Assembly: GCA_947499555.1 (NCBI GenBank)
Contig: CANMOU010000002.1
Location: 259,001-323,000 of the forward strand
From: an uncultured Roseovarius sp.
GTDB lineage: Bacteria; Pseudomonadota; Alphaproteobacteria; Rhodobacterales; Rhodobacteraceae
Reading direction: 5' to 3'
DNA length: 64,000 bases
The notes beneath the pieces are model-generated. The model had not been told where the DNA came from, ran no database searches, and saw only the letters and a list, made by a program, of their open reading frames with translations. Made by a program: the position numbers and the translations under genes. Shown piece after piece: positions 1-64,000 of this stretch (position 1 is its first letter; each line of letters starts with the position of its first letter).

Positions 1-1065
1 GATCGAGTTGAACCCTGCTGCGACCCAGACATTGTCCATCTCGGGTGCAAGGCCGAGGTGGTAGGCATCATCGGGTGTGAAGCTTTCGGGGCCGTTGAAG
101 AAAGTGTGGATGCCCGCCTCGGCCAGCATTGGCAGCCGGTTGACCGCCGCTTCGAGGATCGGCTCGAAATGGTCGAAATCCTCGGGCAGCTGGTCAAATT
201 CAAAACTGTCAGGAATGCCCCGCATACCCCAGGGCTTTGCGTTGGGCTCAAAAGCGCCCAATAAGATCTTGCCCGCATCTTCCTTATAATAGGCGCATTC
301 GTCGGGAACGCGCAGCACGGGCAGCTGTTTGAGACCGTCGATGCCTTCGGTCACGATGTAGAAATGCTCACAGGCCTGAAGCGGCACGTTCACGCCCGCC
401 ATGCGGCCCACCTGGTGGCCCCACATACCGGCGCAGTTCACGATCATGTCGGTCTTGATATGACCCTGTTCCTGACCGTCGTCACTGGCCCAGTCGACAC
501 CGGTGACGCGGCGGCCATCCCGGGCGATGCCGGTCACTTTGGTGCGTTCCTTGACCAGCGCACCGCCCTGCCGCGCGCCTTTTGCCAATGCAAGCGCGAT
601 GTTGGCTGGATCGCCTTGCCCGTCCTTGTCGAGATAGACTGCGCCGGTCACATCATCGACGTTGAGATGTTCGTAGCGCTCCTTGACTTCGGCAGCGCTT
701 ATTTCTTCGACATCGACACCAAAGGCGCGCGCCATGCCCGCTTGTCGGTAAATCTCTTCGCGGCGTTCTTCCGTGAGCGCCACGGTGATCGACCCACAAC
801 GCTTGAACCCGGTGGCAACACCGGTTTCAGCCTCCAGATTGCCGTAAAGTTCCTGGCTGTACTTGGCCAGTTTGGTCATGTTGGCGGTTGCGCGCAGCTG
901 TGCAATCAGACCTGCGGCGTGCCATGTCGTCCCACAGGTGAGCTGCTTGCGTTCGAGCAAGACAACGTCTTTCCAACCCAGCTTGGTCAGGTGGTACGCC
1001 ACCGAACAGCCAATCACACCGCCACCGATAATCACGACGCGCGCATGCTGAGGAAGAGTGCTCAT
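1..1065 (-). CDS. FAD-dependent dimethylglycine/sarcosine dehydrogenase-like protein (3' end beyond window)
   Basis: Only the first 354 residues are visible; the gene runs off the left edge. The N-terminus has the dinucleotide-binding motif VVIIGGGVIG followed by a long DAO-type FAD oxidoreductase domain, including the CGTTWHAAG segment typical of dimethylglycine and sarcosine dehydrogenases. Members of this family oxidatively demethylate N-methylated amino acids and usually carry a C-terminal GcvT-like tetrahydrofolate-binding half, which would lie outside the window. The start at 1065 places GGAGG 8 bases upstream; an in-frame ATG at 1071 is too close to it. The gene follows the GlxA-type regulator on the same strand and is a paralogue of the larger protein at 4785-7229. 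Exact substrate is not visible. Confidence 0.85.
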   Translation of the reverse strand, partial: MSTLPQHARVVIIGGGVIGCSVAYHLTKLGWKDVVLLERKQLTCGTTWHAAGLIAQLRATANMTKLAKYSQELYGNLEAETGVATGFKRCGSITVALTEERREEIYRQAGMARAFGVDVEEISAAEVKERYEHLNVDDVTGAVYLDKDGQGDPANIALALAKGARQGGALVKERTKVTGIARDGRRVTGVDWASDDGQEQGHIKTDMIVNCAGMWGHQVGRMAGVNVPLQACEHFYIVTEGIDGLKQLPVLRVPDECAYYKEDAGKILLGAFEPNAKPWGMRGIPDSFEFDQLPEDFDHFEPILEAAVNRLPMLAEAGIHTFFNGPESFTPDDAYHLGLAPEMDNVWVAAGFNSI

Positions 1066-1159
1066 TTTCATTGCCTCCGGGTTGGGATTCGCACCGCCGC
1101 AGACGATGGCATGCAGTTGCTCTGAGGCATAGTGGAAATGCGTCGAGCGGTGACGGAAA

Positions 1160-2170
1160 TCAGTCTTTTTTGTTGGATTGTGCCGAATGTCGGCTGCGCC
1201 GCATCTGAAGCGGGGTGACGCCAAAGAAACTCTTGTAAAGCACGGAGAAACCGCCGGAGAAACCACAGGCCAAGCCGATCTCCCGCACCGACATGGCGGT
1301 GTTCAGAAGCAGGTTGTTGGCACGCGCCAGCCGCATCTCGCGATAATAGGTGTTGGGCGTGGTTCCAAGCCGCGCCTGAAAGCGGCGTTCAAGTGAGCGG
1401 CTGGACAGGCCCAGCTGCTTGGTAATGGCCGCCACCGACAAAGGCTCTTCGATATTGTCCTGCATGATTTCGATGGCCCGGTCCAGAACCCGATCTCCTG
1501 TCGCCGTGCCTGCGGTGCCACCGAAGGGCTGACGCGTGCCAAAATCGCGGATGCGCTCGTGCAGGAAGACATTGGCCACAGTCATGAGGACCGCCGAGGA
1601 CACATGCCGCCCGATTACGGACAGCACCACATCAAGGGTGGCTCCCATCCCTGCGCAGGTGACCACCTTGCCATCTTCGCTGGCCAGCGCGTTGTCGGCA
1701 TCAAAAAGCCCGGTGCGTTCCTTCATGATCGCCGAGTTTTCCCAGTGGGTGGTCAGATGCGCCCCTTTCGGACCGCGCTCTTTGATGTAGCGGCTGGCGG
1801 CTTCGGCCAGAAGGAAGACCTGAATATTGCGATTTGTGTAGCGGTCAATCACGCTGCCCAGCGACAGTCCGGGATTGTCCTGGTCGCGATTGCCCACGAC
1901 AAAAAGATAATCACAGTCAGGCTTTTGCGTGAAGGGCTCTGTGTCAACGCTGGCGCCGCTGGGACTTGAGATCAAGCCGCCCTGCGCTGACCGGCAGGTC
2001 CACGAAAACCGTGTCTTTGCACTGATCCGGTTGGCGATACGCAAGGCATCGGCCAGCGCCGCAAACTCGGTCAGCACAAAACCATCCGCGAGCACGATGT
2101 CGAAATGCCGGGTGGCTTCGGTCGTGCTGTCTTTCTGGGAGCCATGCTTGGAGAGGGCGTGCGCGTTCAT
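1160..2170 (-). CDS. GlxA-family (DJ-1/PfpI plus AraC HTH) transcriptional regulator
   Basis: The protein has 336 residues. An N-terminal class I glutamine-amidotransferase-like (DJ-1/PfpI) domain covers about residues 20-195 and includes the nucleophile-elbow-like segment VTCAGMGA. A C-terminal AraC-type double helix-turn-helix covers about residues 225-325 (SVAAITKQLGLSSRSLERRF; REIGLACGFSGGFSVLYKSF). This architecture is that of GlxA/GbdR/CdhR regulators, several of which activate glycine-betaine, dimethylglycine or carnitine catabolism. It starts 3 bases after the stop of the homocysteine methyltransferase gene and lies between two dehydrogenases for N-methyl compounds, so a GbdR-like role is inferred from context. 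No effector can be read from the sequence. Confidence 0.9.
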   Translation of the reverse strand: MNAHALSKHGSQKDSTTEATRHFDIVLADGFVLTEFAALADALRIANRISAKTRFSWTCRSAQGGLISSPSGASVDTEPFTQKPDCDYLFVVGNRDQDNPGLSLGSVIDRYTNRNIQVFLLAEAASRYIKERGPKGAHLTTHWENSAIMKERTGLFDADNALASEDGKVVTCAGMGATLDVVLSVIGRHVSSAVLMTVANVFLHERIRDFGTRQPFGGTAGTATGDRVLDRAIEIMQDNIEEPLSVAAITKQLGLSSRSLERRFQARLGTTPNTYYREMRLARANNLLLNTAMSVREIGLACGFSGGFSVLYKSFFGVTPLQMRRSRHSAQSNKKD

Positions 2171-2173
2171 CTC

Positions 2174-3073
2174 TTACACGATCCTGTGCCCGGCGGCTGT
2201 CAATTGCTGGGCAAGTTCCGCGATATGGTTCGGCCCGACTTCGCAACACCCACCGACGATGCTTGCGCCTTGTGCGACCCAGCCCATCGCGAAGGCAGCG
2301 TAGGCCGCTGGGCCCAGATCCGCGCGCTGTTCCAGCGCATCGACGGTTGGAAACTCTGACAGGAACCCGTCGCTTATCTTGGTAAAGGCGTTGGCATAGG
2401 CACCGAAGGGACGCCCGAAAGACTTCACGATGTCCAGAGCGGCCCCCACCGCCTCGGGACGAGAGCAGTTCACCAACACCGCATCAGGCGCATATTTCGC
2501 GACGGCATCAGCCAAGTCCCCGACCGGCTCGCCCGAACGCAAATGCGTTCCATCGAAATCATCGACCGAAACAGCCAGCCAGACCGGAACGCCATGACCT
2601 GTTGACGCCGCCATTGCAGCCTCGGCATGGGCCACCGATGAGGCGGTTTCGATCAGAAAGAGATCAACGTGATCCTTCATGTGTGCAACGGGCTCGGAAT
2701 AGGACGCGACCGCCTCTTCGAAGGGTGGGAAAATATCGGGTCTGTAGGAGGCAATCAGCGGCCCGAGCGAGCCCGCGATGCGGCCCTCACCTCCGGACGC
2801 GGCCCGTGCCTTCCGTGCCGCCCGGACGGCGGTCTCCGTCAAATACCCTGTCTGGTCTTCAAGCCCCACCCGTTTCAAGCGGTCCCGCAAAACCGCGTAA
2901 GTGTTGGTTGTCGCGACAGTTGCCCCGGCCTTGAAGTAATCGAGATGCACCTCGCCCACGAGCTTGGGGTGATCGATCATCACTTGCGTCGACCAAAGTG
3001 GCGTCGGACGGTCACCGGACCGAATGACCAACTCCTGGCCGATTGAACCATCTAGCAATGTGATATCAGCCAT
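2174..3073 (-). CDS. Homocysteine S-methyltransferase family protein (BHMT-like)
   Basis: The protein has 299 residues and one homocysteine-binding (pfam02574-type) barrel. It opens with LLDGSIGQELV. The zinc ligands are visible as one Cys in VNCSRPEAV and a Cys pair in GGCCEVGP near the C-terminus. Such enzymes transfer a methyl group from betaine, S-methylmethionine or a related donor to homocysteine, giving methionine. GGAGGAGAG lies about 7 bases upstream of the chosen ATG. In this run of demethylating dehydrogenases a betaine-type donor is a reasonable inference, because methyl transfer from betaine would produce dimethylglycine for the neighbouring enzymes. The donor itself is not proven by sequence. 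Confidence 0.88.
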   Translation of the reverse strand: MADITLLDGSIGQELVIRSGDRPTPLWSTQVMIDHPKLVGEVHLDYFKAGATVATTNTYAVLRDRLKRVGLEDQTGYLTETAVRAARKARAASGGEGRIAGSLGPLIASYRPDIFPPFEEAVASYSEPVAHMKDHVDLFLIETASSVAHAEAAMAASTGHGVPVWLAVSVDDFDGTHLRSGEPVGDLADAVAKYAPDAVLVNCSRPEAVGAALDIVKSFGRPFGAYANAFTKISDGFLSEFPTVDALEQRADLGPAAYAAFAMGWVAQGASIVGGCCEVGPNHIAELAQQLTAAGHRIV

Positions 3074-3088
3074 GCGGGTCTCTCCTCC

Positions 3089-4165
3089 TCACGTTTGCGC
3101 GTCGATCTGGCCGGGCACCAGCACGAGTTTGCCGGGATGACGTTTTGACATGAATTCCGCTTGCGCCGCCTTGATGTCCCTCAGGGCGTAAACTTTTGAA
3201 ATCAATGGCTTGACCTGACCGTTCCGCACCTGCTCGACAAGCTCCGAAAAGACCTCAGATGGCTGGTAGGTGCAGCCATGAATAGTGATGTCCCGCAGGT
3301 AAATACGGCGCAAATCTGCCTCGATGACGGGGCCGGCAATGGCCCCGGCAACGGCGTAGTGCCCACCGGGTTTCAGAGCGTCGATCAGTGCCGACCAGCC
3401 AGGTCCGCCGACAAGGTCGATCACCGCGTCAAACCGATCGGACGGTGGGGTCTCTTCCCGGTCCAGGACATGCACCGCGCCCGCAGTTCGAACCACATCA
3501 GCCTTGGGGGCAGAGGCGACACCGGTCACGTCTGCACCACGCGTCCTGGCCAGTTGCACGGCGGCCATGCCCACGCCACCCGACGCGCCGGTGATCAGGA
3601 CGGATTGTCCCTTACGAACACCTGCGCGATGCAAAAGACCGGCAGCCGTGCCGAAAGCGCAGGGAATGGCGGCCAGTTCAACATCGCTTAACGGCGCATC
3701 GGTGACGTCATAAAGGTCGCCTTCCGGTACCACGCAATATTCAGCGAAGGCGCCATTATATTCTGATCCAATGGCCACGAACCCGACCGGGTTTTCCGGC
3801 GTGGGGCGCGGCTGGTTGATGGGGCAGATCACACGCTGACCTTTGGCAAGGCGCGTCACACCCGCACCCAGTTCGACCACCTCGCCGCACAGATCACCGC
3901 CCTGGACCAGCGGGAAATTCAGCGCGCCGGACCATCCACCGTTTTCGACATTGTCCTGCAAGTCGCCGGTGGCACCGGTGACGTCGGAGGAATACCAGCC
4001 TTCGCGGGTGTTGATGTCGGTGTTGTTGACGCCAGCGGCCAGAACCTTGACAAGCACCTCGCCCGCTCCCGGGTGCGGCACCGGGATATCCTCGCGCCAT
4101 TCAAGCATCTCCAGCCCGCCATGGCCCAGAAGATAGACGCCGGACATGGCCACGGGCACCGTCAT
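3089..4165 (-). CDS. Zinc-type alcohol dehydrogenase/quinone reductase family oxidoreductase
   Basis: This is a medium-chain dehydrogenase/reductase of 358 residues. A GroES-like N-terminal domain is followed by a Rossmann domain with the motif GASGGVGMAAVQLAR. The QGGDLCGEVVELGAGV segment is typical of the family. The start is set at 4165 because its ATG overlaps the upstream LysE stop in an ATGA; a longer reading to 4249 would run deep into that gene. It probably uses NAD(P)H on an aldehyde, alcohol or quinone, but no substrate can be assigned. It sits between a LysE exporter and the homocysteine methyltransferase in the same run. Confidence 0.87.
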   Translation of the reverse strand: MTVPVAMSGVYLLGHGGLEMLEWREDIPVPHPGAGEVLVKVLAAGVNNTDINTREGWYSSDVTGATGDLQDNVENGGWSGALNFPLVQGGDLCGEVVELGAGVTRLAKGQRVICPINQPRPTPENPVGFVAIGSEYNGAFAEYCVVPEGDLYDVTDAPLSDVELAAIPCAFGTAAGLLHRAGVRKGQSVLITGASGGVGMAAVQLARTRGADVTGVASAPKADVVRTAGAVHVLDREETPPSDRFDAVIDLVGGPGWSALIDALKPGGHYAVAGAIAGPVIEADLRRIYLRDITIHGCTYQPSEVFSELVEQVRNGQVKPLISKVYALRDIKAAQAEFMSKRHPGKLVLVPGQIDAQT

Positions 4166-4788
4166 CGTTTTGCCGCTCCGTCGAGGTCTTTCAAACCCAG
4201 AAGCACCGCGGCCCCGATCATCAGCGCGCCGGAGGCGCGATTGATCCAAAGACCTGTGAGCGCCTTGATCCGACCCAGGCTGCGCGCGGCCGTCCAGCCC
4301 CAGAGCAGAAGCACGAGACCATCGACCACCAGATAGGTGATACCGAGGATCAGGAGCTGCGGCAGAACGGGTAGGGTGGGGTCAATGAATTGCGGGAAAA
4401 GCGCGCCGAAAAAGACCACAGCATAGGGATTGGCCGAGGAAGTCAGGAAACCCTGACGAAAGAGTGCGCCGCGCGGTGCCGCGTCCGGCGAGGCGGCCCG
4501 TTCCTTGGACAGCATGAGGCGAAGTCCGATCCAGACAAGGTAGGCCACGCCTGCCCATTTCACGACCCAAAGCGCATTGGCATTGGCTGCGATGACAGTT
4601 GTCAGGCCGAAGGCCGCCAATGTCATCTGCACCGCGTTCGCGCTGAGATCTCCGGCCACTGTTGCCAGAGACTTGCGCAGACCATGGCGCAAGGTGTTGG
4701 ACATGATCAGCAGCTGACTGGTGTCTGGCGGTGTTGCAAAAAACGCCGCCAGAACGCCAAGATAGAGGAGGTAAACCTCCAGATTCAC
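4162..4788 (-). CDS. LysE/RhtB family exporter
   Basis: The protein has 208 residues and about six hydrophobic segments, with the N-terminal LysE signature region (AAFFATPPDTSQLLIMSNTL) and the mid-region hydrophobic pair LWVVKWAGVAYLVWIGLRLM. LysE/RhtB proteins export amino acids or small amphiphilic metabolites across the inner membrane. I chose the GTG at 4788, which overlaps the upstream dehydrogenase stop as GTGA; an in-frame ATG at 4818 lies inside that gene. It is the last of three LysE genes in this run. The exported compound is unknown. Confidence 0.85.
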   Translation of the reverse strand: MNLEVYLLYLGVLAAFFATPPDTSQLLIMSNTLRHGLRKSLATVAGDLSANAVQMTLAAFGLTTVIAANANALWVVKWAGVAYLVWIGLRLMLSKERAASPDAAPRGALFRQGFLTSSANPYAVVFFGALFPQFIDPTLPVLPQLLILGITYLVVDGLVLLLWGWTAARSLGRIKALTGLWINRASGALMIGAAVLLGLKDLDGAAKR

Positions 4789-7229
4789 GCCCGGATCCGC
4801 TCGTTCTCGGGATCCCACAGAGGTTGATCCGGCTGCACCGTGGCCTTGCGGCGCTCGCCAAAGATCTCAACCTCCAATTCAGTGCCCGGGTTGGCCAGAT
4901 CTGCGCGGATCGTGGCCAGCGCGACGCTTGCGTTGATCCGGTAGCCCCAGGCGCCCGATGTGGTTTCGCCCACCACATCGCCATTGAGCCAGACGGTGGA
5001 CATATAGGGCGCATCGGCAAACCCGGCATCCACGATCAGCGGGACAAAAGCTTTCTTTCGGCCACGCTGTTTTTCGGCCAGCAGCGCCGCCTTGCCGGTG
5101 AATTCCTGCGGCTTGTCGAATTTGACGAACCGCTCCAGCCCACCTTCGAGCATGGAGTAGTCGGTCGAAAGATCGCCCTTCCATGCGCGGTAGCCTTTTT
5201 CGATCCGCAAGCTGTTCAGCGCATACATGCCAAAGGGTTTTGCGCCAGCGTCGAGAATGGCTTCGAAGATCGCCGGCATGTCTTCATTAGCGGCATGCAC
5301 TTCCCAGCCAAGCTCACCGGTAAAGCTTACACGGATGAGGAAGGCTGGCTTGCCCGCGACGGTCGCATGCTGATGCGTCAGCCAACCTTGAGACAGGTCG
5401 GCGTCGGTCAAACCCGAGAGGACATCGCGGCTTGTGGGACCTGCCACCAGAAGCGCTGACCGCTCGGTTGTGGTTTCCGTGACGGTTACGCCTTCGGGCG
5501 CGTTTTGCCGGATGAGGTCACCATCGTGCCACTGAGCCGGGGCCGCCGTGATGAGAACGAAGTCATCCTCATCCAAACGGATGCAGGAGAACTCCGTCAG
5601 GATGCGACCACGGCTGTCGGCGCGGTAGACAAGGTTGATACGCCCGATCTTCGGCAGACCCCCTGTCACAAAGCCGCGCAGCCATTCGTCGGCGCCCGGA
5701 CCTTGCAGCCGGAACCGCGAGAAGCCGGGCAGATCCAGAACACCGCAGGCATCGCGCACCGCTTCGCATTCTTCCTTGATGCGTGGCTCCCACGGGCCGG
5801 TGCGGCCCCATGTTTGCGTGCTCTCCTCGGACGTGTCATCGCCGGGTTTGGCATACCAGTTGGCGCGCTCCCAACCGTTATAGGCGCCCATGACGCCGCC
5901 CAGCTCGCGGACCTTGGCATCGTTCGGGCCAAGCTTTTTGTCACGGCCCGCTGGCCATTCGTGCCAGGGGAAGTGCATGGCATATTCGTGGCCATAGGTT
6001 TCAAGTGCCTTGGACAGGCAATAGTCGTGATCACAGTAATCGGTGTAACGGCGAGGATCGACGGCCCACATGTCGTCCTCGGTTTCGCCATGCATGATCC
6101 ATTCGCTGAGGACCTTGCCCGCGCCACCGCCCTGCGCGATGCCGAAGGTAAAGGAATGGCCCTCAAACGCGTTTTTGACACCCGGCATCGGGCCCACCAT
6201 CGGAAGGCCATCGGGCGCATAGGGGATGGGGCCGTTGATGTTACGGCCCACACCAGCCGTTGCCAGCAACGGCATCCGCGCCATGGCGTCCTCGATGTAC
6301 CATTCCAGCCGTTCCAGATCGTCTGGGTAAAGCTGAAAGCTGAAATCTTCCGGCATAGGGTCGTCCGGCGTGACCCAATGCGCCTTGCAGTTCCGTTCAT
6401 AGGGTCCAAGGTTCAGACCCGTCTTTTCCTGGCGCAGGTAGTAGGACGTGTCCACATCGCGGATCATCGCAACTTTCTTGCCGTTTTCCTTGGTCCAGGC
6501 TTCGAGCTCGGCAATTGGCTCGGTCAGGAAATACTGGTGCGACATGACCACCATCGGCACGGTGCGTCCGCCGAAAGGTTTGAACATCTCACCCACCCGC
6601 TGCGCGTAGTAGCCTGCACAGTTGGCCACGTATTCGCAGCGGATATCGCCTTTCTCGGTTTTCACGATCCACTCGTCGCCGTCTTTATCGATGCCGACAA
6701 CAGGACAGAAGCGTTCAATGCGACCGCCAGCATCGCGAGCGCCTTTGGCCAGGGCCTGGGTCAACTGCGCCGGATCAATATCACCATCCAATGGATCCCA
6801 AAGACCACCGGCCAGATCGTGGGTCTCCATGAACGGGTTGTATTCCTGCAGTTCTTTTGGCGTGCAGATATCCATCTGCAAACCCTGGTAGCGGCCCATA
6901 CCCGCCACCCGTTCAAATTCCTGCATCCGCTCTTTGGTGTGCGCCAGACGGATGGCCCCGGTGACGTGATAGTTCATCGGATAGTCCACGTCGTCGCCCA
7001 GCGTGCGGTACATCGCGGCACCATAGCGCTGCATGTTCATCACAGCCCAGGATCCCGCAAAGTTGGGAACATTGCCCGCCGCGTGCCAGGTGGACCCGGC
7101 AGTCAGCTCATTTTTTTCCAGAAGGATACAATCTTTCCACCCAGCCTTGGCCAGATGGTAGAGCGTCGAGGTGCCAACCACCCCGCCGCCAATGATGACA
7201 ACCCGTGCTGTCGTCGGCAAATCCGCCAT
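4785..7229 (-). CDS. FAD-dependent dehydrogenase with GcvT domain (dimethylglycine/sarcosine dehydrogenase-like)
   Basis: The protein has 814 residues, the full length of the two-domain family. The N-terminal DAO/FAD domain starts with ARVVIIGGGVVGTSTLYHL and has the histidine-containing GSTWHAAGN segment where related enzymes attach or bind FAD. The C-terminal half from about residue 430 matches the GcvT/aminomethyltransferase fold (FTGELGWEVHAANED; MLEGGLERFVKFDK). Family members demethylate dimethylglycine, sarcosine or similar compounds, passing the carbon to tetrahydrofolate or releasing formaldehyde. The start at 7229 has GGAG about 8 bases upstream, better than the ATG at 7244. Together with the Gfa-like genes upstream it suggests coupled demethylation and formaldehyde handling. 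Confidence 0.9.
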   Translation of the reverse strand: MADLPTTARVVIIGGGVVGTSTLYHLAKAGWKDCILLEKNELTAGSTWHAAGNVPNFAGSWAVMNMQRYGAAMYRTLGDDVDYPMNYHVTGAIRLAHTKERMQEFERVAGMGRYQGLQMDICTPKELQEYNPFMETHDLAGGLWDPLDGDIDPAQLTQALAKGARDAGGRIERFCPVVGIDKDGDEWIVKTEKGDIRCEYVANCAGYYAQRVGEMFKPFGGRTVPMVVMSHQYFLTEPIAELEAWTKENGKKVAMIRDVDTSYYLRQEKTGLNLGPYERNCKAHWVTPDDPMPEDFSFQLYPDDLERLEWYIEDAMARMPLLATAGVGRNINGPIPYAPDGLPMVGPMPGVKNAFEGHSFTFGIAQGGGAGKVLSEWIMHGETEDDMWAVDPRRYTDYCDHDYCLSKALETYGHEYAMHFPWHEWPAGRDKKLGPNDAKVRELGGVMGAYNGWERANWYAKPGDDTSEESTQTWGRTGPWEPRIKEECEAVRDACGVLDLPGFSRFRLQGPGADEWLRGFVTGGLPKIGRINLVYRADSRGRILTEFSCIRLDEDDFVLITAAPAQWHDGDLIRQNAPEGVTVTETTTERSALLVAGPTSRDVLSGLTDADLSQGWLTHQHATVAGKPAFLIRVSFTGELGWEVHAANEDMPAIFEAILDAGAKPFGMYALNSLRIEKGYRAWKGDLSTDYSMLEGGLERFVKFDKPQEFTGKAALLAEKQRGRKKAFVPLIVDAGFADAPYMSTVWLNGDVVGETTSGAWGYRINASVALATIRADLANPGTELEVEIFGERRKATVQPDQPLWDPENERIRA

Positions 7230-7285
7230 GTTTTTTTCTCCCATAGTCCTGCGCCCCGGTTTGCGAGGCCGCGTCGATTACAATT

Positions 7286-7909
7286 TCAATCCCATACCAA
7301 CCGCGCCGCGAGGCCCCCGAACATGATGGCCGAGATACGGTTGAGAAGTTTTGTTTTGGCCTTCAGGACATGTGCAAATGCGCCTGCCGCCGCTCCGAGG
7401 CACAGCGAAAATACCGCGCCAAATACCATGAAGATGATCCCCAGTATCAGGACCTGCATCCAGATCGGTCCAATGGACGGATCAGTGAATTGCGGAATGA
7501 AGGCGAAGATGAAAAGCGCCGTCTTGGGGTTCAGAACGTTGGTCACAAACCCCCGCCTGACAGCTCGCCAGACATCCGGCGCGGCCTGTCCCTCGGCCAG
7601 ATCACCGCTGGCGCGCCATGCCTGCACGGCCAGCCAGACCAGATAGGCGGCCCCCGCAAAGCGGATTGCATCATAGGTCCAGGGAAAGGCCAGAATAAGC
7701 GCTGAGACCCCTGCCGCTGCCATCGCCACATGCACCGCAATGCCCAGGTTCACACCCATCGCCGCCGCCATGCCGATCTTTGGTCCACCTGCGATCCCGC
7801 TGGCCGAGACAAAGACAAAATCCGCCCCCGGCGTGATGTTGAGCAACAACCCCGCCGCGATGAATGCCGCAAGCATGCCTGGATCAAACCCTGTCAGAAC
7901 CTCCCACAT
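7286..7909 (-). CDS. LysE/RhtB family exporter
   Basis: This membrane protein has 207 residues with the LysE family start (AAFIAAGLLLNITPGADFVFV) and six predicted hydrophobic segments. The ITPGAD motif is diagnostic for the LysE/RhtB superfamily. The ATG at 7909 overlaps the stop of the Gfa-like gene (TGATG), with an in-frame GTG three bases earlier. A 56-base gap separates it from the next gene, the large FAD dehydrogenase, so a secondary promoter there is possible. The substrate is not visible; export of a toxic or excess amine product is an inference from the operon. Confidence 0.88.
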   Translation of the reverse strand: MWEVLTGFDPGMLAAFIAAGLLLNITPGADFVFVSASGIAGGPKIGMAAAMGVNLGIAVHVAMAAAGVSALILAFPWTYDAIRFAGAAYLVWLAVQAWRASGDLAEGQAAPDVWRAVRRGFVTNVLNPKTALFIFAFIPQFTDPSIGPIWMQVLILGIIFMVFGAVFSLCLGAAAGAFAHVLKAKTKLLNRISAIMFGGLAARLVWD

Positions 7910-8289
7910 CACGCGCGCTCCTTTTGCGGCAGACCATCTGCAATGTCGTAGTAGTCGCCCTTGTCAGCCACGAAGATATGCCCGGACATGCGTCCGCCTG
8001 TCGGTGTGTCGATCAGGCCGGCTTCGAGGCTCAGCCAACCATCCACCCCTTCGAACCATAGCTTTGTGCCGCAATTTGCACAAAACACCCGTCTGGCTCC
8101 GCTGGGGTGCTCGAAGTTTTTCAGATGCCCTTGCCGTACCCAGCGCGGCGGTCTTTTATCCACATCAATGCTGGCCGAATGATGACCGGAATACTTGCGG
8201 CATTGCGTGCAATGACAAGCTGTGACCGGTCCGGCCGGCGCATCCAGTTCAAAAGCATTCGCGCCACAGAGACAGCTTCCGGTGATCAT
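7909..8289 (-). CDS. GFA family protein (glutathione-dependent formaldehyde-activating type), copy 1
   Basis: The protein has 126 residues and the zinc-binding cysteine set of the Gfa/CENP-V fold: GSCLCGA near the N-terminus, HCTQCRKYSG in the middle and FCANCGTKLW further on. Gfa proteins have been proposed to bind glutathione and promote S-hydroxymethylglutathione formation from formaldehyde; many family members have unproven functions. The start at 8289 overlaps the preceding Gfa gene stop as ATGA. It is the last of three tandem paralogues, sharing the C-terminal pattern KGDYYDIADGLPQ with the other two. Confidence 0.9.
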   Translation of the reverse strand: MITGSCLCGANAFELDAPAGPVTACHCTQCRKYSGHHSASIDVDKRPPRWVRQGHLKNFEHPSGARRVFCANCGTKLWFEGVDGWLSLEAGLIDTPTGGRMSGHIFVADKGDYYDIADGLPQKERA

Positions 8290-8657
8290 GATTGCGGCAA
8301 CCCATCGCTGATGTCGTAATAGTCGCCCTTGTCGGCTGTGAAAATGTGCCGGTCTAGCTTGATCCCAGTCGGCCCGTCGATACATCCCAGCGAAAAGCTG
8401 ATCTGATCCTCGTCATGCGCCGTCCAGAACAGGAACGAGCCGCAGCGCGCACAGAATCCTCGCTTGGCCACACTACTCGCCTCGTACCACGTCACTTCGC
8501 CCGTCACATGCAATCCGTCCGAGGCCACATTGGCCGAGGCCCAGTGATGCCCCGATTGCTTGCGGCATTGCGTGCAATGGCAGGCGCTTGACTTGCCGCG
8601 CAATGGGCCATCAACCTCAAAGGTCACGTCACCACACAGACAACTTCCCTTAAACAT
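8286..8657 (-). CDS. GFA family protein, copy 2
   Basis: The protein has 123 residues with the same zinc ligands as its neighbours: GSCLCGD, HCTQCRKQSGH and FCARCGSFLFW. It ends in the shared KGDYYDISDGLPQ segment. The chosen ATG at 8657 overlaps the end of copy 3 by 8 bases, and its stop overlaps the start of copy 1, so the three genes are almost certainly co-translated. The function is presumed to be glutathione adduct or formaldehyde chemistry by family, with no substrate evidence in the sequence. Confidence 0.9.
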   Translation of the reverse strand: MFKGSCLCGDVTFEVDGPLRGKSSACHCTQCRKQSGHHWASANVASDGLHVTGEVTWYEASSVAKRGFCARCGSFLFWTAHDEDQISFSLGCIDGPTGIKLDRHIFTADKGDYYDISDGLPQS

Positions 8658-9051
8658 TTTCCACTCCGCTGAATTCCATGTGCTGCGGCAACCCATCGGC
8701 GATCTGATAGTAATCTCCCTTGTTCTTCACAAAGACATGCTGCGACAGGCGCAGCCCTGTTCCCGGCTCCAGGCTGCCTGCCGAAACCACGGTTCGCGCC
8801 TGTCCGGCGGGCTTCCAGAACAAGGTCGAGCCGCACAGCTTGCAAAACCCACGCCGCGCCGTGCCGCTGGCGTCAAACCAGGACAAGCCGTCCTGGCGTT
8901 CGAACTGCAGCGCATCATCCTGAACCGAAGTCGCCGCCCAGAAATGTCCGGTCTGCTTACGGCATTGGCCGCAATGACAGCCCAGGACGTCGCGCATGGG
9001 ACCGTCAATGGTGAAAGCCACAGCTCCACACAGGCAGGACCCTTTGACCAT
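8650..9051 (-). CDS. GFA family protein, copy 3
   Basis: The protein has 133 residues, with cysteine motifs GSCLCGA, HCGQCRKQTGH and FCKLCGSTLFW in the family order. Unlike the other copies its central motif reads HCGQC, not HCTQC, and it has a slightly longer C-terminus after the KGDYYQIADGLPQ segment. GGAGGG lies just upstream of the ATG at 9051 (a GTG is directly adjacent at 9054). It is the first of the three paralogues read in this operon and follows a LysE gene by 13 bases. Confidence 0.9.
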   Translation of the reverse strand: MVKGSCLCGAVAFTIDGPMRDVLGCHCGQCRKQTGHFWAATSVQDDALQFERQDGLSWFDASGTARRGFCKLCGSTLFWKPAGQARTVVSAGSLEPGTGLRLSQHVFVKNKGDYYQIADGLPQHMEFSGVENV

Positions 9052-9064
9052 CACGCCCTCCTCT

Positions 9065-9685
9065 TCATGACTTCACCGGTGTTGCGGCGCTGGCCAGCAG
9101 GACGCCGTAGATCACGAAACACCCTGCGAGAACCCGACGCAGCCAGACGTTGAACACCGCCCCCAACGCGGCACGGCCGATCCCGGCACCAAGCGCGGTG
9201 TAGCCGATGTAGCTGAGCGCCGTGATACTGAGCGCGGTGGGAAAGATGACCCACATCTGGCCCCAGATCGGAACATCGGGCTGTACGAACTGGCTGAAGG
9301 CGGCGAGATATCCCGCAACGCTTTTGGGATTGATCGTGGCAATCGCAAAGGCGCGCCAGTAGATGCGACGCCCATCCGGTTCTGCCATCACGACCGGCTG
9401 TTTTGCGATCACCCAGCCGCGAATGCCCAGATAGATCAGAAAGCCCGCCCCGATGATTTTTGCCATCTGGAAGGCTGTGGGTGACGCCGCAATCAAGGCC
9501 GTGACGCCGGCGGCAGAGAGTGTCAGAAAGAGGGTCGCTTGCGTCAAGATCGCCGCAACAGCCCAAAGCCCCCGCCGGAACCCGATGGTCATTCCGTTGG
9601 TAATGCAATTCACGGCATTGGGGCCGGGGGTCGTGACAAAGAGAACCCAGAAAACCGCAAAAACCGTCCAAGCCTCGAAACTCAT
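9065..9685 (-). CDS. LysE/RhtB family exporter
   Basis: The protein has 206 residues and multiple hydrophobic segments, with the signature VLFVTTPGPNAVNCITNGMT near the N-terminus. The start at 9685 follows a G-rich ribosome-binding region, 11 bases after the stop of the XRE-cupin regulator gene; the longer reading to 9736 would overlap that gene. It is probably regulated by that upstream regulator, since amino-acid exporters are often coupled to a local regulator. The substrate is unknown. Confidence 0.88.
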   Translation of the reverse strand: MSFEAWTVFAVFWVLFVTTPGPNAVNCITNGMTIGFRRGLWAVAAILTQATLFLTLSAAGVTALIAASPTAFQMAKIIGAGFLIYLGIRGWVIAKQPVVMAEPDGRRIYWRAFAIATINPKSVAGYLAAFSQFVQPDVPIWGQMWVIFPTALSITALSYIGYTALGAGIGRAALGAVFNVWLRRVLAGCFVIYGVLLASAATPVKS

Positions 9686-9696
9686 CCGCCGCCCCC

Positions 9697-10269
9697 TTAG
9701 TAAACCGGTGGCGCGATCACCCAGATCACGACACATGGCTTGTTGTAAGGGTTCGCCCAGCTGTAGATCTCATGCCGGATGCGGAAGCTGTCGCCGGGGC
9801 CAACGCTGAATTCGCGCCCGCCGATGGTCAGGTCAAGCTGGCCGGAGACGACATAGCCCATCTCCTGAGTTGGGCGGTTGGCGGGTGTTTGCATTGCCGA
9901 ATGCGGCTGAAATGTCGAATGGATCATCTCAAAATCGTCGGCCAGATCCGGCGAGAGCAACTCTTCGATCAGGCCTTCCTCACCAGACCCCATCGGGCGA
10001 CGCGTCCCGGCGCGCACGATCGTGCCCTGCTCTTCCACCGGTGCGCTGGCATGGGCAAAAAGAAAGGACATCGGCACGCCGAGGCGTTCGGACATGCCGC
10101 GAAGATCGGAAATGGATGGCTCGGACAGATCACGCTCTACCTGGCTGAGCCAACCCACAGAGCGCCCCAGCCCTTCCGCCAACTCGGTCAAGGTCAGGCC
10201 CCGGGCCTTGCGCAAGGCGCGTAAATCCGCCCCAAGGCTGCGCATTGCGGATATCTGACTTTGTTCCAT
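9697..10269 (-). CDS. XRE-family regulator with C-terminal cupin domain
   Basis: The protein has 190 residues. A helix-turn-helix of the XRE/Cro type spans about residues 13-68 (LRALRKARGLTLTELAEGLG, then GWLSQVERDLSEPSISDL). A small cupin_2 domain follows at about residues 115-185 (EMGYVVSGQLDLTIGGREFSVGPGDSF). Regulators of this build (PuuR/SutR-like) sense small molecules such as polyamines or amino acids through the cupin barrel. It is the first gene of the leftward run and lies divergent to the DM9 protein gene across an AT-rich 178-base gap that should hold both promoters. It is the best candidate local regulator of the LysE/Gfa segment. Confidence 0.9.
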   Translation of the reverse strand: MEQSQISAMRSLGADLRALRKARGLTLTELAEGLGRSVGWLSQVERDLSEPSISDLRGMSERLGVPMSFLFAHASAPVEEQGTIVRAGTRRPMGSGEEGLIEELLSPDLADDFEMIHSTFQPHSAMQTPANRPTQEMGYVVSGQLDLTIGGREFSVGPGDSFRIRHEIYSWANPYNKPCVVIWVIAPPVY

Positions 10270-10447
10270 TCAGGTGGCGCACATATGAAAATTTCCCAGA
10301 TTTTTTCACGATGTGTGATTCTGATGAAAAAATCAAACAGAATTTCACCAACGGACGATCGCCATCAAGTAATTTTACCCACATTACAAAAACTATGTTA
10401 AGTTGCCTAAATACTTGAATAATAGACACTTAGTTGAGGATTTCCCG

Positions 10448-12115
10448 ATGCGATTTTCCCCCACTTTCGCGCTCCTTTTTTCTTTTGCCTGCGCGGCAAA
10501 CGCCCAGATGAATGAGGTTGATCAGTCCCTGCGCGACGCTTTGGAAAGCAACCCAGATTTTATTGCCGATCTGCCCAAAGGTCACGTGATCCGCAGCTTC
10601 GAACGGACTGGCGGCATCACTGCGGGGCCGTTGATCTGGGGACCAAACCCGAACGATTTAGAGGTTCGCGTGGTGGCCATCGGTTCAGAAACAAGTGCGA
10701 ATTGCGACGTGACGCAGACACAGCAATATCCGGGCGGCCTGACAAAAACCTACACGCAGAAAAACACGCTCACGACCACGGTCGGAAGCCGTTTTTCGCA
10801 GTCTTTGAATGTCGATGTGGACTTGCCCGGCGTGGGCAGTTTCGGCACCTCAATGGAAGCTGAAATTTCGACGGAAACCGGCAAGGCCAAGGAAACGGGT
10901 GACGCGCTGGAATACACGCACAGCTATATTGCGCTGGTCGACCCTCGGAAATACATCGTCGCGCAACTTCAGGTTTTCGAACAAAAAATCGAAGGGCAAC
11001 CTTTCGAAGTCGACATCAAGATCGCTGATGCTGCGTTGGTCACACATGCGCCCGGCGTGCAATGGCTTCCCAAGTCTGCCGCGAGCGCTGCTGCTTTGGT
11101 CATCGCCGGAACCGAGAAAGATAGCAATGGCAATCGCCGCGAACTGGCGATCTGCCGTGCTGAGTTGGAAGAAACAACGCACCCGGGCAAAGTTGTGGAT
11201 CGCCGATGCAATTTTGGCTATGGCGGTGACGAGAAACTCGCATCTCGGTACGAAGTTCTTTCTCTGCCGAAAGGAAGTTACCGCTGGGTCAACCGCGACG
11301 ACTTTGAAGAGGACAATCCGGCAAGTTCGGTCACCAATGGCGACACGACAGGCGTGATCGCGGGCAAAGAAGAGCGGGTTGACCGGTACGACGGTCAGCT
11401 TCTGGTCTGCCGAGCGGAACACAAGGGCAGCTACCACCCGGGGAAACTTGTCGACAGTGAATGCATGTTTGGGTATGGCGGCAAAGAGATTGAGAAGAAG
11501 AAGTATCAAGTACTTGTTCTCAAAGAATTAAATGAGACAACAACCAACATTCGCCTTTCTCAGTACCTGCCGAAGGAAATGCTGAGCTTCCGATTGAAGG
11601 GCACGTTCGAGGGAACCCGCGCGCTTTCCTCCACCATAGTGCTGAGCCAGCAACTTCCGGTAACGGAAGAGCTTTGTCCGGCAGTTATTGGCGAAGTAGA
11701 CCCGGCCAATACTGAACCCGTTGCGCTGCCGCGCGAGGTCAACATCACTAGCAAACCGGTCGTCGCGGACGATGGAGAATATGCCTCGGCGGCGAGCGAC
11801 AGATCCGCAACCGGAGACGAAACGTCGCCGGAGGAACCACTGATTGAGGGGACCTCACTCTCCAGTGTGGAGCTTGAGCCCGGGGTGAAACCGCTCGACT
11901 GGAATATTCAAACTTTGCGCCTCACACGTCCCTTCATGCGCGGCACAGACGTTCTTGTTGTGCAAAAAGCTCTGACTGCGGCGGGCTGGCCGGTATTGGA
12001 AGACGGCGTCTACGGAGGTTACACGACGCGGGCGGTGATGCTTTTCCAGCGCGCACATGGGCTTGAAGTGGATGGCGTCATCGGGCCCGATACGGAACGC
12101 AGACTGGGGCTTTGA
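10448..12115 (+). CDS. Secreted protein with two DM9 (DUF3421-like) repeats and a C-terminal peptidoglycan-binding domain
   Basis: The protein has 555 residues. The start at 10448 has GAGG 8 bases upstream and gives a clean signal peptide (RFSPTFALLFSFACAANAQ). An uncharacterised region follows to about residue 220. Two repeats begin near residues 236 and 320, each with the pattern CRAE..(S/T)(T/Y)HPGK(V/L)V(D)..C.FGYGG.E....Y.VL, which I recognise as DM9/DUF3421-type repeats. The last 60 residues (about 497-555) are a PG_binding_1 domain ending VDGVIGPDTERRLGL. It is likely exported and attached to cell-wall peptidoglycan, possibly binding carbohydrate as proposed for eukaryotic DM9 proteins. 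It stands alone between the operon to the left and a convergent gene. Confidence 0.85.
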   Translation: MRFSPTFALLFSFACAANAQMNEVDQSLRDALESNPDFIADLPKGHVIRSFERTGGITAGPLIWGPNPNDLEVRVVAIGSETSANCDVTQTQQYPGGLTKTYTQKNTLTTTVGSRFSQSLNVDVDLPGVGSFGTSMEAEISTETGKAKETGDALEYTHSYIALVDPRKYIVAQLQVFEQKIEGQPFEVDIKIADAALVTHAPGVQWLPKSAASAAALVIAGTEKDSNGNRRELAICRAELEETTHPGKVVDRRCNFGYGGDEKLASRYEVLSLPKGSYRWVNRDDFEEDNPASSVTNGDTTGVIAGKEERVDRYDGQLLVCRAEHKGSYHPGKLVDSECMFGYGGKEIEKKKYQVLVLKELNETTTNIRLSQYLPKEMLSFRLKGTFEGTRALSSTIVLSQQLPVTEELCPAVIGEVDPANTEPVALPREVNITSKPVVADDGEYASAASDRSATGDETSPEEPLIEGTSLSSVELEPGVKPLDWNIQTLRLTRPFMRGTDVLVVQKALTAAGWPVLEDGVYGGYTTRAVMLFQRAHGLEVDGVIGPDTERRLGL

Positions 12116-12169
12116 TCCCGTTCATATCTAGAGCCTCGACTACTTTGGCCTGCTGAACACAATCCGCTG

Positions 12170-12628
12170 TCAAAGGCGGCCAAACACGTCGTTCAGGATG
12201 GCTGACAAGGCGGCTGAGTCGTTTGCATCGAATGCGGCTGGTTGGTCACTGTCGATATCAAGGACGCCAAGAAGCTCACCCTTTGCGTTCCAGACCGGCA
12301 AGACGATCTCTGCCCGGGTCGATGTGGCGCAGGCAATGTGACCGGAAAAAGCATCCACGTCATCAACCAATTGCACCTCTCCGGTCTTTGCCGCGGCACC
12401 GCAGACGCCACGATCAAAGGGGATGACAAGACAACCATGACCACCCTGATATGGGCCTATTTTCAGAAGGTTAGGCTCTGTCACACGGTAGAACCCTGTC
12501 CAGTCGAAACGATCATCTGCATGGTGTAGTTCGCAGACGACGGTTGCCATAAGGGCCACCGTATCGGTTTCTCCTTCGGTGAGGGCGGCGATGGTTTTGG
12601 ACAGCTCTGAGTAATCTGCGCGGGCCAT
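12170..12628 (-). CDS. GAF-domain free methionine-(R)-sulfoxide reductase (fRMsr-like)
   Basis: The protein has 152 residues and a single GAF domain. The three cysteines conserved in YebR/fRMsr enzymes are visible in GGHGCLVIPF, GVCGAAA and SGHIACA. The acidic LGVLDIDSDQPAAFD segment near the C-terminus is also typical. These enzymes reduce free methionine-R-sulfoxide in the cytoplasm using a thioredoxin-type donor. The ATG lies 2 bases after the stop of the thiolase gene on the same strand, so the two are probably co-transcribed although they have no obvious metabolic link. Confidence 0.88.
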   Translation of the reverse strand: MARADYSELSKTIAALTEGETDTVALMATVVCELHHADDRFDWTGFYRVTEPNLLKIGPYQGGHGCLVIPFDRGVCGAAAKTGEVQLVDDVDAFSGHIACATSTRAEIVLPVWNAKGELLGVLDIDSDQPAAFDANDSAALSAILNDVFGRL

Positions 12629-12630
12629 GT

Positions 12631-13803
12631 TCAGACCCGCTCAATCGCAATCGCGGTGCCTTCGCCGCCGCCGATGCATATCGCGGCGATACCCCGCTTG
12701 AGCCCGCGCGTTTCCAGCGCATTCAAAAGCGTGACCATGATCCGTGCGCCTGACGCGCCAATCGGATGGCCCAAGGCACAAGCCCCGCCATGCACATTCA
12801 CCTTCTCACGCGGCAGGCCCATCTCTTGCATGAAGGCCATCGGAACGACCGCAAACGCCTCGTTCACCTCCCAAAGATCGACTTCGTCTTTCGTCCAGCC
12901 GATTGCGGCCAAAAGTTTCTGCGCGGCTGGAACCGGTGCTGTCGTGAACCATCCGGGTGCCTGCGCATGGCTTGCATGGCCGACGATCCGCGCGCGGACG
13001 TTAAGGCCGCGCGACTGCGCCGCCTCATCAGAAGCCAGAAGCAGCGCGGCGGCGCCATCGCTGATCGAGCTGGAATTGGCAGGCGTGACAGTGCCATCTT
13101 TCCGAAACGCGGGCTTGAGTTGTGGAATTTTCTCTGGCCTTGCCTTGCCGGGCTGCTCGTCTTCGGAGATGGTGACGTCGCCCTTGCGCGTCGATAGCGT
13201 CACGGGCGTGATTTCGCTCGCAAAGGCACCGGATTTTTGCGCCTCCAATGCGCCTTCCAATGATCCGATCGCATAGGCATCCTGGGCCTCTCGGGTGAAC
13301 TGAAACTTCTCGGCGCAATCTTCGGCGAATGTGCCCATGAGGCGGCCCTTGTCATAGGCATCTTCAAGACCGTCGAGGAACATATGGTCGATCACCTGCC
13401 CGTGGCCAATCCGGGCACCCCCGCGCATTTTTGGCAGCAGATACGGCGCGTTAGACATGCTCTCCATCCCGCCGGCGATCATTGCATCGGTGTTTCCCAG
13501 CGCAATCTGATCAAAGGCGATCATGGCGGCCTTCATGCCGGAGCCACACATCTTGTTGAGCGTCGTGGCGGGAACCTCTTCGCCCAAACCGCCGTGAAAA
13601 GCCGCCTGCCGGGCCGGGGCCTGGCCCTGGCCGGCGGGCAGCACGCACCCCATGAGCACCTCATCAATCGATTTGGCTTTGGCATCCGCAAGCGCCGCGC
13701 TGATTGCAGCTCCGCCAAGAAGCGCGGCTTCGACACCGTCAAAGTCACCCTGAAATCCGCCCATCGGAGTGCGTGCAGCACCTGCAATCACCACGTTCTT
13801 CAT
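12631..13803 (-). CDS. Acetyl-CoA C-acetyltransferase (thiolase II family)
   Basis: The protein has 390 residues, standard for the family. The acyl-binding Cys is in NKMCGSGMKA, and the C-terminal catalytic Cys and His are in GGACALGHPIGASGAR; NEAFAVV is also present. The enzyme condenses two acetyl-CoA to acetoacetyl-CoA, or cleaves acetoacetyl-CoA, serving polyhydroxybutyrate or ketone metabolism; no phaB or phaC is adjacent, so the role is not fixed by context. Three closely spaced in-frame ATGs exist (13815, 13809, 13803); I chose the last, which has GGAG 6 bases upstream and gives the usual MKNVVIAGAARTP beginning. Confidence 0.92.
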   Translation of the reverse strand: MKNVVIAGAARTPMGGFQGDFDGVEAALLGGAAISAALADAKAKSIDEVLMGCVLPAGQGQAPARQAAFHGGLGEEVPATTLNKMCGSGMKAAMIAFDQIALGNTDAMIAGGMESMSNAPYLLPKMRGGARIGHGQVIDHMFLDGLEDAYDKGRLMGTFAEDCAEKFQFTREAQDAYAIGSLEGALEAQKSGAFASEITPVTLSTRKGDVTISEDEQPGKARPEKIPQLKPAFRKDGTVTPANSSSISDGAAALLLASDEAAQSRGLNVRARIVGHASHAQAPGWFTTAPVPAAQKLLAAIGWTKDEVDLWEVNEAFAVVPMAFMQEMGLPREKVNVHGGACALGHPIGASGARIMVTLLNALETRGLKRGIAAICIGGGEGTAIAIERV

Positions 13804-13891
13804 CGACATCTCCATTTCCTTTGGCCCTGCATACAGAATGGTAAGGAATGAGGTCTAGCCTCTGACGTGATTCATTTCGTCTGGAGGTCAC

Positions 13892-14230
13892 ATGCAGCTC
13901 AGCAGTGTTTTTGAAAATGACAAGCAGATCGTCTCGGTCGGGGCCTCTCGGATTGATGCCGCCTCTGCCATTCAATTCAAGGACGCGATGCGCGCAACAA
14001 CCGACACCGATGCGTCGCATGTCGTTCTGGATCTGTCGCGAGTGAAGTTCGTGGATTCGAGCGGCTTGGGTGCGATTGTCGCAGTCATGAAACAAATGGG
14101 AGAAAGCCGTCAGCTGGACCTCGCAGGGCTTACGCCGGATGTCGAGAAAGTCTTTCGCCTTACCCGGATGGACTCGATCTTTCGAATTCACATGACGGTC
14201 AACAAGGCCGTTCTTGGAAAGTCGGCCTGA
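13892..14230 (+). CDS. STAS-domain anti-anti-sigma factor
   Basis: The protein has 112 residues and a single STAS domain. The phosphorylatable serine context VDSSGLGAIV is visible in the centre, as in SpoIIAA/RsbV. Such proteins bind an anti-sigma kinase when dephosphorylated and release its partner. TGGAGG precedes the ATG. The next gene, 41 bases downstream, encodes the expected kinase-type partner. No PP2C phosphatase or sigma factor gene lies nearby, so the target of this partner-switch pair is not visible in the window. Confidence 0.9.
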   Translation: MQLSSVFENDKQIVSVGASRIDAASAIQFKDAMRATTDTDASHVVLDLSRVKFVDSSGLGAIVAVMKQMGESRQLDLAGLTPDVEKVFRLTRMDSIFRIHMTVNKAVLGKSA

Positions 14231-14271
14231 AATTGTTCCTTTTGATCTGAAGTCACATCTCGGAGTTCCGC

Positions 14272-14733
14272 ATGAAGCCAAGACGTGTCCGCCGCCCGCT
14301 TGAAAACCCGGTCCGGATTATCGCCATCACGCTCAAGGCGCAGAAAGACACCATTTCCGAAACGCTGCAAAACCTGCGTGCGACGTTTTTGGAAAGCGGC
14401 GTCGAAGCAGATGTCGTGGGGCGCCTGGAGGTGGCACTGGCCGAGACGCTTAACAATATCGCGGAACATGGCGGGCATCCGCGTGATGAAGATGCGATAC
14501 GTCTTACCGCCCGCATCTCGGATGGCGAGGTTCTCTTACAAATCCGTGATTCCGGCAATCCCGTTCCAGAACAACATGTGAGCTCCCCTGCTCTGCCGGA
14601 CAATTCCGGCCCGCTGCAAAGCCTGCCGGAGGGGGGATTCGGGTGGTTTCTGATTCACAAGCTGGCAGATAATGTGAAATACGCGCATGACGGCACCGAA
14701 AACCATCTAGAATTGGTGTTTTTGCGCAAGTGA
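14272..14733 (+). CDS. RsbW-like anti-sigma regulatory factor (HATPase domain)
   Basis: The protein has 153 residues. It is a GHKL-type ATPase domain with an N-box-like segment ALAETLNNIAEHGG, a G1-like IRDSGNPVP and a G2-like GGFGWFLIHKLAD. That pattern fits serine-kinase anti-sigma factors of the RsbW/SpoIIAB group. It would phosphorylate the STAS protein encoded just upstream and bind an unknown regulator, perhaps an alphaproteobacterial response regulator or sigma factor. The first residues (KPRRVRRPLE) are basic. A 224-base region without a gene follows before the gamma-glutamyltransferase. Confidence 0.87.
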   Translation: MKPRRVRRPLENPVRIIAITLKAQKDTISETLQNLRATFLESGVEADVVGRLEVALAETLNNIAEHGGHPRDEDAIRLTARISDGEVLLQIRDSGNPVPEQHVSSPALPDNSGPLQSLPEGGFGWFLIHKLADNVKYAHDGTENHLELVFLRK

Positions 14734-14957
14734 GACACCAGACCGGGGGAATGGTCACAAATTCGCCTCACTCACAGCGAAAAACCGCCGAAATGAATCG
14801 CGAAAACTGTACCTGTAGCTGCATATAGCTTCCCTCGGCGCCGCGTTTTTACAGCCCCCACCCAGTGCGCGGCGTCGAGGACTTAACCTCCCAAACAATT
14901 GGCATTTCCAGGCAACGGGCCTAGTGTCGTTTCGACTTCGAAATGACAGGGACCACG

Positions 14958-16535
14958 ATGCGCGATTTTCACCTTCCCGGACGCTCGGCGACCTATGCCA
15001 CGAATGGCATGTGCGCGACCTCTCATCCGTTGGCCGCACAGGTCGCCATCGATACTCTGTCGCGCGGCGGCAATGCCATGGACGCCGCGATTGCCGGTGG
15101 CGTTCTTCTGGGGATTTGCGAGCCGCAAATGACGGGCATCGGAGGGGATTGCTTTGTCCTTTACACACGCCCTGGCAGCGCCGAGATCCACGCGCTGAAT
15201 GGATCAGGCCGCGCCCCGGCTGCGGCGGATGCCGACGCGCTTCGCGCCGCCGGCCATTCAGAAGTGCCGGTCTATAGCGCGCATGCGGTGACCATTCCCG
15301 GCGCGGTCGACGCTTTTTGCCACCTGTCCGAGACCGAAGGAAAGCTAGGCCTGGATGCACTTCTCGCGCCAAGCATCCACTATGCCGAAGCAGGTGTGCC
15401 GATCGCGCCGCGCGTGGCCGATGATCTGCCAGAGGCGACGGCCTGCCTTCAGGGGCATGGGCGCACGTGTTTTTCGAACAATGGAAAAGCCTTTGGCGTT
15501 GGCGATGTGTTTCGCGCGCCCGGTCAAGCAGATGTTCTGCGTCGCATCGCGCAGCACGGGCCCGACGCATTCTACACCGGCGAAGTTGCCGAAGACATGG
15601 TGCGAACCCTGGCTGAACTGGGTGGTGCGCACAGCATTGAGGATTTCGCAGCAACCGCCTGCCTGCCAACCGCACCAATCAGCGGGCCTTATAAGGGTGT
15701 GGACCTTTTTGAGCACCCGCCCAACGGACAAGGTGCAACCGCAATCCTGCTGCTGAACATCCTATCCCATTTCGACATTGCGACGATGGACGCATTTGGC
15801 GCAGAGCGAGTGCATATTGAAGCCGAAGCGACAAAGCTTGCCTATGATGCGCGCAACCGCATCATGGCGGATCCTGATCACACGACGCGACTCGCGCATA
15901 TGGTCTCACCAGAGACGGCGGCCAAGCTGGCCGCCCTGATCGACCCCAAGCGCGCGATGGAAAGTGCAACACACATTTCGGAAGCCGTGCATCGCGACAC
16001 GATCTACATCACCGTGGTGGACAAGGACCGAATGGCGGTGTCGCTCATTTATTCCATTTTCCACGGCTTCGGATCGGGCATCGCATCCGAGAAGTTCGGT
16101 ATTCTTTTCCAGAACCGCGGTGCCGGGTTCACGTTGGAAAAAGGGCACCCCAACGAGTTTGGCGGCGGCAAGCGACCAATGCACACGATCATTCCCGGCA
16201 TGCTGGTCGAGGACGGGCAGGTCAGCACTCCGTTTGGCGTGATGGGGGGCTCTTACCAATCCACCGGCCACGCGCGATTTGTGTCCAATCTTCGTGATTT
16301 CGACATGGGTCTTCAGGCGGCGCTTGACGCTCCGCGCGCTTTTGCCGATGCGGGCGAGCTGAAGGTCGAGAGAGGCTATGCGCCCGAGGTGCATCAGACC
16401 CTTGCCGATATGGGCCATAACGTCATTGTGCCGGCGACCGCCATTGGCGGCGCACAGGCTATCCGGATCCGCAAGGACGGAGTTCTGGAAGGCGCATCCG
16501 ATCCGCGAAAAGACGGCTGCGCCCTAGGGTACTGA
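14958..16535 (+). CDS. Gamma-glutamyltransferase family protein
   Basis: The protein has 525 residues. It begins with the family pattern ATSHPLAAQVAIDTLSRGGNAMDAAIA and GIGGDCF. The presumed autocatalytic cleavage site and nucleophile are the Thr in RDTIYITVVDKD, followed by the small-subunit motifs PNEFGGGKRPMHTIIPGM and GVMGGSYQSTGH. The proenzyme is cleaved into two chains and then hydrolyses or transfers gamma-glutamyl groups. No signal peptide is visible, so this is probably one of the cytoplasmic GGT-like enzymes common in marine alphaproteobacteria rather than periplasmic Ggt. AGGGA lies about 6 bases before the chosen ATG; an ATG at 14943 is the alternative. Confidence 0.9.
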   Translation: MRDFHLPGRSATYATNGMCATSHPLAAQVAIDTLSRGGNAMDAAIAGGVLLGICEPQMTGIGGDCFVLYTRPGSAEIHALNGSGRAPAAADADALRAAGHSEVPVYSAHAVTIPGAVDAFCHLSETEGKLGLDALLAPSIHYAEAGVPIAPRVADDLPEATACLQGHGRTCFSNNGKAFGVGDVFRAPGQADVLRRIAQHGPDAFYTGEVAEDMVRTLAELGGAHSIEDFAATACLPTAPISGPYKGVDLFEHPPNGQGATAILLLNILSHFDIATMDAFGAERVHIEAEATKLAYDARNRIMADPDHTTRLAHMVSPETAAKLAALIDPKRAMESATHISEAVHRDTIYITVVDKDRMAVSLIYSIFHGFGSGIASEKFGILFQNRGAGFTLEKGHPNEFGGGKRPMHTIIPGMLVEDGQVSTPFGVMGGSYQSTGHARFVSNLRDFDMGLQAALDAPRAFADAGELKVERGYAPEVHQTLADMGHNVIVPATAIGGAQAIRIRKDGVLEGASDPRKDGCALGY

Positions 16536-16540
16536 GCGTC

Positions 16541-16867
16541 CTAGTTCAGCTGGAAATGAAGCGGGTAATGGCCATCCTCAAAAGGCCCAAACATGTCCGG
16601 GATATCCGGATGATCAACGGGTTCCCCTGAATAATCAGCGATCAGATTCTGTTCGCTGACGTAAGCCACGTAATAGGTCTGATCATTTTCCGCCAGAAGA
16701 TGATAGAACGGCTGATCCTTGATCGGACGGCTTTCTTCGGGAATTGAGTCGTACCACTCTTCCGTGTTGGCAAATTCCGGGTCGACATCGAAAACGACGC
16801 CACGGAAAGGATGCTTCCTGTGACGTACGATCTGACCCAAATAATATTTCGCGCGCGTTTTTAACAT
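16541..16867 (-). CDS. hspQ: Heat shock protein HspQ
   Basis: The protein has 108 residues. It contains the YccV/HspQ hemimethylated-DNA-binding type domain (KYYLGQIVRHRKHPFRGVVFDVDP; PFYHLLAENDQTYYVAYVSEQNL). In enterobacteria HspQ acts as a specificity-enhancing factor for Lon and influences DnaA stability. It is convergent with the gamma-glutamyltransferase gene and ends 5 bases after it. The upstream gap of 160 bases, shared with the divergent lipoprotein gene, is AT-rich and should hold the promoters of both. Confidence 0.9.
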   Translation of the reverse strand: MLKTRAKYYLGQIVRHRKHPFRGVVFDVDPEFANTEEWYDSIPEESRPIKDQPFYHLLAENDQTYYVAYVSEQNLIADYSGEPVDHPDIPDMFGPFEDGHYPLHFQLN

Positions 16868-17027
16868 ATCTACTAGCCCCTACGCGGCTACACTACTTCG
16901 TTCAATACCCATTTGTCCAACCCTGCGACCCGTGTTTCCGGGAAACAGTTTGTGAACGTGCAGACCACAATATGTCGCGAATTGAACCTCATTTCCGGGA
17001 TTCCCTCTGTGACGATTTTGAGGTAAA

Positions 17028-17651
17028 ATGAATAAAAAAATAATGAGGTTGAGGCAGATGAAGCGGTCTTTACGATCCCTTATGGTATTGGCGTCTTTGG
17101 TGGTTCTGGCATCCTGCGGAAGCCGGAGCGGTGGTCCGCCACCAGGAAATCTTGAAAATGCCTGTTCGATTTTGGCGCAAAAACCGCAATACTTGCGGGC
17201 GTTTCGCGCAGCAGAGGCGCGCTGGGGTGTTCCGGTGCATGTCCAGATGGCCACGATTTACCAGGAAAGCAAATTCGACGCAGAGGCGCGCACACCCTTC
17301 CAATGGAGCCTTGGTGTTATCCCGATGGGTCGTCAGAGTTCGGCTTACGGCTACAGCCAGGCGCTTGATGGAACCTGGGAAGAATACCAAAAAGAGACCC
17401 GGAGTTTTGGCGCACGTCGCAACGACATTCGCGATGCCGCTGATTTCATGGGCTGGTACATGTCCCAGTCGAACCAGCGTCTTGGCATTGGGCTGGCCGA
17501 TACAAGGAACCAGTATCTGGCCTATCATGAGGGCCGTACGGGATTTAGCCGTGGATCTTACAACGCCAAGCCCTGGCTCTTGCGGATCGCCGATGATGTT
17601 GCGGTGCGCTCTCGGACCTATCAGGCACAGCTAAATGCCTGCGGCGCCTGA
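17028..17651 (+). CDS. Transglycosylase SLT-domain lipoprotein
   Basis: The protein has 207 residues. It starts with a lipoprotein signal ending in the lipobox LASC at about residues 27-30, so it should be anchored in the periplasm. The catalytic Glu of lytic transglycosylases appears in ATIYQESKFD, with the supporting segments SAYGYSQALDGTW and NQYLAYHEGRTGFSRG. It probably cleaves peptidoglycan glycan strands. An ATG at 17058 would shorten the signal to 19 residues before the cysteine and is equally plausible by spacing. It is convergent with lolA. Confidence 0.88.
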   Translation: MNKKIMRLRQMKRSLRSLMVLASLVVLASCGSRSGGPPPGNLENACSILAQKPQYLRAFRAAEARWGVPVHVQMATIYQESKFDAEARTPFQWSLGVIPMGRQSSAYGYSQALDGTWEEYQKETRSFGARRNDIRDAADFMGWYMSQSNQRLGIGLADTRNQYLAYHEGRTGFSRGSYNAKPWLLRIADDVAVRSRTYQAQLNACGA

Positions 17652-17660
17652 GATTTCTGG

Positions 17661-18257
17661 CTATTGACGATCCGCCCCGGAGGCCCCTTTGCCGGGGATG
17701 ACAAAGCGATCGTCGCCCAGGCTCACGCCCTTGGCGAGTTCCCCTAAGACAACCGTGGTGCGGCTTCCTGCGCCATCGTTGATGACCCATTGGCGCAATT
17801 CGACAGGGCTTGCAGTGAAAACAAGTTCGATGCTGCCATATTCGGGATTATCCGGGTCTTGCGCGCGCACGGTGGTGGTCTTGCCATCGCTGACATGACC
17901 CGTGACCATGCGCGCGCGGCTAAGGTCAACCGTGCGTGCGAGGATGATTTTCAAAGGTGTCCGGTGCAGCGGATAGGCCTCGGGGCTGGTGTTCGACTTG
18001 CCATCGACAACGCCCACCGTATCGCCATCCGCGACGACAAGAATTTGCTCTGGCGGATTGTACTCGAACCGCACCCGTCCGGGGCGCTTGATGTAGATCT
18101 GCCCGGTCGAGATGGTTCCATCATCATTGATTTGAGTGAACTCGCCGGTGGCCGTCTTGAAGCCGTTCAGATATTGCGAAATCTCATTCAAAGACAACTT
18201 CTCCGCAAATGCGGGCGCGGCGACGAAAAGACCAAGGGCGAAAGCAACAAACCGCAT
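17661..18257 (-). CDS. lolA: Outer-membrane lipoprotein carrier protein LolA
   Basis: The protein has 198 residues. A signal peptide (MRFVAFALGLFVAAPAFA) precedes the LolA fold, with QYLNGFKTATGEFTQINDDGT near the start and the IYIKRPGRVRFEYNPPE segment typical of the family. LolA shuttles lipoproteins through the periplasm from LolCDE to the outer membrane. In related genomes it often lies next to ftsK; here the DUF4198/HupE pair separates the two. Confidence 0.93.
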   Translation of the reverse strand: MRFVAFALGLFVAAPAFAEKLSLNEISQYLNGFKTATGEFTQINDDGTISTGQIYIKRPGRVRFEYNPPEQILVVADGDTVGVVDGKSNTSPEAYPLHRTPLKIILARTVDLSRARMVTGHVSDGKTTTVRAQDPDNPEYGSIELVFTASPVELRQWVINDGAGSRTTVVLGELAKGVSLGDDRFVIPGKGASGADRQ

Positions 18258-18352
18258 AACGGCACCTCTTGTTTTTACTGCTCAGCCTGAAAGATAGGGG
18301 CTTGGCCCCTGATATGCGATAACAAAGCGGAATTATAGCAACGTTTGCGATG

Positions 18353-19165
18353 TTACTCGTCTTGCGGCACCTGAAAAGTCAGGTTGGCCCAAAGCGTTTC
18401 CCAGACGGCATCCAGATCTGCGGCCAGGTCCTTGTTTGGCTCGCGAATAACGACGGCGTCCAGCATATATTCCCCACCCGGCTGCACCGGCACAAAGGCC
18501 TTTCCGTTTGCATCGGTGCGATGAAGTGTGATCGTCACGTCCTTGCCGATGCGCTCAAACATCTCGACCTGCGCATTGGCGCGGGGATTGCCTTGATAAA
18601 AGACCTGCACCGCCATCTCGCCCCAAAGATCATCAGTGTAAGGATTGTCGAGAGCCACAATTTCAGTTTCCAACCCGAAGGCGCGGTCCGTCCCGCCCCC
18701 CTCGCCAACAGCGATGAGCGACTTGGCGTAGCGCGAGTAGGCCTCGATGAAACTGTCCTTGGGCAGACCACGCGTGTCATGCGCAGCGATAGCGGGCAGA
18801 AGATCTTTGTGGCGGGCAAACTTTTCAAACTTTTTGAAGTCGGTGTACTTCAATTTCTGATCGGTCGAGACATGGATCAGAATATGAAGACCGGCTGTCT
18901 CCGTCGTCAGGTTGACCGATGGCAGATCTCCCAGACGTCCCGGAACGGATGAGACCTTATCACCGTCCGCCACGTCGAAGCGGCGAAACTTGTCCGGATT
19001 GTAGATACTGCGGCTGCCCTCGAAGGCCTCACCCACTTTCACCTCGGCCACAAGAGGCTTGCCGGTGTCGAGTTGATAGGAATCGGGTTGCAAAAACAGC
19101 TCATGTGCCTGAACTGTTGCCGACATCATCAGCACCACGGCCAGAGAGGACCATCCTCGTCTCAT
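18353..19165 (-). CDS. DUF4198-type periplasmic protein
   Basis: The protein has 270 residues. A signal peptide (MRRGWSSLAVVLMMSATVQA) is followed by HELFLQPDSYQLDTGKPL, the usual beginning of DUF4198 proteins, with a histidine directly after the cleavage site. DUF4198 proteins are found beside nickel or cobalt uptake systems and are thought to act in the periplasm. The two possible starts at 19165 and 19180 both have a GAGGA or AGGA 8 bases upstream. Either way, its 5' end overlaps the start of the divergent HupE-like gene. Confidence 0.8.
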   Translation of the reverse strand: MRRGWSSLAVVLMMSATVQAHELFLQPDSYQLDTGKPLVAEVKVGEAFEGSRSIYNPDKFRRFDVADGDKVSSVPGRLGDLPSVNLTTETAGLHILIHVSTDQKLKYTDFKKFEKFARHKDLLPAIAAHDTRGLPKDSFIEAYSRYAKSLIAVGEGGGTDRAFGLETEIVALDNPYTDDLWGEMAVQVFYQGNPRANAQVEMFERIGKDVTITLHRTDANGKAFVPVQPGGEYMLDAVVIREPNKDLAADLDAVWETLWANLTFQVPQDE

Positions 19166-20324
19166 GACAAAATTCCTCATGCATTCGATCCTGTCTTCGT
19201 TCTGGGCGAAGTCAAGACAAGCCTTGGTGATTGGGTTTGCCGTGGTCTGGAGCAGCATGACAGTGGCGCATGAAGTTCGCCCGGCGGTGGCTGATTTCAC
19301 AATCGGGGACGGCCAGCTCGACATCACGATCCGATTGAATGCGGAGGCGATTTTGGCCGGCGTGAACCTGTCGGAGGTCGAGGATACCAATGACAGCGCG
19401 CAGGCTGCGGATTATGACGCGTTGCGCGCAATGTCAGATGATGGTCTGCAGGATGCGTTTCAGCAAGCGTGGCCCGCATTCGCCGACGGGCTGACCCTGC
19501 GCGCCGGAGAGATCACGTTAACGCCACTTCTGCGCGATGTGGAAGTTGTGCCGGAAGACAACATCGAGGTCCCTCGCGACACGATTGTTGTTATCGCGAC
19601 ACCGCTGCCGCCGGGCGACACGGCGGTGCAAATCGGCTGGGGGTCGGAGTTTGGCACGCTGGTGCTGCGGCAATCCGAGACGGTGAAGGAGCCATTTACA
19701 GGAATCATTGAGCCCGGCGCGCTTAGCCCGCCGTTACCACGTGATGGCAGCTTTGAGGAAAGTGGCTGGCAGAATTTCACGCGATATCTGATCTCGGGCT
19801 TTGATCACATCATTCCCAAGGGGCTTGATCATATTCTGTTTGTTCTGGGCCTCTTTTTCTTCTCGATGCAGATGCGTCCGCTGCTTATTCAGGTTTCGGC
19901 CTTCACCGTGGCGCATACAATCACGCTGGCTCTGGCAACTTTGGAGATCGTCAATATCCCCGGAAGTATCGTTGAGCCGCTGATTGCGCTGTCCATCGTT
20001 TATGTTGCGGTTGAGAATGTATTTGCCCGCCGCATGACCCTTTGGCGTCCGTTTGTGATTTTTGGTTTTGGATTGTTGCACGGGCTCGGCTTTGCATCGG
20101 TACTGGGTGAGTTTGGTCTGGAACCCAGCCGATTCATTGCGTCACTGATCGCCTTCAACATTGGCGTTGAAGTGGGGCAACTGACCGTGATCGCAGCGGC
20201 CTTCCTCGCGGTTGGGCTTTTGTTTGGGCAGAAGGAGTGGTACCGCGCGCGGATTGCCATTCCGGCGTCTTTGGTGATCGCTCTGATCGGGGCGTATTGG
20301 AGCTTTGAGCGGGTGTTCTTGTGA
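19164..20324 (+). CDS. HupE/UreJ family membrane protein
   Basis: The protein has 386 residues. An N-terminal signal or anchor segment is followed by HEVRPAVADFTIGDGQLDITIRLNAE, a periplasmic domain to about residue 205. The C-terminal membrane domain has about six segments with the HupE/UreJ motifs KGLDHILFVLGLFF, AFTVAHTITLAL and GLLHGLGFASVL, whose histidines are metal-ligand candidates. HupE/UreJ proteins mediate nickel entry in hydrogenase and urease systems; neither enzyme is encoded here. The partner is probably the divergent DUF4198 gene. No strong ribosome-binding site precedes ATG 19164 or 19179. Confidence 0.85.
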   Translation: MTKFLMHSILSSFWAKSRQALVIGFAVVWSSMTVAHEVRPAVADFTIGDGQLDITIRLNAEAILAGVNLSEVEDTNDSAQAADYDALRAMSDDGLQDAFQQAWPAFADGLTLRAGEITLTPLLRDVEVVPEDNIEVPRDTIVVIATPLPPGDTAVQIGWGSEFGTLVLRQSETVKEPFTGIIEPGALSPPLPRDGSFEESGWQNFTRYLISGFDHIIPKGLDHILFVLGLFFFSMQMRPLLIQVSAFTVAHTITLALATLEIVNIPGSIVEPLIALSIVYVAVENVFARRMTLWRPFVIFGFGLLHGLGFASVLGEFGLEPSRFIASLIAFNIGVEVGQLTVIAAAFLAVGLLFGQKEWYRARIAIPASLVIALIGAYWSFERVFL

Positions 20325-20353
20325 AGAAGGGGCACCTTGAAGCGCCCCTTCTT
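20324..20353. terminator. Bidirectional hairpin terminator between hupE-like gene and ftsK
   Basis: A perfect 10-bp stem (AAGAAGGGGC / GCCCCTTCTT) with a 10-base loop lies directly after the hupE-like stop codon and 24 bases before the convergent ftsK stop. Its stem ends provide short T-rich tails in both directions. It is likely to end transcription of both genes. Confidence 0.65.
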
Positions 20354-20377
20354 TCGAGTCTTTAGTTTCTGTAGATT

Positions 20378-23266
20378 TTACTGTGGCTCGGGCACCAGGA
20401 TCTCGCGCTTGCCCACATGGTTGGCGGAACTGACGATGCCTTCATCCTCCATCTGCTCCACAAGCCGCGCGGCCTTGTTATAGCCGATGGCGAGCTTGCG
20501 CTGGATGTAAGAGGTCGAGCATTTGCGATCTGTGATGGCAATCTGCACGGCCTGATCATAAAGCGCATCTTCGCCATCCGTGTTGCCACCGGTGAGACCC
20601 AGAACAGCATCAATATTGCTGGCTTTTTCTTCCTCGGGGCCGTCTTGCACGCCGCCCACATATTCCGGCGGGCCAAAAGCCTTGAGATGGTTCACAATCT
20701 CTTCGACTTCTTCGTCGCTCACGAACGGCCCGTGACAGCGGGTGATCTTGCCGCCCCCAGCCATGTAAAGCATGTCGCCCATACCCAGAAGCTGCTCGGC
20801 CCCCATTTCTCCGAGGATCGTGCGACTGTCGACTTTCGAGGTCACCTGAAAGCTGATCCGCGTGGGGAAGTTGGCCTTGATCGTGCCGGTGATCACATCG
20901 ACCGAGGGGCGCTGTGTGGCCATGATCAGGTGAATGCCCGAAGCACGCGCCATCTGTGCCAGACGCTGAATGCAGGCCTCAATCTCCTTGCCCGCGACCA
21001 TCATCAGATCGGCCATCTCATCGACGATAACGACGATGTAGGGCATTTTTTCAGGTGCGAATTCTTCGGTCTCAAAAACCGGTTCACCCGTTTCATCGTC
21101 AAAGCCTGTCTGCACCGTGCGGCTGAACATTTCGTTCTTGGCCAAGGCGTCGGCAACCCGGCCATTGTAGCCGTCGATGTTACGCACGCCCATCTTGGAC
21201 ATCTTGCGATAGCGATCTTCCATCTCGGCCACCACCCATTTGAGCGCGACAACCGCCTTTTTCGGATCGGTCACAACCGGCGAGAGAAGATGAGGAATGC
21301 CGTCATAGACGGAAAGTTCGAGCATTTTTGGGTCGATCATGATCAGCCGGCATTCTTCCGGTGTCAGCTTGTAGAGCAGGCTGAGGATCATGGTGTTGAT
21401 CGCTACGGACTTACCGGAGCCGGTTGTCCCGGCAATCAGCAGGTGAGGCATCTTGGCTAGGTTCGAGACAATCGGATCACCCCCGATATCCTTGCCCAGC
21501 GCCAGCGGCAGTTTTTGATTGCCGTCGCCGAAATCACGGGTCGACAGGATTTCGCGCAGAACCACCATTTCACGGTAGTCATTGGGAAGTTCAATACCGA
21601 TGACCGAGCGGCCTGGGACGGTGCTGACCCGTGCGCTGAGGGCTGACATTGAACGTGCAATGTCGTCGGCCAGACCGATCACGCGGCTGGCCTTAAGTCC
21701 CGGGGCCGGTTCGAGCTCATACATTGTCACCACAGGGCCGGGGCGGACGCTCACGATCTCACCCTTGACGCCATAGTCATCGAGCACGTTTTCCAGCATG
21801 CGCGCATTTTCTTCCAGAGCCTCATCACTGAGGTGATGACGCTGAACCTGTCCGGGATTGGACAAAAGGCTCAGAGGCGGAAGTTCGTATTGGACCTTTG
21901 GTTTGTCTTCGAGTTTCAGTGCAGGCTGCGCTTCTGCGCGCGCCTGGCTTGATTGCTGCGGCGCCCGGCGCGGCGGGTGCTGCACCACCTTTTTTGGCTC
22001 AACGGCAGGCATGGCTTGTGGATGCGACGCGGCAGAGCCGGTTTCGAAATACTGCGTGTCGAACCCATCATCCTCGTCGATGCCATATTCCGGCAGTTCA
22101 GGGGCCGCAGGGATCGCTGCCTGCGCCGCGGTAAGCGGCGGCTCGGCCGGGAAGTCCTGCGTCACGCCATGGTTGAGGATCAGCGGCTCGGACCCCTGAC
22201 CAAGCTCTTCGGGATAGGTTGGCTGGCCCATGCGCACGCGGCTCTTGATCACATCGGTGATCTTCGCTTTGACACGTTCGGTCGGCGCAGTTGAAGGATC
22301 GAAGATGGGATCAAACTCGGGCATGTCCTCGGCAACCTGCCGATCAGCGCGACGCATCAGAGAGGGCATACGGGACAACAACCCGCCGGTTTTCTCCGCA
22401 GCAACAGGCTGAGTCGGCATCGCGACAACATTCTCGGCATGGGCCATCGGCACTTCGGGCGCGGTCATGACGGGGGCACGACGCACTCGGGGCTCTGGCA
22501 CAGCAGCTTCGGCGCGGCGCAGTTCTTCGGCCTCAGCCCGATCTGCAGCACGGCGTTCGCGCCAGTCCGCGGTCTTGGCCCGAAGGGATTGTGCGCCTCT
22601 TGCGCCATACGTGGCGGCCTGACCCAACCCAGCCATGATCATTGCATAGGTCATGATGACGCCGACCAGCAAAAAGCGGAGGATGGTGGTGACTTCAAAA
22701 CGAGTGAAACCCAGGACGAATGCGCCAAGAACCAGCATTCCGGCGCCCAGCATCAGTGACAGAAATTTCAGCCCGAAACTGGCTCCCACAGGCAGGATTC
22801 CAAGGACCGTGCCCAGAACCGTATCGCCGAACAGCCCGCCCAGTCCAAAACTATGCGTGGCCGACCATGCCTCTCCGGGCATCAGAGAGGAGGCATAAAG
22901 CGCCAGAACAGCGATCCAGATCGGTGCAAAGATCAACCGACCGATTGCGCGCTCTTCCCCCTGATGGAATGTGAACCGCAGCCCCCAAAGGCCAAGGACG
23001 ATGGCAATGCCCCAAGCCCCCCATCCTACAATCATGAACAAGGGCGCTGCAATCGACGCACCGATCCGGCCAAGCATATTCTGAACAGGCGCATCTGTGG
23101 CGGACATCCAGCTCGGGTCGTCCGGGTGGTAAGAGCCGATCAGCATCGCGGCCATGACCCCTAACCCCAGCAGGGCCAAGCCCAAAAGCTCTTTTCCCCG
23201 CTTTTCGATAGCCTCGGCCATCGTGCTGTCCAAAAGTGGGTCGCGTCCGCGCGTCTGAAATGCCAT
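20378..23266 (-). CDS. ftsK: DNA translocase FtsK
   Basis: The protein has 962 residues. Four or more membrane segments occupy about residues 30-215. A proline- and acid-rich linker runs to about residue 480. The FtsK/SpoIIIE motor has the Walker A motif [13 protein letters not shown] and the Walker B region [13 protein letters not shown]. The C-terminal gamma domain (winged helix; [25 protein letters not shown]) should read KOPS sequences. FtsK is anchored at the septum and pumps chromosomal DNA during division. A GAGG element lies about 5 bases before the ATG. The aminotransferase gene ends 16 bases upstream, so an operon is likely. Confidence 0.96.
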
Positions 23267-23282
23267 GTCTGCCTCGTCCTCG

Positions 23283-24461
23283 TTATGTATAAAGGCAGTC
23301 GCGCAGCCGTTTCAGACCGTGCGCCACCTCTTCTTTTGGGGCCACCAAAGCGGCCCGGATATATGTTTTGCCGGGGTTGCCACCCGCAGCGTCCTGACTG
23401 AGATACGCGCCGGGCAAAACCCGCACACCCGTCTCGGTCCAAAGCTTCAAAGCCGCTTGTTCGCCGTCATCAACAGGAAGCCACAGGAAGAAACCGGCCT
23501 GCGGCGGCCGGTAGCCCGGCACATCGCCCAGAATGTCATCGGCCAGATCAAACTTTTCCTGATAGAGGCGGCGGTTGTCTTCGACATGCGCCTCATCCTG
23601 CCAGACGCGCGTCGCGGCTTGCTGCAACGGGTTGGGCAGCGGCGAGCCCGCGTAAGAGCGCAAAAGCCGAATGCGCTTGATGCACTCCGGCCCAGCCGCC
23701 ACAAACCCGCAGCGCAGCCCCGCGAGATTTGAGCGTTTCGACAAGCTGTTGAAGACCACAATACGCTCGGGGTCCGTGCCCGATTGCGCCATCACCTCCA
23801 GCGCGCCGGTGGGCGGTGTGTCACGATAAATCTCGGAATAGCACTCGTCGGCGAATATCTTGAAATCGTGTTTCTCGGCCAGCGCCATCAGGTTCTGCCA
23901 ATACTGGGCATCCGCCACGGCACCCTGCGGATTGGACGGCGAACACATGTACGCCACGGCCACCCGGTTCAGAGTTTCTACCGGCAGGCTGTCAAAATCG
24001 GGCAGGAACCCGGTTTCCGCTGATGTGGGCAGGAACATCGGCTCCGCCCCCACGCTCAGGGCGGCCACCATGTAGCACTGATAAAACGGGTTCGGCAGAA
24101 GGATGATCGGCTTTAGACCGGCTTTGATTTCCGGGCAAAGCGCCATCATGGAATTGTAGAGCCCTTCGCGCGTGCCATTGAGCGCCATGATGTTGCGATC
24201 TGGGTCCAGCGTCACGCCAAAGCGTTTCTTGATCCAGTCGCACATGGCCCCGTTCAACTCAGGCAGGCCTTCGTTTTGCGGATATTTGCGAAAACCTCCG
24301 GCATGTTTTGCGATTTCATCCGTCACCCAAGCGGGAAAATCATGCTGCGGTTCGCCGATCGTCATATGCACGGCATCGCCACCTGCCGGATGCGCATCCA
24401 GCAAGCTCCGCAGACGCGGAAACGCATATTCCGGAAGGTTCGAAAACCGCTCGGGAAACAT
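23283..24461 (-). CDS. Class I/II PLP-dependent aminotransferase (possible succinyldiaminopimelate aminotransferase)
   Basis: The protein has 392 residues of fold-type I. The PLP-binding lysine is in [26 protein letters not shown] and the Asp of [10 protein letters not shown] are the other cofactor contacts. It resembles the DapC-like aminotransferases of alphaproteobacteria, which would act in lysine and meso-diaminopimelate synthesis and so in cell-wall supply, a fair match with the ftsK neighbour. That assignment is inferred, not proven. The ATG at 24461 has GAGG 8 bases upstream. Confidence 0.88.
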
Positions 24462-24653
24462 CAAAACTGCCTCAGTTCTACGAGATCGTGACCGTCTCGT
24501 TTGATTGGAAACTACAAAAGCACGTGGAGTCCGTCCAGCAAAACTCGGCTAAGGGGCAGAGAAATGTGGCATTTTTGGCAGACCTGGTTCCGCGCCTCGC
24601 CGACGCGCCCCTTTTGGTCGGTTCGATCGATGCCCAAATCGCCCCCTGAGTCG

Positions 24654-25982
24654 CTAGCCCAGCGCGATCTCGGCGGACCGTGCCACACGCAAAAGACGTT
24701 CTTCTTCAAACGGTTGCCCGAAAAGCATCAGGCCGCAGCTTGGCACGGCTGTTGGCAAAGACACCGCACATAGACCCATAAGATTGCCAATGCGTGTGTT
24801 GCGCAGCGCCAGAAGGTTTTCTTCAACGTAATAGGCATCATCCGTCATCAGCCGATCGACATTCGGTGGCAGGGTCGGTGCCGTGGGTGCCAGAACCGCG
24901 TCATAGGGCGCCACACGCGCAGCCCATGTTGCACGCAGCGCATCAAGCTTTTGCCAGCCTGCAACATAATCGTACGCCAGAAAATCTTTGCCCGAGCGAA
25001 ACCGCTCAAGGATAGGGGCAAACATCTTGTCTGGGTTGACCTCGATCTCTTGGCTCCATGTACCGTAGGCCTCTGAGGTGAAGAGCAGGCTGGAGAGCGG
25101 CATCGCCTCCGCGACTTCCGGGGCTTCCAGCGTTTCGATAACGGCGCCTGCGTCCTTCAATTGGGCGACGGCGGTCTCGAAAGCCCTTAGCGGCGCGGCG
25201 CGCATGTCATCCAGCGCGACAGTTTGCAGAACGGCAAACCGCATACCATTGAGTGACGCACCTGATAGATCAGCGGCCTTGCCACCTTCGAGCGCCGCAA
25301 GCATGAGCGCACAATCCTCGACCGAGCGCGAAAGGGGGCCCACCGTGTCAAACCGTGCACAAAGCGGCACAACCCCATTGAGCGATACGCGTCCCGACGT
25401 AGTCTTGAGGCCAACCAGATCATTCCAGGCCGATGGAATGCGCACCGAGCCGCCCGTGTCAGACCCGATGCCACAAGCGGCAAGTCCAAAGGCAACGCTG
25501 GCCGCAGCCCCCGAAGAAGAGCCGCCCGGCACCGCCTGAGGATCATTGATATTGGGCGATGTGGCGGTCATCGGGTTAAGTCCCAGACCAGAAAACGCCA
25601 ATTCGCTCATATGGGTTTTGCCAAGGCAGACCAGACCCTGAGCCGTTGCGTTGCGCACAACCTCTGCGTCCCGGTCCGGCACCCGCCCTTCCAAAAGCTT
25701 GCTGCCGGATTCCGTTGCAACGCCAGCCGTATCAAACAGGTCTTTCCAACTTATCGGCACACCATCAAGGGGCCCATGGCGCAACCCGGCGCCCGCGCGC
25801 TCCTCTGCCGCCTTCGCTTCGGCGCGGGCACGATCATGGGTGACGGTCGAATAGACCCGGTCCCGCTCGGGATGTTCGTCAATCGCGGCAAAGTAAGTCT
25901 CCGTTAGCGCGACCGGCCCGATCTGGCCCGCGTCAATCCCACGACCCAGGTCCGCGGCACTCATCTTCAGCCAGTCCTGCAT
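24654..25982 (-). CDS. Amidase signature family protein
   Basis: The protein has 442 residues. The Ser-cisSer-Lys triad is visible: Lys in PISWKDLFDTAG, cis-Ser in GGSSSGAAASVA and the nucleophile Ser in GSDTGGSVRIP. It hydrolyses an amide or ester of unknown identity; the family includes GatA-like and catabolic amidases, and the lack of gatB/gatC neighbours argues against a tRNA amidotransferase. It lies 192 bases upstream of the aminotransferase on the same strand and is divergent from the UbiH-like gene. Confidence 0.9.
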   Translation of the reverse strand: MQDWLKMSAADLGRGIDAGQIGPVALTETYFAAIDEHPERDRVYSTVTHDRARAEAKAAEERAGAGLRHGPLDGVPISWKDLFDTAGVATESGSKLLEGRVPDRDAEVVRNATAQGLVCLGKTHMSELAFSGLGLNPMTATSPNINDPQAVPGGSSSGAAASVAFGLAACGIGSDTGGSVRIPSAWNDLVGLKTTSGRVSLNGVVPLCARFDTVGPLSRSVEDCALMLAALEGGKAADLSGASLNGMRFAVLQTVALDDMRAAPLRAFETAVAQLKDAGAVIETLEAPEVAEAMPLSSLLFTSEAYGTWSQEIEVNPDKMFAPILERFRSGKDFLAYDYVAGWQKLDALRATWAARVAPYDAVLAPTAPTLPPNVDRLMTDDAYYVEENLLALRNTRIGNLMGLCAVSLPTAVPSCGLMLFGQPFEEERLLRVARSAEIALG

Positions 25983-26093
25983 GACATCTCCCCGAGCGTC
26001 CTGATTTGGGTCGCATCAAGGCAGATGCGGCAGGTCAACGCAAGGGCGCGGCATCGCATAGACAATTGGGCCAAGCCACGCATATTGAGGGGC

Positions 26094-27308
26094 ATGACAA
26101 ATCAATATGATATCGCAATTGTCGGTGGCGGCCTGACAGGCCCTGCCCTGGCCCTCGCGCTGGCCCAAACTGGCAAGAGTGTTGCTATCATCGACAGCCT
26201 GCCACAGACGGTGCGCAAAAATGCAAGTTTCGACGGGCGGTCTTATGCGCTGGCACTGGCATCGGTCAGGTTGCTGAACGCCATCGGCATTTGGGAACGT
26301 GTTTCCGAGAATGCCCAGCCGATGCTTGAGATCAAGGTGACGGACGGACGTGCGGGCGAAGGGGCCGCGCCGTTCTTTCTGCATTTTGACCATGCCGAGA
26401 TTGAAGAAGGCCCGATGGGCCACATGCTTGAGGACCGCTATTTGCGCCGCGCGTTTCTAGAAGCGATGAAAGCGCATTCGGGTGTAACGCAAATTACCGA
26501 TACGGTCGTCGGGCAGGCGGATCAGACCAACGGGATAGAGGTCAGCCTGGCCTCGGGTGAAGTGCTTGAGGCGCGCATGCTCATCGGTTCGGACGGGCGT
26601 CAGTCCGGTACCGCGGAGCGCGCCGGTATCTCGAGGACCGGCTGGGATTACGGGCAGACCGCTTTGGTCGCCGCCATTGAGCATGCGTTGCCACATAATG
26701 GCGTTGCTCATCAGTTCTTTATGCCTCCCGGGCCGCTGGCGATCCTGCCATTGCCCGGCAATGTCAGTTCCATCGTCTGGTCGGAAACGGCTAAGACAGC
26801 CACGCGTTTTGCGGCGTTGTCGGATGCAGAGTTCATGGAAGTCTTGCGGCCGCGCTTCGGTGATTTCCTTGGTGATATCGCCCTGCGCGGCAAACGCTAC
26901 ACCTATCCGCTGGGGCTAAGCCTGGCCAACAGTTTCGTGGCAGAGCGCGTGGCATTGATCGGCGATGCGGCGCATGGTTTGCACCCGATTGCCGGACAGG
27001 GGCTAAATGCGGGGCTGCGCGATGTCGGCGCTTTGGCGCAGGTGATATCCGATGCCACCCAACGCGGCGAGGATTTTGCAGCAGCTGACGTTTTGGCCCG
27101 ATATCAGCAATGGCGCCGGTTTGATACGACAACACTCGCGCTGACGACCGACCTCACGAACCGGCTTTTTTCCAATAACAACCCGCTTTTGCGCTTTGCC
27201 CGGGATCTGGGCATGGGGGCGATCAACAAGGTGCCTGCGCTGCGGCGTGGCTTTATCCGCGAGGCAGCCGGGCTGACGGGCGATTTGCCAGACCTGATGA
27301 AAGGTTAG
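26094..27308 (+). CDS. UbiH/UbiF/COQ6-family FAD-dependent hydroxylase
   Basis: The protein has 404 residues. The FAD motif is YDIAIVGGGLTGPALALALAQ at the N-terminus; the ADP-binding DG segment is MLIGSDGRQSGTAER; the GD motif is VALIGDAAHGLHPIAGQGLNAGLRD. These three motifs define the group that hydroxylates the ubiquinone ring. Which ring position it modifies cannot be read. The start at 26094 has TTGAGGGG just upstream, while the longer reading to 26025 lacks one. Its 3' end overlaps the convergent rsmD by 4 bases. Confidence 0.92.
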   Translation: MTNQYDIAIVGGGLTGPALALALAQTGKSVAIIDSLPQTVRKNASFDGRSYALALASVRLLNAIGIWERVSENAQPMLEIKVTDGRAGEGAAPFFLHFDHAEIEEGPMGHMLEDRYLRRAFLEAMKAHSGVTQITDTVVGQADQTNGIEVSLASGEVLEARMLIGSDGRQSGTAERAGISRTGWDYGQTALVAAIEHALPHNGVAHQFFMPPGPLAILPLPGNVSSIVWSETAKTATRFAALSDAEFMEVLRPRFGDFLGDIALRGKRYTYPLGLSLANSFVAERVALIGDAAHGLHPIAGQGLNAGLRDVGALAQVISDATQRGEDFAAADVLARYQQWRRFDTTTLALTTDLTNRLFSNNNPLLRFARDLGMGAINKVPALRRGFIREAAGLTGDLPDLMKG

Positions 27309-27859
27309 CCGCGTCGGAGAATTCGGATGACAGTATCGCCATAGCTGCGTTCATCAAGTTGAATCAGGCCTGCAGGCACCGTCACCGCACGGCTTTCCTC
27401 CCAGATGACGAGCGCATGATCGGTTAGCCAACCGCCGTCCAAAGCCGTGTCCAGAGCAGCTTCTCCCATCCCCTTGCCATAAGGCGGGTCGAGAAAAATC
27501 ACATCAAAGGCCGTTTCCGCCTGCCCCAGTTTTCGAGCATCGCGATGTATCAAGCGGCACTGCGCTTCGACGCCGCAAAGCGCCATGTTCTGGCGCAGGA
27601 TACGCTGTGCAACGCGACCATTCTCAACAAAGGTCGCTGTTGTCGCACCGCGCGACAGGGCCTCGAGGCCCAATGCGCCAGTTCCAGCATACAGATCCAA
27701 GATAGCGGCGCCGTGAACGTGCTCTGCAAAACGCGACATCAGCACATTAAAGAGGCTTTCGCGCACCCGGTCCGAGGTTGGTCGTAGGCGTGCGGCCTCA
27801 TCGCCTTTGCCAATAGAGGCCAGTTTTCGCCCCCGGAATGCGCCGCCAATGATCCTCAC
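27305..27859 (-). CDS. rsmD: 16S rRNA (guanine(966)-N2)-methyltransferase RsmD
   Basis: The protein has 184 residues. It starts RIIGGAFRGRKL, has the SAM-binding segment ILDLYAGTGALGLEALSRGA and the catalytic motif DVIFLDPPYGKG. It methylates G966 of 16S rRNA in the assembled small subunit. The start is a GTG overlapping the stop of the upstream reductase gene as GTGA, so translation is probably coupled. Confidence 0.94.
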   Translation of the reverse strand: MRIIGGAFRGRKLASIGKGDEAARLRPTSDRVRESLFNVLMSRFAEHVHGAAILDLYAGTGALGLEALSRGATTATFVENGRVAQRILRQNMALCGVEAQCRLIHRDARKLGQAETAFDVIFLDPPYGKGMGEAALDTALDGGWLTDHALVIWEESRAVTVPAGLIQLDERSYGDTVIRILRRG

Positions 27860-29061
27860 GCGCGCAAGAGGGTCTTAAGATCGGCATCCGGATCTGCCAC
27901 CACATCTGCATCAGCTGTCTTGCCGCTATCGATAAGACGCTTCCCAACCATGTAGGCGCGCGCATCATTCGCGGCGTCCACGGCCAACAGTTTGTCACCT
28001 TTGAAGTACCAAAACGAAACACCGTTCTCGGCTTGGCGCGTCACAACCCGATCATAGCCTGTATTGAGCCCGGCGATTTGCAATTTGACGTCATACTGAT
28101 CGGACCAGAACCACGGTTGCGGCACATAGGGCTTGTCGGCACCTAAGAGATTCTCAGCGACACATTCGGCCATATCGATCGCGTTGGGCACGCTTTCGAG
28201 CCGCAGACGATCACCGCCATGAGGAAAAGAGGCGCAATCACCGGCCGCCCAGATGGCTTCGGCACTTGTTCGCCCCATCTCATCAACCTTGATGCCATTT
28301 TCGATCTCGAGGCCCGCGGCTTCTGCCAGATTGGTTTCGGGCACGATACCCACGCCGACGATGACGAAATCCACCTCGAGCTCCCGCCCGTCGCTCAGCC
28401 GCGCACCACTTACACGACCCTCTCCCAGAAGTGTCTCAAGACCAACGCCTTCGGCAATCTCAACCCCATGGCCCTGATGAAGCGCCCGAAAAAAGTCAGA
28501 CGTCTCTTTCGCAGCGACGCGTTGCAAGATGCGGGCCGCCATCTCAACCAAAACGACATTAAGGCCCTTCGATGCCGCCACAGCGGCGGCCTCAAGCCCG
28601 ATATAGCCGCCCCCGACAATCAAGACGCTCGCCCCAGGCGTAAACTCGGGCGCCATCGCGTCAACATCCTCAAGGTCACGAACAACATAAACGCCATCAA
28701 GCGCGCGCCCGATGGCGGCAGGCAAGCGACGCGGTGCTGACCCGGTTGTCAGGACAAGTTGATCATATGAGAGCGTCTCGTCCTTCAAGGCGACAGATTT
28801 CGCGACAGGATCAATCGAGGTTACCTCGGCGCCAAGCCGCAGGTCGATCTCATTCTCTGCATAAAAGCTCTCCGGCCGCAGGTAGAGGCGTTCAAGCTCC
28901 ATTTCGCCCAGCAGGTACTTCTTTGACAACGGCGGACGTTGGTAAGGTGGCGCAGGTTCGGCCCCGATCAGCGTCAGCGCCCCGTCATACCCAAGCGCGC
29001 GAAGCTTGGCGACAAGCGAACTGCCCGCCTGCCCGGCCCCAATGACGACTATTCCCGACAT
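27856..29061 (-). CDS. NAD(P)/FAD-dependent oxidoreductase, ferredoxin-reductase (rubredoxin/putidaredoxin reductase) type
   Basis: The protein has 401 residues. Two dinucleotide motifs are visible, VVIGAGQAGSSLVAKLR at the N-terminus and SVLIVGGGYIGLEAAAVA in the middle, with the FAD-contact IWAAGDCASFPH. PPYQRPPLSKKYLLGE is characteristic of the putidaredoxin/rhodocoxin reductase group, and a reductase C-terminal domain follows. It probably passes electrons from NADH to a ferredoxin, but no ferredoxin or P450 gene is adjacent. GGAGAGAG lies just upstream of the chosen ATG. Confidence 0.9.
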   Translation of the reverse strand: MSGIVVIGAGQAGSSLVAKLRALGYDGALTLIGAEPAPPYQRPPLSKKYLLGEMELERLYLRPESFYAENEIDLRLGAEVTSIDPVAKSVALKDETLSYDQLVLTTGSAPRRLPAAIGRALDGVYVVRDLEDVDAMAPEFTPGASVLIVGGGYIGLEAAAVAASKGLNVVLVEMAARILQRVAAKETSDFFRALHQGHGVEIAEGVGLETLLGEGRVSGARLSDGRELEVDFVIVGVGIVPETNLAEAAGLEIENGIKVDEMGRTSAEAIWAAGDCASFPHGGDRLRLESVPNAIDMAECVAENLLGADKPYVPQPWFWSDQYDVKLQIAGLNTGYDRVVTRQAENGVSFWYFKGDKLLAVDAANDARAYMVGKRLIDSGKTADADVVADPDADLKTLLRA

Positions 29062-29147
29062 GTCTCTCTCCGATTTGAATGGCAACCGCCGATGCACAGC
29101 CTATAACTACGGTCAAAGGAACTGCAATTGATAGACAGGATGCGACC

Positions 29148-29636
29148 ATGACCCTTTCCACTGGCGACAAACTTCCCGATGCAACGCTCTTGCAACTGGG
29201 CGCAGATGGCCCCGAAGGCGTCGAACTTTCAAGCAAGACTTCTGGCCGCAAGGTTGTCATCTTTGCCGTGCCGGGGGCTTACACGCCCACCTGCCATTCC
29301 GCCCACGTCCCAAGCTTTATCCGCACCAAGGACGCGTTGGCGGCAAAGGGCGTTGATGAAATCATCTGCGTGTCGGTGAACGACCCGTTCACGATGAAGG
29401 CCTGGGGCCAAGCGACCGGGGCAATTGACGCTGGCATCACGATGCTCAGCGATGCAGACTCAAGTTTCACCAAAGCCATTGGCATGGATTTCGATGCGCC
29501 GCCTGCGGGCCTTTTTGGCCGGTCCAAGCGCTATGCGATGGTCGTTGAAGATGGCGCTGTGACGCTTTTCAACGCAGAAGAAAGCCCAGGCGTCTGCGAG
29601 ACCTCTGCGGGCGAAACGCTTCTCGACGCGCTCTGA
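29148..29636 (+). CDS. Peroxiredoxin (Prx5/type II family)
   Basis: The protein has 162 residues. The peroxidatic cysteine is in PGAYTPTCHSAHVP, the exact Prx5 active-site pattern, with the conserved Arg in GLFGRSKRYAM. It reduces hydrogen peroxide and alkyl peroxides using glutathione/glutaredoxin or thioredoxin. A second Cys near the end (SPGVCETS) could be a resolving residue. The start at 29148 has AGGA 8 bases upstream. It is transcribed divergently from the reductase gene across an 86-base gap. Confidence 0.93.
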   Translation: MTLSTGDKLPDATLLQLGADGPEGVELSSKTSGRKVVIFAVPGAYTPTCHSAHVPSFIRTKDALAAKGVDEIICVSVNDPFTMKAWGQATGAIDAGITMLSDADSSFTKAIGMDFDAPPAGLFGRSKRYAMVVEDGAVTLFNAEESPGVCETSAGETLLDAL

Positions 29637-29648
29637 GCACAAAGATCC

Positions 29649-29676
29649 TGAGCCGGGCAGTGTGAGGTCCGGCTCA
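29649..29676. terminator. Hairpin between convergent peroxiredoxin and pterin dehydratase genes
   Basis: A perfect 8-bp inverted repeat (TGAGCCGG / CCGGCTCA, 12-base loop) starts 13 bases after the peroxiredoxin stop and reaches the stop codon of the convergent gene. There is no T-tract, so termination efficiency is uncertain. Confidence 0.4.
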
Positions 29677-29973
29677 AGCCTTGGCCAAGACATCCATCTT
29701 TTTGGCCAGTTTGATATCAAGCACACTCAGACCACCGACATCATGGGTGCTGAGCGTGACCTGCACAGTTTTGTAGACATTGAACCATTCAGGGTGATGG
29801 TTCCATTTCTCGGCCCAGATCGCGGCGCGGGTCATGAAGCCAAATGCATCGACGAAATTCCCGAATACAAATTCCCGGCAGATAGCATCGCGCCCCTCAA
29901 CCATTGCCCAGCCGTTGGCCAGCAGGCTTGCAAGTTCATTTGCCCGCTCTGCGTCACTGAGTTTTTCGGTCAT
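29674..29973 (-). CDS. phhB: 4a-hydroxytetrahydrobiopterin dehydratase (pterin-4a-carbinolamine dehydratase)
   Basis: The protein has 99 residues, the usual family size. The active-site histidine region [20 protein letters not shown] is plain, followed by [19 protein letters not shown]. The enzyme dehydrates 4a-hydroxy-tetrahydropterin, recycling the cofactor of aromatic amino-acid hydroxylases. No phenylalanine hydroxylase gene is in the window. Its start overlaps the stop of the GNAT gene as ATGA, so the two are translationally coupled. Confidence 0.93.
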
Positions 29974-31154
29974 TGCTGTTCCTCCTGATTTGCTTTTTTG
30001 AACGGCCCGTAGGCCGTCAGGATTTCAATATCTTCTGAAACCGCTTGCCGCTCTGCTTCCAGGTAATGCGCCACAGCGTCGCCGAAAGACGGATCCCGAA
30101 ACCAGTGCAGAGAATGGGTTTCCACCGGCAAATACCCTCGCGCAAGTTTGTGCTCGCCCTGCGCCCCGGCCTCAACCCGGGCCAGGCCGTTGGCAATGGC
30201 AAAATCAATTGCCTGATAATAGCAAAGCTCAAAATGCAAGGCCGGATACTGCGCCGTGCAACCCCAGTACCGGCCATAAAGCGCGTCGCGTCCTATGAGG
30301 TTCATGGCGCCCGCAACCGGCATGCCGTCCTGAAGGGCCAGCACAAGCAAGATATCATCGCGCAACGTGTCATGTGCGATATCAAAAAACCGCCGCGTCA
30401 GATAGGGCATACCCCATTTCCGCGCGCCCGTGTCCTGATAGAAGGTCCAGATTGCATCCCAGTGCGCGGCTTCGATCCCATCTCTTGTCAGTTGGACGAT
30501 TTCAAGCCCGCTGCCCTGTGCCTGCGCGCGTTCCCTGCGAATGTTCTTGCGCTTGCGCGAACTTAGGGATGCGAGGAAATCATCGAAACTCTGATAGTCA
30601 TTGTTGAGCCAGTGAAACTGCTGCGTCGTGCGCGGCAAAAGACCCATCTGTGTTCCGGCTTCCCGCTCATCTTCGGTGCAGAAAGTGACATGGAAAGATG
30701 ACAGGCTGTGCCGGTCGGCCAATTGAACAGCCGCCTGCACCAGCGCCTCTTGACCAGGTCTTTCATAACCGGGACGCGTCAGAAATCTTCGCCCGGTCAC
30801 AGGTGTGAAGGGTACCGCCAACTGCAGTTTTGGAAAGTAACGTCCACCAGCGCGCTCATAGGCATGCGCCCAATTGTGATCGAAGATATATTCTCCCTGG
30901 CTGTGGGATTTTGCATAAAGCGGCGCGCAAGCGATGATCTGACCATCCATCTCTGCAGTCAGATATTGCGCTTGCCAGCCCGTCCCAACGCCGACCGACC
31001 GGCTGTCGTCCAGCGCTTTGAGAAAACGGTAAGTGGTAAACGGGTCGACAGGCCGACCGTCTGCGGCCTCCGGGCAGGCGCAGGCATCCCAGTCCTCGGC
31101 CTTGATCTGGTCAAGGCTTTCGCAAACGCTGACAATGACAGATGTGCCGTCCAT
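29970..31154 (-). CDS. GNAT/FemAB-like N-acetyltransferase (COG3146 type)
   Basis: The protein has 394 residues. The internal segments [20 protein letters not shown] and [19 protein letters not shown], and the C-terminal [20 protein letters not shown], match the peptidogalycan-biosynthesis/GNAT family often labelled COG3146 or DUF482. Relatives resemble Fem-type transferases that use two fused GNAT domains, but the substrate of this group is not established. It is followed by the overlapping pterin dehydratase gene. Confidence 0.85.
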
Positions 31155-31203
31155 GCCGACCTTCTTTATCCTTCATGTCAAATTGGGCCGTGCCGGGCGG
31201 GCT

Positions 31204-31971
31204 TCAAGACGGAAGCTGTGCCAGGTAGGATTCAAAGGTCACATTGTCGGCAACCTGGCGCGCAAGTGCCTCTTGTTGCGGCGTTCTGATTGTCCAGCAG
31301 AAGATATCCGCGCCCTGCGCCTTTAGGTCAGCCACTCTGGGACGCAGAAGATCATCGGCCTGGTGACTGATGAAACTGGCCTCGACGCGGTCAAAATCCG
31401 GAATATCCCGCAAGCGCGCGCGAATGGCATCGGTCAACTCGGGCCAGTTTTTCTCTCGATACGGGCTGGTGACCAACCCGCGTGGGATGCCAGGCGCGAG
31501 ATCACGCAGCTTTGCCACCATCTCGGGATTGAATGACATCAGGCCAACGGCTCCGGAATAGCAATGTAGCGCCGCCACGGTCGCGGCCTCCAGCCGCCCG
31601 TCTGTCACGCCCATCTGCCCGTGCTGATCTTTCAACTCAATCAGCATTGGCACCCGACCGGCCACAAGATCAAGCATCTCAGACAAAGTCGGGATGCCCT
31701 CGTCTCCGCCGGTCAATGCGATGTTGCGTAGTGCGTCGGCATCTTGCTCGATTACGAGGCCGGACTTTGACGTCAACCGGTTCAGATCATAGTCGTGAAA
31801 CACCATCGCCGCCCCATCGCGGCTGAGTTGCAGATCGATCTCGATCCCGTACCCATGCGCGATTGCCGCCTGCGCAGCGGCACAGGAATTTTCCGGTCGG
31901 CCATCCGCCACATCGTGCAGCGCGCGGTGGGCCAGCGGCGCATCAAGTAAAGACCGGTGGAGCCGGGTCAT
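31204..31971 (-). CDS. Glycerophosphodiester phosphodiesterase family protein
   Basis: The protein has 255 residues. It shows the GDPD barrel motifs LAHRALHDVADGRPENS, GIEIDLQLSRDGAAMVFHD (the Glu/Asp metal ligands and catalytic His) and MLIELKDQHG. It hydrolyses glycerophosphodiesters such as glycerophosphocholine to glycerol-3-phosphate and an alcohol. There is no signal peptide, so it is cytoplasmic. Its ATG overlaps the stop of the RidA-family gene as ATGA. Confidence 0.92.
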   Translation of the reverse strand: MTRLHRSLLDAPLAHRALHDVADGRPENSCAAAQAAIAHGYGIEIDLQLSRDGAAMVFHDYDLNRLTSKSGLVIEQDADALRNIALTGGDEGIPTLSEMLDLVAGRVPMLIELKDQHGQMGVTDGRLEAATVAALHCYSGAVGLMSFNPEMVAKLRDLAPGIPRGLVTSPYREKNWPELTDAIRARLRDIPDFDRVEASFISHQADDLLRPRVADLKAQGADIFCWTIRTPQQEALARQVADNVTFESYLAQLPS

Positions 31972-32429
31972 TTGATCTGGAACACACCCTCGATTTCAAC
32001 CGCAACCCCGAACGGTAAGGCGGGCGACGAAACCGCAGCACGGGCATGTTTGCCGGCATCTCCAAGCGCTTCACCAATGAAATCCGAAGCGCCGTTTATC
32101 ACTTGCGGCTGGTCTCCAAAATCCGGCGTCGAGTTCACAAATCCACCAAGTTTGACGACCCGCTGCAGCCGGTCAAGATCACCGCCACAGGCCGCCTTGA
32201 CCTGAGCCAGAAGGTTGATCGCACAGGCCCGGGCGGCACGTGCCCCTGCTGCGATATCAAGGTCATCGCCCAGTTTACCGGTCATCAGCGTGTCACCCTC
32301 TTTCGGCAATTGGCCAGAGACATAGAGGATATCACCCACTTGCACGTAAGGTACGTAATTGGCCGCCGGTGCAGGTGCATCTGGCAGGGTGACCCCCATC
32401 TCCGCCAGTTTGCTTTCGAATTTTCCCAT
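31968..32429 (-). CDS. RidA family protein (YjgH/TdcF-like)
   Basis: The protein has 153 residues. It has the RidA/YjgF fold with YVQVGDILYVSGQLP near the start and a C-terminal LPFGVAVEIEGVFQI. The Arg that typically contacts the substrate carboxylate in canonical RidA (a CRVE-type motif near the C-terminus) is not present, so this belongs to the Rid subgroups of unclear activity rather than archetypal RidA. GGAGG lies about 8 bases before the ATG at 32429; the reading to 32546 is an upstream extension without support. Confidence 0.88.
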   Translation of the reverse strand: MGKFESKLAEMGVTLPDAPAPAANYVPYVQVGDILYVSGQLPKEGDTLMTGKLGDDLDIAAGARAARACAINLLAQVKAACGGDLDRLQRVVKLGGFVNSTPDFGDQPQVINGASDFIGEALGDAGKHARAAVSSPALPFGVAVEIEGVFQIK

Positions 32430-32558
32430 TTCGCTGTCCTCCCGGATTCGTGTTGCCGGGGACGCTAGCCGCAGTCTTTGGCAAAGAAAATCGGGAATCT
32501 GCCGAATTGGCGAATAATTGTCCGTTCCTAGCACGGGGTCGTACAAGCGGTGGATCGC

Positions 32559-33866
32559 TTATTCGCGAAAGGCTTTTGAGAAGTAGTCACTCAACGGTTT
32601 GATCAGGTAAGCAATTGGGGTCCGGTCCTGCGTGCGAATGAAAGCCTCAACCGGCATGCCAGGAATGAGCGTGACATCGGCTGGCAGGCGGGCCTGCTCT
32701 CCTTCGCTCAGGACAATTTCTGCGCGATAAAAGCTTCGGTTCGTGCGTTCTTCCTGAAATGCATCTGCCGAGATCTGCGTGACACGTCCGGTCAGCTCTG
32801 GTGTCCGGCGTTGATCCAAGGCCGAAAACCGCAGGATGACCTCCTGTCCGAGAAAGAGCTTGTCTATATGTATGGGCTCAACCCGTGCATTGATGATCAG
32901 CGGGCGGTCTTGCGGCACGATGTAGAGGATGGGATCAGCCGGTCGAACGACCGAGCGCAGCGCGAAGACCTGAAGGTCATAGACGATGCCCGAGACCGGC
33001 GCGCGGATATCCAGCCGCTCCAGCTGCTCGATCAGTGCCCGGCGCTCCTCCAGAAGCTCCAATTCGCGGTATTGTTGATCGCGTAGTGTTGCAATGGCCT
33101 CTTCACGCCGGGAAGACGCCAGTTGCAGGACCTCGATATCGATCTCGGTCATCCGCCCCTCGGCCTGGGCGACGCGCGCCGCCAGATCACCCATCTGCCC
33201 TGAAAGACGCGCACGTTCTCTTTGCAAGGAGAGCACGCGCGTTGCCTGCGCGAGGCCCTGATCCAGCAGCGCCTGCTGATTGCCAAGTTCCTGTTCGATA
33301 AGATCCAGTTGCTCGTGGAGCGCGATCCTCTGAGCCGTCAGCCCTCTGATCTGATCGGCAATCTGGCGGTTTTGTTTTTCCAACTGCGTGATTTCTTGCT
33401 GCGTTGTGTAAGACCGCGCCTCCAAAAGACGCGCCTGTCCGCTCAGCAGACCAGAGACATCCACATTGGCGGCCGCCACCTGTTGAAGAAGAGGGTCAAA
33501 TGAGATTTCGGCAGTTTCGTCCCGTTCGGCTTCAAGCCGGCCCCGCCGCGCCATGAGTTCGAAAAGCTGGCTTTCGGTGATCGCGAGTTGAGAGCGCAAT
33601 TCCGTCGGATCTAGACGCAGCAAGACGTCTCCGGCGGTCACAAAATCCCCTTCGTCCACACCGAGAACGGCAACAACGCCACCATGGGGGTGCTGCACAA
33701 CCTGCCGGTTTTGATCAACCTCAATGCGACCTTCTGCGACGATTGCACCGGAAATTTTGGAAAACGTCGCCCAGGTCCCAAAGCCGCCCAGCAAAAGCAG
33801 CACACTTGCGGCACCGATGTAAAGCGGGCGCCGCACCGACCAGGCATCCCTGCGGCGGGCCGTCAT
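32559..33866 (-). CDS. Type I secretion periplasmic adaptor (HlyD/PrtE family)
   Basis: The protein has 435 residues. One N-terminal membrane segment (PLYIGAASVLLLLGGFGTWATF) is followed by a biotinyl-lipoyl-like segment (VQHPHGGVVAVLGVDEGDFV), a long coiled coil at about residues 90-280 and a beta-barrel part (LDIRAPVSGIVYDLQVF). This is the membrane-fusion protein of a type I secretion system, bridging an inner-membrane ABC exporter to a TolC-type channel. It overlaps the ABC gene by 4 bases. No TolC or RTX substrate gene is adjacent. Confidence 0.93.
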   Translation of the reverse strand: MTARRRDAWSVRRPLYIGAASVLLLLGGFGTWATFSKISGAIVAEGRIEVDQNRQVVQHPHGGVVAVLGVDEGDFVTAGDVLLRLDPTELRSQLAITESQLFELMARRGRLEAERDETAEISFDPLLQQVAAANVDVSGLLSGQARLLEARSYTTQQEITQLEKQNRQIADQIRGLTAQRIALHEQLDLIEQELGNQQALLDQGLAQATRVLSLQRERARLSGQMGDLAARVAQAEGRMTEIDIEVLQLASSRREEAIATLRDQQYRELELLEERRALIEQLERLDIRAPVSGIVYDLQVFALRSVVRPADPILYIVPQDRPLIINARVEPIHIDKLFLGQEVILRFSALDQRRTPELTGRVTQISADAFQEERTNRSFYRAEIVLSEGEQARLPADVTLIPGMPVEAFIRTQDRTPIAYLIKPLSDYFSKAFRE

Positions 33867-35698
33867 TGCACGCCCCGCAAACCAGTGTTGCCGATCACAT
33901 CCAGATGGTTCTTCACCATATTGCGCAGCACATCCTCTTTTGGCCCAAACGCGCGCAGCCGTCCATCGTCAAGCATCAGCAGCTTGTCGCATTCCTGAAT
34001 GGCGGCCGGGCGATGCGCCATGATCAGGATTGAGCGTCCCGCTTCCTTGAAGCCCCGGATGGCGCGGTTCACGGCATCGCTGCCTTCGTTGTCGAGATTC
34101 GAATTGGGCTCATCAAGCACCAGCATCACCGGATCGCCATACATCGCCCTTGCCAGCCCGATCCGCTGCATCTGCCCCCCCGAGAGCCGCCCGCCCGCGG
34201 GGGTCACCCGCGTGTCATATCCATCCGGCAATTTGAGGATCATCTTATGCGCATCGGCTTTCTTGGCGGCCTCCACGGTCTTCGCCGGATCCGGGTCGGT
34301 GGCCAGCCGGGCGATGTTTTCGGCAATGGTGCCGTCAAAGAGCTGGACGCGTTGCGGCAAGTACCCGACCAGCGCTCCAAGTGTGCTGGCCTGATATTGA
34401 TCCAACGTGGCGCCATCCAGGCGAATCTTGCCGCCCATCGGTGACCAGACCCCTGTCAGCGCTCGGGCCAGGGATGACTTTCCAGCACCTGACGGGCCGA
34501 TGACGCCGATTGCCTCACCGGGATTGACAACAAAGCTGACGCCGCGCAGGGACGCCTGTTTTTCGCCCGGCGGAAAGACGGTGAGTTGATGCACTTCGAG
34601 ATGCGCTTGAGGTCTGGGAAGAGGAATCTTCGCCCGCTCCGGCGGAACTGATCCCAGAAGATCCGCCAGCGAAGACCAGCCTCGCACGGCCCGATGCACG
34701 GCGGGCCACTGCCCAACCGCCAATTCAACCGGAGCCAGCGCCCGGCCCAAAAGAATCGACCCCGCAATCATTGCACCCGGCGTCAACGACCCTTCCAGCA
34801 CAAGGAATGCCCCAAGGCCCAGCATCGCGGATTGCAGGAACAGCCGGAACGTCTTTGTCGTCACGCTGAAGGTGCCAAGCAAATCAGAAGACTGGATTTG
34901 CGATTCCAGAGCGATGTCGCGGGTTTCCTTCCAGCGGTCAAAGGTCGCGTCCCGCATCCCCATGGCCTGGACCATTTCAGCCTCACCGCGAATCTGGTTG
35001 GCAATCTTTTCCGCCGCGACCGAGGCCGAGTTGGAGCGCGCCGTTGGTCGTCGCGTAACAGTCTGATTGAGAAACGCGACCGCGACAAGCGTGAGCCCGC
35101 CGACAATCGCGAAAGCACCGAGCAAAGGATGAAAAACCCAGATCCCCAACAAGAAAATTGGCGTCCAGGGCATGTCGAATGCGGCCATCAGAACAGGTGA
35201 CGCCATAAGCCGCTGCACGGATTCTAGATCACGCAAGCCTGTTTCGGTGTTGTCGTCCGGGGCAACTGCCGCCTTGCGAATAACTGCATCAAACACCCTG
35301 CGATCCAGACGTGCCTGAAATCGGGCCGCGACACGGCCCATGACTCGACCCCGCGCGTAATCCAGAAACCCCATCATCGCATAGAGAAACAACACGAGCG
35401 CGGAAAGCGCGATCAGTGTCTCAACCGACCGGCTGCCCAGTACCCGATCATAGACTTGTAGCATGTAGATCGGGCCGGTCAGCATAAGCAGATTGACAAA
35501 GAAGCTGAAGACACCGACGCTCCAGTACAAGACGCGGCTTTGTCGACGCGCATCTCGAAGCTCATCAAGACCGGCTTCGTGATGGGCATTGGTCATTTGC
35601 ATGTCGTATGAGCCGCCTGACGCCAACTGTGCTTGAAATGGTGGGCCGGTCCGGCCTAAATTGAGTGTCACCGAACTGCCACATGCCGCTGTGGACAT
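33863..35698 (-). CDS. Type I secretion system permease/ATPase (PrtD/HlyB type)
   Basis: The protein has up to 611 residues. A six-segment transmembrane domain (GVFSFFVNLLMLTGPIYMLQ onward) covers about residues 55-330. The ABC ATPase has the Walker A GPSGAGKSSL, the signature LSGGQMQRIGLARA and the Walker B VMLVLDEPNSNLD. There is no N-terminal C39-like peptidase domain, which puts it with PrtD-type exporters of C-terminal-signal proteins such as RTX proteases. The start is uncertain: ATGs at 35602 or 35596 would remove an unusual 32- to 34-residue extension but lack a ribosome-binding site. Confidence 0.93.
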   Translation of the reverse strand: MSTAACGSSVTLNLGRTGPPFQAQLASGGSYDMQMTNAHHEAGLDELRDARRQSRVLYWSVGVFSFFVNLLMLTGPIYMLQVYDRVLGSRSVETLIALSALVLFLYAMMGFLDYARGRVMGRVAARFQARLDRRVFDAVIRKAAVAPDDNTETGLRDLESVQRLMASPVLMAAFDMPWTPIFLLGIWVFHPLLGAFAIVGGLTLVAVAFLNQTVTRRPTARSNSASVAAEKIANQIRGEAEMVQAMGMRDATFDRWKETRDIALESQIQSSDLLGTFSVTTKTFRLFLQSAMLGLGAFLVLEGSLTPGAMIAGSILLGRALAPVELAVGQWPAVHRAVRGWSSLADLLGSVPPERAKIPLPRPQAHLEVHQLTVFPPGEKQASLRGVSFVVNPGEAIGVIGPSGAGKSSLARALTGVWSPMGGKIRLDGATLDQYQASTLGALVGYLPQRVQLFDGTIAENIARLATDPDPAKTVEAAKKADAHKMILKLPDGYDTRVTPAGGRLSGGQMQRIGLARAMYGDPVMLVLDEPNSNLDNEGSDAVNRAIRGFKEAGRSILIMAHRPAAIQECDKLLMLDDGRLRAFGPKEDVLRNMVKNHLDVIGNTGLRGVQ

Positions 35699-35769
35699 AC
35701 TTCGTCTTCTGGGCTTGTGGACTCGATTGAGTATGTATGTGCTGAACTGATTTAAAGATTCCTTAAAAC

Positions 35770-36567
35770 GTGGTTTATTCTCGTCTCTTTCACCCTGGCC
35801 TTGTGCTTCGCTTGCTGCTGGCCCTTTTGCTGGCGCTGTCTTTGGCTGCCTGCGCGAAACGTCCTGCGGGCCTGCCTGTTGATGCTGTTTACGACCCTTA
35901 CGAGCAGCAGAACCGGGGCGTGCACGAATTCAACCGTTCACTCGACAGAAACTTGGTTCGGCCTGCTGGCCGTGGCTATTCGGATTTTCTTCCAGATGAC
36001 ATCGAAGACGGGATCGGACGGTTTGCGTTTAACCTGTCTCTGCCGCGTTCCATCGTGAACAGCATCCTGCAGGGCAATATGTTGGCGGCAACCGAGGACA
36101 GCTACCGCTTTCTCATCAACAGCACGATCGGCCTTGTCGGTGTTTTTGATGTTGCGTCAGATTTGAACATGCCAGAGGCCAATGATGCGGACTTTGGACA
36201 GACACTGCATGTCTGGGGTGTGCGGGAAGGCGCCTATGTTGAATTGCCGCTTCTTGGGCCATCAACCCAGCGTGACACCGTCGGACTCGTGGTAGACATC
36301 TTTACAAACCCACTAACCTATATCCTTGATTCTCCGGAAAATTATTACGGAACAATTGCATCTGTTTCGTCCGGTCTTTCAAATCGTGGCCGGTTCTCAG
36401 ATACAATCGACTCGGTTCTGTACGAAAGCGCCGATAGCTATGCGCAGGCGCAGTCAATCTACATCCAGAACCGGAGATTTAAACTGGGCAATGGCACTGG
36501 CGGGGCCTATGCTGACCCCTATGACGAACTTGCGCTGCCACCAACAGAGTTGCCTGATGTTGAATAA
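35770..36567 (+). CDS. mlaA: MlaA/VacJ family lipoprotein
   Basis: The protein has 265 residues. A signal with lipobox LAAC at about residues 25-28 precedes the VacJ domain (VYDPYEQQNRGVHEFNRSLD; SLPRSIVNSILQGN; INSTIGLVGVFDVAS). MlaA sits in the outer membrane with porins and removes misplaced phospholipids from the outer leaflet, handing them to MlaC. The start is a GTG without a clear ribosome-binding site; an alternative GTG is at 35803. The 3' end overlaps mlaC by 11 bases. Confidence 0.9.
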   Translation: MVYSRLFHPGLVLRLLLALLLALSLAACAKRPAGLPVDAVYDPYEQQNRGVHEFNRSLDRNLVRPAGRGYSDFLPDDIEDGIGRFAFNLSLPRSIVNSILQGNMLAATEDSYRFLINSTIGLVGVFDVASDLNMPEANDADFGQTLHVWGVREGAYVELPLLGPSTQRDTVGLVVDIFTNPLTYILDSPENYYGTIASVSSGLSNRGRFSDTIDSVLYESADSYAQAQSIYIQNRRFKLGNGTGGAYADPYDELALPPTELPDVE

Positions 36568-37162
36568 GTTAAACCGCCGTCACCTTGTCTCGCTCATCGC
36601 TGCTGGAGCAGCCACAGCCGCGCTGCCCGTTCCGGCATTTGCCTTGACAGAGGCGCGCGCGAAGGCGCTCGTGGACCAGGTTGTCGCGGAAATCAATCGT
36701 GTGATTGCGTCCGGCAAATCCGTCAACGCGATGATTCGTGATTTTGAGCGGATCTTCAGCCGGTATGCCGACGTAAGCATCATCGCCAGATCAACCCTGG
36801 GACAAGACTCGCGCCGGGCGAGCAATGCGCAGCTCCGCGCCTTCACCTCGGCCTTCCAGAGCTATATCGCCCGCAAGTATGGCAAGCGTTTCCGCGAATT
36901 CATCGGTGGCCGCATCGAGGTTCAGGGCGTGCGCAAGGTGAAGTCCTGGCACGAGGTTCAGTCGCTTGTTTATCTCAAGGGCTCCTCGCCTTTCCGGGTA
37001 CTTTTTCTGGTATCTGACCGCTCCGGGCGCGACCTGTTCTTTGACATGGTCATCGAAGGCGTCAGCCTGCGCCTGACAGAGCGTACAGAGATTGGTGCGA
37101 TCCTTGACCGCAACAAAGGCAATATCGACGGCCTGATCGCTGATCTGAAAAAAGCCGGCTAG
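36557..37162 (+). CDS. mlaC: MlaC/Ttg2D family phospholipid-binding protein
   Basis: The protein has 201 residues. A twin-arginine-like or Sec-type signal (NRRHLVSLIAAGAATAALPVPAFA) precedes a Tol_Tol_Ttg2-type domain (FERIFSRYADVSIIARSTLGQ; FTSAFQSYIARKYGKRF). It is the periplasmic shuttle between MlaA and the inner-membrane MlaFEDB transporter. I chose the ATG at 36557, inside the end of mlaA, because it gives the signal peptide; translation is probably coupled. The mlaFED genes are not adjacent. Confidence 0.9.
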   Translation: MLNKLNRRHLVSLIAAGAATAALPVPAFALTEARAKALVDQVVAEINRVIASGKSVNAMIRDFERIFSRYADVSIIARSTLGQDSRRASNAQLRAFTSAFQSYIARKYGKRFREFIGGRIEVQGVRKVKSWHEVQSLVYLKGSSPFRVLFLVSDRSGRDLFFDMVIEGVSLRLTERTEIGAILDRNKGNIDGLIADLKKAG

Positions 37163-37187
37163 GGCTGATCCTGATTTTCGGTCCTGA

Positions 37188-39332
37188 TTAACGTCCGAAC
37201 AGGTCTTTCAGGAATCTTTCAAATTGGGTGTCTCGACGTGGTCTGTTCGGCTGACGTTGAACTGGTTGCGGCTTGGGCTGCGGTCGTAGCATCGGCAAGG
37301 GCTTTGGATCGATGCCTTCATTCACACGCACCATCGTCTCACGCCAGATTTCGGCCGGAAGACCTCCACCCGTGACCCCGGTCAGCGGTGTGTTGTCGTC
37401 ATAGCCCATCCAGACGCCAGCCACGTAATCGGCTGTGAACCCCAGAAACCAGGCATCACGCGCCGCCTGTGTCGTGCCGGTCTTGCCCGCAGCTTCCCGG
37501 TCGGGAAGTTTGGCGCGCGAACCCGTTCCGCCATGCACGACGTTATACATCATCCAGGTCAGCTCTCGCGCTGCGGCCTCTTGGATCACACGTTCACCAA
37601 TACCGCCGCCCGTGCCCATAAGTGGCGTTTCTTCGCCCCTGAGTTTCAGATCGATCAGGCCGTAAGGCGTTACCGAAGACCCGCCATTCAGGATACCTGC
37701 ATAAGCCCCGGTCATCTCGAGCAGCGTGCTTTCCGATGCGCCAAGGGCCAAAGCGGGCCCATCTGCCAGTTCGTTATCTATGCCAAAATCCGTGGCAATC
37801 TGGCGCACAAGGTCCCGGCCCATGGCTTCGGACACTTTCACCGCAGGGACATTCAAGGATTGGCGCAAAGCCTGCTGCAAAGAGACAAGGCCGCGATATT
37901 TCTTGTCGAAATTCGTGGGGCACCAGCGGCCCGAACCCGGAATGTCCATGCAGTAAGGCTCATCGACAACGGTAGAATCGTAATGATGGCCAAGCTCCAG
38001 AGCCGTCGCATAAACAAAGGGTTTGAACGTGGAACCCGTCTGCCGCTTGGCCATTGTGGCACGATTGAATGCACCAACAACCTGCGACTTGCGCCCGCCC
38101 ACCATGGCCCGCACGGCCCCATCGGCAGACATGACAACAATGGCCGCCTGTGCCTCTGATCCTTCGCGCACCTTGTTCTCAAAGACCCAATCAAGCGCCT
38201 CTTCCGCTGCACGTTGCATTCTTTGATCCAAAGTGGTGCGGATGATCACATCCTCGGTGGTGTCGCGGGTAAAGAACTCCGGCCCGGATTCCATGACCCA
38301 ATCGGCAAAATACCCACCCGCCTGTGCTTGGGCAGCTTGGGACAGTGTCGCTGGATTGGCTTGTGCCGCTCTGGTTTCGGCATCGCTGAGATAGCCCTGT
38401 TCGTTCATCAGCCGAAGAACCGTTGCCGCGCGGTCCTGAGAGCGCTCCAGATTGGTTGTCGGAGCCAGACGCGTGGGCGCAGTCAGAAGTCCCGCCAGCA
38501 TCGCGCCCTCTTGCGGCGTTACCGTCGCAGCCGCTTTGCCAAAATAGCGCTGCGCCGCCGCTTCAACGCCATAGGCCCCCGCGCCCATGTAGGCCCGGTT
38601 GAGATATATCGAAAGGATTTCGTCCTTGGTATATTTCAGCTCCATCGCAAGCGCATAAACCGCTTCCTTGGCCTTGCGTGAAATCGAGCCCCGCCGGCAA
38701 TCGCGGACATATTCGGCCTCAGACTCCCAGGCATCAGCCTCGTATTCGACACCAAGACACAAGAGCTTCGCCGTCTGCTGCGTGATTGTCGATCCGCCAT
38801 GGCCGGAAAGCGGCCCCCGCCCTTCGCTCAGGTTGATCTTGACGGCGCTGGCAATCCCGCGCGGGCTAAGACCGAAATGCCGGTAGAAACGCTTGTCTTC
38901 GATCGCCACGACGGCGTTGCGCAGATGTGGGCTGACGGTACTTGCCGTTACCACGCCACCAAACTGGTCGCCCCGCCAGGCGAAAACCTCTCCTTCGCGG
39001 TCCATCAGAGTGACCGACCCTTTCGCGCGCCCATCAAGCAAAGCGCTTGCATCGGGCAATGTTGAAAAGACATAGCCAACCGCCAGACCCAATATGATGG
39101 AGGCCAATGCGCCGACCCGCCAGGTGATTTTCCAGAACAGCCTCAGAAACCAGCCAACGACACGCTGAAAGAACCCGATCAGCCCTTTGCGCGGCGGTCT
39201 CGCCGCTCTGCGGCGCGGTTTCGCTGACTTCTTGCGTGACGTGGAGGCATGCGTCTTGGCCGACTTGCCTGTCGGTTTCTTGTAACGTTTTTCCGCCACG
39301 AGTCGTGGTGACTTTCGCCCCGATTTTGTCAT
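37188..39332 (-). CDS. Penicillin-binding protein 1A family (bifunctional transglycosylase/transpeptidase)
   Basis: The protein has 714 residues. A lysine/arginine-rich cytoplasmic tail of about 50 residues precedes one membrane segment (VGALASIILGLAVGYVF). The GT51 transglycosylase shows AIEDKRFYRHFGLSPRG and GGSTITQQTAKLL. The transpeptidase has the nucleophile in TGSTFKPFVYA, SLNVPAVK as the SxN motif and KTGTTQ as the KTG motif. It polymerises and crosslinks peptidoglycan in the periplasm. The ATG at 39332 has AGG 8 bases upstream; a GTG at 39365 would extend it by 11 residues. Confidence 0.94.
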   Translation of the reverse strand: MTKSGRKSPRLVAEKRYKKPTGKSAKTHASTSRKKSAKPRRRAARPPRKGLIGFFQRVVGWFLRLFWKITWRVGALASIILGLAVGYVFSTLPDASALLDGRAKGSVTLMDREGEVFAWRGDQFGGVVTASTVSPHLRNAVVAIEDKRFYRHFGLSPRGIASAVKINLSEGRGPLSGHGGSTITQQTAKLLCLGVEYEADAWESEAEYVRDCRRGSISRKAKEAVYALAMELKYTKDEILSIYLNRAYMGAGAYGVEAAAQRYFGKAAATVTPQEGAMLAGLLTAPTRLAPTTNLERSQDRAATVLRLMNEQGYLSDAETRAAQANPATLSQAAQAQAGGYFADWVMESGPEFFTRDTTEDVIIRTTLDQRMQRAAEEALDWVFENKVREGSEAQAAIVVMSADGAVRAMVGGRKSQVVGAFNRATMAKRQTGSTFKPFVYATALELGHHYDSTVVDEPYCMDIPGSGRWCPTNFDKKYRGLVSLQQALRQSLNVPAVKVSEAMGRDLVRQIATDFGIDNELADGPALALGASESTLLEMTGAYAGILNGGSSVTPYGLIDLKLRGEETPLMGTGGGIGERVIQEAAARELTWMMYNVVHGGTGSRAKLPDREAAGKTGTTQAARDAWFLGFTADYVAGVWMGYDDNTPLTGVTGGGLPAEIWRETMVRVNEGIDPKPLPMLRPQPKPQPVQRQPNRPRRDTQFERFLKDLFGR

Positions 39333-39458
39333 GCCGAACCTGCCCGGTCTTATCGCTTTTGGCACAGTCTATCCTGCCCGGAGATGAAAGTAGAGACCAA
39401 TAAGGTCAAGCCCTCGCTCGATTCTTATCTGATTAATATTTATGCAACTTGCTTTTTT

Positions 39459-39475
39459 TGCGCATAATTTGTGCA
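39459..39475. promoter_or_regulatory. Candidate NtrC-like palindrome upstream of glnK
   Basis: The sequence TGCGCA-TAATT-TGTGCA, 114 bases before the glnK start, has the TGC-Y/R-CA-N5-TG-Y/R-GCA shape of NtrC binding sites. glnK-amtB operons are commonly NtrC-controlled. I found no properly spaced sigma-54 GG-N10-GC element nearby, so this remains tentative. Confidence 0.35.
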
Positions 39476-39588
39476 ATCGAGGCGTTTTTCCCGGCCCGCT
39501 CTACCTTGGAAACCCTTTCCGCATCCCTTTCTTCGGTCAATTGCTGCGGTGGCAACAAACCCGGCCTCTACTTATGAAAGGGACATCT

Positions 39589-39927
39589 GTGAAACTCATC
39601 ATCGCGACCATCAAGCCATTCAAGCTTGAAGATGTACGCGAAGCGCTGACGGGGATTGGCGTACGCGGCATGATGGTGACCGAAATCAAGGGCTTCGGCT
39701 CACAATCCGGTCACACCGAAATCTATCGCGGCGCGGAATACGCCGTAAATTTCGTACCGAAAATCAAACTCGAAATCGCAGTCGCAGACGCAATGGCCGA
39801 CCAGGTGGTCGAAACCATCGCAAGCACCGCACGCACCGGCAAGATCGGCGACGGCAAGATCTTTGTTCTCGATCTTACCCAGGCGATGCGCGTCCGCACA
39901 GGCGACACCAACGAAGAAGCGCTCTAA
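39589..39927 (+). CDS. glnK: PII nitrogen regulatory protein GlnK
   Basis: The protein has 112 residues, exactly the PII length, starting KLIIATIKPFKLEDVREAL. The T-loop has the uridylylation tyrosine in YRGAEYAVNF, and the nucleotide-binding segment TGKIGDGKIFV is present. PII integrates 2-oxoglutarate, ATP/ADP and glutamine status and here should bind and gate AmtB. The start is a GTG with AAAGGGA 6 bases upstream; an ATG at 39574 would add five atypical residues. amtB begins 26 bases downstream. Confidence 0.95.
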   Translation: MKLIIATIKPFKLEDVREALTGIGVRGMMVTEIKGFGSQSGHTEIYRGAEYAVNFVPKIKLEIAVADAMADQVVETIASTARTGKIGDGKIFVLDLTQAMRVRTGDTNEEAL

Positions 39928-39953
39928 GGCGCTCAAGACAAGGATTACATTCG

Positions 39954-41300
39954 ATGAATAAGAAACTCCTTTTGACAACCCTGTTTGCCGCCGCTGCCGC
40001 GCCGGTCATGGGTTCTGCGCAGGAGGCCGCTGCGGCCGTTGCTGCTGACGAGTTTGTTTGGATCATGAACTCGCTGCTGTTCCTGATCGGTGGCTTCCTG
40101 GTTTTCTTCATGGCTGCGGGTTTTGCGATGCTTGAGGGCGGCTTGGTGCGATCCAAGAATGCGACAATGCAGATGACCAAGAACGTGGCGCTCTTCTCAA
40201 TCGCAGCCATCATGTACTGGGCCATTGGCTACAATCTTATGTACCCGCTGGGCGATTGGGCCATTGAAGGTTACTTCTCGGCACTGTTCCCGTCCGTCGG
40301 TGTACTAGAGGCGGTTGGTGTCGATCTGGCGAACGCCGATGATGCGGAGTATGCCTCAACCGGGTCAGACTATATCTTCCAGCTGATGTTCTGCGCCGCC
40401 ACGGCTTCAATCGTATCTGGTGCTCTGGCTGAACGCATCAAACTGTGGCCTTTCCTGATTTTCGCGGCCATCCTAACCGGCTTTATCTATCCACTGACAG
40501 CCTCCTGGCAGTGGGGCGGCGGCTGGCTTTCAACCATGGAAAACCCGTTCAACGACTTTGCTGGTTCGACTGTTGTTCACGCCTGCGGCGCGGCAGCAGC
40601 TTTGGCCGGTGCTATCGTACTCGGTCCACGGATTGGCAAGTACAAAGACGGCAAGGTGGTTCCGATGCCCGGTTCGAACCTGCCGATGGCGACGTTGGGT
40701 ATGTTCATCCTCTGGCTCGGCTGGTTCGGCTTCAATGGTGGCTCGCAACTGGCAATGGGGTCTGTCGGTGACGTCGCTGACGTCAGCCGCATCTTCTCCA
40801 ACACCAACATGGCGGCGGCGGCCGGTGCAGTTGCAGCTCTGATCCTGACGCAGGTCATGTACAAAAAGCCCGACCTGACGATGATCCTGAATGGCGCACT
40901 TGCCGGTCTGGTGTCGATCACGGCTGAACCTCTGGCACCCACGCTGTTCCAAGCGCTGCTCATCGGTGCTGTTGGTGGTGTCATTGTGGTGGTCACTGTT
41001 CCAATGCTGGACAAGATGAAAATCGACGACGTCGTCGGTGCCATCCCTGTGCACGGTTTTGCGGGCATCTGGGGCACACTCGCCGTGGTCATCACGGGCA
41101 GCTATGATGGAGACGCAACCATCGGGGGTCAGCTGATCGGCATGGTGGCCATCATCGGTGCAACCTTTGTGCTCTCGCTGATTGTCTGGTTCATCCTCAA
41201 AGCCGTCATGGGCATTCGTGTCGGCGAAGAGGAGGAAATCAACGGTCTGGACATGTCAGAGCTTGGCATGGAGGCCTATCCAGAGTTCTCCAAGGGGTAA
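39954..41300 (+). CDS. amtB: Ammonium transporter AmtB
   Basis: The protein has 448 residues. A cleavable-looking signal (KKLLLTTLFAAAAAPVMGSA) precedes eleven hydrophobic segments. The family motif FAGSTVVHACGAAAALAGAIV carries the first of the twin pore histidines and IPVHGFAGIWGTLA the second. It conducts ammonium across the inner membrane and is blocked by GlnK. It shares an operon with glnK and is followed by a strong terminator. Confidence 0.96.
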   Translation: MNKKLLLTTLFAAAAAPVMGSAQEAAAAVAADEFVWIMNSLLFLIGGFLVFFMAAGFAMLEGGLVRSKNATMQMTKNVALFSIAAIMYWAIGYNLMYPLGDWAIEGYFSALFPSVGVLEAVGVDLANADDAEYASTGSDYIFQLMFCAATASIVSGALAERIKLWPFLIFAAILTGFIYPLTASWQWGGGWLSTMENPFNDFAGSTVVHACGAAAALAGAIVLGPRIGKYKDGKVVPMPGSNLPMATLGMFILWLGWFGFNGGSQLAMGSVGDVADVSRIFSNTNMAAAAGAVAALILTQVMYKKPDLTMILNGALAGLVSITAEPLAPTLFQALLIGAVGGVIVVVTVPMLDKMKIDDVVGAIPVHGFAGIWGTLAVVITGSYDGDATIGGQLIGMVAIIGATFVLSLIVWFILKAVMGIRVGEEEEINGLDMSELGMEAYPEFSKG

Positions 41301-41335
41301 ACTCCTTCTCCTTCCGGATTACCTCTTAAGACTAG

Positions 41336-41362
41336 CCCGGGCGTTCGCGCCCGGGTTTTTTT
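41336..41362 (+). terminator. Rho-independent terminator after glnK-amtB
   Basis: A perfect 8-bp stem (CCCGGGCG / CGCCCGGG) closed by a TTCG tetraloop is followed by seven T residues, 36 bases after the amtB stop. This is a textbook intrinsic terminator. Confidence 0.93.
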
Positions 41363-41417
41363 GTCTTCGGAAACATCAGACATTGCGGCGCAAGTGACCG
41401 CGCCATAGATTCGTGCC

Positions 41418-42314
41418 ATGCGCCGCGCTTATTCTGATTTCGAGTATCTTGTTGCCCCTGCACGCCCCAGCGCGACACCGCTGCGCCTTATCCTGGGATT
41501 GGTCCTGTGTGTTGCGCTGATTTTCACGTTTGTGATGCTCACGTCCGCGCTGCTCAACTCGGCCATGACGGAAGAGGCCCGCGCGACGCTTGACAGCTCT
41601 CTCAACGCGGCCAGCGATCCCACCGGCGTGCTCGGCAATCTCTACATTTTCAGCTTCGTTTTGGTGGCACTCAGCATCACCCTGCGCCAGGTTCACGGCC
41701 GCAGCCTTCAAAGTGCTGTGGGCCACTGGCCAACAGCCGTCTCGCAGTTCAAGCGCGCCTGTCTTTACCTGGTCGGGCTTTACGTCGTCCTGATGGTCCT
41801 GATGCCAAGTGAGTCCGATATCGCGCCGCAGTCCAACGTCGCCTTCGGCACATGGTTTATGTATCTGCCGCTGGCCCTTCCGGCGCTGCTTATACAGGTT
41901 GGGGCCGAAGAGCTGCTTTTTCGCGGCTATATGCAAAGCCAGCTTGCCGCGCGTTTTGGCCGCCCGCTCATCTGGATCCTGGTTCCGTCAGTGACCTTTG
42001 GGCTTTTGCACTACGATGCGGAGCTGAACGGGGACAACGCCTGGCTTGTCGTGCTTTGGGCCACGGCCTTTGGCATCGCCGCCGCCGATCTGACAGCGCG
42101 CGCAGGCACACTCGGGCCGGCAACCGCGCTGCATTTCTTCAACAATTTCTATGCCATTTTCGTAGCCGCACCCTCGGGGTATTTCGACGGCATGGCACTC
42201 TATACCTATCCCTTTGAAATGAGCGACACCCGCGCCATCTGGACATGGGCACCGGTCGATCTGATGATGCTCTTTGTCAGCTGGCTCACGATCCGCCTTG
42301 CGCTGCGCCGCTGA
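41418..42314 (+). CDS. CPBP family intramembrane metalloprotease
   Basis: The protein has 298 residues and about eight hydrophobic segments. The Abi/CPBP motifs are present: [12 protein letters not shown] (the EExxxR motif), FGLLHYD (the FxxxH motif) and ALHFFNN. The family includes Rce1-type prenyl-protein endopeptidases and bacterial intramembrane proteases of mostly unknown substrate. The C-terminus is a final membrane segment. accD starts 65 bases downstream on the same strand. Confidence 0.88.
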
Positions 42315-42379
42315 TTGCAATTCGGTGCCAGCCCCATTATTTCAGAGAAAGTGACGGGAAAACAGGGACAGCCGCGCCG

Positions 42380-43348
42380 ATGAACTGGATCACCAATTAT
42401 GTGCGTCCGCGCATCAATTCGATCTTCTCACGCCGCGAGGTGCCCGAGAACCTTTGGTCGAAATGCGATGAATGCGGCACGATGCTCTTTCACCGCGAAC
42501 TCAAGGAAAACCTGAATGTCTGCACCTCTTGCGGACATCACATGCCAATCACCCCGCGTGACCGGTTCGCAACCCTCTTTGATGGTGGCGCCTTTGCCGA
42601 GATCGAGGTGCCTCTACCCGCCGCCGATCCGCTGCAATTCCGCGATCAGAAGCGATATCCCGACCGGATGAAGGCATCTCAGAAAGACACAGGCGAGAAA
42701 GAGGCCATGTTGGTGGCCACAGGCGAGATCGGGCGCACACCGGTGGTTGCGGCGGCGCAGGATTTTTCTTTCATGGCCGGGTCGATGGGGATGTATGTGG
42801 GCAACGCCATCATCAAGGCCGCAGAAGAATCGGTGAAGCTCAAACGCCCGCTCATTCTGTTTTCGGCAGCTGGCGGCGCGCGCATGCAGGAAGGTATCCT
42901 GAGCCTGATGCAAATGCCCCGGACGACAGTCGCGGTTCAGATGCTCAAAGAGGCCAAGCTGCCCTATATCGTTGTGCTGACGCATCCGACGACCGGAGGT
43001 GTCACTGCCTCTTATGCCATGCTGGGTGATGTGCATATCGCAGAACCCAACGCGCTCATTTGCTTTGCCGGCCCCCGTGTGATCGAACAGACAATCCGTG
43101 AAAAACTGCCCGAAGGATTCCAGCGTGCCGAATACCTGCTCGACCATGGCATGCTCGACCGTGTCATTCCGCGCGTTGAGATGCGCGATGAGCTGATCAC
43201 CGTCACGCGCATGCTGATGGGCTTGCCGCCCGCGGTGAAGGGCGACCTGCCCGCGCCGGATGCAGATGGCCCAGAGCCGCCAGATGCCTCTGAAACGACA
43301 GCAGAAGCCGAGAACACAGCCGAGACAGCGGACGTCCAAAAGACATGA
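42380..43348 (+). CDS. accD: Acetyl-CoA carboxylase carboxyltransferase subunit beta
   Basis: The protein has 322 residues. The N-terminal zinc ribbon is visible as CDECG near residue 30 and CTSCG about 20 residues later. The carboxyltransferase core has [18 protein letters not shown] and [18 protein letters not shown]. With AccA it moves carboxyl from carboxybiotin to acetyl-CoA, the first step of fatty-acid synthesis. The last 30 residues are an acidic, Ala/Glu-rich tail. The stop overlaps folC as ATGA. Confidence 0.96.
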
Positions 43349-44619
43349 GCGCAGCCTCATCCGACGCCATCCTTGACCGGATGATGTCGCTCCACCCCAA
43401 GATCATCGATCTGACGCTGGATCGTGTCTGGCGCTTGCTGGAGCGATTGGGCAATCCTCAGGACAATCTACCGCCGGTTATCCACATCGCGGGCACCAAT
43501 GGCAAAGGCTCGACCCTGGCCATGATCCGGGCAGGCATCGAAGGCGCAGGCCTGCGCGCACATGCCTATACCTCGCCTCATCTGGCCCGGTTCCATGAAC
43601 GCATCCGTCTGGCCGGAGACCTGATTTCAGAGTCGGACCTGACCGCCGTGCTTGACGAATGCTATGCCGCCAATGGCGATGCGCCAATCACCTATTTCGA
43701 GATCACAACCTGTGCCGCCCTTCTGGCCATGTCGCGTGTAGAAGCTGACTACACGCTGCTTGAGGTCGGGCTTGGCGGACGCCTGGACGCGACAAATGTC
43801 ATTCCCAAACCCGCGCTCACGATCATTACGCCGGTGTCCATGGACCATGAGCAGTTCCTTGGGGACACGTTGGCGAAAATTGCGGGCGAAAAGGCTGGCA
43901 TTCTCAAACGCGGCGTGCCTTGCGTCGTCAGCCCGCAGGCGGATGAGGCACTGTATGTGATCGAGGCCAGGGCGCGCGGTCTTGGCGCACCTCTCTTGGC
44001 CCATGGCCAACACTGGCATGTCAGCGAAGAACGCGGTCGGTTGATCTATCAGGACGAGACAGGTCTGCGCGATCTGCCGCGTCCAAACCTGCCCGGAACG
44101 CATCAGCTTGAAAATGCCGGTGCTGCCATCGCGGCTCTGCGGTATCTCGGTCTTGGCGACGCCGCTCTGGAGGCTGCCGTGTCGCGGGCGTACTGGCCTG
44201 CGCGTATGCAGCGCCTTGCGACCGGCCCGCTTCTCGACATGGCCCCAGATGCAGAGCTTTGGCTCGACGGAGGCCATAATCCCGCAGCGGGGCAGGCCCT
44301 TGCGCGGCACCTCGCATCCCTGCCCAAAAGACCCACGCATCTTATCTGCGGGATGCTCAACACCAAGGACATCGCCGGTTATCTCACGCCGCTCTCTGAG
44401 CAGGCAGACAGCCTGACTGCTGTCTCCATCCCGGGAGAACAGAACACTCTGCCGGTCGAGGTGACAGCCAAAGCTGCAGCCGAAGCGGGCTTTGAAAGCC
44501 ACACCGCCGCCAGCATAGGCGACGCGCTTGAGCGGATTGTAGGGGACACGCCAACGGCCCGTATCCTGATCTGCGGCTCACTTTACCTCGCGGGGCATGT
44601 CCTAAGGGAAAATGGCTGA
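43345..44619 (+). CDS. folC: Bifunctional folylpolyglutamate synthase/dihydrofolate synthase
   Basis: The protein has 424 residues. The Mur-ligase-like P-loop is [13 protein letters not shown]; the family signature [15 protein letters not shown] follows, with the ligase C-domain motif [15 protein letters not shown]. It adds glutamate to dihydropteroate and extends folate polyglutamate tails. accD-folC is a conserved gene pair in proteobacteria. Confidence 0.95.
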
Positions 44620-44753
44620 CAATCCGGTCCTGATTAGAAACGCAGAACCTTAGGAGAGCCACCTGTGCTGCGGCTTTTCCAATGCGGACTGACCGGAAAA
44701 CTTTTCAAGCCCCGGCACCTGCGCTAGCGTCGGGCCAAGAGGGGAGACTGCGT

Positions 44754-45713
44754 ATGAGCACACATGGCTATGAAGGTGGCAGGCTGGACTTGCCATTCGT
44801 TGGCATCTCCACCTTTGGCAAACGCCCCTATCTGAGCGATTGGAGCGCCATTGACGCCGATGTGGCCATCCTCGGCGCACCGTTTGACTTTGGCACCCAA
44901 TGGCGTAGTGGCGCGCGGTTCGGGCCGCGCGGCGTGCGCGAGGCCTCGACGCTCTTCTCCTTTGGCCATGCCGGGGCCTATGATCATGAGGATGACGCCA
45001 CCTACCTGCCCGGTGATGTTCGGATCGTGGATATTGGTGACGCAGATATCGTGCACACCGACACCATGAAATCCCACGCCAATATAGAGGCTGGCGTGCG
45101 GGCGATCCTCAAGGCCGGCGCCCTGCCCGTGACCATTGGTGGCGACCATTCGATCAACATTCCCTGCGTCAACGCCTTTGAAGGTCAGGGAGACATCCAC
45201 ATCCTGCAGATCGACGCGCATCTCGATTTCGTCGATGAACGTCATGGCGTTCGTTTCGGCCACGGCAACCCGATGCGCCGCGCCGCCGAGAAACCTTATG
45301 TGACCGGCCTGACCCAACTTGGTATCCGCAATGTCAGCTCGACAGCCAGGGAAGGGTATGAAGATGCCCGGGCACGTGGCTCCGACATCCTTTCGGTCCG
45401 GCAAGTGCGCGCTTTGGGCCCCGAGGCGACCGCCAGGCGCCTGCCCGATGGCGCACGCGTCTACATCACCATCGACATCGACGCCTTCTGTCCCTCGATC
45501 GCGCCCGGCACCGGCACGCCCAGCCATGGCGGTTTCTTGTATTACGATGTGCTGGAAATCCTGCAGCAGGTGGCAAACCGCCACGAGGTGGTGGGCATCG
45601 ACCTTGTCGAAGTGGCCCCTGACTATGATCCGACCGGATCGACTTCGACCCTTGCGGCCCAAGTGCTTCTGAACCTGCTTGGCTTCATTTTCCACGCCCG
45701 CGCTCAGAAGTAG
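44754..45713 (+). CDS. speB: Agmatinase (ureohydrolase family)
   Basis: The protein has 319 residues. The dinuclear manganese ligands appear in GGDHSINIP, QIDAHLDFVDE and ITIDIDAFCPS. The family converts agmatine to putrescine and urea; close relatives act on guanidinobutyrate or other guanidino acids, so the exact substrate is less certain than the chemistry. GGGGAGA lies 8 bases upstream of the ATG. The gene is preceded by a 134-base gap after folC. Confidence 0.9.
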   Translation: MSTHGYEGGRLDLPFVGISTFGKRPYLSDWSAIDADVAILGAPFDFGTQWRSGARFGPRGVREASTLFSFGHAGAYDHEDDATYLPGDVRIVDIGDADIVHTDTMKSHANIEAGVRAILKAGALPVTIGGDHSINIPCVNAFEGQGDIHILQIDAHLDFVDERHGVRFGHGNPMRRAAEKPYVTGLTQLGIRNVSSTAREGYEDARARGSDILSVRQVRALGPEATARRLPDGARVYITIDIDAFCPSIAPGTGTPSHGGFLYYDVLEILQQVANRHEVVGIDLVEVAPDYDPTGSTSTLAAQVLLNLLGFIFHARAQK

Positions 45714-45731
45714 GCCGGGGTTCACCCCGGC
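45714..45731. terminator. Hairpin spanning the ends of two convergent genes
   Basis: A perfect 7-bp stem GCCGGGG / CCCCGGC with a TTCA loop lies just after the agmatinase stop and includes the stop codon of the convergent YidD-sulfotransferase gene. There is no T-tract, so it is only terminator-like. Confidence 0.4.
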
Positions 45732-46849
45732 AGGCCCTCTACCGCCGCGCGCAAGGCGGCATAATCCCCAAATCCAAATCGCGCTTCAATCGTCTCGGCC
45801 CATTTGGAGGCGAAGGCGGATTTTATCTCTTCGCTCACCAGCAGTTTCCCTGCCCCGGACTGCCCCGTGCTTACCTTGGAGGCCACGCTGCCCCGCGGCA
45901 GACCACAGGCCGCATCGCGCGCCTTGCGTGTCAGATGGTCATCAAACTGGGTTTCATGGGCCTTCATGAATTCAAACGTCGCCTGTGCTTCGGCGACAGC
46001 AACGGTCTTGGCATCTGAAATGTCCAAAAATGCGGCCACCTGCGTGACCGTACCCTGCAGTTCCCCCTTCATCGTCTCGTAAGTCAGCAGCAAGACATCA
46101 TCCCGGTCCCGAACCGCCCACCATGAGGCCAGATGCGACCAGTAATCGCGCCCGCCCCGTTCATTAAGAAAGTATGTGGCAAAATCATCCAATGAGACCG
46201 AGCCGGTTTCAAAAAACCACCCTTCAAAGAAGCGAAAGAGCGAGACCATCGCGTCGACGGGATCGCGCAGCACCACGATGTAACGGCCACCTTTGGGGAT
46301 GTCGCCCCAGTTCAGATGGCTCTTGAAGACACGGAAATCGCCCGGCTGTTCGTCAAACGGCAGACCCAGATCATGCGCCATCTCGATCCAGGGTGTGACC
46401 GAGGTGATCTCGTCAAAGCTCATGTCCCCACCGGTGCGAAGCCCATGCACGATCTGTTGCATCCAGGTGGTGCCGCATTTGGCAAAGGGCGAGATGAACA
46501 CATCGCTGGCCCGAACCGGATGCGCCAGCCCCCTGGCCTTGCCCTCAGGTGTCATGAACCTCTCAAGTGCACCCTTCATGCCCTCGATGTCGGTCGGCCT
46601 TTGAAGATCCTGAGAATCAGTCATCTTCTTGTCCGGAACCGGATCGAAGCCGCTAGGACCCCAAGGATTGCACCGTAAGATACGCCGTAGCGCCAACAAG
46701 CCGCCCTTCAACCCGCCATGGGTTGTCAGCGCATCCAGCGCATATTGGCTGCATGTGGGCTGATAGCGGCAATTGTGGCCCACCCAGGGACTGAACAGAA
46801 GCCGATAGGCCCTCACCGGCAAAGCAAGAAGATAGGCCAGCGGGCTCAT
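45722..46849 (-). CDS. YidD membrane-insertion factor fused in frame to a sulfotransferase domain
   Basis: The protein has 375 residues in one uninterrupted frame. Residues 1-75 are a complete YidD ([20 protein letters not shown], then [10 protein letters not shown] and [15 protein letters not shown]), the small factor that aids YidC-dependent membrane insertion. From about residue 76 a sulfotransferase domain follows, with the PAPS-binding loop [13 protein letters not shown] and the 3'-phosphate motif [17 protein letters not shown]. Stand-alone YidD normally stops at about this point. A Met at residue 76 (46624) could restart translation of a separate sulfotransferase, but no ribosome-binding site stands out. 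The gene overlaps rnpA by 4 bases. Confidence 0.85.
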
Positions 46850-47244
46850 GGCGCACCGTGCAACTTCTCGAGCGCGTGTCGCAGGTCGCGCAGAAGGGCC
46901 TCGAAATCACGCGCGGCGGTCGCTTCGGCACGTCCGATCAGCACGTAATCCCACCCGGCGCGTCCTTCGGTGGGCAACACTTTGCGCGCGACTTCACGCA
47001 GTCGCCGCTTTGCCCGGTTGCGCGCGACCGCATTGCCGACTTTCTTCGAACAGGTATATCCAACGCGAATTGTGCCCTCGGCGTCGCCCCGGTCCCGGCC
47101 TTGCACCATCATTCCCGGCATGCCCTGCCGTTTCGCCCGCGCCGCTGCCAGGAAATCGGATCGTTTCCGGAGGGTCTCCAGACAAACGGACACCGCCGGG
47201 GGCGTGTTCCCCGCTTGCGCAGCAGGGGCCTCCGGCGGTGTCAT
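46846..47244 (-). CDS. rnpA: Ribonuclease P protein component
   Basis: The protein has 132 residues. The RNR motif [18 protein letters not shown] and the N-terminal [15 protein letters not shown] are diagnostic. It is the protein cofactor of RNase P, which matures tRNA 5' ends. The first 20 residues are a proline/alanine-rich extension. It lies between rpmH and yidD, the conserved order near many replication origins, although no dnaA is in this window. Confidence 0.95.
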
Positions 47245-47270
47245 GTCCGTTTGTCCTGATGGGCGCGTGT

Positions 47271-47405
47271 TTACGCGCTCAGGCTCTTGCGGCCACGGGC
47301 ACGGCGCGCGTTCAGAATCTTGCGACCAGCCTTAGTGGCCATGCGGGCACGGAAGCCATGGCGGCGCTTGCGCACCAGGTTCGAGGGTTGATAGGTGCGT
47401 TTCAT
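47271..47405 (-). CDS. rpmH: 50S ribosomal protein L34
   Basis: The gene encodes 44 residues on the minus strand. It begins [20 protein letters not shown] and ends GRKSLSA, the full L34 sequence. It is a small basic protein of the large ribosomal subunit. It precedes rnpA by 26 bases and is preceded by a near-consensus promoter. Confidence 0.96.
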
Positions 47406-47475
47406 CGCTCCGATCTCCGGTCAGGGGGCACAGCGCAGGAATCGCGCGGCACCCGGAATACGTCGTGAAGCCCGG

Positions 47476-47504
47476 TCTATAGGGGGCAGATTTTGCGAAG
47501 TCAA
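47476..47504 (-). promoter_or_regulatory. Sigma-70-type promoter for rpmH-rnpA-yidD
   Basis: Read on the minus strand, TTGACT (47504-47499) and TATAGA (47481-47476) are separated by exactly 17 bases. They lie about 70 bases upstream of the rpmH start. This close match to the housekeeping consensus fits a highly expressed ribosomal protein operon. Confidence 0.7.
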
Positions 47505-47657
47505 ACCCAAGCTGGCGCTTCTGCAACAAATTTGCGACGAAATTTCCAGTCAATGTTTCATTCCTGCAAGAAAAGGAGCGATAATGGGATGTTTCCATCA
47601 CCCGTGATCACCCCCGCGTGAGCGCTATAGCGCCAGACTGGATCGAGACGCATTTAC

Positions 47658-48428
47658 ATGGCAAGCCACCGCAACGGGAAAGCATCGGACAGCGACATGG
47701 AAAATGTAAACCAGGGCAGCAAGCCTTCGATCCTTCGGCATGCGCCTCTCGCCATAATCATACTAGCGGCTGCCATTGGCTACTTTACGCTTGGCGATTA
47801 TCTGTCGTTCGATACGCTGAACCAGAACCGAGAGCAGCTTCTGGACTTCCGCGACAGCCATTACGCCCTCATGGTGCTTGGCTTCATCGCGATCTACGTC
47901 GTGATAGTCGCCTTTTCCCTGCCCGGTGCGGCCGTGGCTTCGGTCACCGGAGGATTCCTATTTGGCCTTGGCCTTGGTGCCTTTTTCAATGTGACCGCCG
48001 CCACACTCGGAGCGATTGCCATCTTTCTGGCCGCGCGCTGGGGATTGGGCAAGACATTGGCAGCCAAGATGGAGGCCTCGGACGGCTCTTTGAAGAAAAT
48101 CAAGGACGGCCTGCGTGAGCATGAGGTAAGCGTGCTCTTCCTGATGCGGCTTGTCCCCGTGGTGCCTTTCTTCGTGGCAAACCTGCTGCCTGCTCTCGTC
48201 GGCGTGCGGTTCATCAACTTCGCCTGGACCACATTTTTAGGCATTATTCCTGGTGCACTGGTGTTCACATGGATTGGCGTCGGCCTGGGAGAGGTATTTG
48301 ACCGTGGCGAACGCCCTGATCTCTCTCTTCTGTGGGAGCCTCAGGTGATCGGCCCGATTCTGGGCTTGTGTGCCCTCGCTGCCCTGCCCATCGTGATCAA
48401 AGCGATCCGCGGCAAGAAAGGCATCTAA
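47658..48428 (+). CDS. TVP38/TMEM64 family membrane protein
   Basis: The protein has 256 residues and about five hydrophobic segments. The SNARE-associated (VTT/DedA-like) motif region is FSLPGAAVASVTGGFLFGLGLGAFFNV, and LMRLVPVVPFFVANLLPALVG follows. Relatives are membrane proteins of the DedA superfamily with proposed lipid or ion transport roles. It ends 3 bases before the MerA-like reductase gene; fusions or pairs of TVP38 with such reductases are familiar. The start is uncertain, with an ATG at 47697 as alternative. Confidence 0.87.
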   Translation: MASHRNGKASDSDMENVNQGSKPSILRHAPLAIIILAAAIGYFTLGDYLSFDTLNQNREQLLDFRDSHYALMVLGFIAIYVVIVAFSLPGAAVASVTGGFLFGLGLGAFFNVTAATLGAIAIFLAARWGLGKTLAAKMEASDGSLKKIKDGLREHEVSVLFLMRLVPVVPFFVANLLPALVGVRFINFAWTTFLGIIPGALVFTWIGVGLGEVFDRGERPDLSLLWEPQVIGPILGLCALAALPIVIKAIRGKKGI

Positions 48429-48431
48429 ATC

Positions 48432-49850
48432 ATGTCAGACCTGAAAGCAGACTTGCTGGTCATCGGCGCCGGCTCCGGCGGGTTGTCCGTCGCGGCAGGC
48501 GCGGTCCAGATGGGGGCCTCCGTGATCCTTCTGGAAGGTCACAAGATGGGCGGGGACTGCCTGAATTACGGCTGCGTGCCCTCCAAGGCGCTGATTGCCT
48601 CAGGCAAGGCCGCCTATGCACAGTCGCATGCCTCGCCTTATGGCGTGGCGGATGCCAAGCCCAAGGTTGACTACGCAGCCGCCAAGGACCATGTGGCTGA
48701 TGTCATTGCCACGATTGAGCCGCATGACAGCGTCGAGCGTTTCGAAGGGCTGGGCGTGAAGGTCATCGAGGAGTTCGGCGAATTCATCTCGCCGACGGAA
48801 GTGCGCGCAGGGGACCACACCATCACGGCCCGGCGCATCGTGATTGCCACGGGCTCCTCGCCTTTGGTGCCTCCGATCCCCGGCCTCGACACCGTGCCCT
48901 ACCAAACCAATGAAACGCTTTTTGACCTGCGAGAGCAGCCAAAGCACCTGCTGATCATAGGCGGCGGCCCCATTGGCATGGAAATGGCACAGGCGCATAT
49001 TCGGCTGGGCAGCAAGGTCACCGTCATTGAAGGCGCGAAGGCACTTGGAAAAGATGATCCCGAGCTGGCGAAGATCGTTCTGGACCAGCTCACTGCCGAA
49101 GGTGTCGAGATCGCCGAGAACGCCATGGTCAGCGCCGTGCGCGGCAAGGCCGGGGCGATAGAGGTTGAGGCCGAAGACGGGCGTGTCTTCAAAGGCTCGC
49201 ACCTGCTTCTCGCAGTGGGGCGCAAGGCAAATACCGATCGTCTCAACCTAGAGGCTGCCGGTATTGAGACCACACGCACAGGCATCAAGGTTGATGCTGC
49301 GCTCAAGACAACCAATTCCAAGGTCTACGCCATCGGCGATGTCGCGGGCGGGCTGCAGTTCACCCATGTTGCCGGATATCATGCCGGCGTCATCATTCGT
49401 TCAGCGCTCTTTGGACTGCCCGCGAAAGCCAGTCACAGCCACATCCCCTGGGCAACCTATACCGACCCGGAACTGGCCCAGGTGGGGCTGACCGAAGCGC
49501 AGGCAAAAGACGCCCATGGCGATGCACTTGAAGTTATCCGTTTCCCCTATTCCAGCAATGACCGGGCCATCGCCGAACGCAAAACGGATGGGTTGATCAA
49601 ACTGATGATCGTCAAAGGCCGACCTGTCGGCGCCTCCATCGTCGGGGCCCAGGCCGGAGAGTTGATCGGGCTTTGGGCGCTGGCACTGGCCAACAAAATG
49701 AAAATGAAGCAGATTGCCGCTATGGTCGCGCCCTACCCGACTTTGGGTGAGATCAACAAACGCGCAGCAGGGGCGTATTTTTCGCCACGCCTCTTTGAAA
49801 GTCCCGGCGTCAAACGCGTTGTCCGTTTTGTGCAGCGTTGGCTGCCTTAA
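48432..49850 (+). CDS. Pyridine nucleotide-disulfide oxidoreductase (MerA/dihydrolipoamide dehydrogenase-like)
   Basis: The protein has 472 residues. FAD motif LLVIGAGSGGLSVAAGA, redox-active cysteines in GGDCLNYGCVPSKALI, NAD motif LLIIGGGPIGMEMAQAH and FAD contact VYAIGDVAGGLQFTHVA are all present. The dimerisation domain has the family proline context but no His-x4-Glu base of true lipoamide dehydrogenases: the usual C-terminal HAHPTLSE motif is replaced by VAPYPTLGE. So this is a MerA-like reductase of unknown substrate, not the E3 component. It is coupled to the TVP38 gene. Confidence 0.88.
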   Translation: MSDLKADLLVIGAGSGGLSVAAGAVQMGASVILLEGHKMGGDCLNYGCVPSKALIASGKAAYAQSHASPYGVADAKPKVDYAAAKDHVADVIATIEPHDSVERFEGLGVKVIEEFGEFISPTEVRAGDHTITARRIVIATGSSPLVPPIPGLDTVPYQTNETLFDLREQPKHLLIIGGGPIGMEMAQAHIRLGSKVTVIEGAKALGKDDPELAKIVLDQLTAEGVEIAENAMVSAVRGKAGAIEVEAEDGRVFKGSHLLLAVGRKANTDRLNLEAAGIETTRTGIKVDAALKTTNSKVYAIGDVAGGLQFTHVAGYHAGVIIRSALFGLPAKASHSHIPWATYTDPELAQVGLTEAQAKDAHGDALEVIRFPYSSNDRAIAERKTDGLIKLMIVKGRPVGASIVGAQAGELIGLWALALANKMKMKQIAAMVAPYPTLGEINKRAAGAYFSPRLFESPGVKRVVRFVQRWLP

Positions 49851-49868
49851 GTTAGAAACAGGAACAGC

Positions 49869-51263
49869 ATGCAGTTTCTCAAGTCACTTTCAGGACGGTT
49901 TCTGATCCTGACAGTCATCTTTGTGATGCTGGCTGAAATCCTTATCTTCGTGCCGTCCATCGCCCGGTTCCGGCAGGAATTCCTGATGGACCGGCTTGAC
50001 CGGGCGCAGATCGCTTCACTTGCGCTCCTGGCAACCGACAAGATTTCCGCCGACCTGCAGGAGGAGTTGCTGTTCAACGCCGGTGTCTACAACGTCGTCT
50101 TGCGCCGCGACGAGGCGCGCCAGCTTGTCCTGTCTGCCCCTCTGCCCTCGGCGATTGCGGAAACCTACGACCTGCGCGACCCGACACCGGCAGTGCTTAT
50201 TCGAGATGCGCTGATTTTCCTGTCACAGCCCGGCGATCAAATCATTCGCGTCATCGGAGAGCCCTCCAACATGGGCGGGCTTTTGATTGAAGTGACGCTG
50301 GAAAGCGCGCCGCTACGTGCCGCAATGCTGGATTACGGGCTGCGCATTCTGGTGCTCTCCGCTGTGATCTCCGTCGTCACTGCCGCTTTGCTTTTCCTTG
50401 CGGTACGCGGATTTCTGGTCAAGCCGATCAGCCGCGTGGTCGGACATATGAAGGTCTACGCCGAAGCCCCTGATGACGCGCGGCGGATTATCGACCCGTC
50501 CTCGACAACAACCGAGATCAGGCAGGCCGAGGAAGCGCTGCAATCCATGCAGCATCAACTGACCGCCTCACTGCGGCAAAGAGAGCGGCTGGCGCAACTG
50601 GGCGGCGCGGTGGCCAAAGTCAGCCATGACCTGCGCAACATCCTGACCTCGGCGCAGCTTTTCACTGATCGTATCGAAATGAGCGAGGACCCAGCAGTCA
50701 AACGCATGGCGCCAAAGCTGGTGAATTCGATCACCCGCGCCGTGCATCTTTGCGAATCCACGCTGGCCTATGGAAAGGCCGAGGAACAGGCCCCCACACT
50801 CAGCCGCTTCATGCTGATCGGTATCGTGTCCGATGTCATTGAGAGTGAACGCCTTGCGGTGGGCGAGGCCGATGTCAGCTTTGCCGAAGACATTCCTGCC
50901 ACGCTGGAATTGCGCGGCGACTCTGAACAGCTTTACAGGGTGATCTCGAACCTGGTGCGCAACGCGCGCCAGGCCATCGTCAATTCCGGCAAACCCGGTG
51001 AGATCTCGATTGCCGCAGAGGAAAAGGCAGACACCTGGGAAATTTGCGTCGCAGATACCGGCCCGGGCCTGCCGCCCAAAGCCAAGGAATTTCTCTTCCA
51101 GCCGTTCCAGGGCGGCGCAACCAAAGGCGGCACCGGGCTTGGCCTGTCAATCGCCGCCGAACTGGTCCGCGGCCACGGCGGCACGCTGGTGCTCGAACGC
51201 AGCGATGAGACAGGCACAACCTTCCGGATTTCCCTACCCCGCGGCGGTGTGCCCGGCGCCTAA
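49869..51263 (+). CDS. Sensor histidine kinase
   Basis: The protein has 464 residues. Two membrane segments flank a periplasmic region of about 130 residues (first at residues 10-28, second near 160-180), followed by a HAMP-like linker. The phosphoacceptor His is in KVSHDLRNILTSAQLF, an atypical H-D-L-R-N context. The ATPase boxes are NLVRNARQAI, DTGPGLP and GGTGLGLSIAAEL. No response regulator is adjacent, so its partner is elsewhere. It follows the reductase by 18 bases and precedes the tRNA. Confidence 0.9.
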   Translation: MQFLKSLSGRFLILTVIFVMLAEILIFVPSIARFRQEFLMDRLDRAQIASLALLATDKISADLQEELLFNAGVYNVVLRRDEARQLVLSAPLPSAIAETYDLRDPTPAVLIRDALIFLSQPGDQIIRVIGEPSNMGGLLIEVTLESAPLRAAMLDYGLRILVLSAVISVVTAALLFLAVRGFLVKPISRVVGHMKVYAEAPDDARRIIDPSSTTTEIRQAEEALQSMQHQLTASLRQRERLAQLGGAVAKVSHDLRNILTSAQLFTDRIEMSEDPAVKRMAPKLVNSITRAVHLCESTLAYGKAEEQAPTLSRFMLIGIVSDVIESERLAVGEADVSFAEDIPATLELRGDSEQLYRVISNLVRNARQAIVNSGKPGEISIAAEEKADTWEICVADTGPGLPPKAKEFLFQPFQGGATKGGTGLGLSIAAELVRGHGGTLVLERSDETGTTFRISLPRGGVPGA

Positions 51264-51280
51264 GAAATTGCCGAAGGCTC

Positions 51281-51309
51281 TTGCATTGCCTGGCACTAGG
51301 GTCTAGATG
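51281..51309 (+). promoter_or_regulatory. Candidate promoter of tRNA-Arg
   Basis: TTGCAT and TAGATG, separated by 17 bases, lie just upstream of the tRNA so that transcription would begin about 5 bases before its 5' end. The -10 element is a weak match. Confidence 0.35.
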
Positions 51310-51320
51310 CCTGACCTCAC

Positions 51321-51397
51321 GGACCGATAGCTCAGCTGGATAGAGTACCTGACTACGAATCAGGGGGTCGGGGGTTCGAATCCTCCTCGGTCCGCCA
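51321..51397 (+). tRNA. tRNA-Arg (anticodon ACG)
   Basis: A 77-base tRNA with CCA encoded. The acceptor stem GGACCGA pairs with TCGGTCC; the anticodon stem-loop CTGAC-TACGAAT-CAG... presents ACG; the T-loop GGTTCGAATCC is standard. The first anticodon position A is expected to be deaminated to inosine, reading CGU, CGC and CGA. Confidence 0.96.
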
Positions 51398-51640
51398 CTC
51401 TTCCTCGACATTGACCGCCAGAAGCCTCTCGTTCTTGAGCCTTCGACAGGCCTGATGGGTTTGAGGGCGCTCTGACAAGCATCCGCTTGGAGCCCAAAAG
51501 ACGCCTCCGCGCGGAATCAAGGCCCGCAGGGCCGCCGCGCAATCGCCAGACCGTTCCGCCTCATCTAGCCGCCAATGACCGCTCTGCGCCCCTGGCAGCC
51601 GCTCGGTTCCCGTTGCTCTATGGCCGGTTGCGACAACGCG

Positions 51641-51662
51641 CCATGAAATGGCCATTTGGTGG
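51641..51662. promoter_or_regulatory. Operator-like palindrome upstream of the DUF4259 gene
   Basis: The 12-bp perfect palindrome AAATGGCCATTT is extended by matching CCA and TGG arms two bases out on each side. It lies 45 bases before the DUF4259 start. The remaining part of the 309-base gap after the tRNA shows no gene or other clear signal. Confidence 0.4.
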
Positions 51663-51706
51663 TTTTACATGCAACACTGACACTATTCCAAAACCAGGAG
51701 ACCAAT

Positions 51707-52348
51707 GTGGGAACATGGAGTGCGGGCAATTTCGGGAATGACGCGGCGCTCGACTTTGTCGACGGGATCACGGGATTTTCTGACGTTCAGTCTACACTGA
51801 TGGATTTGGCGCAATCCAAAGGGATGTGGGACACGGATAGAGCCTCTGTCGCCCTGGCCGCTTGTGATCTGCTGGCAATCAGCATGGGGCGCGGGCCGGC
51901 CGATACCCCGAAAACGCCGAAGCTTGAGCAGGAAGAGGTCAAGGAAGACCTCCTGACCATTGCGAAGTCCTTGGTCACCCATGTGCGCGAAACGTCCGAA
52001 CTGGCTGAGCTTTGGGCAGAGGAAGATGACGCTGAGTGGCAGGGCGTCCTCGATGATCTGGTCACCCGCCTGACGCCGTCTATTCCCTATGAACCGCCGC
52101 AGAAGAAACCTGATGAACTGCCAGACGATTTCCTCGGCTATTGCTATATCTGCTACGGCATGGTGACCGAAAGAGACGGCCTTTATTTCGAGCAAGAGGA
52201 TGAAGGCTTCGGTTCCAGTGCGGTCCATCCGCACCGCAAATGCGTTGAAGAGAGGATCGCCGAGCCTGGACCATATTGGCACCCCGACGGCTCTCCAACC
52301 GAGTGCACGAAGAGGCAGCTTCGGCGCGATATGGGGTACGACACCTGA
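51707..52348 (+). CDS. DUF4259 domain-containing protein
   Basis: The protein has 213 residues. It begins GTWSAGNFGNDAALDFVDGI, the family pattern of DUF4259, and is acidic throughout. A C-terminal part with CYICYGMVTERDGLYF, two spaced cysteines and a histidine-containing VHPHRKC could bind metal and is not part of the minimal DUF4259 domain. The start is GTG with AGGAG 6 bases upstream, which also gives the conserved beginning. The function of the family is not known. It sits alone after the tRNA. Confidence 0.8.
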   Translation: MGTWSAGNFGNDAALDFVDGITGFSDVQSTLMDLAQSKGMWDTDRASVALAACDLLAISMGRGPADTPKTPKLEQEEVKEDLLTIAKSLVTHVRETSELAELWAEEDDAEWQGVLDDLVTRLTPSIPYEPPQKKPDELPDDFLGYCYICYGMVTERDGLYFEQEDEGFGSSAVHPHRKCVEERIAEPGPYWHPDGSPTECTKRQLRRDMGYDT

Positions 52349-52411
52349 CCGGCAGCGCAATTTCGAACGCGCCTCGTCCCTTTTTAAGCGGTCAGCACAG
52401 TTTCGGAATTC

Positions 52412-53266
52412 TTACCCTTCTTCCGCGAGCAGGGCCTTTAAACCTGTCCTGTAGTCCGGATAGATAAGCTTGACGCCAAGCTCTTCCTTGATCCGGCTGT
52501 TATCGACGCGTTTGGACTCTGCATAGAAAGACCGTGCCATCGGGCTCATCTCGGCCGTTTCGAAATCCACCTCCGGGGGCAAAGGCAGGCCCAGAAGCTC
52601 GGCGGCATACCCGATGACATCCTGTGGCGGGGCGGGGTCGTCGTCACACAGGTTATAAATCGCGCCCGGATTTGGCTTGCGGATCGAGGCCTCCAGAACC
52701 TGCGCGATATCCTCAACATGAATCCGGCTGAAAATCTGCCCTCTCTTCACGATCCGACGCGCCGTGCCCTGCCGGACCTTCTCGAACGGGCCGCGCCCGG
52801 GGCCATAAATGCCCGCAAGCCGGAAGATATGAAGAGGCAGATCCGGAATGTCCTGCCATGCGGCTTCGGCTTCAACGCGCATCAACCCACGCCGGGTGGA
52901 CGGGGTAAGCGGCGTTGTTTCACCCACCCAGCCGCCATCGTGATCGCCATAGACACCCGTGGTCGAAAGGTAACCCGCCCATTCAAGCCGGGGCGCCATT
53001 GCCGCGATCTCAGCGCCACAGGCTTTCAGAACCGGGTCCCCCTCTGGCCCGGGCCCAGTTGAGACAAGCAGATGCGTGGCCTCGGCAAAAGCCACCCTCA
53101 GATCACCGCCGGGCCAGACCACCGGGTTGATCCCCTCGCGCTGCAGGATCTCGGCTTTTTCGCCCGATCGCGTGGTGCCATAGATCACCCAGCCATCCGG
53201 CAAAAGCCTCCGCGCCAAGGCGCGAGCCGAATAGCCGTGCCCGAAGGACAAAAGCGTTTTTGTCAT
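52412..53266 (-). CDS. NAD(P)-dependent epimerase/SDR family protein (YeeZ-like)
   Basis: The protein has 284 residues. An atypical Rossmann start (LLSFGHGYSARALARRLLPDG) is followed by SDR features: STTGVYGDHDGGWVGE with the catalytic-type Thr/Tyr and FRLAGIYGPGRGPFEKVRQG. Members are extended or atypical SDR proteins related to YeeZ, with unknown substrate. It is followed, on the same strand, by nothing closely spaced; upstream the VOC gene ends 6 bases before it starts. Confidence 0.87.
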   Translation of the reverse strand: MTKTLLSFGHGYSARALARRLLPDGWVIYGTTRSGEKAEILQREGINPVVWPGGDLRVAFAEATHLLVSTGPGPEGDPVLKACGAEIAAMAPRLEWAGYLSTTGVYGDHDGGWVGETTPLTPSTRRGLMRVEAEAAWQDIPDLPLHIFRLAGIYGPGRGPFEKVRQGTARRIVKRGQIFSRIHVEDIAQVLEASIRKPNPGAIYNLCDDDPAPPQDVIGYAAELLGLPLPPEVDFETAEMSPMARSFYAESKRVDNSRIKEELGVKLIYPDYRTGLKALLAEEG

Positions 53267-53272
53267 GCCGTT

Positions 53273-53701
53273 CTACTCCTGATCCAGCGGCCTTGAGGCA
53301 ACCCAGGCATACCCGTTGTCACACAGAATATACGTCTCGCGCAGCCCATGCGGTTTGTCCGTAGGCTCTTGCAGGATATAGGCCCCCCGCGCCCTCGCGC
53401 GCGCTGCAGCTTCGTCGGGATCGGTCTGGTAAAGCCGAAACTCGGCCCCCGCCCCCCTTGCCCCGGCCTCTGGCAAAAGACCAAGCAATGGGTTGGCGCC
53501 ATAGGTATGATCGGCATGGATCTGCATGACCTGCCCGAAATAGCTCAGGATCGCGAAATCCTCGCTCACCCGGTGGGCCCTGATCTGGAACACATCCTCC
53601 AGAAAGGCCACGTGTGCCTTCACATCCCGCACAAGGATATTGAGGCCGATGCCCCGAAGCGACGCGCCAAAGGCCTCGGCCGATACCGTCTCGTAATCCA
53701 T
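53273..53701 (-). CDS. VOC family (glyoxalase/bleomycin-resistance fold) protein
   Basis: The protein has 142 residues with one VOC module pair (GIGLNILVRDVKAHVAFLED; EFRLYQTDPDEAAARARARG; ETYILCDNGYAWVASRPL). A metal-binding pattern is partly visible but no substrate can be assigned. The ATG at 53701 is preceded directly by an in-frame GTG and by AAGGGG. It is coupled to the SDR gene. Confidence 0.85.
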   Translation of the reverse strand: MDYETVSAEAFGASLRGIGLNILVRDVKAHVAFLEDVFQIRAHRVSEDFAILSYFGQVMQIHADHTYGANPLLGLLPEAGARGAGAEFRLYQTDPDEAAARARARGAYILQEPTDKPHGLRETYILCDNGYAWVASRPLDQE

Positions 53702-53799
53702 CACCCCTTGCGCTCCCTAACCATGTCTCGGCGTAGCTTGATCACCGCCTGCGCCCGTGTCAACGTGGCCCGACATCCGCCCCAACCCAGGTTGACCTT

Positions 53800-55281
53800 A
53801 TGGTTCACGCCAAACCCGACACACCCCGGACGCCGCCCGCGCCACCGCCGCAGGACTTCTCTGATCCCAAGACCGCCGTGGCCCATCTCATCGCGCTCTA
53901 TGACGAGGCCATCACCTTTCTCTGTGACGCATTCAAAAGCGCGATGTCACCACAGGGGCCAAAGGACCGCGTGCGCGCTTTTTACCCCGAGATCCGCCTC
54001 ACCACCGTAAGCTTCTCCAAGGTCGACAGCCGCCTGAGCTTTGGCCATCTGTCAGAGCCCGGCACCTATGCCACGACGATCACAAGACCGCACCTGTTCC
54101 GGAACTATCTCGAACAGCAGATCGATCTCTTGATGACCAACCACGAAGTGCCGGTCACGATCCAGGTGTCGCAAACGCCGATCCCGCTGCATTTCGCCGT
54201 CGCCAATGATGAGGGGTTGAGCGTGCCGTTACAGGGCGCTGCGCATTTCACCTTGCGCGACTATTTCGACGTCCCCGATCTTGCCGGAACCCATGACGAC
54301 ATCGTCAACGGCACCTTCTCTCCGGCCGAGGATCAGCCCGGCCCGCTGGCCCCGTTCACAGCCCAGCGCATCGACTACTCTCTGGCGCGGCTCACCCACT
54401 ATACCGCCACGGACCCGGGCCATTTTCAAAACCATGTGCTCTTTACAAACTACCAGTTCTACGTCGCCGAATTCGAAGCTTACGCGCGCCAGATGCTGGC
54501 CGATCCCCAAAGTGGGTATGACAGTTTCGTGGGCCCCGGAAATGCGGTGATCACCGATGCCGACGCCGCCCTGCCTGAAACCCAGAAGCTGCCGCAGATG
54601 CCAAGCTACCACCTGACCCGCGGCGATGGCGGCGGAATCAGCCTTGTGAATATCGGCGTCGGGCCCTCAAATGCCAAAACCGCCACGGATCATATCGCGG
54701 TGCTGCGGCCACATGCCTGGATCATGGTCGGCCATTGTGCGGGCCTGCGCAATACACAGTCGCTGGGGGATTTCGTGCTGGCACATGCCTATCTGCGGGA
54801 AGACGGCGTGCTTGATGCCGACCTGCCTGCGTGGGTGCCCATCCCCGCCCTGGCTGAGATCCAGATTGCGCTTGAGAATGCCGTGGCGTCGGTCACCGAG
54901 CTTTCGGGCTATGACCTCAAACGCATCATGCGCACCGGCACCGTGGCCAGTTTCGACAACCGCAACTGGGAGTTGCGCGAGCATACCGGACCGGTTCAGC
55001 GCCTCAGCCAGTCGCGCGCCGTCGCCCTAGATATGGAAAGCGCCACGATTGCCGCCAACGGATTCCGCTTCCGGGTGCCCTACGGCACGTTGCTCTGTGT
55101 CTCCGACAAACCCCTGCATGGCGAATTGAAGCTGCCCGGCATGGCATCGGATTTCTACAAGACCCAGGTCTCGCGCCACCTGATGATCGGCATCCGCGCC
55201 ATGGAAACCCTGCGCCAGATGCCCCTCGAACGCATCCATTCCCGCAAACTTCGAAGCTTCGACGAGACGGCGTTTTTGTGA
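53800..55281 (+). CDS. amn: AMP nucleosidase
   Basis: The protein has 493 residues. It matches the full length of bacterial Amn: an N-terminal AMP nucleosidase-specific domain (FYPEIRLTTVSFSKVDSRLS; GTYATTITRPHLFRNYL) and a C-terminal phosphorylase-like domain (HAWIMVGHCAGLRNTQSLGD; AVALDMESATIAANGFRF). It cleaves AMP to adenine and ribose-5-phosphate and helps adjust adenylate pools. It is divergent from the VOC gene and convergent with the TetR gene 12 bases beyond its end. Confidence 0.95.
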   Translation: MVHAKPDTPRTPPAPPPQDFSDPKTAVAHLIALYDEAITFLCDAFKSAMSPQGPKDRVRAFYPEIRLTTVSFSKVDSRLSFGHLSEPGTYATTITRPHLFRNYLEQQIDLLMTNHEVPVTIQVSQTPIPLHFAVANDEGLSVPLQGAAHFTLRDYFDVPDLAGTHDDIVNGTFSPAEDQPGPLAPFTAQRIDYSLARLTHYTATDPGHFQNHVLFTNYQFYVAEFEAYARQMLADPQSGYDSFVGPGNAVITDADAALPETQKLPQMPSYHLTRGDGGGISLVNIGVGPSNAKTATDHIAVLRPHAWIMVGHCAGLRNTQSLGDFVLAHAYLREDGVLDADLPAWVPIPALAEIQIALENAVASVTELSGYDLKRIMRTGTVASFDNRNWELREHTGPVQRLSQSRAVALDMESATIAANGFRFRVPYGTLLCVSDKPLHGELKLPGMASDFYKTQVSRHLMIGIRAMETLRQMPLERIHSRKLRSFDETAFL

Positions 55282-55293
55282 TTGCGTGGCCTA

Positions 55294-55893
55294 TCAGGAC
55301 GTAAGTCCATCAATCAGCGTATCGACCAGCTCGGCGACTTCTGAGGCAAGACGATCCCGCGGCGCGCCTACACCGAACCCCATCATTGAAAGCTGCACAA
55401 CGCCATGCACCGCCCCAAAAAGTGTCTGCGCGCGTTGTCGCAGATCTTCAGGGGCCAGATCCGAGCGCATGATGGACAGTGGTTCTGCAATCTTCTCGAT
55501 CAGTACTTCGTATTCCGCATTAACCCACCCTGGCACATCTGCACCAACAGGCAGTTCGTGATGGAAAATCGCAGACCAAAGGTTCTCGTTATTCAAAGCA
55601 AAAGACACGTATCCCTTGGCAAGGTTCTGCAGCGTCTCTTTTGGTGGTGACGGCTCGGCGACCAACGCATTGAGCTCTGCGCCCAGGCGCCGCAAACTTT
55701 GTGCATTCACCAGGATCACAAGCTGATCAAGGTCTTCAACAGCCGTGTAAAGTGCACCCAAAGCGCATTCAGCCCGGGCCGTGATGTCCCGGGCTTTCAA
55801 CCCGCGCAATCCACGTTCTTCGATCAGGGCGCTGGCCGCGGCAATCAAACGGTCCTGCAAAGCTTTTCGTCTGGCATCACGATCGTTTCTCAT
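55294..55893 (-). CDS. TetR/AcrR family transcriptional regulator
   Basis: The protein has 199 residues. The N-terminal TetR HTH is LIAAASALIEERGLRGLKAR followed by DITARAECALGALYTAVEDL. The C-terminal ligand domain has the WHG-type segment (LWSAIFHHELP; TLFGAVHGVVQLSMMG). It is divergent from the pspA-like gene across a gap containing three copies of one palindrome, so it very probably represses both itself and the pspA-yiaA unit. The inducer is unknown. Confidence 0.92.
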   Translation of the reverse strand: MRNDRDARRKALQDRLIAAASALIEERGLRGLKARDITARAECALGALYTAVEDLDQLVILVNAQSLRRLGAELNALVAEPSPPKETLQNLAKGYVSFALNNENLWSAIFHHELPVGADVPGWVNAEYEVLIEKIAEPLSIMRSDLAPEDLRQRAQTLFGAVHGVVQLSMMGFGVGAPRDRLASEVAELVDTLIDGLTS

Positions 55894-55912
55894 ACCAAAA
55901 CCTATTGTTTAT

Positions 55913-55981
55913 GAACGTCGTTCAAAACGCATCTTGAACAATGTTCATGAGCGCCTAAATCTGCTGCCGTGAACATTGTTC
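55913..55981. promoter_or_regulatory. Three GAACN3GTTC operators between tetR and pspA-like genes
   Basis: Palindromes GAACGTCGTTC (55913-55923), GAACAATGTTC (55936-55946) and GAACATTGTTC (55971-55981) share the form GAAC-N3-GTTC. Centres are 23 and 35 bases apart. They lie between the divergent regulator and target genes and overlap the candidate pspA promoter, as expected for TetR operators. Confidence 0.8.
55934..55961 (+). promoter_or_regulatory. Candidate promoter of pspA-like operon
   Basis: TTGAAC at 55934-55939 and TAAATC at 55956-55961 are 16 bases apart. The -35 element lies in the second operator, and the third operator is just downstream, so regulator binding would block the polymerase. 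Confidence 0.5.
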
Positions 55982-56001
55982 AAAATCGCAAGGAAGTCAA
56001 A

Positions 56002-56691
56002 ATGTTTAAGCAATTCTTTACGCTGGCACGTGGACGCTCTGAAGATATGGCCATCTCGATCATGGATGCGAATGCGCTTACCATCCTGCGGCAGCAACTC
56101 CGTGATGCGGCACGTGGTGTCGAGAAAACCCGCAAGGCTCTCGCGGTCATCATGGCTTATTCAGAGCGTGAAAAGGCCTCTCTGGAAAAGATGGAAACGC
56201 AGATCACAGATCTTGAGGCACGGGCTTTGGAGGCCCTTGAAAAAGATCATGAAGATCTCGCTCTGGACGCGTCAGAGGCGATTGCCAATCTTGAAGCCGA
56301 AGCCGACGCAACACGAAACACGGTTTCTCGATACGCCTCTGAAATCGCCCGTCTGCGCATTTGTCTGAAAGACAGCGAAGCCCAGCTGATAGACCTAAAG
56401 CGCGGATTGCGTTTGGCAGAAGCCAATGAACGCGCGATCAAATTGCGCGGGGCCTTGCCCGACATGGCCACAACAGATCTCGAGGATGCGGCGGAGACGC
56501 TCAAACGACTGCAAGCTCGGCAGGAACAAGCAACTGCAACAGCCGATGCGATGGTACAGCTTTCCACACAAACGCATGCAGGTTCCCTCGAAGATCGGCT
56601 GGCTTCTGCCGGATGCGGGGTGCCAAGACAAAGTGACGCTGCAACTGTTCTTGCCCGCCTGAAGGCAGCGCGAAAATCCAACAAAGCCTGA
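56002..56691 (+). CDS. PspA/IM30 family protein
   Basis: The protein has 229 residues and is almost entirely predicted helix and coiled coil with high Glu/Ala/Lys/Arg content. It starts FKQFFTLARGRSEDMAISIMD, comparable with the N-terminal amphipathic region of PspA proteins, and has heptad-like runs to about residue 190. PspA/IM30 proteins bind damaged inner membrane and assemble into scaffolds. AGGA lies 7 bases before the ATG. The next gene, 32 bases downstream, encodes a small membrane protein and is probably co-transcribed. Confidence 0.82.
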   Translation: MFKQFFTLARGRSEDMAISIMDANALTILRQQLRDAARGVEKTRKALAVIMAYSEREKASLEKMETQITDLEARALEALEKDHEDLALDASEAIANLEAEADATRNTVSRYASEIARLRICLKDSEAQLIDLKRGLRLAEANERAIKLRGALPDMATTDLEDAAETLKRLQARQEQATATADAMVQLSTQTHAGSLEDRLASAGCGVPRQSDAATVLARLKAARKSNKA

Positions 56692-56723
56692 CAGATCATT
56701 TTCAAACCAGAAAGATTATTCCA

Positions 56724-57005
56724 ATGAACGCTTATATCGACAAACCCTCACAGGCCTGGTCGCTTTTTACGTATTTTCAATTCGCCGTTGCGGCATGCAT
56801 GATGGCCGGCGGCATCTACTTCCTTGATGCAACCTTCGCCGCAAAAGGTTTCTATGCGATGTCGGCCATCATGCTTGTCAGTTCCACCGCCGGGATTACG
56901 AAAGCCATTCGCGACGCCGAAGAAAGCACACGTTTGCACAATAAGCTTGAAGACGCCCGGACCGAACGCCTGCTTGCAGAGGTCGGTGAATCCGAAGTCG
57001 CATAA
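56724..57005 (+). CDS. YiaA/YiaB two-helix inner-membrane protein
   Basis: The protein has 93 residues with two hydrophobic helices (FTYFQFAVAACMMAGGIYFL; KGFYAMSAIMLVSSTAGIT) joined by a short turn, then a charged tail (RDAEESTRLHNKLEDARTER). This is the YiaA/YiaB domain, a membrane module of unknown activity. Pairing with a PspA-like gene under a TetR regulator suggests membrane-stress function. A terminator follows. Confidence 0.87.
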   Translation: MNAYIDKPSQAWSLFTYFQFAVAACMMAGGIYFLDATFAAKGFYAMSAIMLVSSTAGITKAIRDAEESTRLHNKLEDARTERLLAEVGESEVA

Positions 57006-57033
57006 GACACCGACCAGCGCATACGAAAACCAT

Positions 57034-57060
57034 GGGGTGGGCTGAACGGCCCGCCCCTTT
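57034..57060 (+). terminator. Terminator after the pspA-yiaA unit
   Basis: A 9-bp stem GGGGTGGGC / GCCCGCCCC, with one T-G wobble pair and a 6-base loop, is followed by TTT 28 bases after the stop codon. It fits an intrinsic terminator with a short T-tract. Confidence 0.65.
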
Positions 57061-57199
57061 GGGCAACCGTCACCCGGAACAGAACGAGCACCACTATTTG
57101 GACACAGAAGACAACCGGTGATCCAATCCCCAACATCCGACCGCCGCGCAACGCTCGACCGCTTTACCTTGTGCTCTTTGCTGTCCTGTTTTGGCACAC

Positions 57200-57243
57200 A
57201 CCGACGCGATACCGACGTAATACCGACGCGATACCGACGTGAC
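57200..57243. repeat. Four tandem 11-bp repeats (ACCGACGYRAT)
   Basis: Four head-to-tail units follow each other without spacers: ACCGACGCGAT, ACCGACGTAAT, ACCGACGCGAT, ACCGACGTGAC. Units 1 and 3 are identical. The 11-bp period equals about one helical turn, so the copies face the same side of the DNA. They lie in a gene-free stretch between the pspA-yiaA terminator and the transposon. Confidence 0.9.
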
Positions 57244-57366
57244 GATCCCAGCAAAATAAGGCCGTTAACCATGATTCGGGGAAAATGGACCGCCGCACAG
57301 ACGTCGGATTCAGACCCAAAAAGCCCGAAATCCGGCTCTGCGCGCCGATTGACCGCGAAAAACAGC

Positions 57367-57374
57367 CAAAAACC
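57367..57374. repeat. Target-site duplication, left copy (CAAAAACC)
   Basis: These 8 bases directly before the left end of the transposon are repeated exactly at 61178-61185 directly after its right end. IS1-family transposition commonly duplicates 8 or 9 target bases. Confidence 0.92.
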
Positions 57375-57394
57375 GGTAGTGTCTCACTCTGAAA
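57375..57394 (+). repeat. Left terminal inverted repeat of the IS1-type transposon
   Basis: The sequence GGTAGTGTCTCACTCTGAAA matches the reverse complement of 61158-61177 at 19 of 20 positions; only base 15 differs (C versus T). Confidence 0.93.
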
Positions 57395-57435
57395 TGGGCA
57401 AATTCTAGAATTTTCGCTCTTTAACACCCATGTTA

Positions 57436-57451
57436 TGCTTAGCGACAAGCA
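57436..57451. promoter_or_regulatory. Shared operator-like motif upstream of cargo operon
   Basis: TGCTTAGCGACAAGCA is an imperfect palindrome (TGCTT-N6-AAGCA), 15 bases before the first cargo gene and overlapping a -10-like TATGCT at 57434-57439. The same 14-base core appears inverted at 59623-59636 before the transposase gene. It is a likely binding site for the element's own XRE protein. Confidence 0.6.
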
Positions 57452-57466
57452 ACAGAGGAGCAAAAT

Positions 57467-57640
57467 ATGGGCTTAGAGAAGAATCAGATGATTGAAGCCG
57501 AAGAGGCGCGATACAATGCTGCAAAGCAAAGAGGGTGCAGATGTGTGTATTGCCACGGCGTCATTCCTTTTGGTGAAGAAGTCGCTGGACATTCGGATGT
57601 CTGCGGACATTGCCACAATACAGTCACTAAGGAAGACTAA
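57467..57640 (+). CDS. Small zinc-ribbon-like protein
   Basis: The protein has 57 residues. Cysteine pairs CRCVYCHG near residue 24 and VCGHCHN near residue 46 give four or five cysteines and several histidines, fitting a zinc ribbon. The N-terminal third is helical and charged. AGGAG lies 7 bases before the ATG. The stop overlaps the next start as TAATG, so the two are coupled. It is the first gene of the cargo operon. No specific function is recognised; small zinc ribbons often bind nucleic acid or protein. Confidence 0.75.
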   Translation: MGLEKNQMIEAEEARYNAAKQRGCRCVYCHGVIPFGEEVAGHSDVCGHCHNTVTKED

Positions 57641-57870
57641 TGCCTAAGGGCCCCAAAGGCGAAAAAAGACCCGCTGACGTGATCGGCAATGCTGTGAAGA
57701 TAGCGCAGATCGCAACGGGTGAAATTGAAGATGATGCCGAGGATGATGGCAAAGACCCAGCCGCAAAGGCTCTTGGGTCTAAGGGTGGGAAAGCTCGGGC
57801 GAAGAAGTTAACGCCCGAACAAAGATCAGAGATTGCCAAAAAGGCCGCAAAAAAACGCTGGTCGGAATAA
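57640..57870 (+). CDS. Small basic protein (GGKARA...KKRW type), function unknown
   Basis: The protein has 76 residues. It starts PKGPKGEKRPADVIGNAVKI, has an acidic middle (EIEDDAEDDGKD) and a lysine-rich end SKGGKARAKKLTPEQRSEIA followed by KKAAKKRW. Proteins of this pattern are widespread in alphaproteobacteria as hypothetical or RNA-binding-like proteins, and the SKGGKARA...KKRW end resembles nucleic-acid-binding tails. It is translationally coupled to the zinc-ribbon gene within the transposon. Confidence 0.75.
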   Translation: MPKGPKGEKRPADVIGNAVKIAQIATGEIEDDAEDDGKDPAAKALGSKGGKARAKKLTPEQRSEIAKKAAKKRWSE

Positions 57871-57950
57871 TTTCAGGAATATTTTTCTTCACTTTTGTCG
57901 TGCCACGGTTTATCCTTGGAAATAAGGATTCAAAAACCACAGGCACACTA

Positions 57951-58502
57951 ATGGAAACCGAAATCGAAGAAATTATGGGGCGGATTGAGGGGTACCTTGA
58001 TCCGTTCGACGCGATACTCCGGCATGGCCACGATGTATATGAAAGCTATCCGGCTGAGATCGTGATCGAACACGATGCCAGCGCTCAGGCGCACTGCACT
58101 CATCGACATATTTTGGCGGAAGCCCAGCGTCGCTTCGATGCCGACAACAATGCCAGGCATTTCGAAATTCGCGGCTTAAACGTGTGGCTTCTTGAGCGGG
58201 AAAACGTGATCGTTCGGTTTAAAAAAACTGACTGGAATGGCGTAGCCGCAAACTACCCGACCAGACAAGCGCTTGACTTCGACAGAGGCAATGCGCTTCC
58301 GGGGTTGCCCGAAGAACCAACTCGATTGAATGTCGGATACCTTCTTGATGATCTTGGCGTCGGCTATGAAAGATCTCAAGTTGCGCTACCTGCTGGCAAG
58401 TCAACGATGTGGTGCGCAGCAATTGTTGCATCTGAGGATAGGGAAATCGGCCAGCCGATTTGGCAGGACGTTACTCGGGAACCGCGTTTGAGCGCGGTCT
58501 AA
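57951..58502 (+). CDS. Uncharacterised partner of the XRE-ImmA/IrrE peptidase
   Basis: The protein has 183 residues and I do not recognise a named domain. Visible features are an acidic helical N-terminus (METEIEEIMGRIEGYLDP), a central beta-rich part (VWLLERENVIVRFKKTDWNG; NYPTRQALDFD) and a C-terminal segment PTRLNVGYLLDDLG followed by KSTMWCAAIV. Proteins with the VRFKK...NYPT...LNVGY...WC pattern are, from memory, regularly encoded directly before ImmA/IrrE peptidase genes. The stop is 4 bases before the peptidase start, so they act as one module, perhaps toxin-antitoxin-like. The ATG at 57951 has only a weak AGG; a GTG at 57900 is the alternative. Confidence 0.75.
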   Translation: METEIEEIMGRIEGYLDPFDAILRHGHDVYESYPAEIVIEHDASAQAHCTHRHILAEAQRRFDADNNARHFEIRGLNVWLLERENVIVRFKKTDWNGVAANYPTRQALDFDRGNALPGLPEEPTRLNVGYLLDDLGVGYERSQVALPAGKSTMWCAAIVASEDREIGQPIWQDVTREPRLSAV

Positions 58503-58506
58503 ACCA

Positions 58507-59613
58507 ATGCACACAGAAAAGGTTTTTAATCGCCACATGATGGCGCTCGCCAGGGATTCCGAGGGTGATACCCAGACCGACTTGGCAAGAAAAATGCGGG
58601 TTCAACAGGGTACAATCTCCAAGTATGAATCTGGTTTGCTCGACCCACCAGAAGAATTTGTTGAACTGCTCGCAAAAGAACTCGGCTTTGAAAGCGAGTT
58701 CTTTTATCAGACTGGTCGCCCTTATGGGATGCCGCCGTTTCACTACCGACGCAGGAAGAAGCTTGGGGTCAAAGCGCTCTCCAAGATGATCGCAGAAATG
58801 AATATTCGAAGGATTCATCTGTCAGTTCTTCTTCGGTCATATGACGAACAAAGCAATCGCTACATCCCTGAAATTGATAGAGACGCTTATAGGGGTGGCT
58901 ATGGGCGTGAGTTCACAGTTGAAGATGCAGCTCGCCAAATTCGCGAACAATGGATGGTCCCTGATGGGCCTATTGAAAACGTAGTTGATCTTTTGGAAGA
59001 GAATGGCGGAATTGTCGTTCCTTGCAACTTTGAGAGCGACCTTATCGACGCCGTAAGCCAGAGGGTGGATGGCCTGCCTGTTTTGTTCTTTGTCAACATG
59101 GCTGCGCCGGCTGACCGCATCCGGTATTCCTTGTGTCACGAACTCGGGCACATGGTTCTCCACACAACATCGCTCTTAGACGAAGAGGAAATGGAAGCTG
59201 AGGCGGATAGGTTTGCCGCAGCTTTCTTGCTGCCAGCCCAAGAGTTTCGACGGCAGTTGAAAAAATTCGACTTGCGCCAAGTCGCGCACATGAAGCGCTA
59301 TTGGAAAGTATCCATGCAGGCGATTGCTATGCGGGCCTTCCATATGAAATTAATCACGCCTTACCAAAGGAAGATGTTTTTCATTCAGATGGGAAAACAC
59401 AACTATCGCAAATCGGAACCATACGAACCGCCAAAGGAAGTGCCCAGCAAGATAGCCAGAATGGTGTCCTATTTCCGTAGAAAGCTTGGTTATTCTACTG
59501 CTGAAATTGCGACGGCTCTGGGAGTGTCCACCGCTACCTTCGAACGCATGTATGCATTTGCTGACAACGGGTTTTCTGATCCAGGAAAATCGCACTTACG
59601 CGTAATAAAATGA
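58507..59613 (+). CDS. XRE-family regulator with ImmA/IrrE metallo-endopeptidase domain
   Basis: The protein has 368 residues. An XRE helix-turn-helix covers about residues 8-62 (DTQTDLARKMRVQQGTISKY). The ImmA/IrrE zinc peptidase covers about 120-260, with HELGH at 211-215 and the downstream acidic ligand region EAEADRFAAAFLLP near 230. A second HTH-like stretch lies near residues 320-350 (RKLGYSTAEIATALGVSTAT). ImmA cleaves the repressor of ICEBs1 and IrrE-type proteins cleave DNA-damage repressors; here repressor and protease are one polypeptide. It forms an operon with the 183-residue protein, within the transposon. Confidence 0.9.
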   Translation: MHTEKVFNRHMMALARDSEGDTQTDLARKMRVQQGTISKYESGLLDPPEEFVELLAKELGFESEFFYQTGRPYGMPPFHYRRRKKLGVKALSKMIAEMNIRRIHLSVLLRSYDEQSNRYIPEIDRDAYRGGYGREFTVEDAARQIREQWMVPDGPIENVVDLLEENGGIVVPCNFESDLIDAVSQRVDGLPVLFFVNMAAPADRIRYSLCHELGHMVLHTTSLLDEEEMEAEADRFAAAFLLPAQEFRRQLKKFDLRQVAHMKRYWKVSMQAIAMRAFHMKLITPYQRKMFFIQMGKHNYRKSEPYEPPKEVPSKIARMVSYFRRKLGYSTAEIATALGVSTATFERMYAFADNGFSDPGKSHLRVIK

Positions 59614-59622
59614 ACATTTGAC

Positions 59623-59636
59623 CTTGTCGCTAAGCA
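59623..59636. promoter_or_regulatory. Shared operator-like motif upstream of transposase gene
   Basis: CTTGTCGCTAAGCA is the exact reverse complement of the 14-base core at 57436-57449. It lies between the XRE-ImmA stop and the transposase start, immediately after a -35-like TTGACC (59618-59623), where a bound repressor would block transposase transcription. Confidence 0.6.
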
Positions 59637-59657
59637 AAAAGTTCATATATGGAGGGT

Positions 59658-60554
59658 ATGAGACAATTGCCCACAGAAAAACGCGCCTTGATCCTCCGGC
59701 TTCTTGTTGAAGGAAACTCAATGCGGGCAACGTCTCGCATCGCCGATGTGTCAATCAATACCGTCACCAAGCTCTTGGTGGACGCTGGCAACGCTTGCGC
59801 CGCCTACCACGATGAAACGGTGCGAAATGTGAAGGCTGGCCGCATCGAATGCGATGAAATCTGGTCCTTCTGGTACGCAAAAGCAAAGAACGTCGAGAAA
59901 GCCAAGGCTGCCCCTAAAGGCGCTGGTGACGTATGGACATGGACCGCCATTGATGCCGACAGCAAGATGATCCTGGCTTATGAGATTGGCGACCGCTCAG
60001 CAGAAACCGCATATGACTTCATGCTCAATCTGAGCCGCCGCGTGGAGGGTCACTTTCAACTGACTACTGACGGATTGGGCGCTTACCTTGAGCCGGTTGA
60101 AGAAGTGTTTGGTGGTCAGATCGACTATGCCCAACTCGTAAAGCAATACGGTGAACCAAAAGGCGCGGCCAAACATGAACGCAAGTATTCCCCTGCCGTT
60201 TGCACCGGCACAAAGAAACGGACGATAAGCGGGTCGCCAGTAGAGGAATTTGTCAGCACATCTTATGTGGAGCGTCAAAACCTATCTATGCGCATGGGGA
60301 TGCGTCGGTTCACACGCCTGACCAATGCATTCAGTAAGAAGCTGCAAAATCACCTGTACATGCTGAGCCTGTACTTTGTGCACTATAACTTCGTGCGCAT
60401 TCACAAAACACTCAAAGTTACCCCTGCAATGGCGGCGGGTGTTAGTGACACGCTGCACGACATGGAGTGGATTGTTGGGCTAATTGATGCGCGCGCAACT
60501 AAACCGAAGCGGCCTAAGACATACAAAAAAGGCAAATTGACACGGAAACAGTAA
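59658..60554 (+). CDS. IS1 family transposase (DDE)
   Basis: The protein has 298 residues in one frame. An N-terminal HTH (RATSRIADVSINTVTKLLVD) binds ends; the catalytic triad is visible as Asp66 in RIECDEIWSFWYAKAK, Asp138 in LTTDGLGAYL and Glu205 in SYVERQNLSMRM followed by GMRRFTRLTNAFSKKL. That last segment is typical of single-ORF IS1 relatives. All catalytic residues are intact. GGAGG lies 2 bases before the chosen ATG; an ATG at 59649 is the alternative. The gene sits between cargo modules, not at an element end. Confidence 0.92.
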   Translation: MRQLPTEKRALILRLLVEGNSMRATSRIADVSINTVTKLLVDAGNACAAYHDETVRNVKAGRIECDEIWSFWYAKAKNVEKAKAAPKGAGDVWTWTAIDADSKMILAYEIGDRSAETAYDFMLNLSRRVEGHFQLTTDGLGAYLEPVEEVFGGQIDYAQLVKQYGEPKGAAKHERKYSPAVCTGTKKRTISGSPVEEFVSTSYVERQNLSMRMGMRRFTRLTNAFSKKLQNHLYMLSLYFVHYNFVRIHKTLKVTPAMAAGVSDTLHDMEWIVGLIDARATKPKRPKTYKKGKLTRKQ

Positions 60555-60652
60555 TTCCACGATCTGCGGATTGACGCGATTCCGTGGTCATGGGTATCTT
60601 GCATTCAATTATACATGCTTTAAATGCATGAGGGCAGTGTCTGGAGGGTACT

Positions 60653-60928
60653 ATGAACGACGAACGGCTTATCGAGCTTCGTTTGGACGAAGAGAATGGA
60701 TGCTATTTGGTATCCAGTGATCAATTTCCTTTGCTGAATCTTGTCATTTCCGACAACAGCGTTGCGGAAATCGAAAAATCTGTTTTGCCAGTTCTGAAGG
60801 AAATGGTTGAGTTCCGTGTGCAGGAACCAGTCGAATTGCGCGTTGTAAGCCCATTCGATGGGCGTCCAGGTCAAATGCCACTACCACATGTAATTGCAAG
60901 TCGGACTAAAGTTACTCACGTTGCATGA
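60653..60928 (+). CDS. Small protein, HicB-like (putative antitoxin)
   Basis: The protein has 91 residues. The beginning RLIELRLDEENGCYLVSSDQ and the region NSVAEIEKSVLPVLKEMVEF follow the beta-beta-beta-helix layout of HicB/DUF1902-type partial RNase-H folds. There is no DNA-binding tail. GGAGG lies 6 bases before the ATG, a strong start. It overlaps a second small frame. Assignment as an antitoxin is an inference from shape and from the HicA-like neighbour. Confidence 0.6.
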   Translation: MNDERLIELRLDEENGCYLVSSDQFPLLNLVISDNSVAEIEKSVLPVLKEMVEFRVQEPVELRVVSPFDGRPGQMPLPHVIASRTKVTHVA

Positions 60929-61142
60929 CATTGAACCAGAAGACGCCGCAAAATTCCTAGTTGGATTTGGATATGCGGTGCGCGAAGACGTATCAGAGTA
61001 CTCGCATGGTTATGGCCAGTGGTGGGATTCCGCTACTGGCGGGCCCCTATTTGTCCCTTGGAATAAATCCAACGAAAAAGTGGCGGGGGTCCCGTTCACG
61101 CGTCTTTTGAACGTCCTTTATCGTGACGGAACCGTCTGTTAA
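60894..61142 (+). CDS. Small protein, HicA-like (putative toxin), non-ATG start
   Basis: The frame encodes up to 82 residues. DIEPEDAAKFLVGFGYAVRE, the Ser-His pair in EYSHGYGQWWD, and PLFVPWNKSNEKVAGVPFTR ahead of LLNVLYRDG line up with the HicA pattern (helix, G-S-H, strand, hydrophobic V-P, G-T-L-R-x-I-L). No ATG is available: candidate starts are TTG at 60894 or TTG at 60921, both inside the end of the preceding gene, so translational coupling or frameshifting is needed. The family call is tentative. Confidence 0.5.
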   Translation: MQVGLKLLTLHDIEPEDAAKFLVGFGYAVREDVSEYSHGYGQWWDSATGGPLFVPWNKSNEKVAGVPFTRLLNVLYRDGTVC

Positions 61143-61157
61143 TCGCAAAAAAAGTGT

Positions 61158-61177
61158 TTTCAAAGTGAGACACTACC
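61158..61177 (-). repeat. Right terminal inverted repeat of the IS1-type transposon
   Basis: Read on the minus strand this gives GGTAGTGTCTCACTTTGAAA, differing from the left end at one position. Confidence 0.93.
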
Positions 61178-61185
61178 CAAAAACC
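61178..61185. repeat. Target-site duplication, right copy (CAAAAACC)
   Basis: An exact copy of 57367-57374, directly outside the right end of the transposon. Confidence 0.92.
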
Positions 61186-61292
61186 CGCCGAAAAACCTTA
61201 TTTTCCTACACTATTTGTTGTGTTCAGCCACAAGATACAGTTAACTCTTGCGCAGGAGGCCCAAGAAACGGGCAGTTGAAGGAGACCAGCAA

Positions 61293-61580
61293 ATGGCAAA
61301 ACCTATGACCAAAACGCAGCTCGTGACGGCTCTGGCCGAGGAAATGGGCAGCGACAAGAAATCCGCAAGCGGCGCGCTTGACTCGCTCATCTCGATCATC
61401 ACCAAGGAAGTGTCCGGCGGTGGTGCCGTGACCCTGCCGGGCGTTGGCAAAATCTACTGCCGCGAACGCCCAGCACGCATGGTGCGCAACCCTGCCACAG
61501 GCGAACAGATCCACAAGCCTGCGGACAAGGTCGTGAAGATGACAATCGCCAAGGCCCTCAAAGACAGCGTCAACGGCTGA
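61293..61580 (+). CDS. HU family DNA-binding protein
   Basis: The protein has 95 residues. It has the HU/IHF fold: helical start TKTQLVTALAEEMGSDKKSA, LPGVGKIYCRERPARMVRNP with the DNA-intercalating arm (RNPATGEQI) and VKMTIAKALKDSV at the end. HU bends and compacts DNA. The family hallmark GFG before the arm is replaced by LPGVGKI, as in a divergent HU subgroup. AAGGAG lies 8 bases before the ATG. The transposon inserted 108 bases upstream, so its promoter may be altered or still intact between 61186 and 61292. A terminator follows. Confidence 0.9.
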   Translation: MAKPMTKTQLVTALAEEMGSDKKSASGALDSLISIITKEVSGGGAVTLPGVGKIYCRERPARMVRNPATGEQIHKPADKVVKMTIAKALKDSVNG

Positions 61581-61604
61581 TCTTGTAAAACACATGATTT
61601 TCCG

Positions 61605-61633
61605 AAAGGGTCGCCTCAGTGGCGGCCCTTTTT
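61605..61633 (+). terminator. Rho-independent terminator after HU gene
   Basis: An 11-bp stem (AAAGGGTCGCC / GGCGGCCCTTT, one T-G pair, 5-base loop) ends in a run of T residues, 24 bases after the HU stop codon. Confidence 0.88.
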
Positions 61634-61649
61634 GATTTGGACCTGTGAC

Positions 61650-62519
61650 ATGGATTTGCGTGCGATCTTGATGGGGCTGGCCTTCGCCGTCATGTGGTCA
61701 AGCGCCTTCACCTCCGCCCGTATCATCGTTGCCGCCGCCCCGCCGGTCAGCGCGCTGGCCCTGCGCTTTCTGATCTCCGGTCTCCTGGGCGTTCTCATTG
61801 CCCGTGCGTTGGGTCAGACCTGGCGGCTCACACCGACCCAATGGCGCGCCACGATTATCTTTGGCATCTGTCAGAACGCGCTCTATCTCGGCCTCAACTT
61901 TGTCGCCATGCAAACCGTCGAAGCCTCACTGGCGGCGATCATTGCGTCCACCATGCCGCTTCTGGTCGGTCTGGCCAGTTGGGTTCTCTTCAAGGAACGC
62001 ATCGGTGCCCTGGGGTTCGCAGGGCTTGTGGCCGGTGTCATCGGCGTGGGGATCATCATGGGCTCCCGCTTGCAAGGGGGTGCAGATCTCTACGGCATCG
62101 CTCTCTGTGTCGCCGGTGTCATCGCGCTTACCTTTGCCACGCTGTCGGTGCGCGGGGCCACGTCAGGTGGCAATTTCTTGATGATTGTTGGCCTTCAGAT
62201 GCTGGTCGGAAGTGCCGTCTTGGGCGTTGTGGGCCTCACGACAGAAACACTCGAAGTGACATGGTCCTGGCAACTGATTGCGGCGTTTGCCTACACCACG
62301 CTGATCCCCGGGCTGGCCGCCACGCTGGTCTGGTTCTGGCTGGTCAATCGCATCGGCGCGATCAAGGCCGCGACTTTCCATTTTCTGAACCCGTTTCTCG
62401 GCGTGCTCATCGCCGCACTGATCCTGAGTGAGGCCTTGCGGCTCTGGGACATCGTCGGCGTCGCCATTGTCACACTGGGCATTCTCGCGGTGCAGCTGTC
62501 ACGGCAAAAGGCGCGCTGA
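61650..62519 (+). CDS. EamA/DMT superfamily transporter
   Basis: The protein has 289 residues with ten hydrophobic segments arranged as two EamA repeats (first from AILMGLAFAVMWSSAFTSAR; second from YGIALCVAGVIALTFATLSV). The family exports metabolites such as amino acids or nucleobases, and the substrate here is unknown. The start at 61650 follows the HU terminator closely, so its promoter overlaps or lies within that hairpin region. Confidence 0.9.
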   Translation: MDLRAILMGLAFAVMWSSAFTSARIIVAAAPPVSALALRFLISGLLGVLIARALGQTWRLTPTQWRATIIFGICQNALYLGLNFVAMQTVEASLAAIIASTMPLLVGLASWVLFKERIGALGFAGLVAGVIGVGIIMGSRLQGGADLYGIALCVAGVIALTFATLSVRGATSGGNFLMIVGLQMLVGSAVLGVVGLTTETLEVTWSWQLIAAFAYTTLIPGLAATLVWFWLVNRIGAIKAATFHFLNPFLGVLIAALILSEALRLWDIVGVAIVTLGILAVQLSRQKAR

Positions 62520-62581
62520 GTTTCGAACTACGTCTTCCGGGCTGACCCCGTTATGATGCCGCAAAGGGGGGCCAACAGACC

Positions 62582-63358
62582 ATGCTCCGTTTCGATGAAG
62601 AAACCATGCGGATACTCGACACGTGTTACGTGGGAGCTGACATCACGCGACGCAGGCAGGCCAATTTCGATGCGCTGCTGCCAAAAGCAGGTGAAACCAT
62701 ACTGGACATAGGCTGCGGCAACGGTCTTCTGACGGCCGAACTGGCCCGGGCGGTTGGCAAAGATGGCCAGGTCATCGGCATCGATCCCAGTGACGATATG
62801 AGGAAAGCCGCCACGGCGCGGCTGGACGGTCTTGCGAATGTCGATATCCGAAGCGGGACATCAGATGACACCGGCCTGCCTGATGAGAGCGTAGACAAGG
62901 CAGTTTCTGTTCAGGTTTTCGAATATCTTGACGACCTGCCCGCCGCAGCGCGAGAGTGCTATCGCATATTGCGGCCGGGTGGACGGCTTGTCGTGGGCGA
63001 TATGCATTATGATGCGTTCGTGTGGCATAGCGATGATCCGGACCGCATGGCATTGATGCGCCGCGCCTGGGACCATCATTTCACAGAAGGGCGCGTACCT
63101 GCGATCCTGCCGGACGTCCTGCGCAAAGCCGGGTTCATTGTCGAAGAGATCATTCCGAATACGTTCTGCGATCATACGCTGAAGCCTGACGGTCTGGCGC
63201 TCATGATGTTGCGCCTCATGGAGCGATTTGCAGCAGATAACGGCCATGTTTCACCAAAGATATGCCGCGCCTGGGCCGAAGAGCAGGAACAACTGGCCCG
63301 GGACGGGCGGTTTTTCTTCTCGATGACCCATTTCGTCCTGCGCGCCCGCAAGCCCTGA
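62582..63358 (+). CDS. Class I SAM-dependent methyltransferase
   Basis: The protein has 258 residues. SAM-binding motif I is ILDIGCGNGLLTAELARAV, motif II IGIDPSDDMRKAA, then SVQVFEYLDDLPAAARECYR and ILRPGGRLVVGDMHYDAFVW. It is a Methyltransf_11/25-type enzyme whose substrate cannot be assigned; similar sequences are annotated as ubiquinone/menaquinone or arsenite-type methyltransferases without proof. It is convergent with aroC, separated by a 125-base gap that holds two hairpins. Confidence 0.88.
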   Translation: MLRFDEETMRILDTCYVGADITRRRQANFDALLPKAGETILDIGCGNGLLTAELARAVGKDGQVIGIDPSDDMRKAATARLDGLANVDIRSGTSDDTGLPDESVDKAVSVQVFEYLDDLPAAARECYRILRPGGRLVVGDMHYDAFVWHSDDPDRMALMRRAWDHHFTEGRVPAILPDVLRKAGFIVEEIIPNTFCDHTLKPDGLALMMLRLMERFAADNGHVSPKICRAWAEEQEQLARDGRFFFSMTHFVLRARKP

Positions 63359-63434
63359 CGGTGTGATGTCCACCCAGAGCGCCGCCTTGAGGCCAGCCGC
63401 TTCTTTCTTGTCCGAAATACCCCCGCCGGAGGCC

Positions 63435-63478
63435 CCGGAATTTACGAAATTCCGGCCCGTTTTCCGTTACGGAAAACG
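63435..63478. repeat. Tandem perfect hairpins between convergent genes
   Basis: Two adjacent stem-loops each have a 9-bp perfect stem and a 3-base loop: CCGGAATTT-ACG-AAATTCCGG (63435-63455) and CGTTTTCCG-TTA-CGGAAAACG (63458-63478). They are separated by 2 bases. They lie 5 bases from the end of aroC and may end transcription or belong to a dispersed intergenic repeat family. Confidence 0.85.
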
Positions 63479-63483
63479 CTGCC

Positions 63484-64000
63484 CTACCCGATCGTTCCGC
63501 GTGGGCCGTCGCCCACCTGACCGCGATGCAAGAGCAGATGATCAAGGATCACACAGGCCATCATCGCCTCACCCACCGGCACAGCGCGGATACCCACACA
63601 GGGATCATGCCGTCCTTTAGTCACGACTTCCGTGGCACTGCCATCCATGCGGATGGATTTGCGTGGTGTCAGGATCGAGGAGGTAGGCTTCACGGCAAAA
63701 CGAACCACGATGTCCTGGCCGGTCGAAATACCCCCCAGAATGCCCCCTGCATGGTTTGAACTGTACCGAGGCCCATCCTCGCCCATGAAAATCTCATCGG
63801 CATTGTCGGTACCTCTGAGACGCGCCGCCGCCATGCCTTCGCCGATTTCAACACCCTTCACGGCATTGATGCTCATCATTGCGGCCGCGAGGTCGGTGTC
63901 AAGTTTGCCGTAAACCGGCGCGCCCAACCCGGCAGGCGCGCCACGGCAAACCAATTCAATCTCGGCTCCAACGGAATTCTGCGCCTTCCGGATACCCTGG
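63484..64000 (-). CDS. aroC: Chorismate synthase (5' part beyond window)
   Basis: The last 171 residues of AroC are visible and run off the right edge. The family signatures [20 protein letters not shown] and [20 protein letters not shown] are intact, as is [20 protein letters not shown]. The enzyme converts EPSP to chorismate using reduced FMN, the last shared step of aromatic synthesis. The gene ends at a TAG-type stop position at 63484-63486 next to the tandem hairpins. Confidence 0.95.

Follow-up and report, generated by a model that had tools for sequence, protein, structure and literature searches.

The IS1 family comprises insertion sequences whose terminal inverted repeats are about 20 bp long and whose target duplications measure 8–9 bp. 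Classical IS1 is a minimal element with overlapping insA/insB frames and a −1 frameshift, and its InsA protein represses the element's own expression; ISfinder also includes single-ORF members of up to several kb (the ISMhu11 group). Insertion sequences carrying passenger genes unrelated to transposition form a recognised class (PMC7986276, PMC3129680). They are known as "transporter IS" (tIS), and the name is associated with the IS1595 family. Toxin–antitoxin pairs are found as passengers of Tn3-family transposons (PMC7157771). Finally, in the anti-phage RosmerTA systems (RmrT–RmrA; PMC10440598), a protein with a helix-turn-helix (HTH) domain and an ImmA protease is encoded directly after a small partner gene.

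Here, we describe a locus that brings features of these systems together. The window, i.e. the whole 64,000-nucleotide stretch of an uncultured Roseovarius sp. that was analysed, contains at 57375–61177 a complete IS1-type mobile element with a predicted anti-phage toxin–antitoxin pair. From sequence comparison, which displays the ends, the duplication, relatives lacking the insert, a family with a common frame and cargo turnover, a match to RmrA and palindromes that many relatives have at fixed positions, we consider it quite likely that this is an IS1-related cargo transposon (a tIS) with a modular frame and a RosmerTA-like pair in its second cargo slot. Like a tIS, the element holds passenger genes inside IS ends; unlike the described ones, it has an IS1-type transposase (an IS1595/ISXO2-type DDE domain was absent among the 8 Pfam matches at E up to 1), and nearly all of the members that we collected carry cargo, which changes quickly. 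According to the first-pass annotation, an IS1 relative with cargo and a regulator–protease module would be a new kind of self-regulated transposon; since the tIS class is already recognised (PMC7986276, PMC3129680), this was an overstatement as regards cargo as such. Still, no description of this modular IS1-type family with its KGG gene was found in the literature searched.

Boundaries and gene content of the element

The 20-bp left terminal inverted repeat (57375–57394, forward strand; GGTAGTGTCTCACTCTGAAA) pairs with the right one (61158–61177, reverse strand) at 19 of 20 positions, and the same exact 8-bp target duplication, CAAAAACC, stands on both sides (57367–57374 and 61178–61185). 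The insertion site lies upstream of an HU gene, where close relatives have no insert. In the host genome, the complete element and its transposase, used as queries, each gave a single match; recent movement was seen in none of the copies, the host having a single one.

All genes of the element are read on the forward strand. The transposase is encoded by one open frame (59649–60554) with an ATG at 59649, while the start common to the family is the ATG at 59658; numbered from the latter, D66, D138 and E205 are invariant in an alignment of 12 sequences (the window and 11 relatives). Thus, the ends, the exact duplication, the intact DDE triad and a size well above that of classical IS1, with genes on board, all held up as the first-pass annotation had them, and the checks that could have refuted it came out in its support, too: relatives with boundaries of the same kind and different 8-bp duplications exist, as do relatives with an empty site.

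The relationship to IS1 is a modest one. The match to PF03400 (DDE_Tnp_IS1) scores 29.6 bits, barely over the cut-off of 24.1, and the NCBIfam equivalog NF033558 (IS1) scores 68.7 bits, under its cut-off of 100, so that the enzyme is an IS1 relative and not canonical IS1. The DDE domain with its invariant D, D and E, ends beginning with GGT, about 20 bp long, and the 8-bp duplication are shared with the single-ORF IS1 members of ISfinder. As one open frame replaces the insA/insB arrangement, we file the element with the IS1-related single-ORF group and not with classical IS1, from which it also differs in its 3.8 kb with cargo versus a minimal element, its KGG gene and its paired palindromes. 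The transposase is presumably active, and it would act on the 20-bp ends, move the element and generate the 8-bp target duplications.

The first gene (57467–57640) encodes a 57-aa Cys-rich protein, for which the Pfam scan gave no significant family; it overlaps by 1 base the start of the KGG gene (57640–57870), a core gene of the family whose small, basic 76-aa product is a candidate regulator. A 183-aa candidate toxin (57951–58502; alternative GTG start at 57900 in the ORF listing) and an RmrA-like antitoxin of 368 aa (58507–59613) follow, and downstream of them lies the putative transposase promoter region (59614–59657, forward strand). Beyond the transposase, there are a 91-aa ORF (60653–60928), present in 1 of 295 genomes, namely its own, and a doubtful 82-aa ORF with a TTG start (60894–61142), present in 2 of 295, its own included. 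We considered these last two as a HicAB-type pair; the 91-aa product matches DUF1902 at an E value of 0.19 only and both ORFs are nearly orphan, and we make no such claim.

A family with a common frame

Altogether, 65 distinct elements with such paired ends were collected, and the 8-bp duplication is exact in 63 of them. They comprise the element of the window, 58 from 80 named related loci and 6 further relatives; of the 80 loci, 59 had paired ends and a duplication at the threshold and 21 had none, and one of the 59 (L068, 9.1 kb) was set aside. In a chance control with one mononucleotide shuffle per locus, any pair of ends appeared in 2 of 80 cases, both under the threshold. The most frequent left-end form across the family is GGTAGTGTCTCAGTTTGAAA.

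The elements share an order of parts: left end, the small basic KGG gene (62 of 65 elements, scored by tblastn) and then the transposase towards the right end. In our reading, the frame consists of the left end with a promoter, the KGG gene, the transposase with a promoter of its own and the right end, and three slots in between take exchangeable cargo. In the window, the 57-aa ORF fills slot 1, the RmrA-like protein and its partner slot 2 and the two right-hand ORFs slot 3.

Within the genus, the transposase is matched strongly (E < 1e-40) in nine genomes, and all nine also have a KGG match, with E values from 1e-35 to 3e-10. Six further genomes have a KGG match and no strong transposase match; five of these matches are weak or partial. 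KGG in G040, where a single right-type end lies at a distance of about 110 bp and the transposase has no match, is read as a remnant.

Palindromes, the KGG protein and control of transposition

Directly before the first gene of the window's element, there is a palindromic site whose arms show no mismatch (57434–57453; TATGCTTAGCGACAAGCAAC), a putative operator. The transposase promoter region contains a second one, an inverted copy of the first (59623–59639 against 57433–57449, 16 of 17 positions), with one half degenerate, so that it fails the strict pattern. In relatives, this site starts some 38 bp upstream of the start codon, with the approximate consensus TGCTTGAC..TAAGCA..AAAGTTCA.ATA. 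The left site occurs in 31 of 65 elements against an expectation of about 0.008 per such region from flanking host DNA (30 palindromic sites in 568 kb), and the transposase-side site occurs in 33 of 65.

With element classes assigned by script, the distribution of both sites follows the KGG subtype: 31 of 40 subtype A elements carry the left site versus 0 of 22 of subtypes B and C, and 31 of 40 versus 2 of 22 carry the transposase-side site. The strict site is missing at both promoters in 27 of 65 elements (4/40 of subtype A, 11/13 of B, 9/9 of C and all three without KGG). Partial Mantel tests agree in that palindromes are associated with KGG distance given transposase distance (r 0.32, p 0.0005); when only the transposase-side site is considered, KGG has a small effect (r 0.14, p 0.001).

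One could suppose instead that it is the transposase that binds the palindromes, thereby repressing its own expression, with KGG serving elsewhere, e.g. as a nucleoid-like accessory transposition factor. The precedent of InsA and the overlap of a palindrome with the putative transposase promoter speak for this scenario; however, palindrome presence shows no association with transposase distance given KGG distance (r −0.03, p 0.80), and this applies to the whole protein as to the first 70 alignment columns. Subtype C elements, moreover, have identical or almost identical end sequences, yet none of the nine has the palindrome. We regard it as rather unlikely. Since the palindromes track the KGG subtype and not the transposase, KGG is the likelier regulator, and we give about even chances to a model where it represses its operon as well as the transposase by binding to the palindromes. 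The AlphaFold2 model of KGG has three helices (pLDDT 79, pTM 0.38), and searches gave no PDB match (Foldseek), no viral match at E < 4 and no match to a solved sequence; with no fold match and such a pTM, DNA binding by KGG is putative. The family offers a concrete test of transposition control.

A generic scan for sigma-70 promoters and terminators gave nothing above chance. We also considered whether a hairpin in the RNA, just upstream of the transposase start, would prevent read-through translation, and rejected this as a general feature because just one of four folded regions was clearly stabler than its shuffles (z 0.16, −2.92, −0.05 and 0.65).

The RosmerTA-like pair

The 368-aa protein combines HTH_3 and Peptidase_M78 domains in Pfam (XRE helix-turn-helix and ImmA/IrrE metallopeptidase with an HELGH motif), as expected for the RosmerTA antitoxin, and matches the PADLOC RmrA model PDLC03949 over residues 7–347 (E 1.4e-60). 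The 183-aa gene lies directly before it, in the place of the toxin RmrT, and its homologue precedes an RmrA homologue in 7 of 8 other matching genomes (L183–L189; the exception is L190). Unlike in RosmerTA as described (PMC10440598), the partner matches none of the PADLOC RmrT models, and nor do its three homologues that were scanned; moreover, the pair rides in an IS1-type transposon. From gene order and domain content, we infer that the 183-aa protein may be the toxin and the RmrA-like protein the antitoxin of a predicted pair, which could be a working toxin–antitoxin or defence system. It would probably protect the host from phage through toxin release and, as we propose, therefore favour keeping of the element.

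The first-pass annotation had assigned this regulator–protease module to the transposon itself. By analogy with ImmR/ImmA of a conjugative element, the XRE–protease would repress the transposase together with the cargo operon, and a stress signal would have its protease activity lift the repression. The union of both domains in one protein, the two inverted 17-bp site copies that precede the first gene and the transposase in the window, and the palindrome in all 8 subtype A elements with RmrA agree with such a role. However, RmrA-like proteins are confined to 10 of 65 elements, palindromes are also present in 28 of 32 subtype A elements without RmrA, and the two RmrA elements of subtype B have none. 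A regulatory role of RmrA is, thus, improbable, and the RosmerTA-like pair is probably interchangeable cargo and not the regulator of the transposon. Among 17 RmrA matches in the genus (E < 1e-40), only that of the window is inside such an element, judging by contig places.

Turnover and spread of cargo

Among 186 ordered pairs whose transposases have an identity of at least 75% (93 unordered pairs from 42 elements), only 2 had central (slot 2) cargo in common at the DNA level, and DNA similarity between related elements ends at module edges. The stretch before KGG (slot 1) was seldom common to related elements, with the reservation that BLAST covered the left end in few pairs (0.27), as this stretch is short. 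The resulting mosaic is apparent in the window: its transposase is 78% identical to that of an element with a Bro-N/PDC-S13 protein as cargo (L049), while G353 has an RmrA 75% identical to that of the window and a transposase 63% identical. A chance assembly, with a classical IS1-like element capturing neighbouring host genes once and no family-wide role of cargo, is very hard to credit: passenger genes in IS elements are already known and the slot-3 ORFs are almost orphan, but 64 of 65 elements measure at least 2.05 kb (2.05–4.1 kb), with 719–2127 bp between KGG and transposase in all 62 that bear KGG.

Of 193 cargo ORFs picked by script, one had masked letters and 19 were left out as short or doubtful, so that 173 were scanned. 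The most frequent RmrA model was found in 12 of these versus 0 of 146 flanking ORFs, a random choice from 168. Counts cover the 25 most frequent families of each scan (out of 28 and 37 for Pfam and out of 33 and 230 for PADLOC), so that those of rarer families are lower bounds. By blastp clusters, Panacea cargo occurs in 8 of 65 elements and RmrA in 10; Panacea was confirmed by Pfam in three (L050, L070 and L118) and is undercounted in the family scans, as the ORF choice missed its frame in several subtype C elements. ATPases, ClpP-like proteases, P63C proteins and a methylase–HNH protein are further cargo, a difference from the toxin–antitoxin passengers of Tn3-family transposons (PMC7157771), which, moreover, belong to a separate transposon family. 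Much of the family cargo has no assigned function.

The family is widespread, with one mobile frame and cargo that differs from host to host and is often defence-like. More tentatively, and with somewhat more doubt than belief, we suggest that it represents an undescribed, widespread class of IS1-derived cargo transposons, an exchange platform for toxin–antitoxin and anti-phage modules, where the content of three slots would be swapped at module borders at a much higher rate than that of frame evolution. A small, dedicated KGG protein, evolving in concert with its palindromic sites, would couple cargo expression to transposition control. If so, a compact transposon with a constant frame and changing cargo would be one route of small defence modules between distant bacteria, and GGTAGTG ends, a KGG gene and an 8-bp duplication would together give a search rule for new toxin–antitoxin or defence genes among uncharacterised cargo. 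Plasmid records with a match numbered 25, of which three were inspected, and in a Mesorhizobium plasmid copy the small gene in the KGG position is annotated "histone H1".

Structure and insertion site of the element

The element at 57375-61177 is 3803 bp long, and its boundaries agree with the first-pass annotation, which had claimed 20-bp inverted ends (19/20 positions match) and an exact 8-bp duplication (CAAAAACC at both sides). The transposase occupies one frame, and its match to the IS1 Pfam domain barely exceeds the cut-off. The D66, D138 and E205 triad, likewise claimed, is invariant across 12 aligned transposases, namely that of the window and 11 from relatives. A search of the host's 23 contigs (3.73 Mb) found one copy. 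Just outside the left end, at window positions 57200-57240, the short direct repeat ACCGACGCGATACCGACGT occurs three times with 11-bp spacing.

The HU gene to the right of the element has a match in 84 of 85 genus genomes. We joined the window flanks and compared them with 30 loci, the host's own and those of 29 relatives. In 14 of these relatives, the alignment crosses the junction, beginning at least 15 bases to its left; at the host's occupied site, it begins 9 bases to the left, i.e., the duplication plus one base. Poor conservation of the left intergenic stretch keeps the leftward extension short. At two loci of relatives, L131 and L132, conservation includes the left-hand YiaA-like gene, and since this gene lies only ~0.25 kb from the junction, there is no insert there. 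The check for empty sites proposed by the annotation thus turned up relatives lacking an insert at the junction, these two included. These alignments show the window element to be an insertion, at a site upstream of the HU gene.

Distribution of the family

A transposase search gave a match in 29 of 195 relatives, while a scan of named genomes returned more than 500 loci, of which the best 80 were kept. By scripted search, paired ends with 8-bp duplications were found in 11 of 17 relative regions and in 59 of these best 80 loci (58 kept); five of the 11 regions came from genomes already among the 58 and were excluded as duplicates. With the window's, the distinct elements number 65, 63 of them with an exact 8-bp duplication, so that the suggested search for same-type ends with other duplications succeeded. 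Most are labelled as Alphaproteobacteria, some as Nitrospirales, Omnitrophota, Acidobacteriaceae, Gammaproteobacteria, Nitrosomonas and Desulfarculus, and individual labels may be wrong because many sequences are metagenome-assembled. All three plasmid-borne examples inspected have the ends and exact duplications. One further pair of ends, at L068:5720-14843, has an exact 8-bp duplication and encloses a family transposase within 9.1 kb; this unit, excluded from the counts, may hold a much larger cargo or represent a nested element. A search of 50,697 phage records gave a single transposase relative, a distant and unannotated one (31%) in Brevundimonas phage vB_BpoS-Gurke (ON529850.1, 174791-175666).

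A conserved frame with exchangeable cargo

The transposase is present in 65/65 elements and the small basic KGG gene (in the window 57640..57870 (+), 76 aa) in 62. In these 62, the distance from the left end to the KGG start is 47-751 bp and the gap between KGG and the transposase 719-2127 bp; more than 200 bp lie right of the transposase in 28. L126 (1085 bp) is the sole element without comparable cargo.

Cargo turnover was assessed as DNA-level similarity in 186 ordered pairs of elements whose transposases share 75% identity or more. The fraction of similar pairs, 0.07 when read 20 bp ahead of KGG, jumps to 0.64 at the first base of the gene and is down to 0.04 ten bases past its stop; before the transposase, it climbs from 0.03 at 80 bp through 0.26 at 50 bp to 0.98 at the start. 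The central slot is common to two of the 186 pairs at the DNA level. Kinship of cargo at the protein level may still be compatible with these figures: P63C proteins apparently occur in both L077 (by eye and family tally) and L086 (Pfam match). L083 and L089, on one Nitrospirales chromosome (OX638327.1), have 89% identical transposases and unshared central DNA, which makes them well suited to studies of cargo exchange. On a short contig (G081:C62, ~803-1324), a KGG match overlaps a same-strand transposase match, perhaps a deletion remnant fusing the two genes.

KGG and the palindromes

Of the 65 elements, 31 carry the palindrome TGCTT-N5..7-AAGCA close to the left end and 33 carry it ahead of the transposase; flanks contain the same pattern 30 times in 568 kb. 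It accompanies KGG subtype A in 31/40 elements on the left and 31/40 on the transposase side, and subtypes B and C together in 0/22 and 2/22, respectively. In a distance test, KGG predicted palindrome presence with the transposase held fixed, and the reverse was not seen. Linkage may explain part of the left-site association because the left palindrome adjoins KGG. The transposase-side palindrome is the cleaner test; there, the KGG effect is small (r 0.14, p 0.001, vs r -0.003, p 0.55 for the transposase). With this linkage caveat, the palindrome distribution and distance tests lead us to read KGG as the likelier regulator, with roughly even chances. The window's own transposase-side site repeats the left one in inverted orientation (16/17) but, with one half degenerate, falls outside the strict palindrome pattern.

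Cargo genes and the RmrA-like pair

Clustering by blastp across the 65 elements gave RmrA-type (10), Panacea-type (8), HigA-ImmA-type (5, four of them accompanied by a HigB-like cluster) and ClpP/SDH-like (4) cargo. Among 173 cargo ORFs, Pfam matched M78 (13), P63C (9), nSTAND (5), HigB (4), SocA_Panacea (4, undercounted since the ORF choice passed over this frame in several subtype-C elements), SDH protease (4), PemK (3), Abi_2 (2), Bro-N (2) and single methylase-HNH and AAA_21 proteins. PADLOC assigned 12 of these ORFs to one RmrA model, 8 to PD-Lambda-2_B, 4 to one RmrT model and 2 to PDC-S13, counts that overlap because RmrA-like and HigA-like proteins cross-hit. The 146 flanking ORFs used as control matched six families (best E 6.5e-19), with no RmrA, PD-Lambda-2_B, RmrT or PDC-S13 match. 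By eye, a KGG-like motif stands near the N-terminus of cargo proteins of L058, L066, L072, L073, L077, L082, L086, L098 and L107, those of L072 and L086 matching P63C in Pfam; it is possibly a common element for nucleic-acid binding or targeting. In L060 and L116, a 424-430-aa cargo protein begins, by eye, like a proteasome subunit; that of L060, the one scanned, matched no Pfam family at E up to 0.01.

The annotation's suggestion of a new kind of transposon was overstated, as IS elements with passenger genes are already known as tIS (PMC7986276, PMC3129680) and share with our family passenger genes within an IS. Tn3 transposons resemble it in their known toxin-antitoxin passengers (PMC7157771). 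In the literature searched, with most subscription journals and ISfinder outside the scope, we found neither this IS1-type family nor its KGG gene or cargo slots described.

In the window, the RmrA model covers nearly the full length of the 368-aa protein (58507..59613 (+)), which follows a 183-aa protein (57951..58502 (+)). RosmerTA pairs diverse toxins with an ImmA-domain antitoxin in anti-phage defence (PMC10440598), and the window's candidate pair might act as such a system. Of 17 genus RmrA matches with E <1e-40, the window's alone falls together with a family transposase match; RmrA is thus not restricted to the family, and carriers other than this transposon platform exist. The 183-aa protein has a 53% identical homologue in L095. 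Within a family-wide sample of 295 genomes, 8 others matched it, with an RmrA homologue directly after the match in seven (L183-L189; absent there in L190). One of the seven, G353, belongs to another genus and combines the same pair (61-69% for the 183-aa protein, 75% for RmrA) with the family KGG and transposase, split across two contigs.
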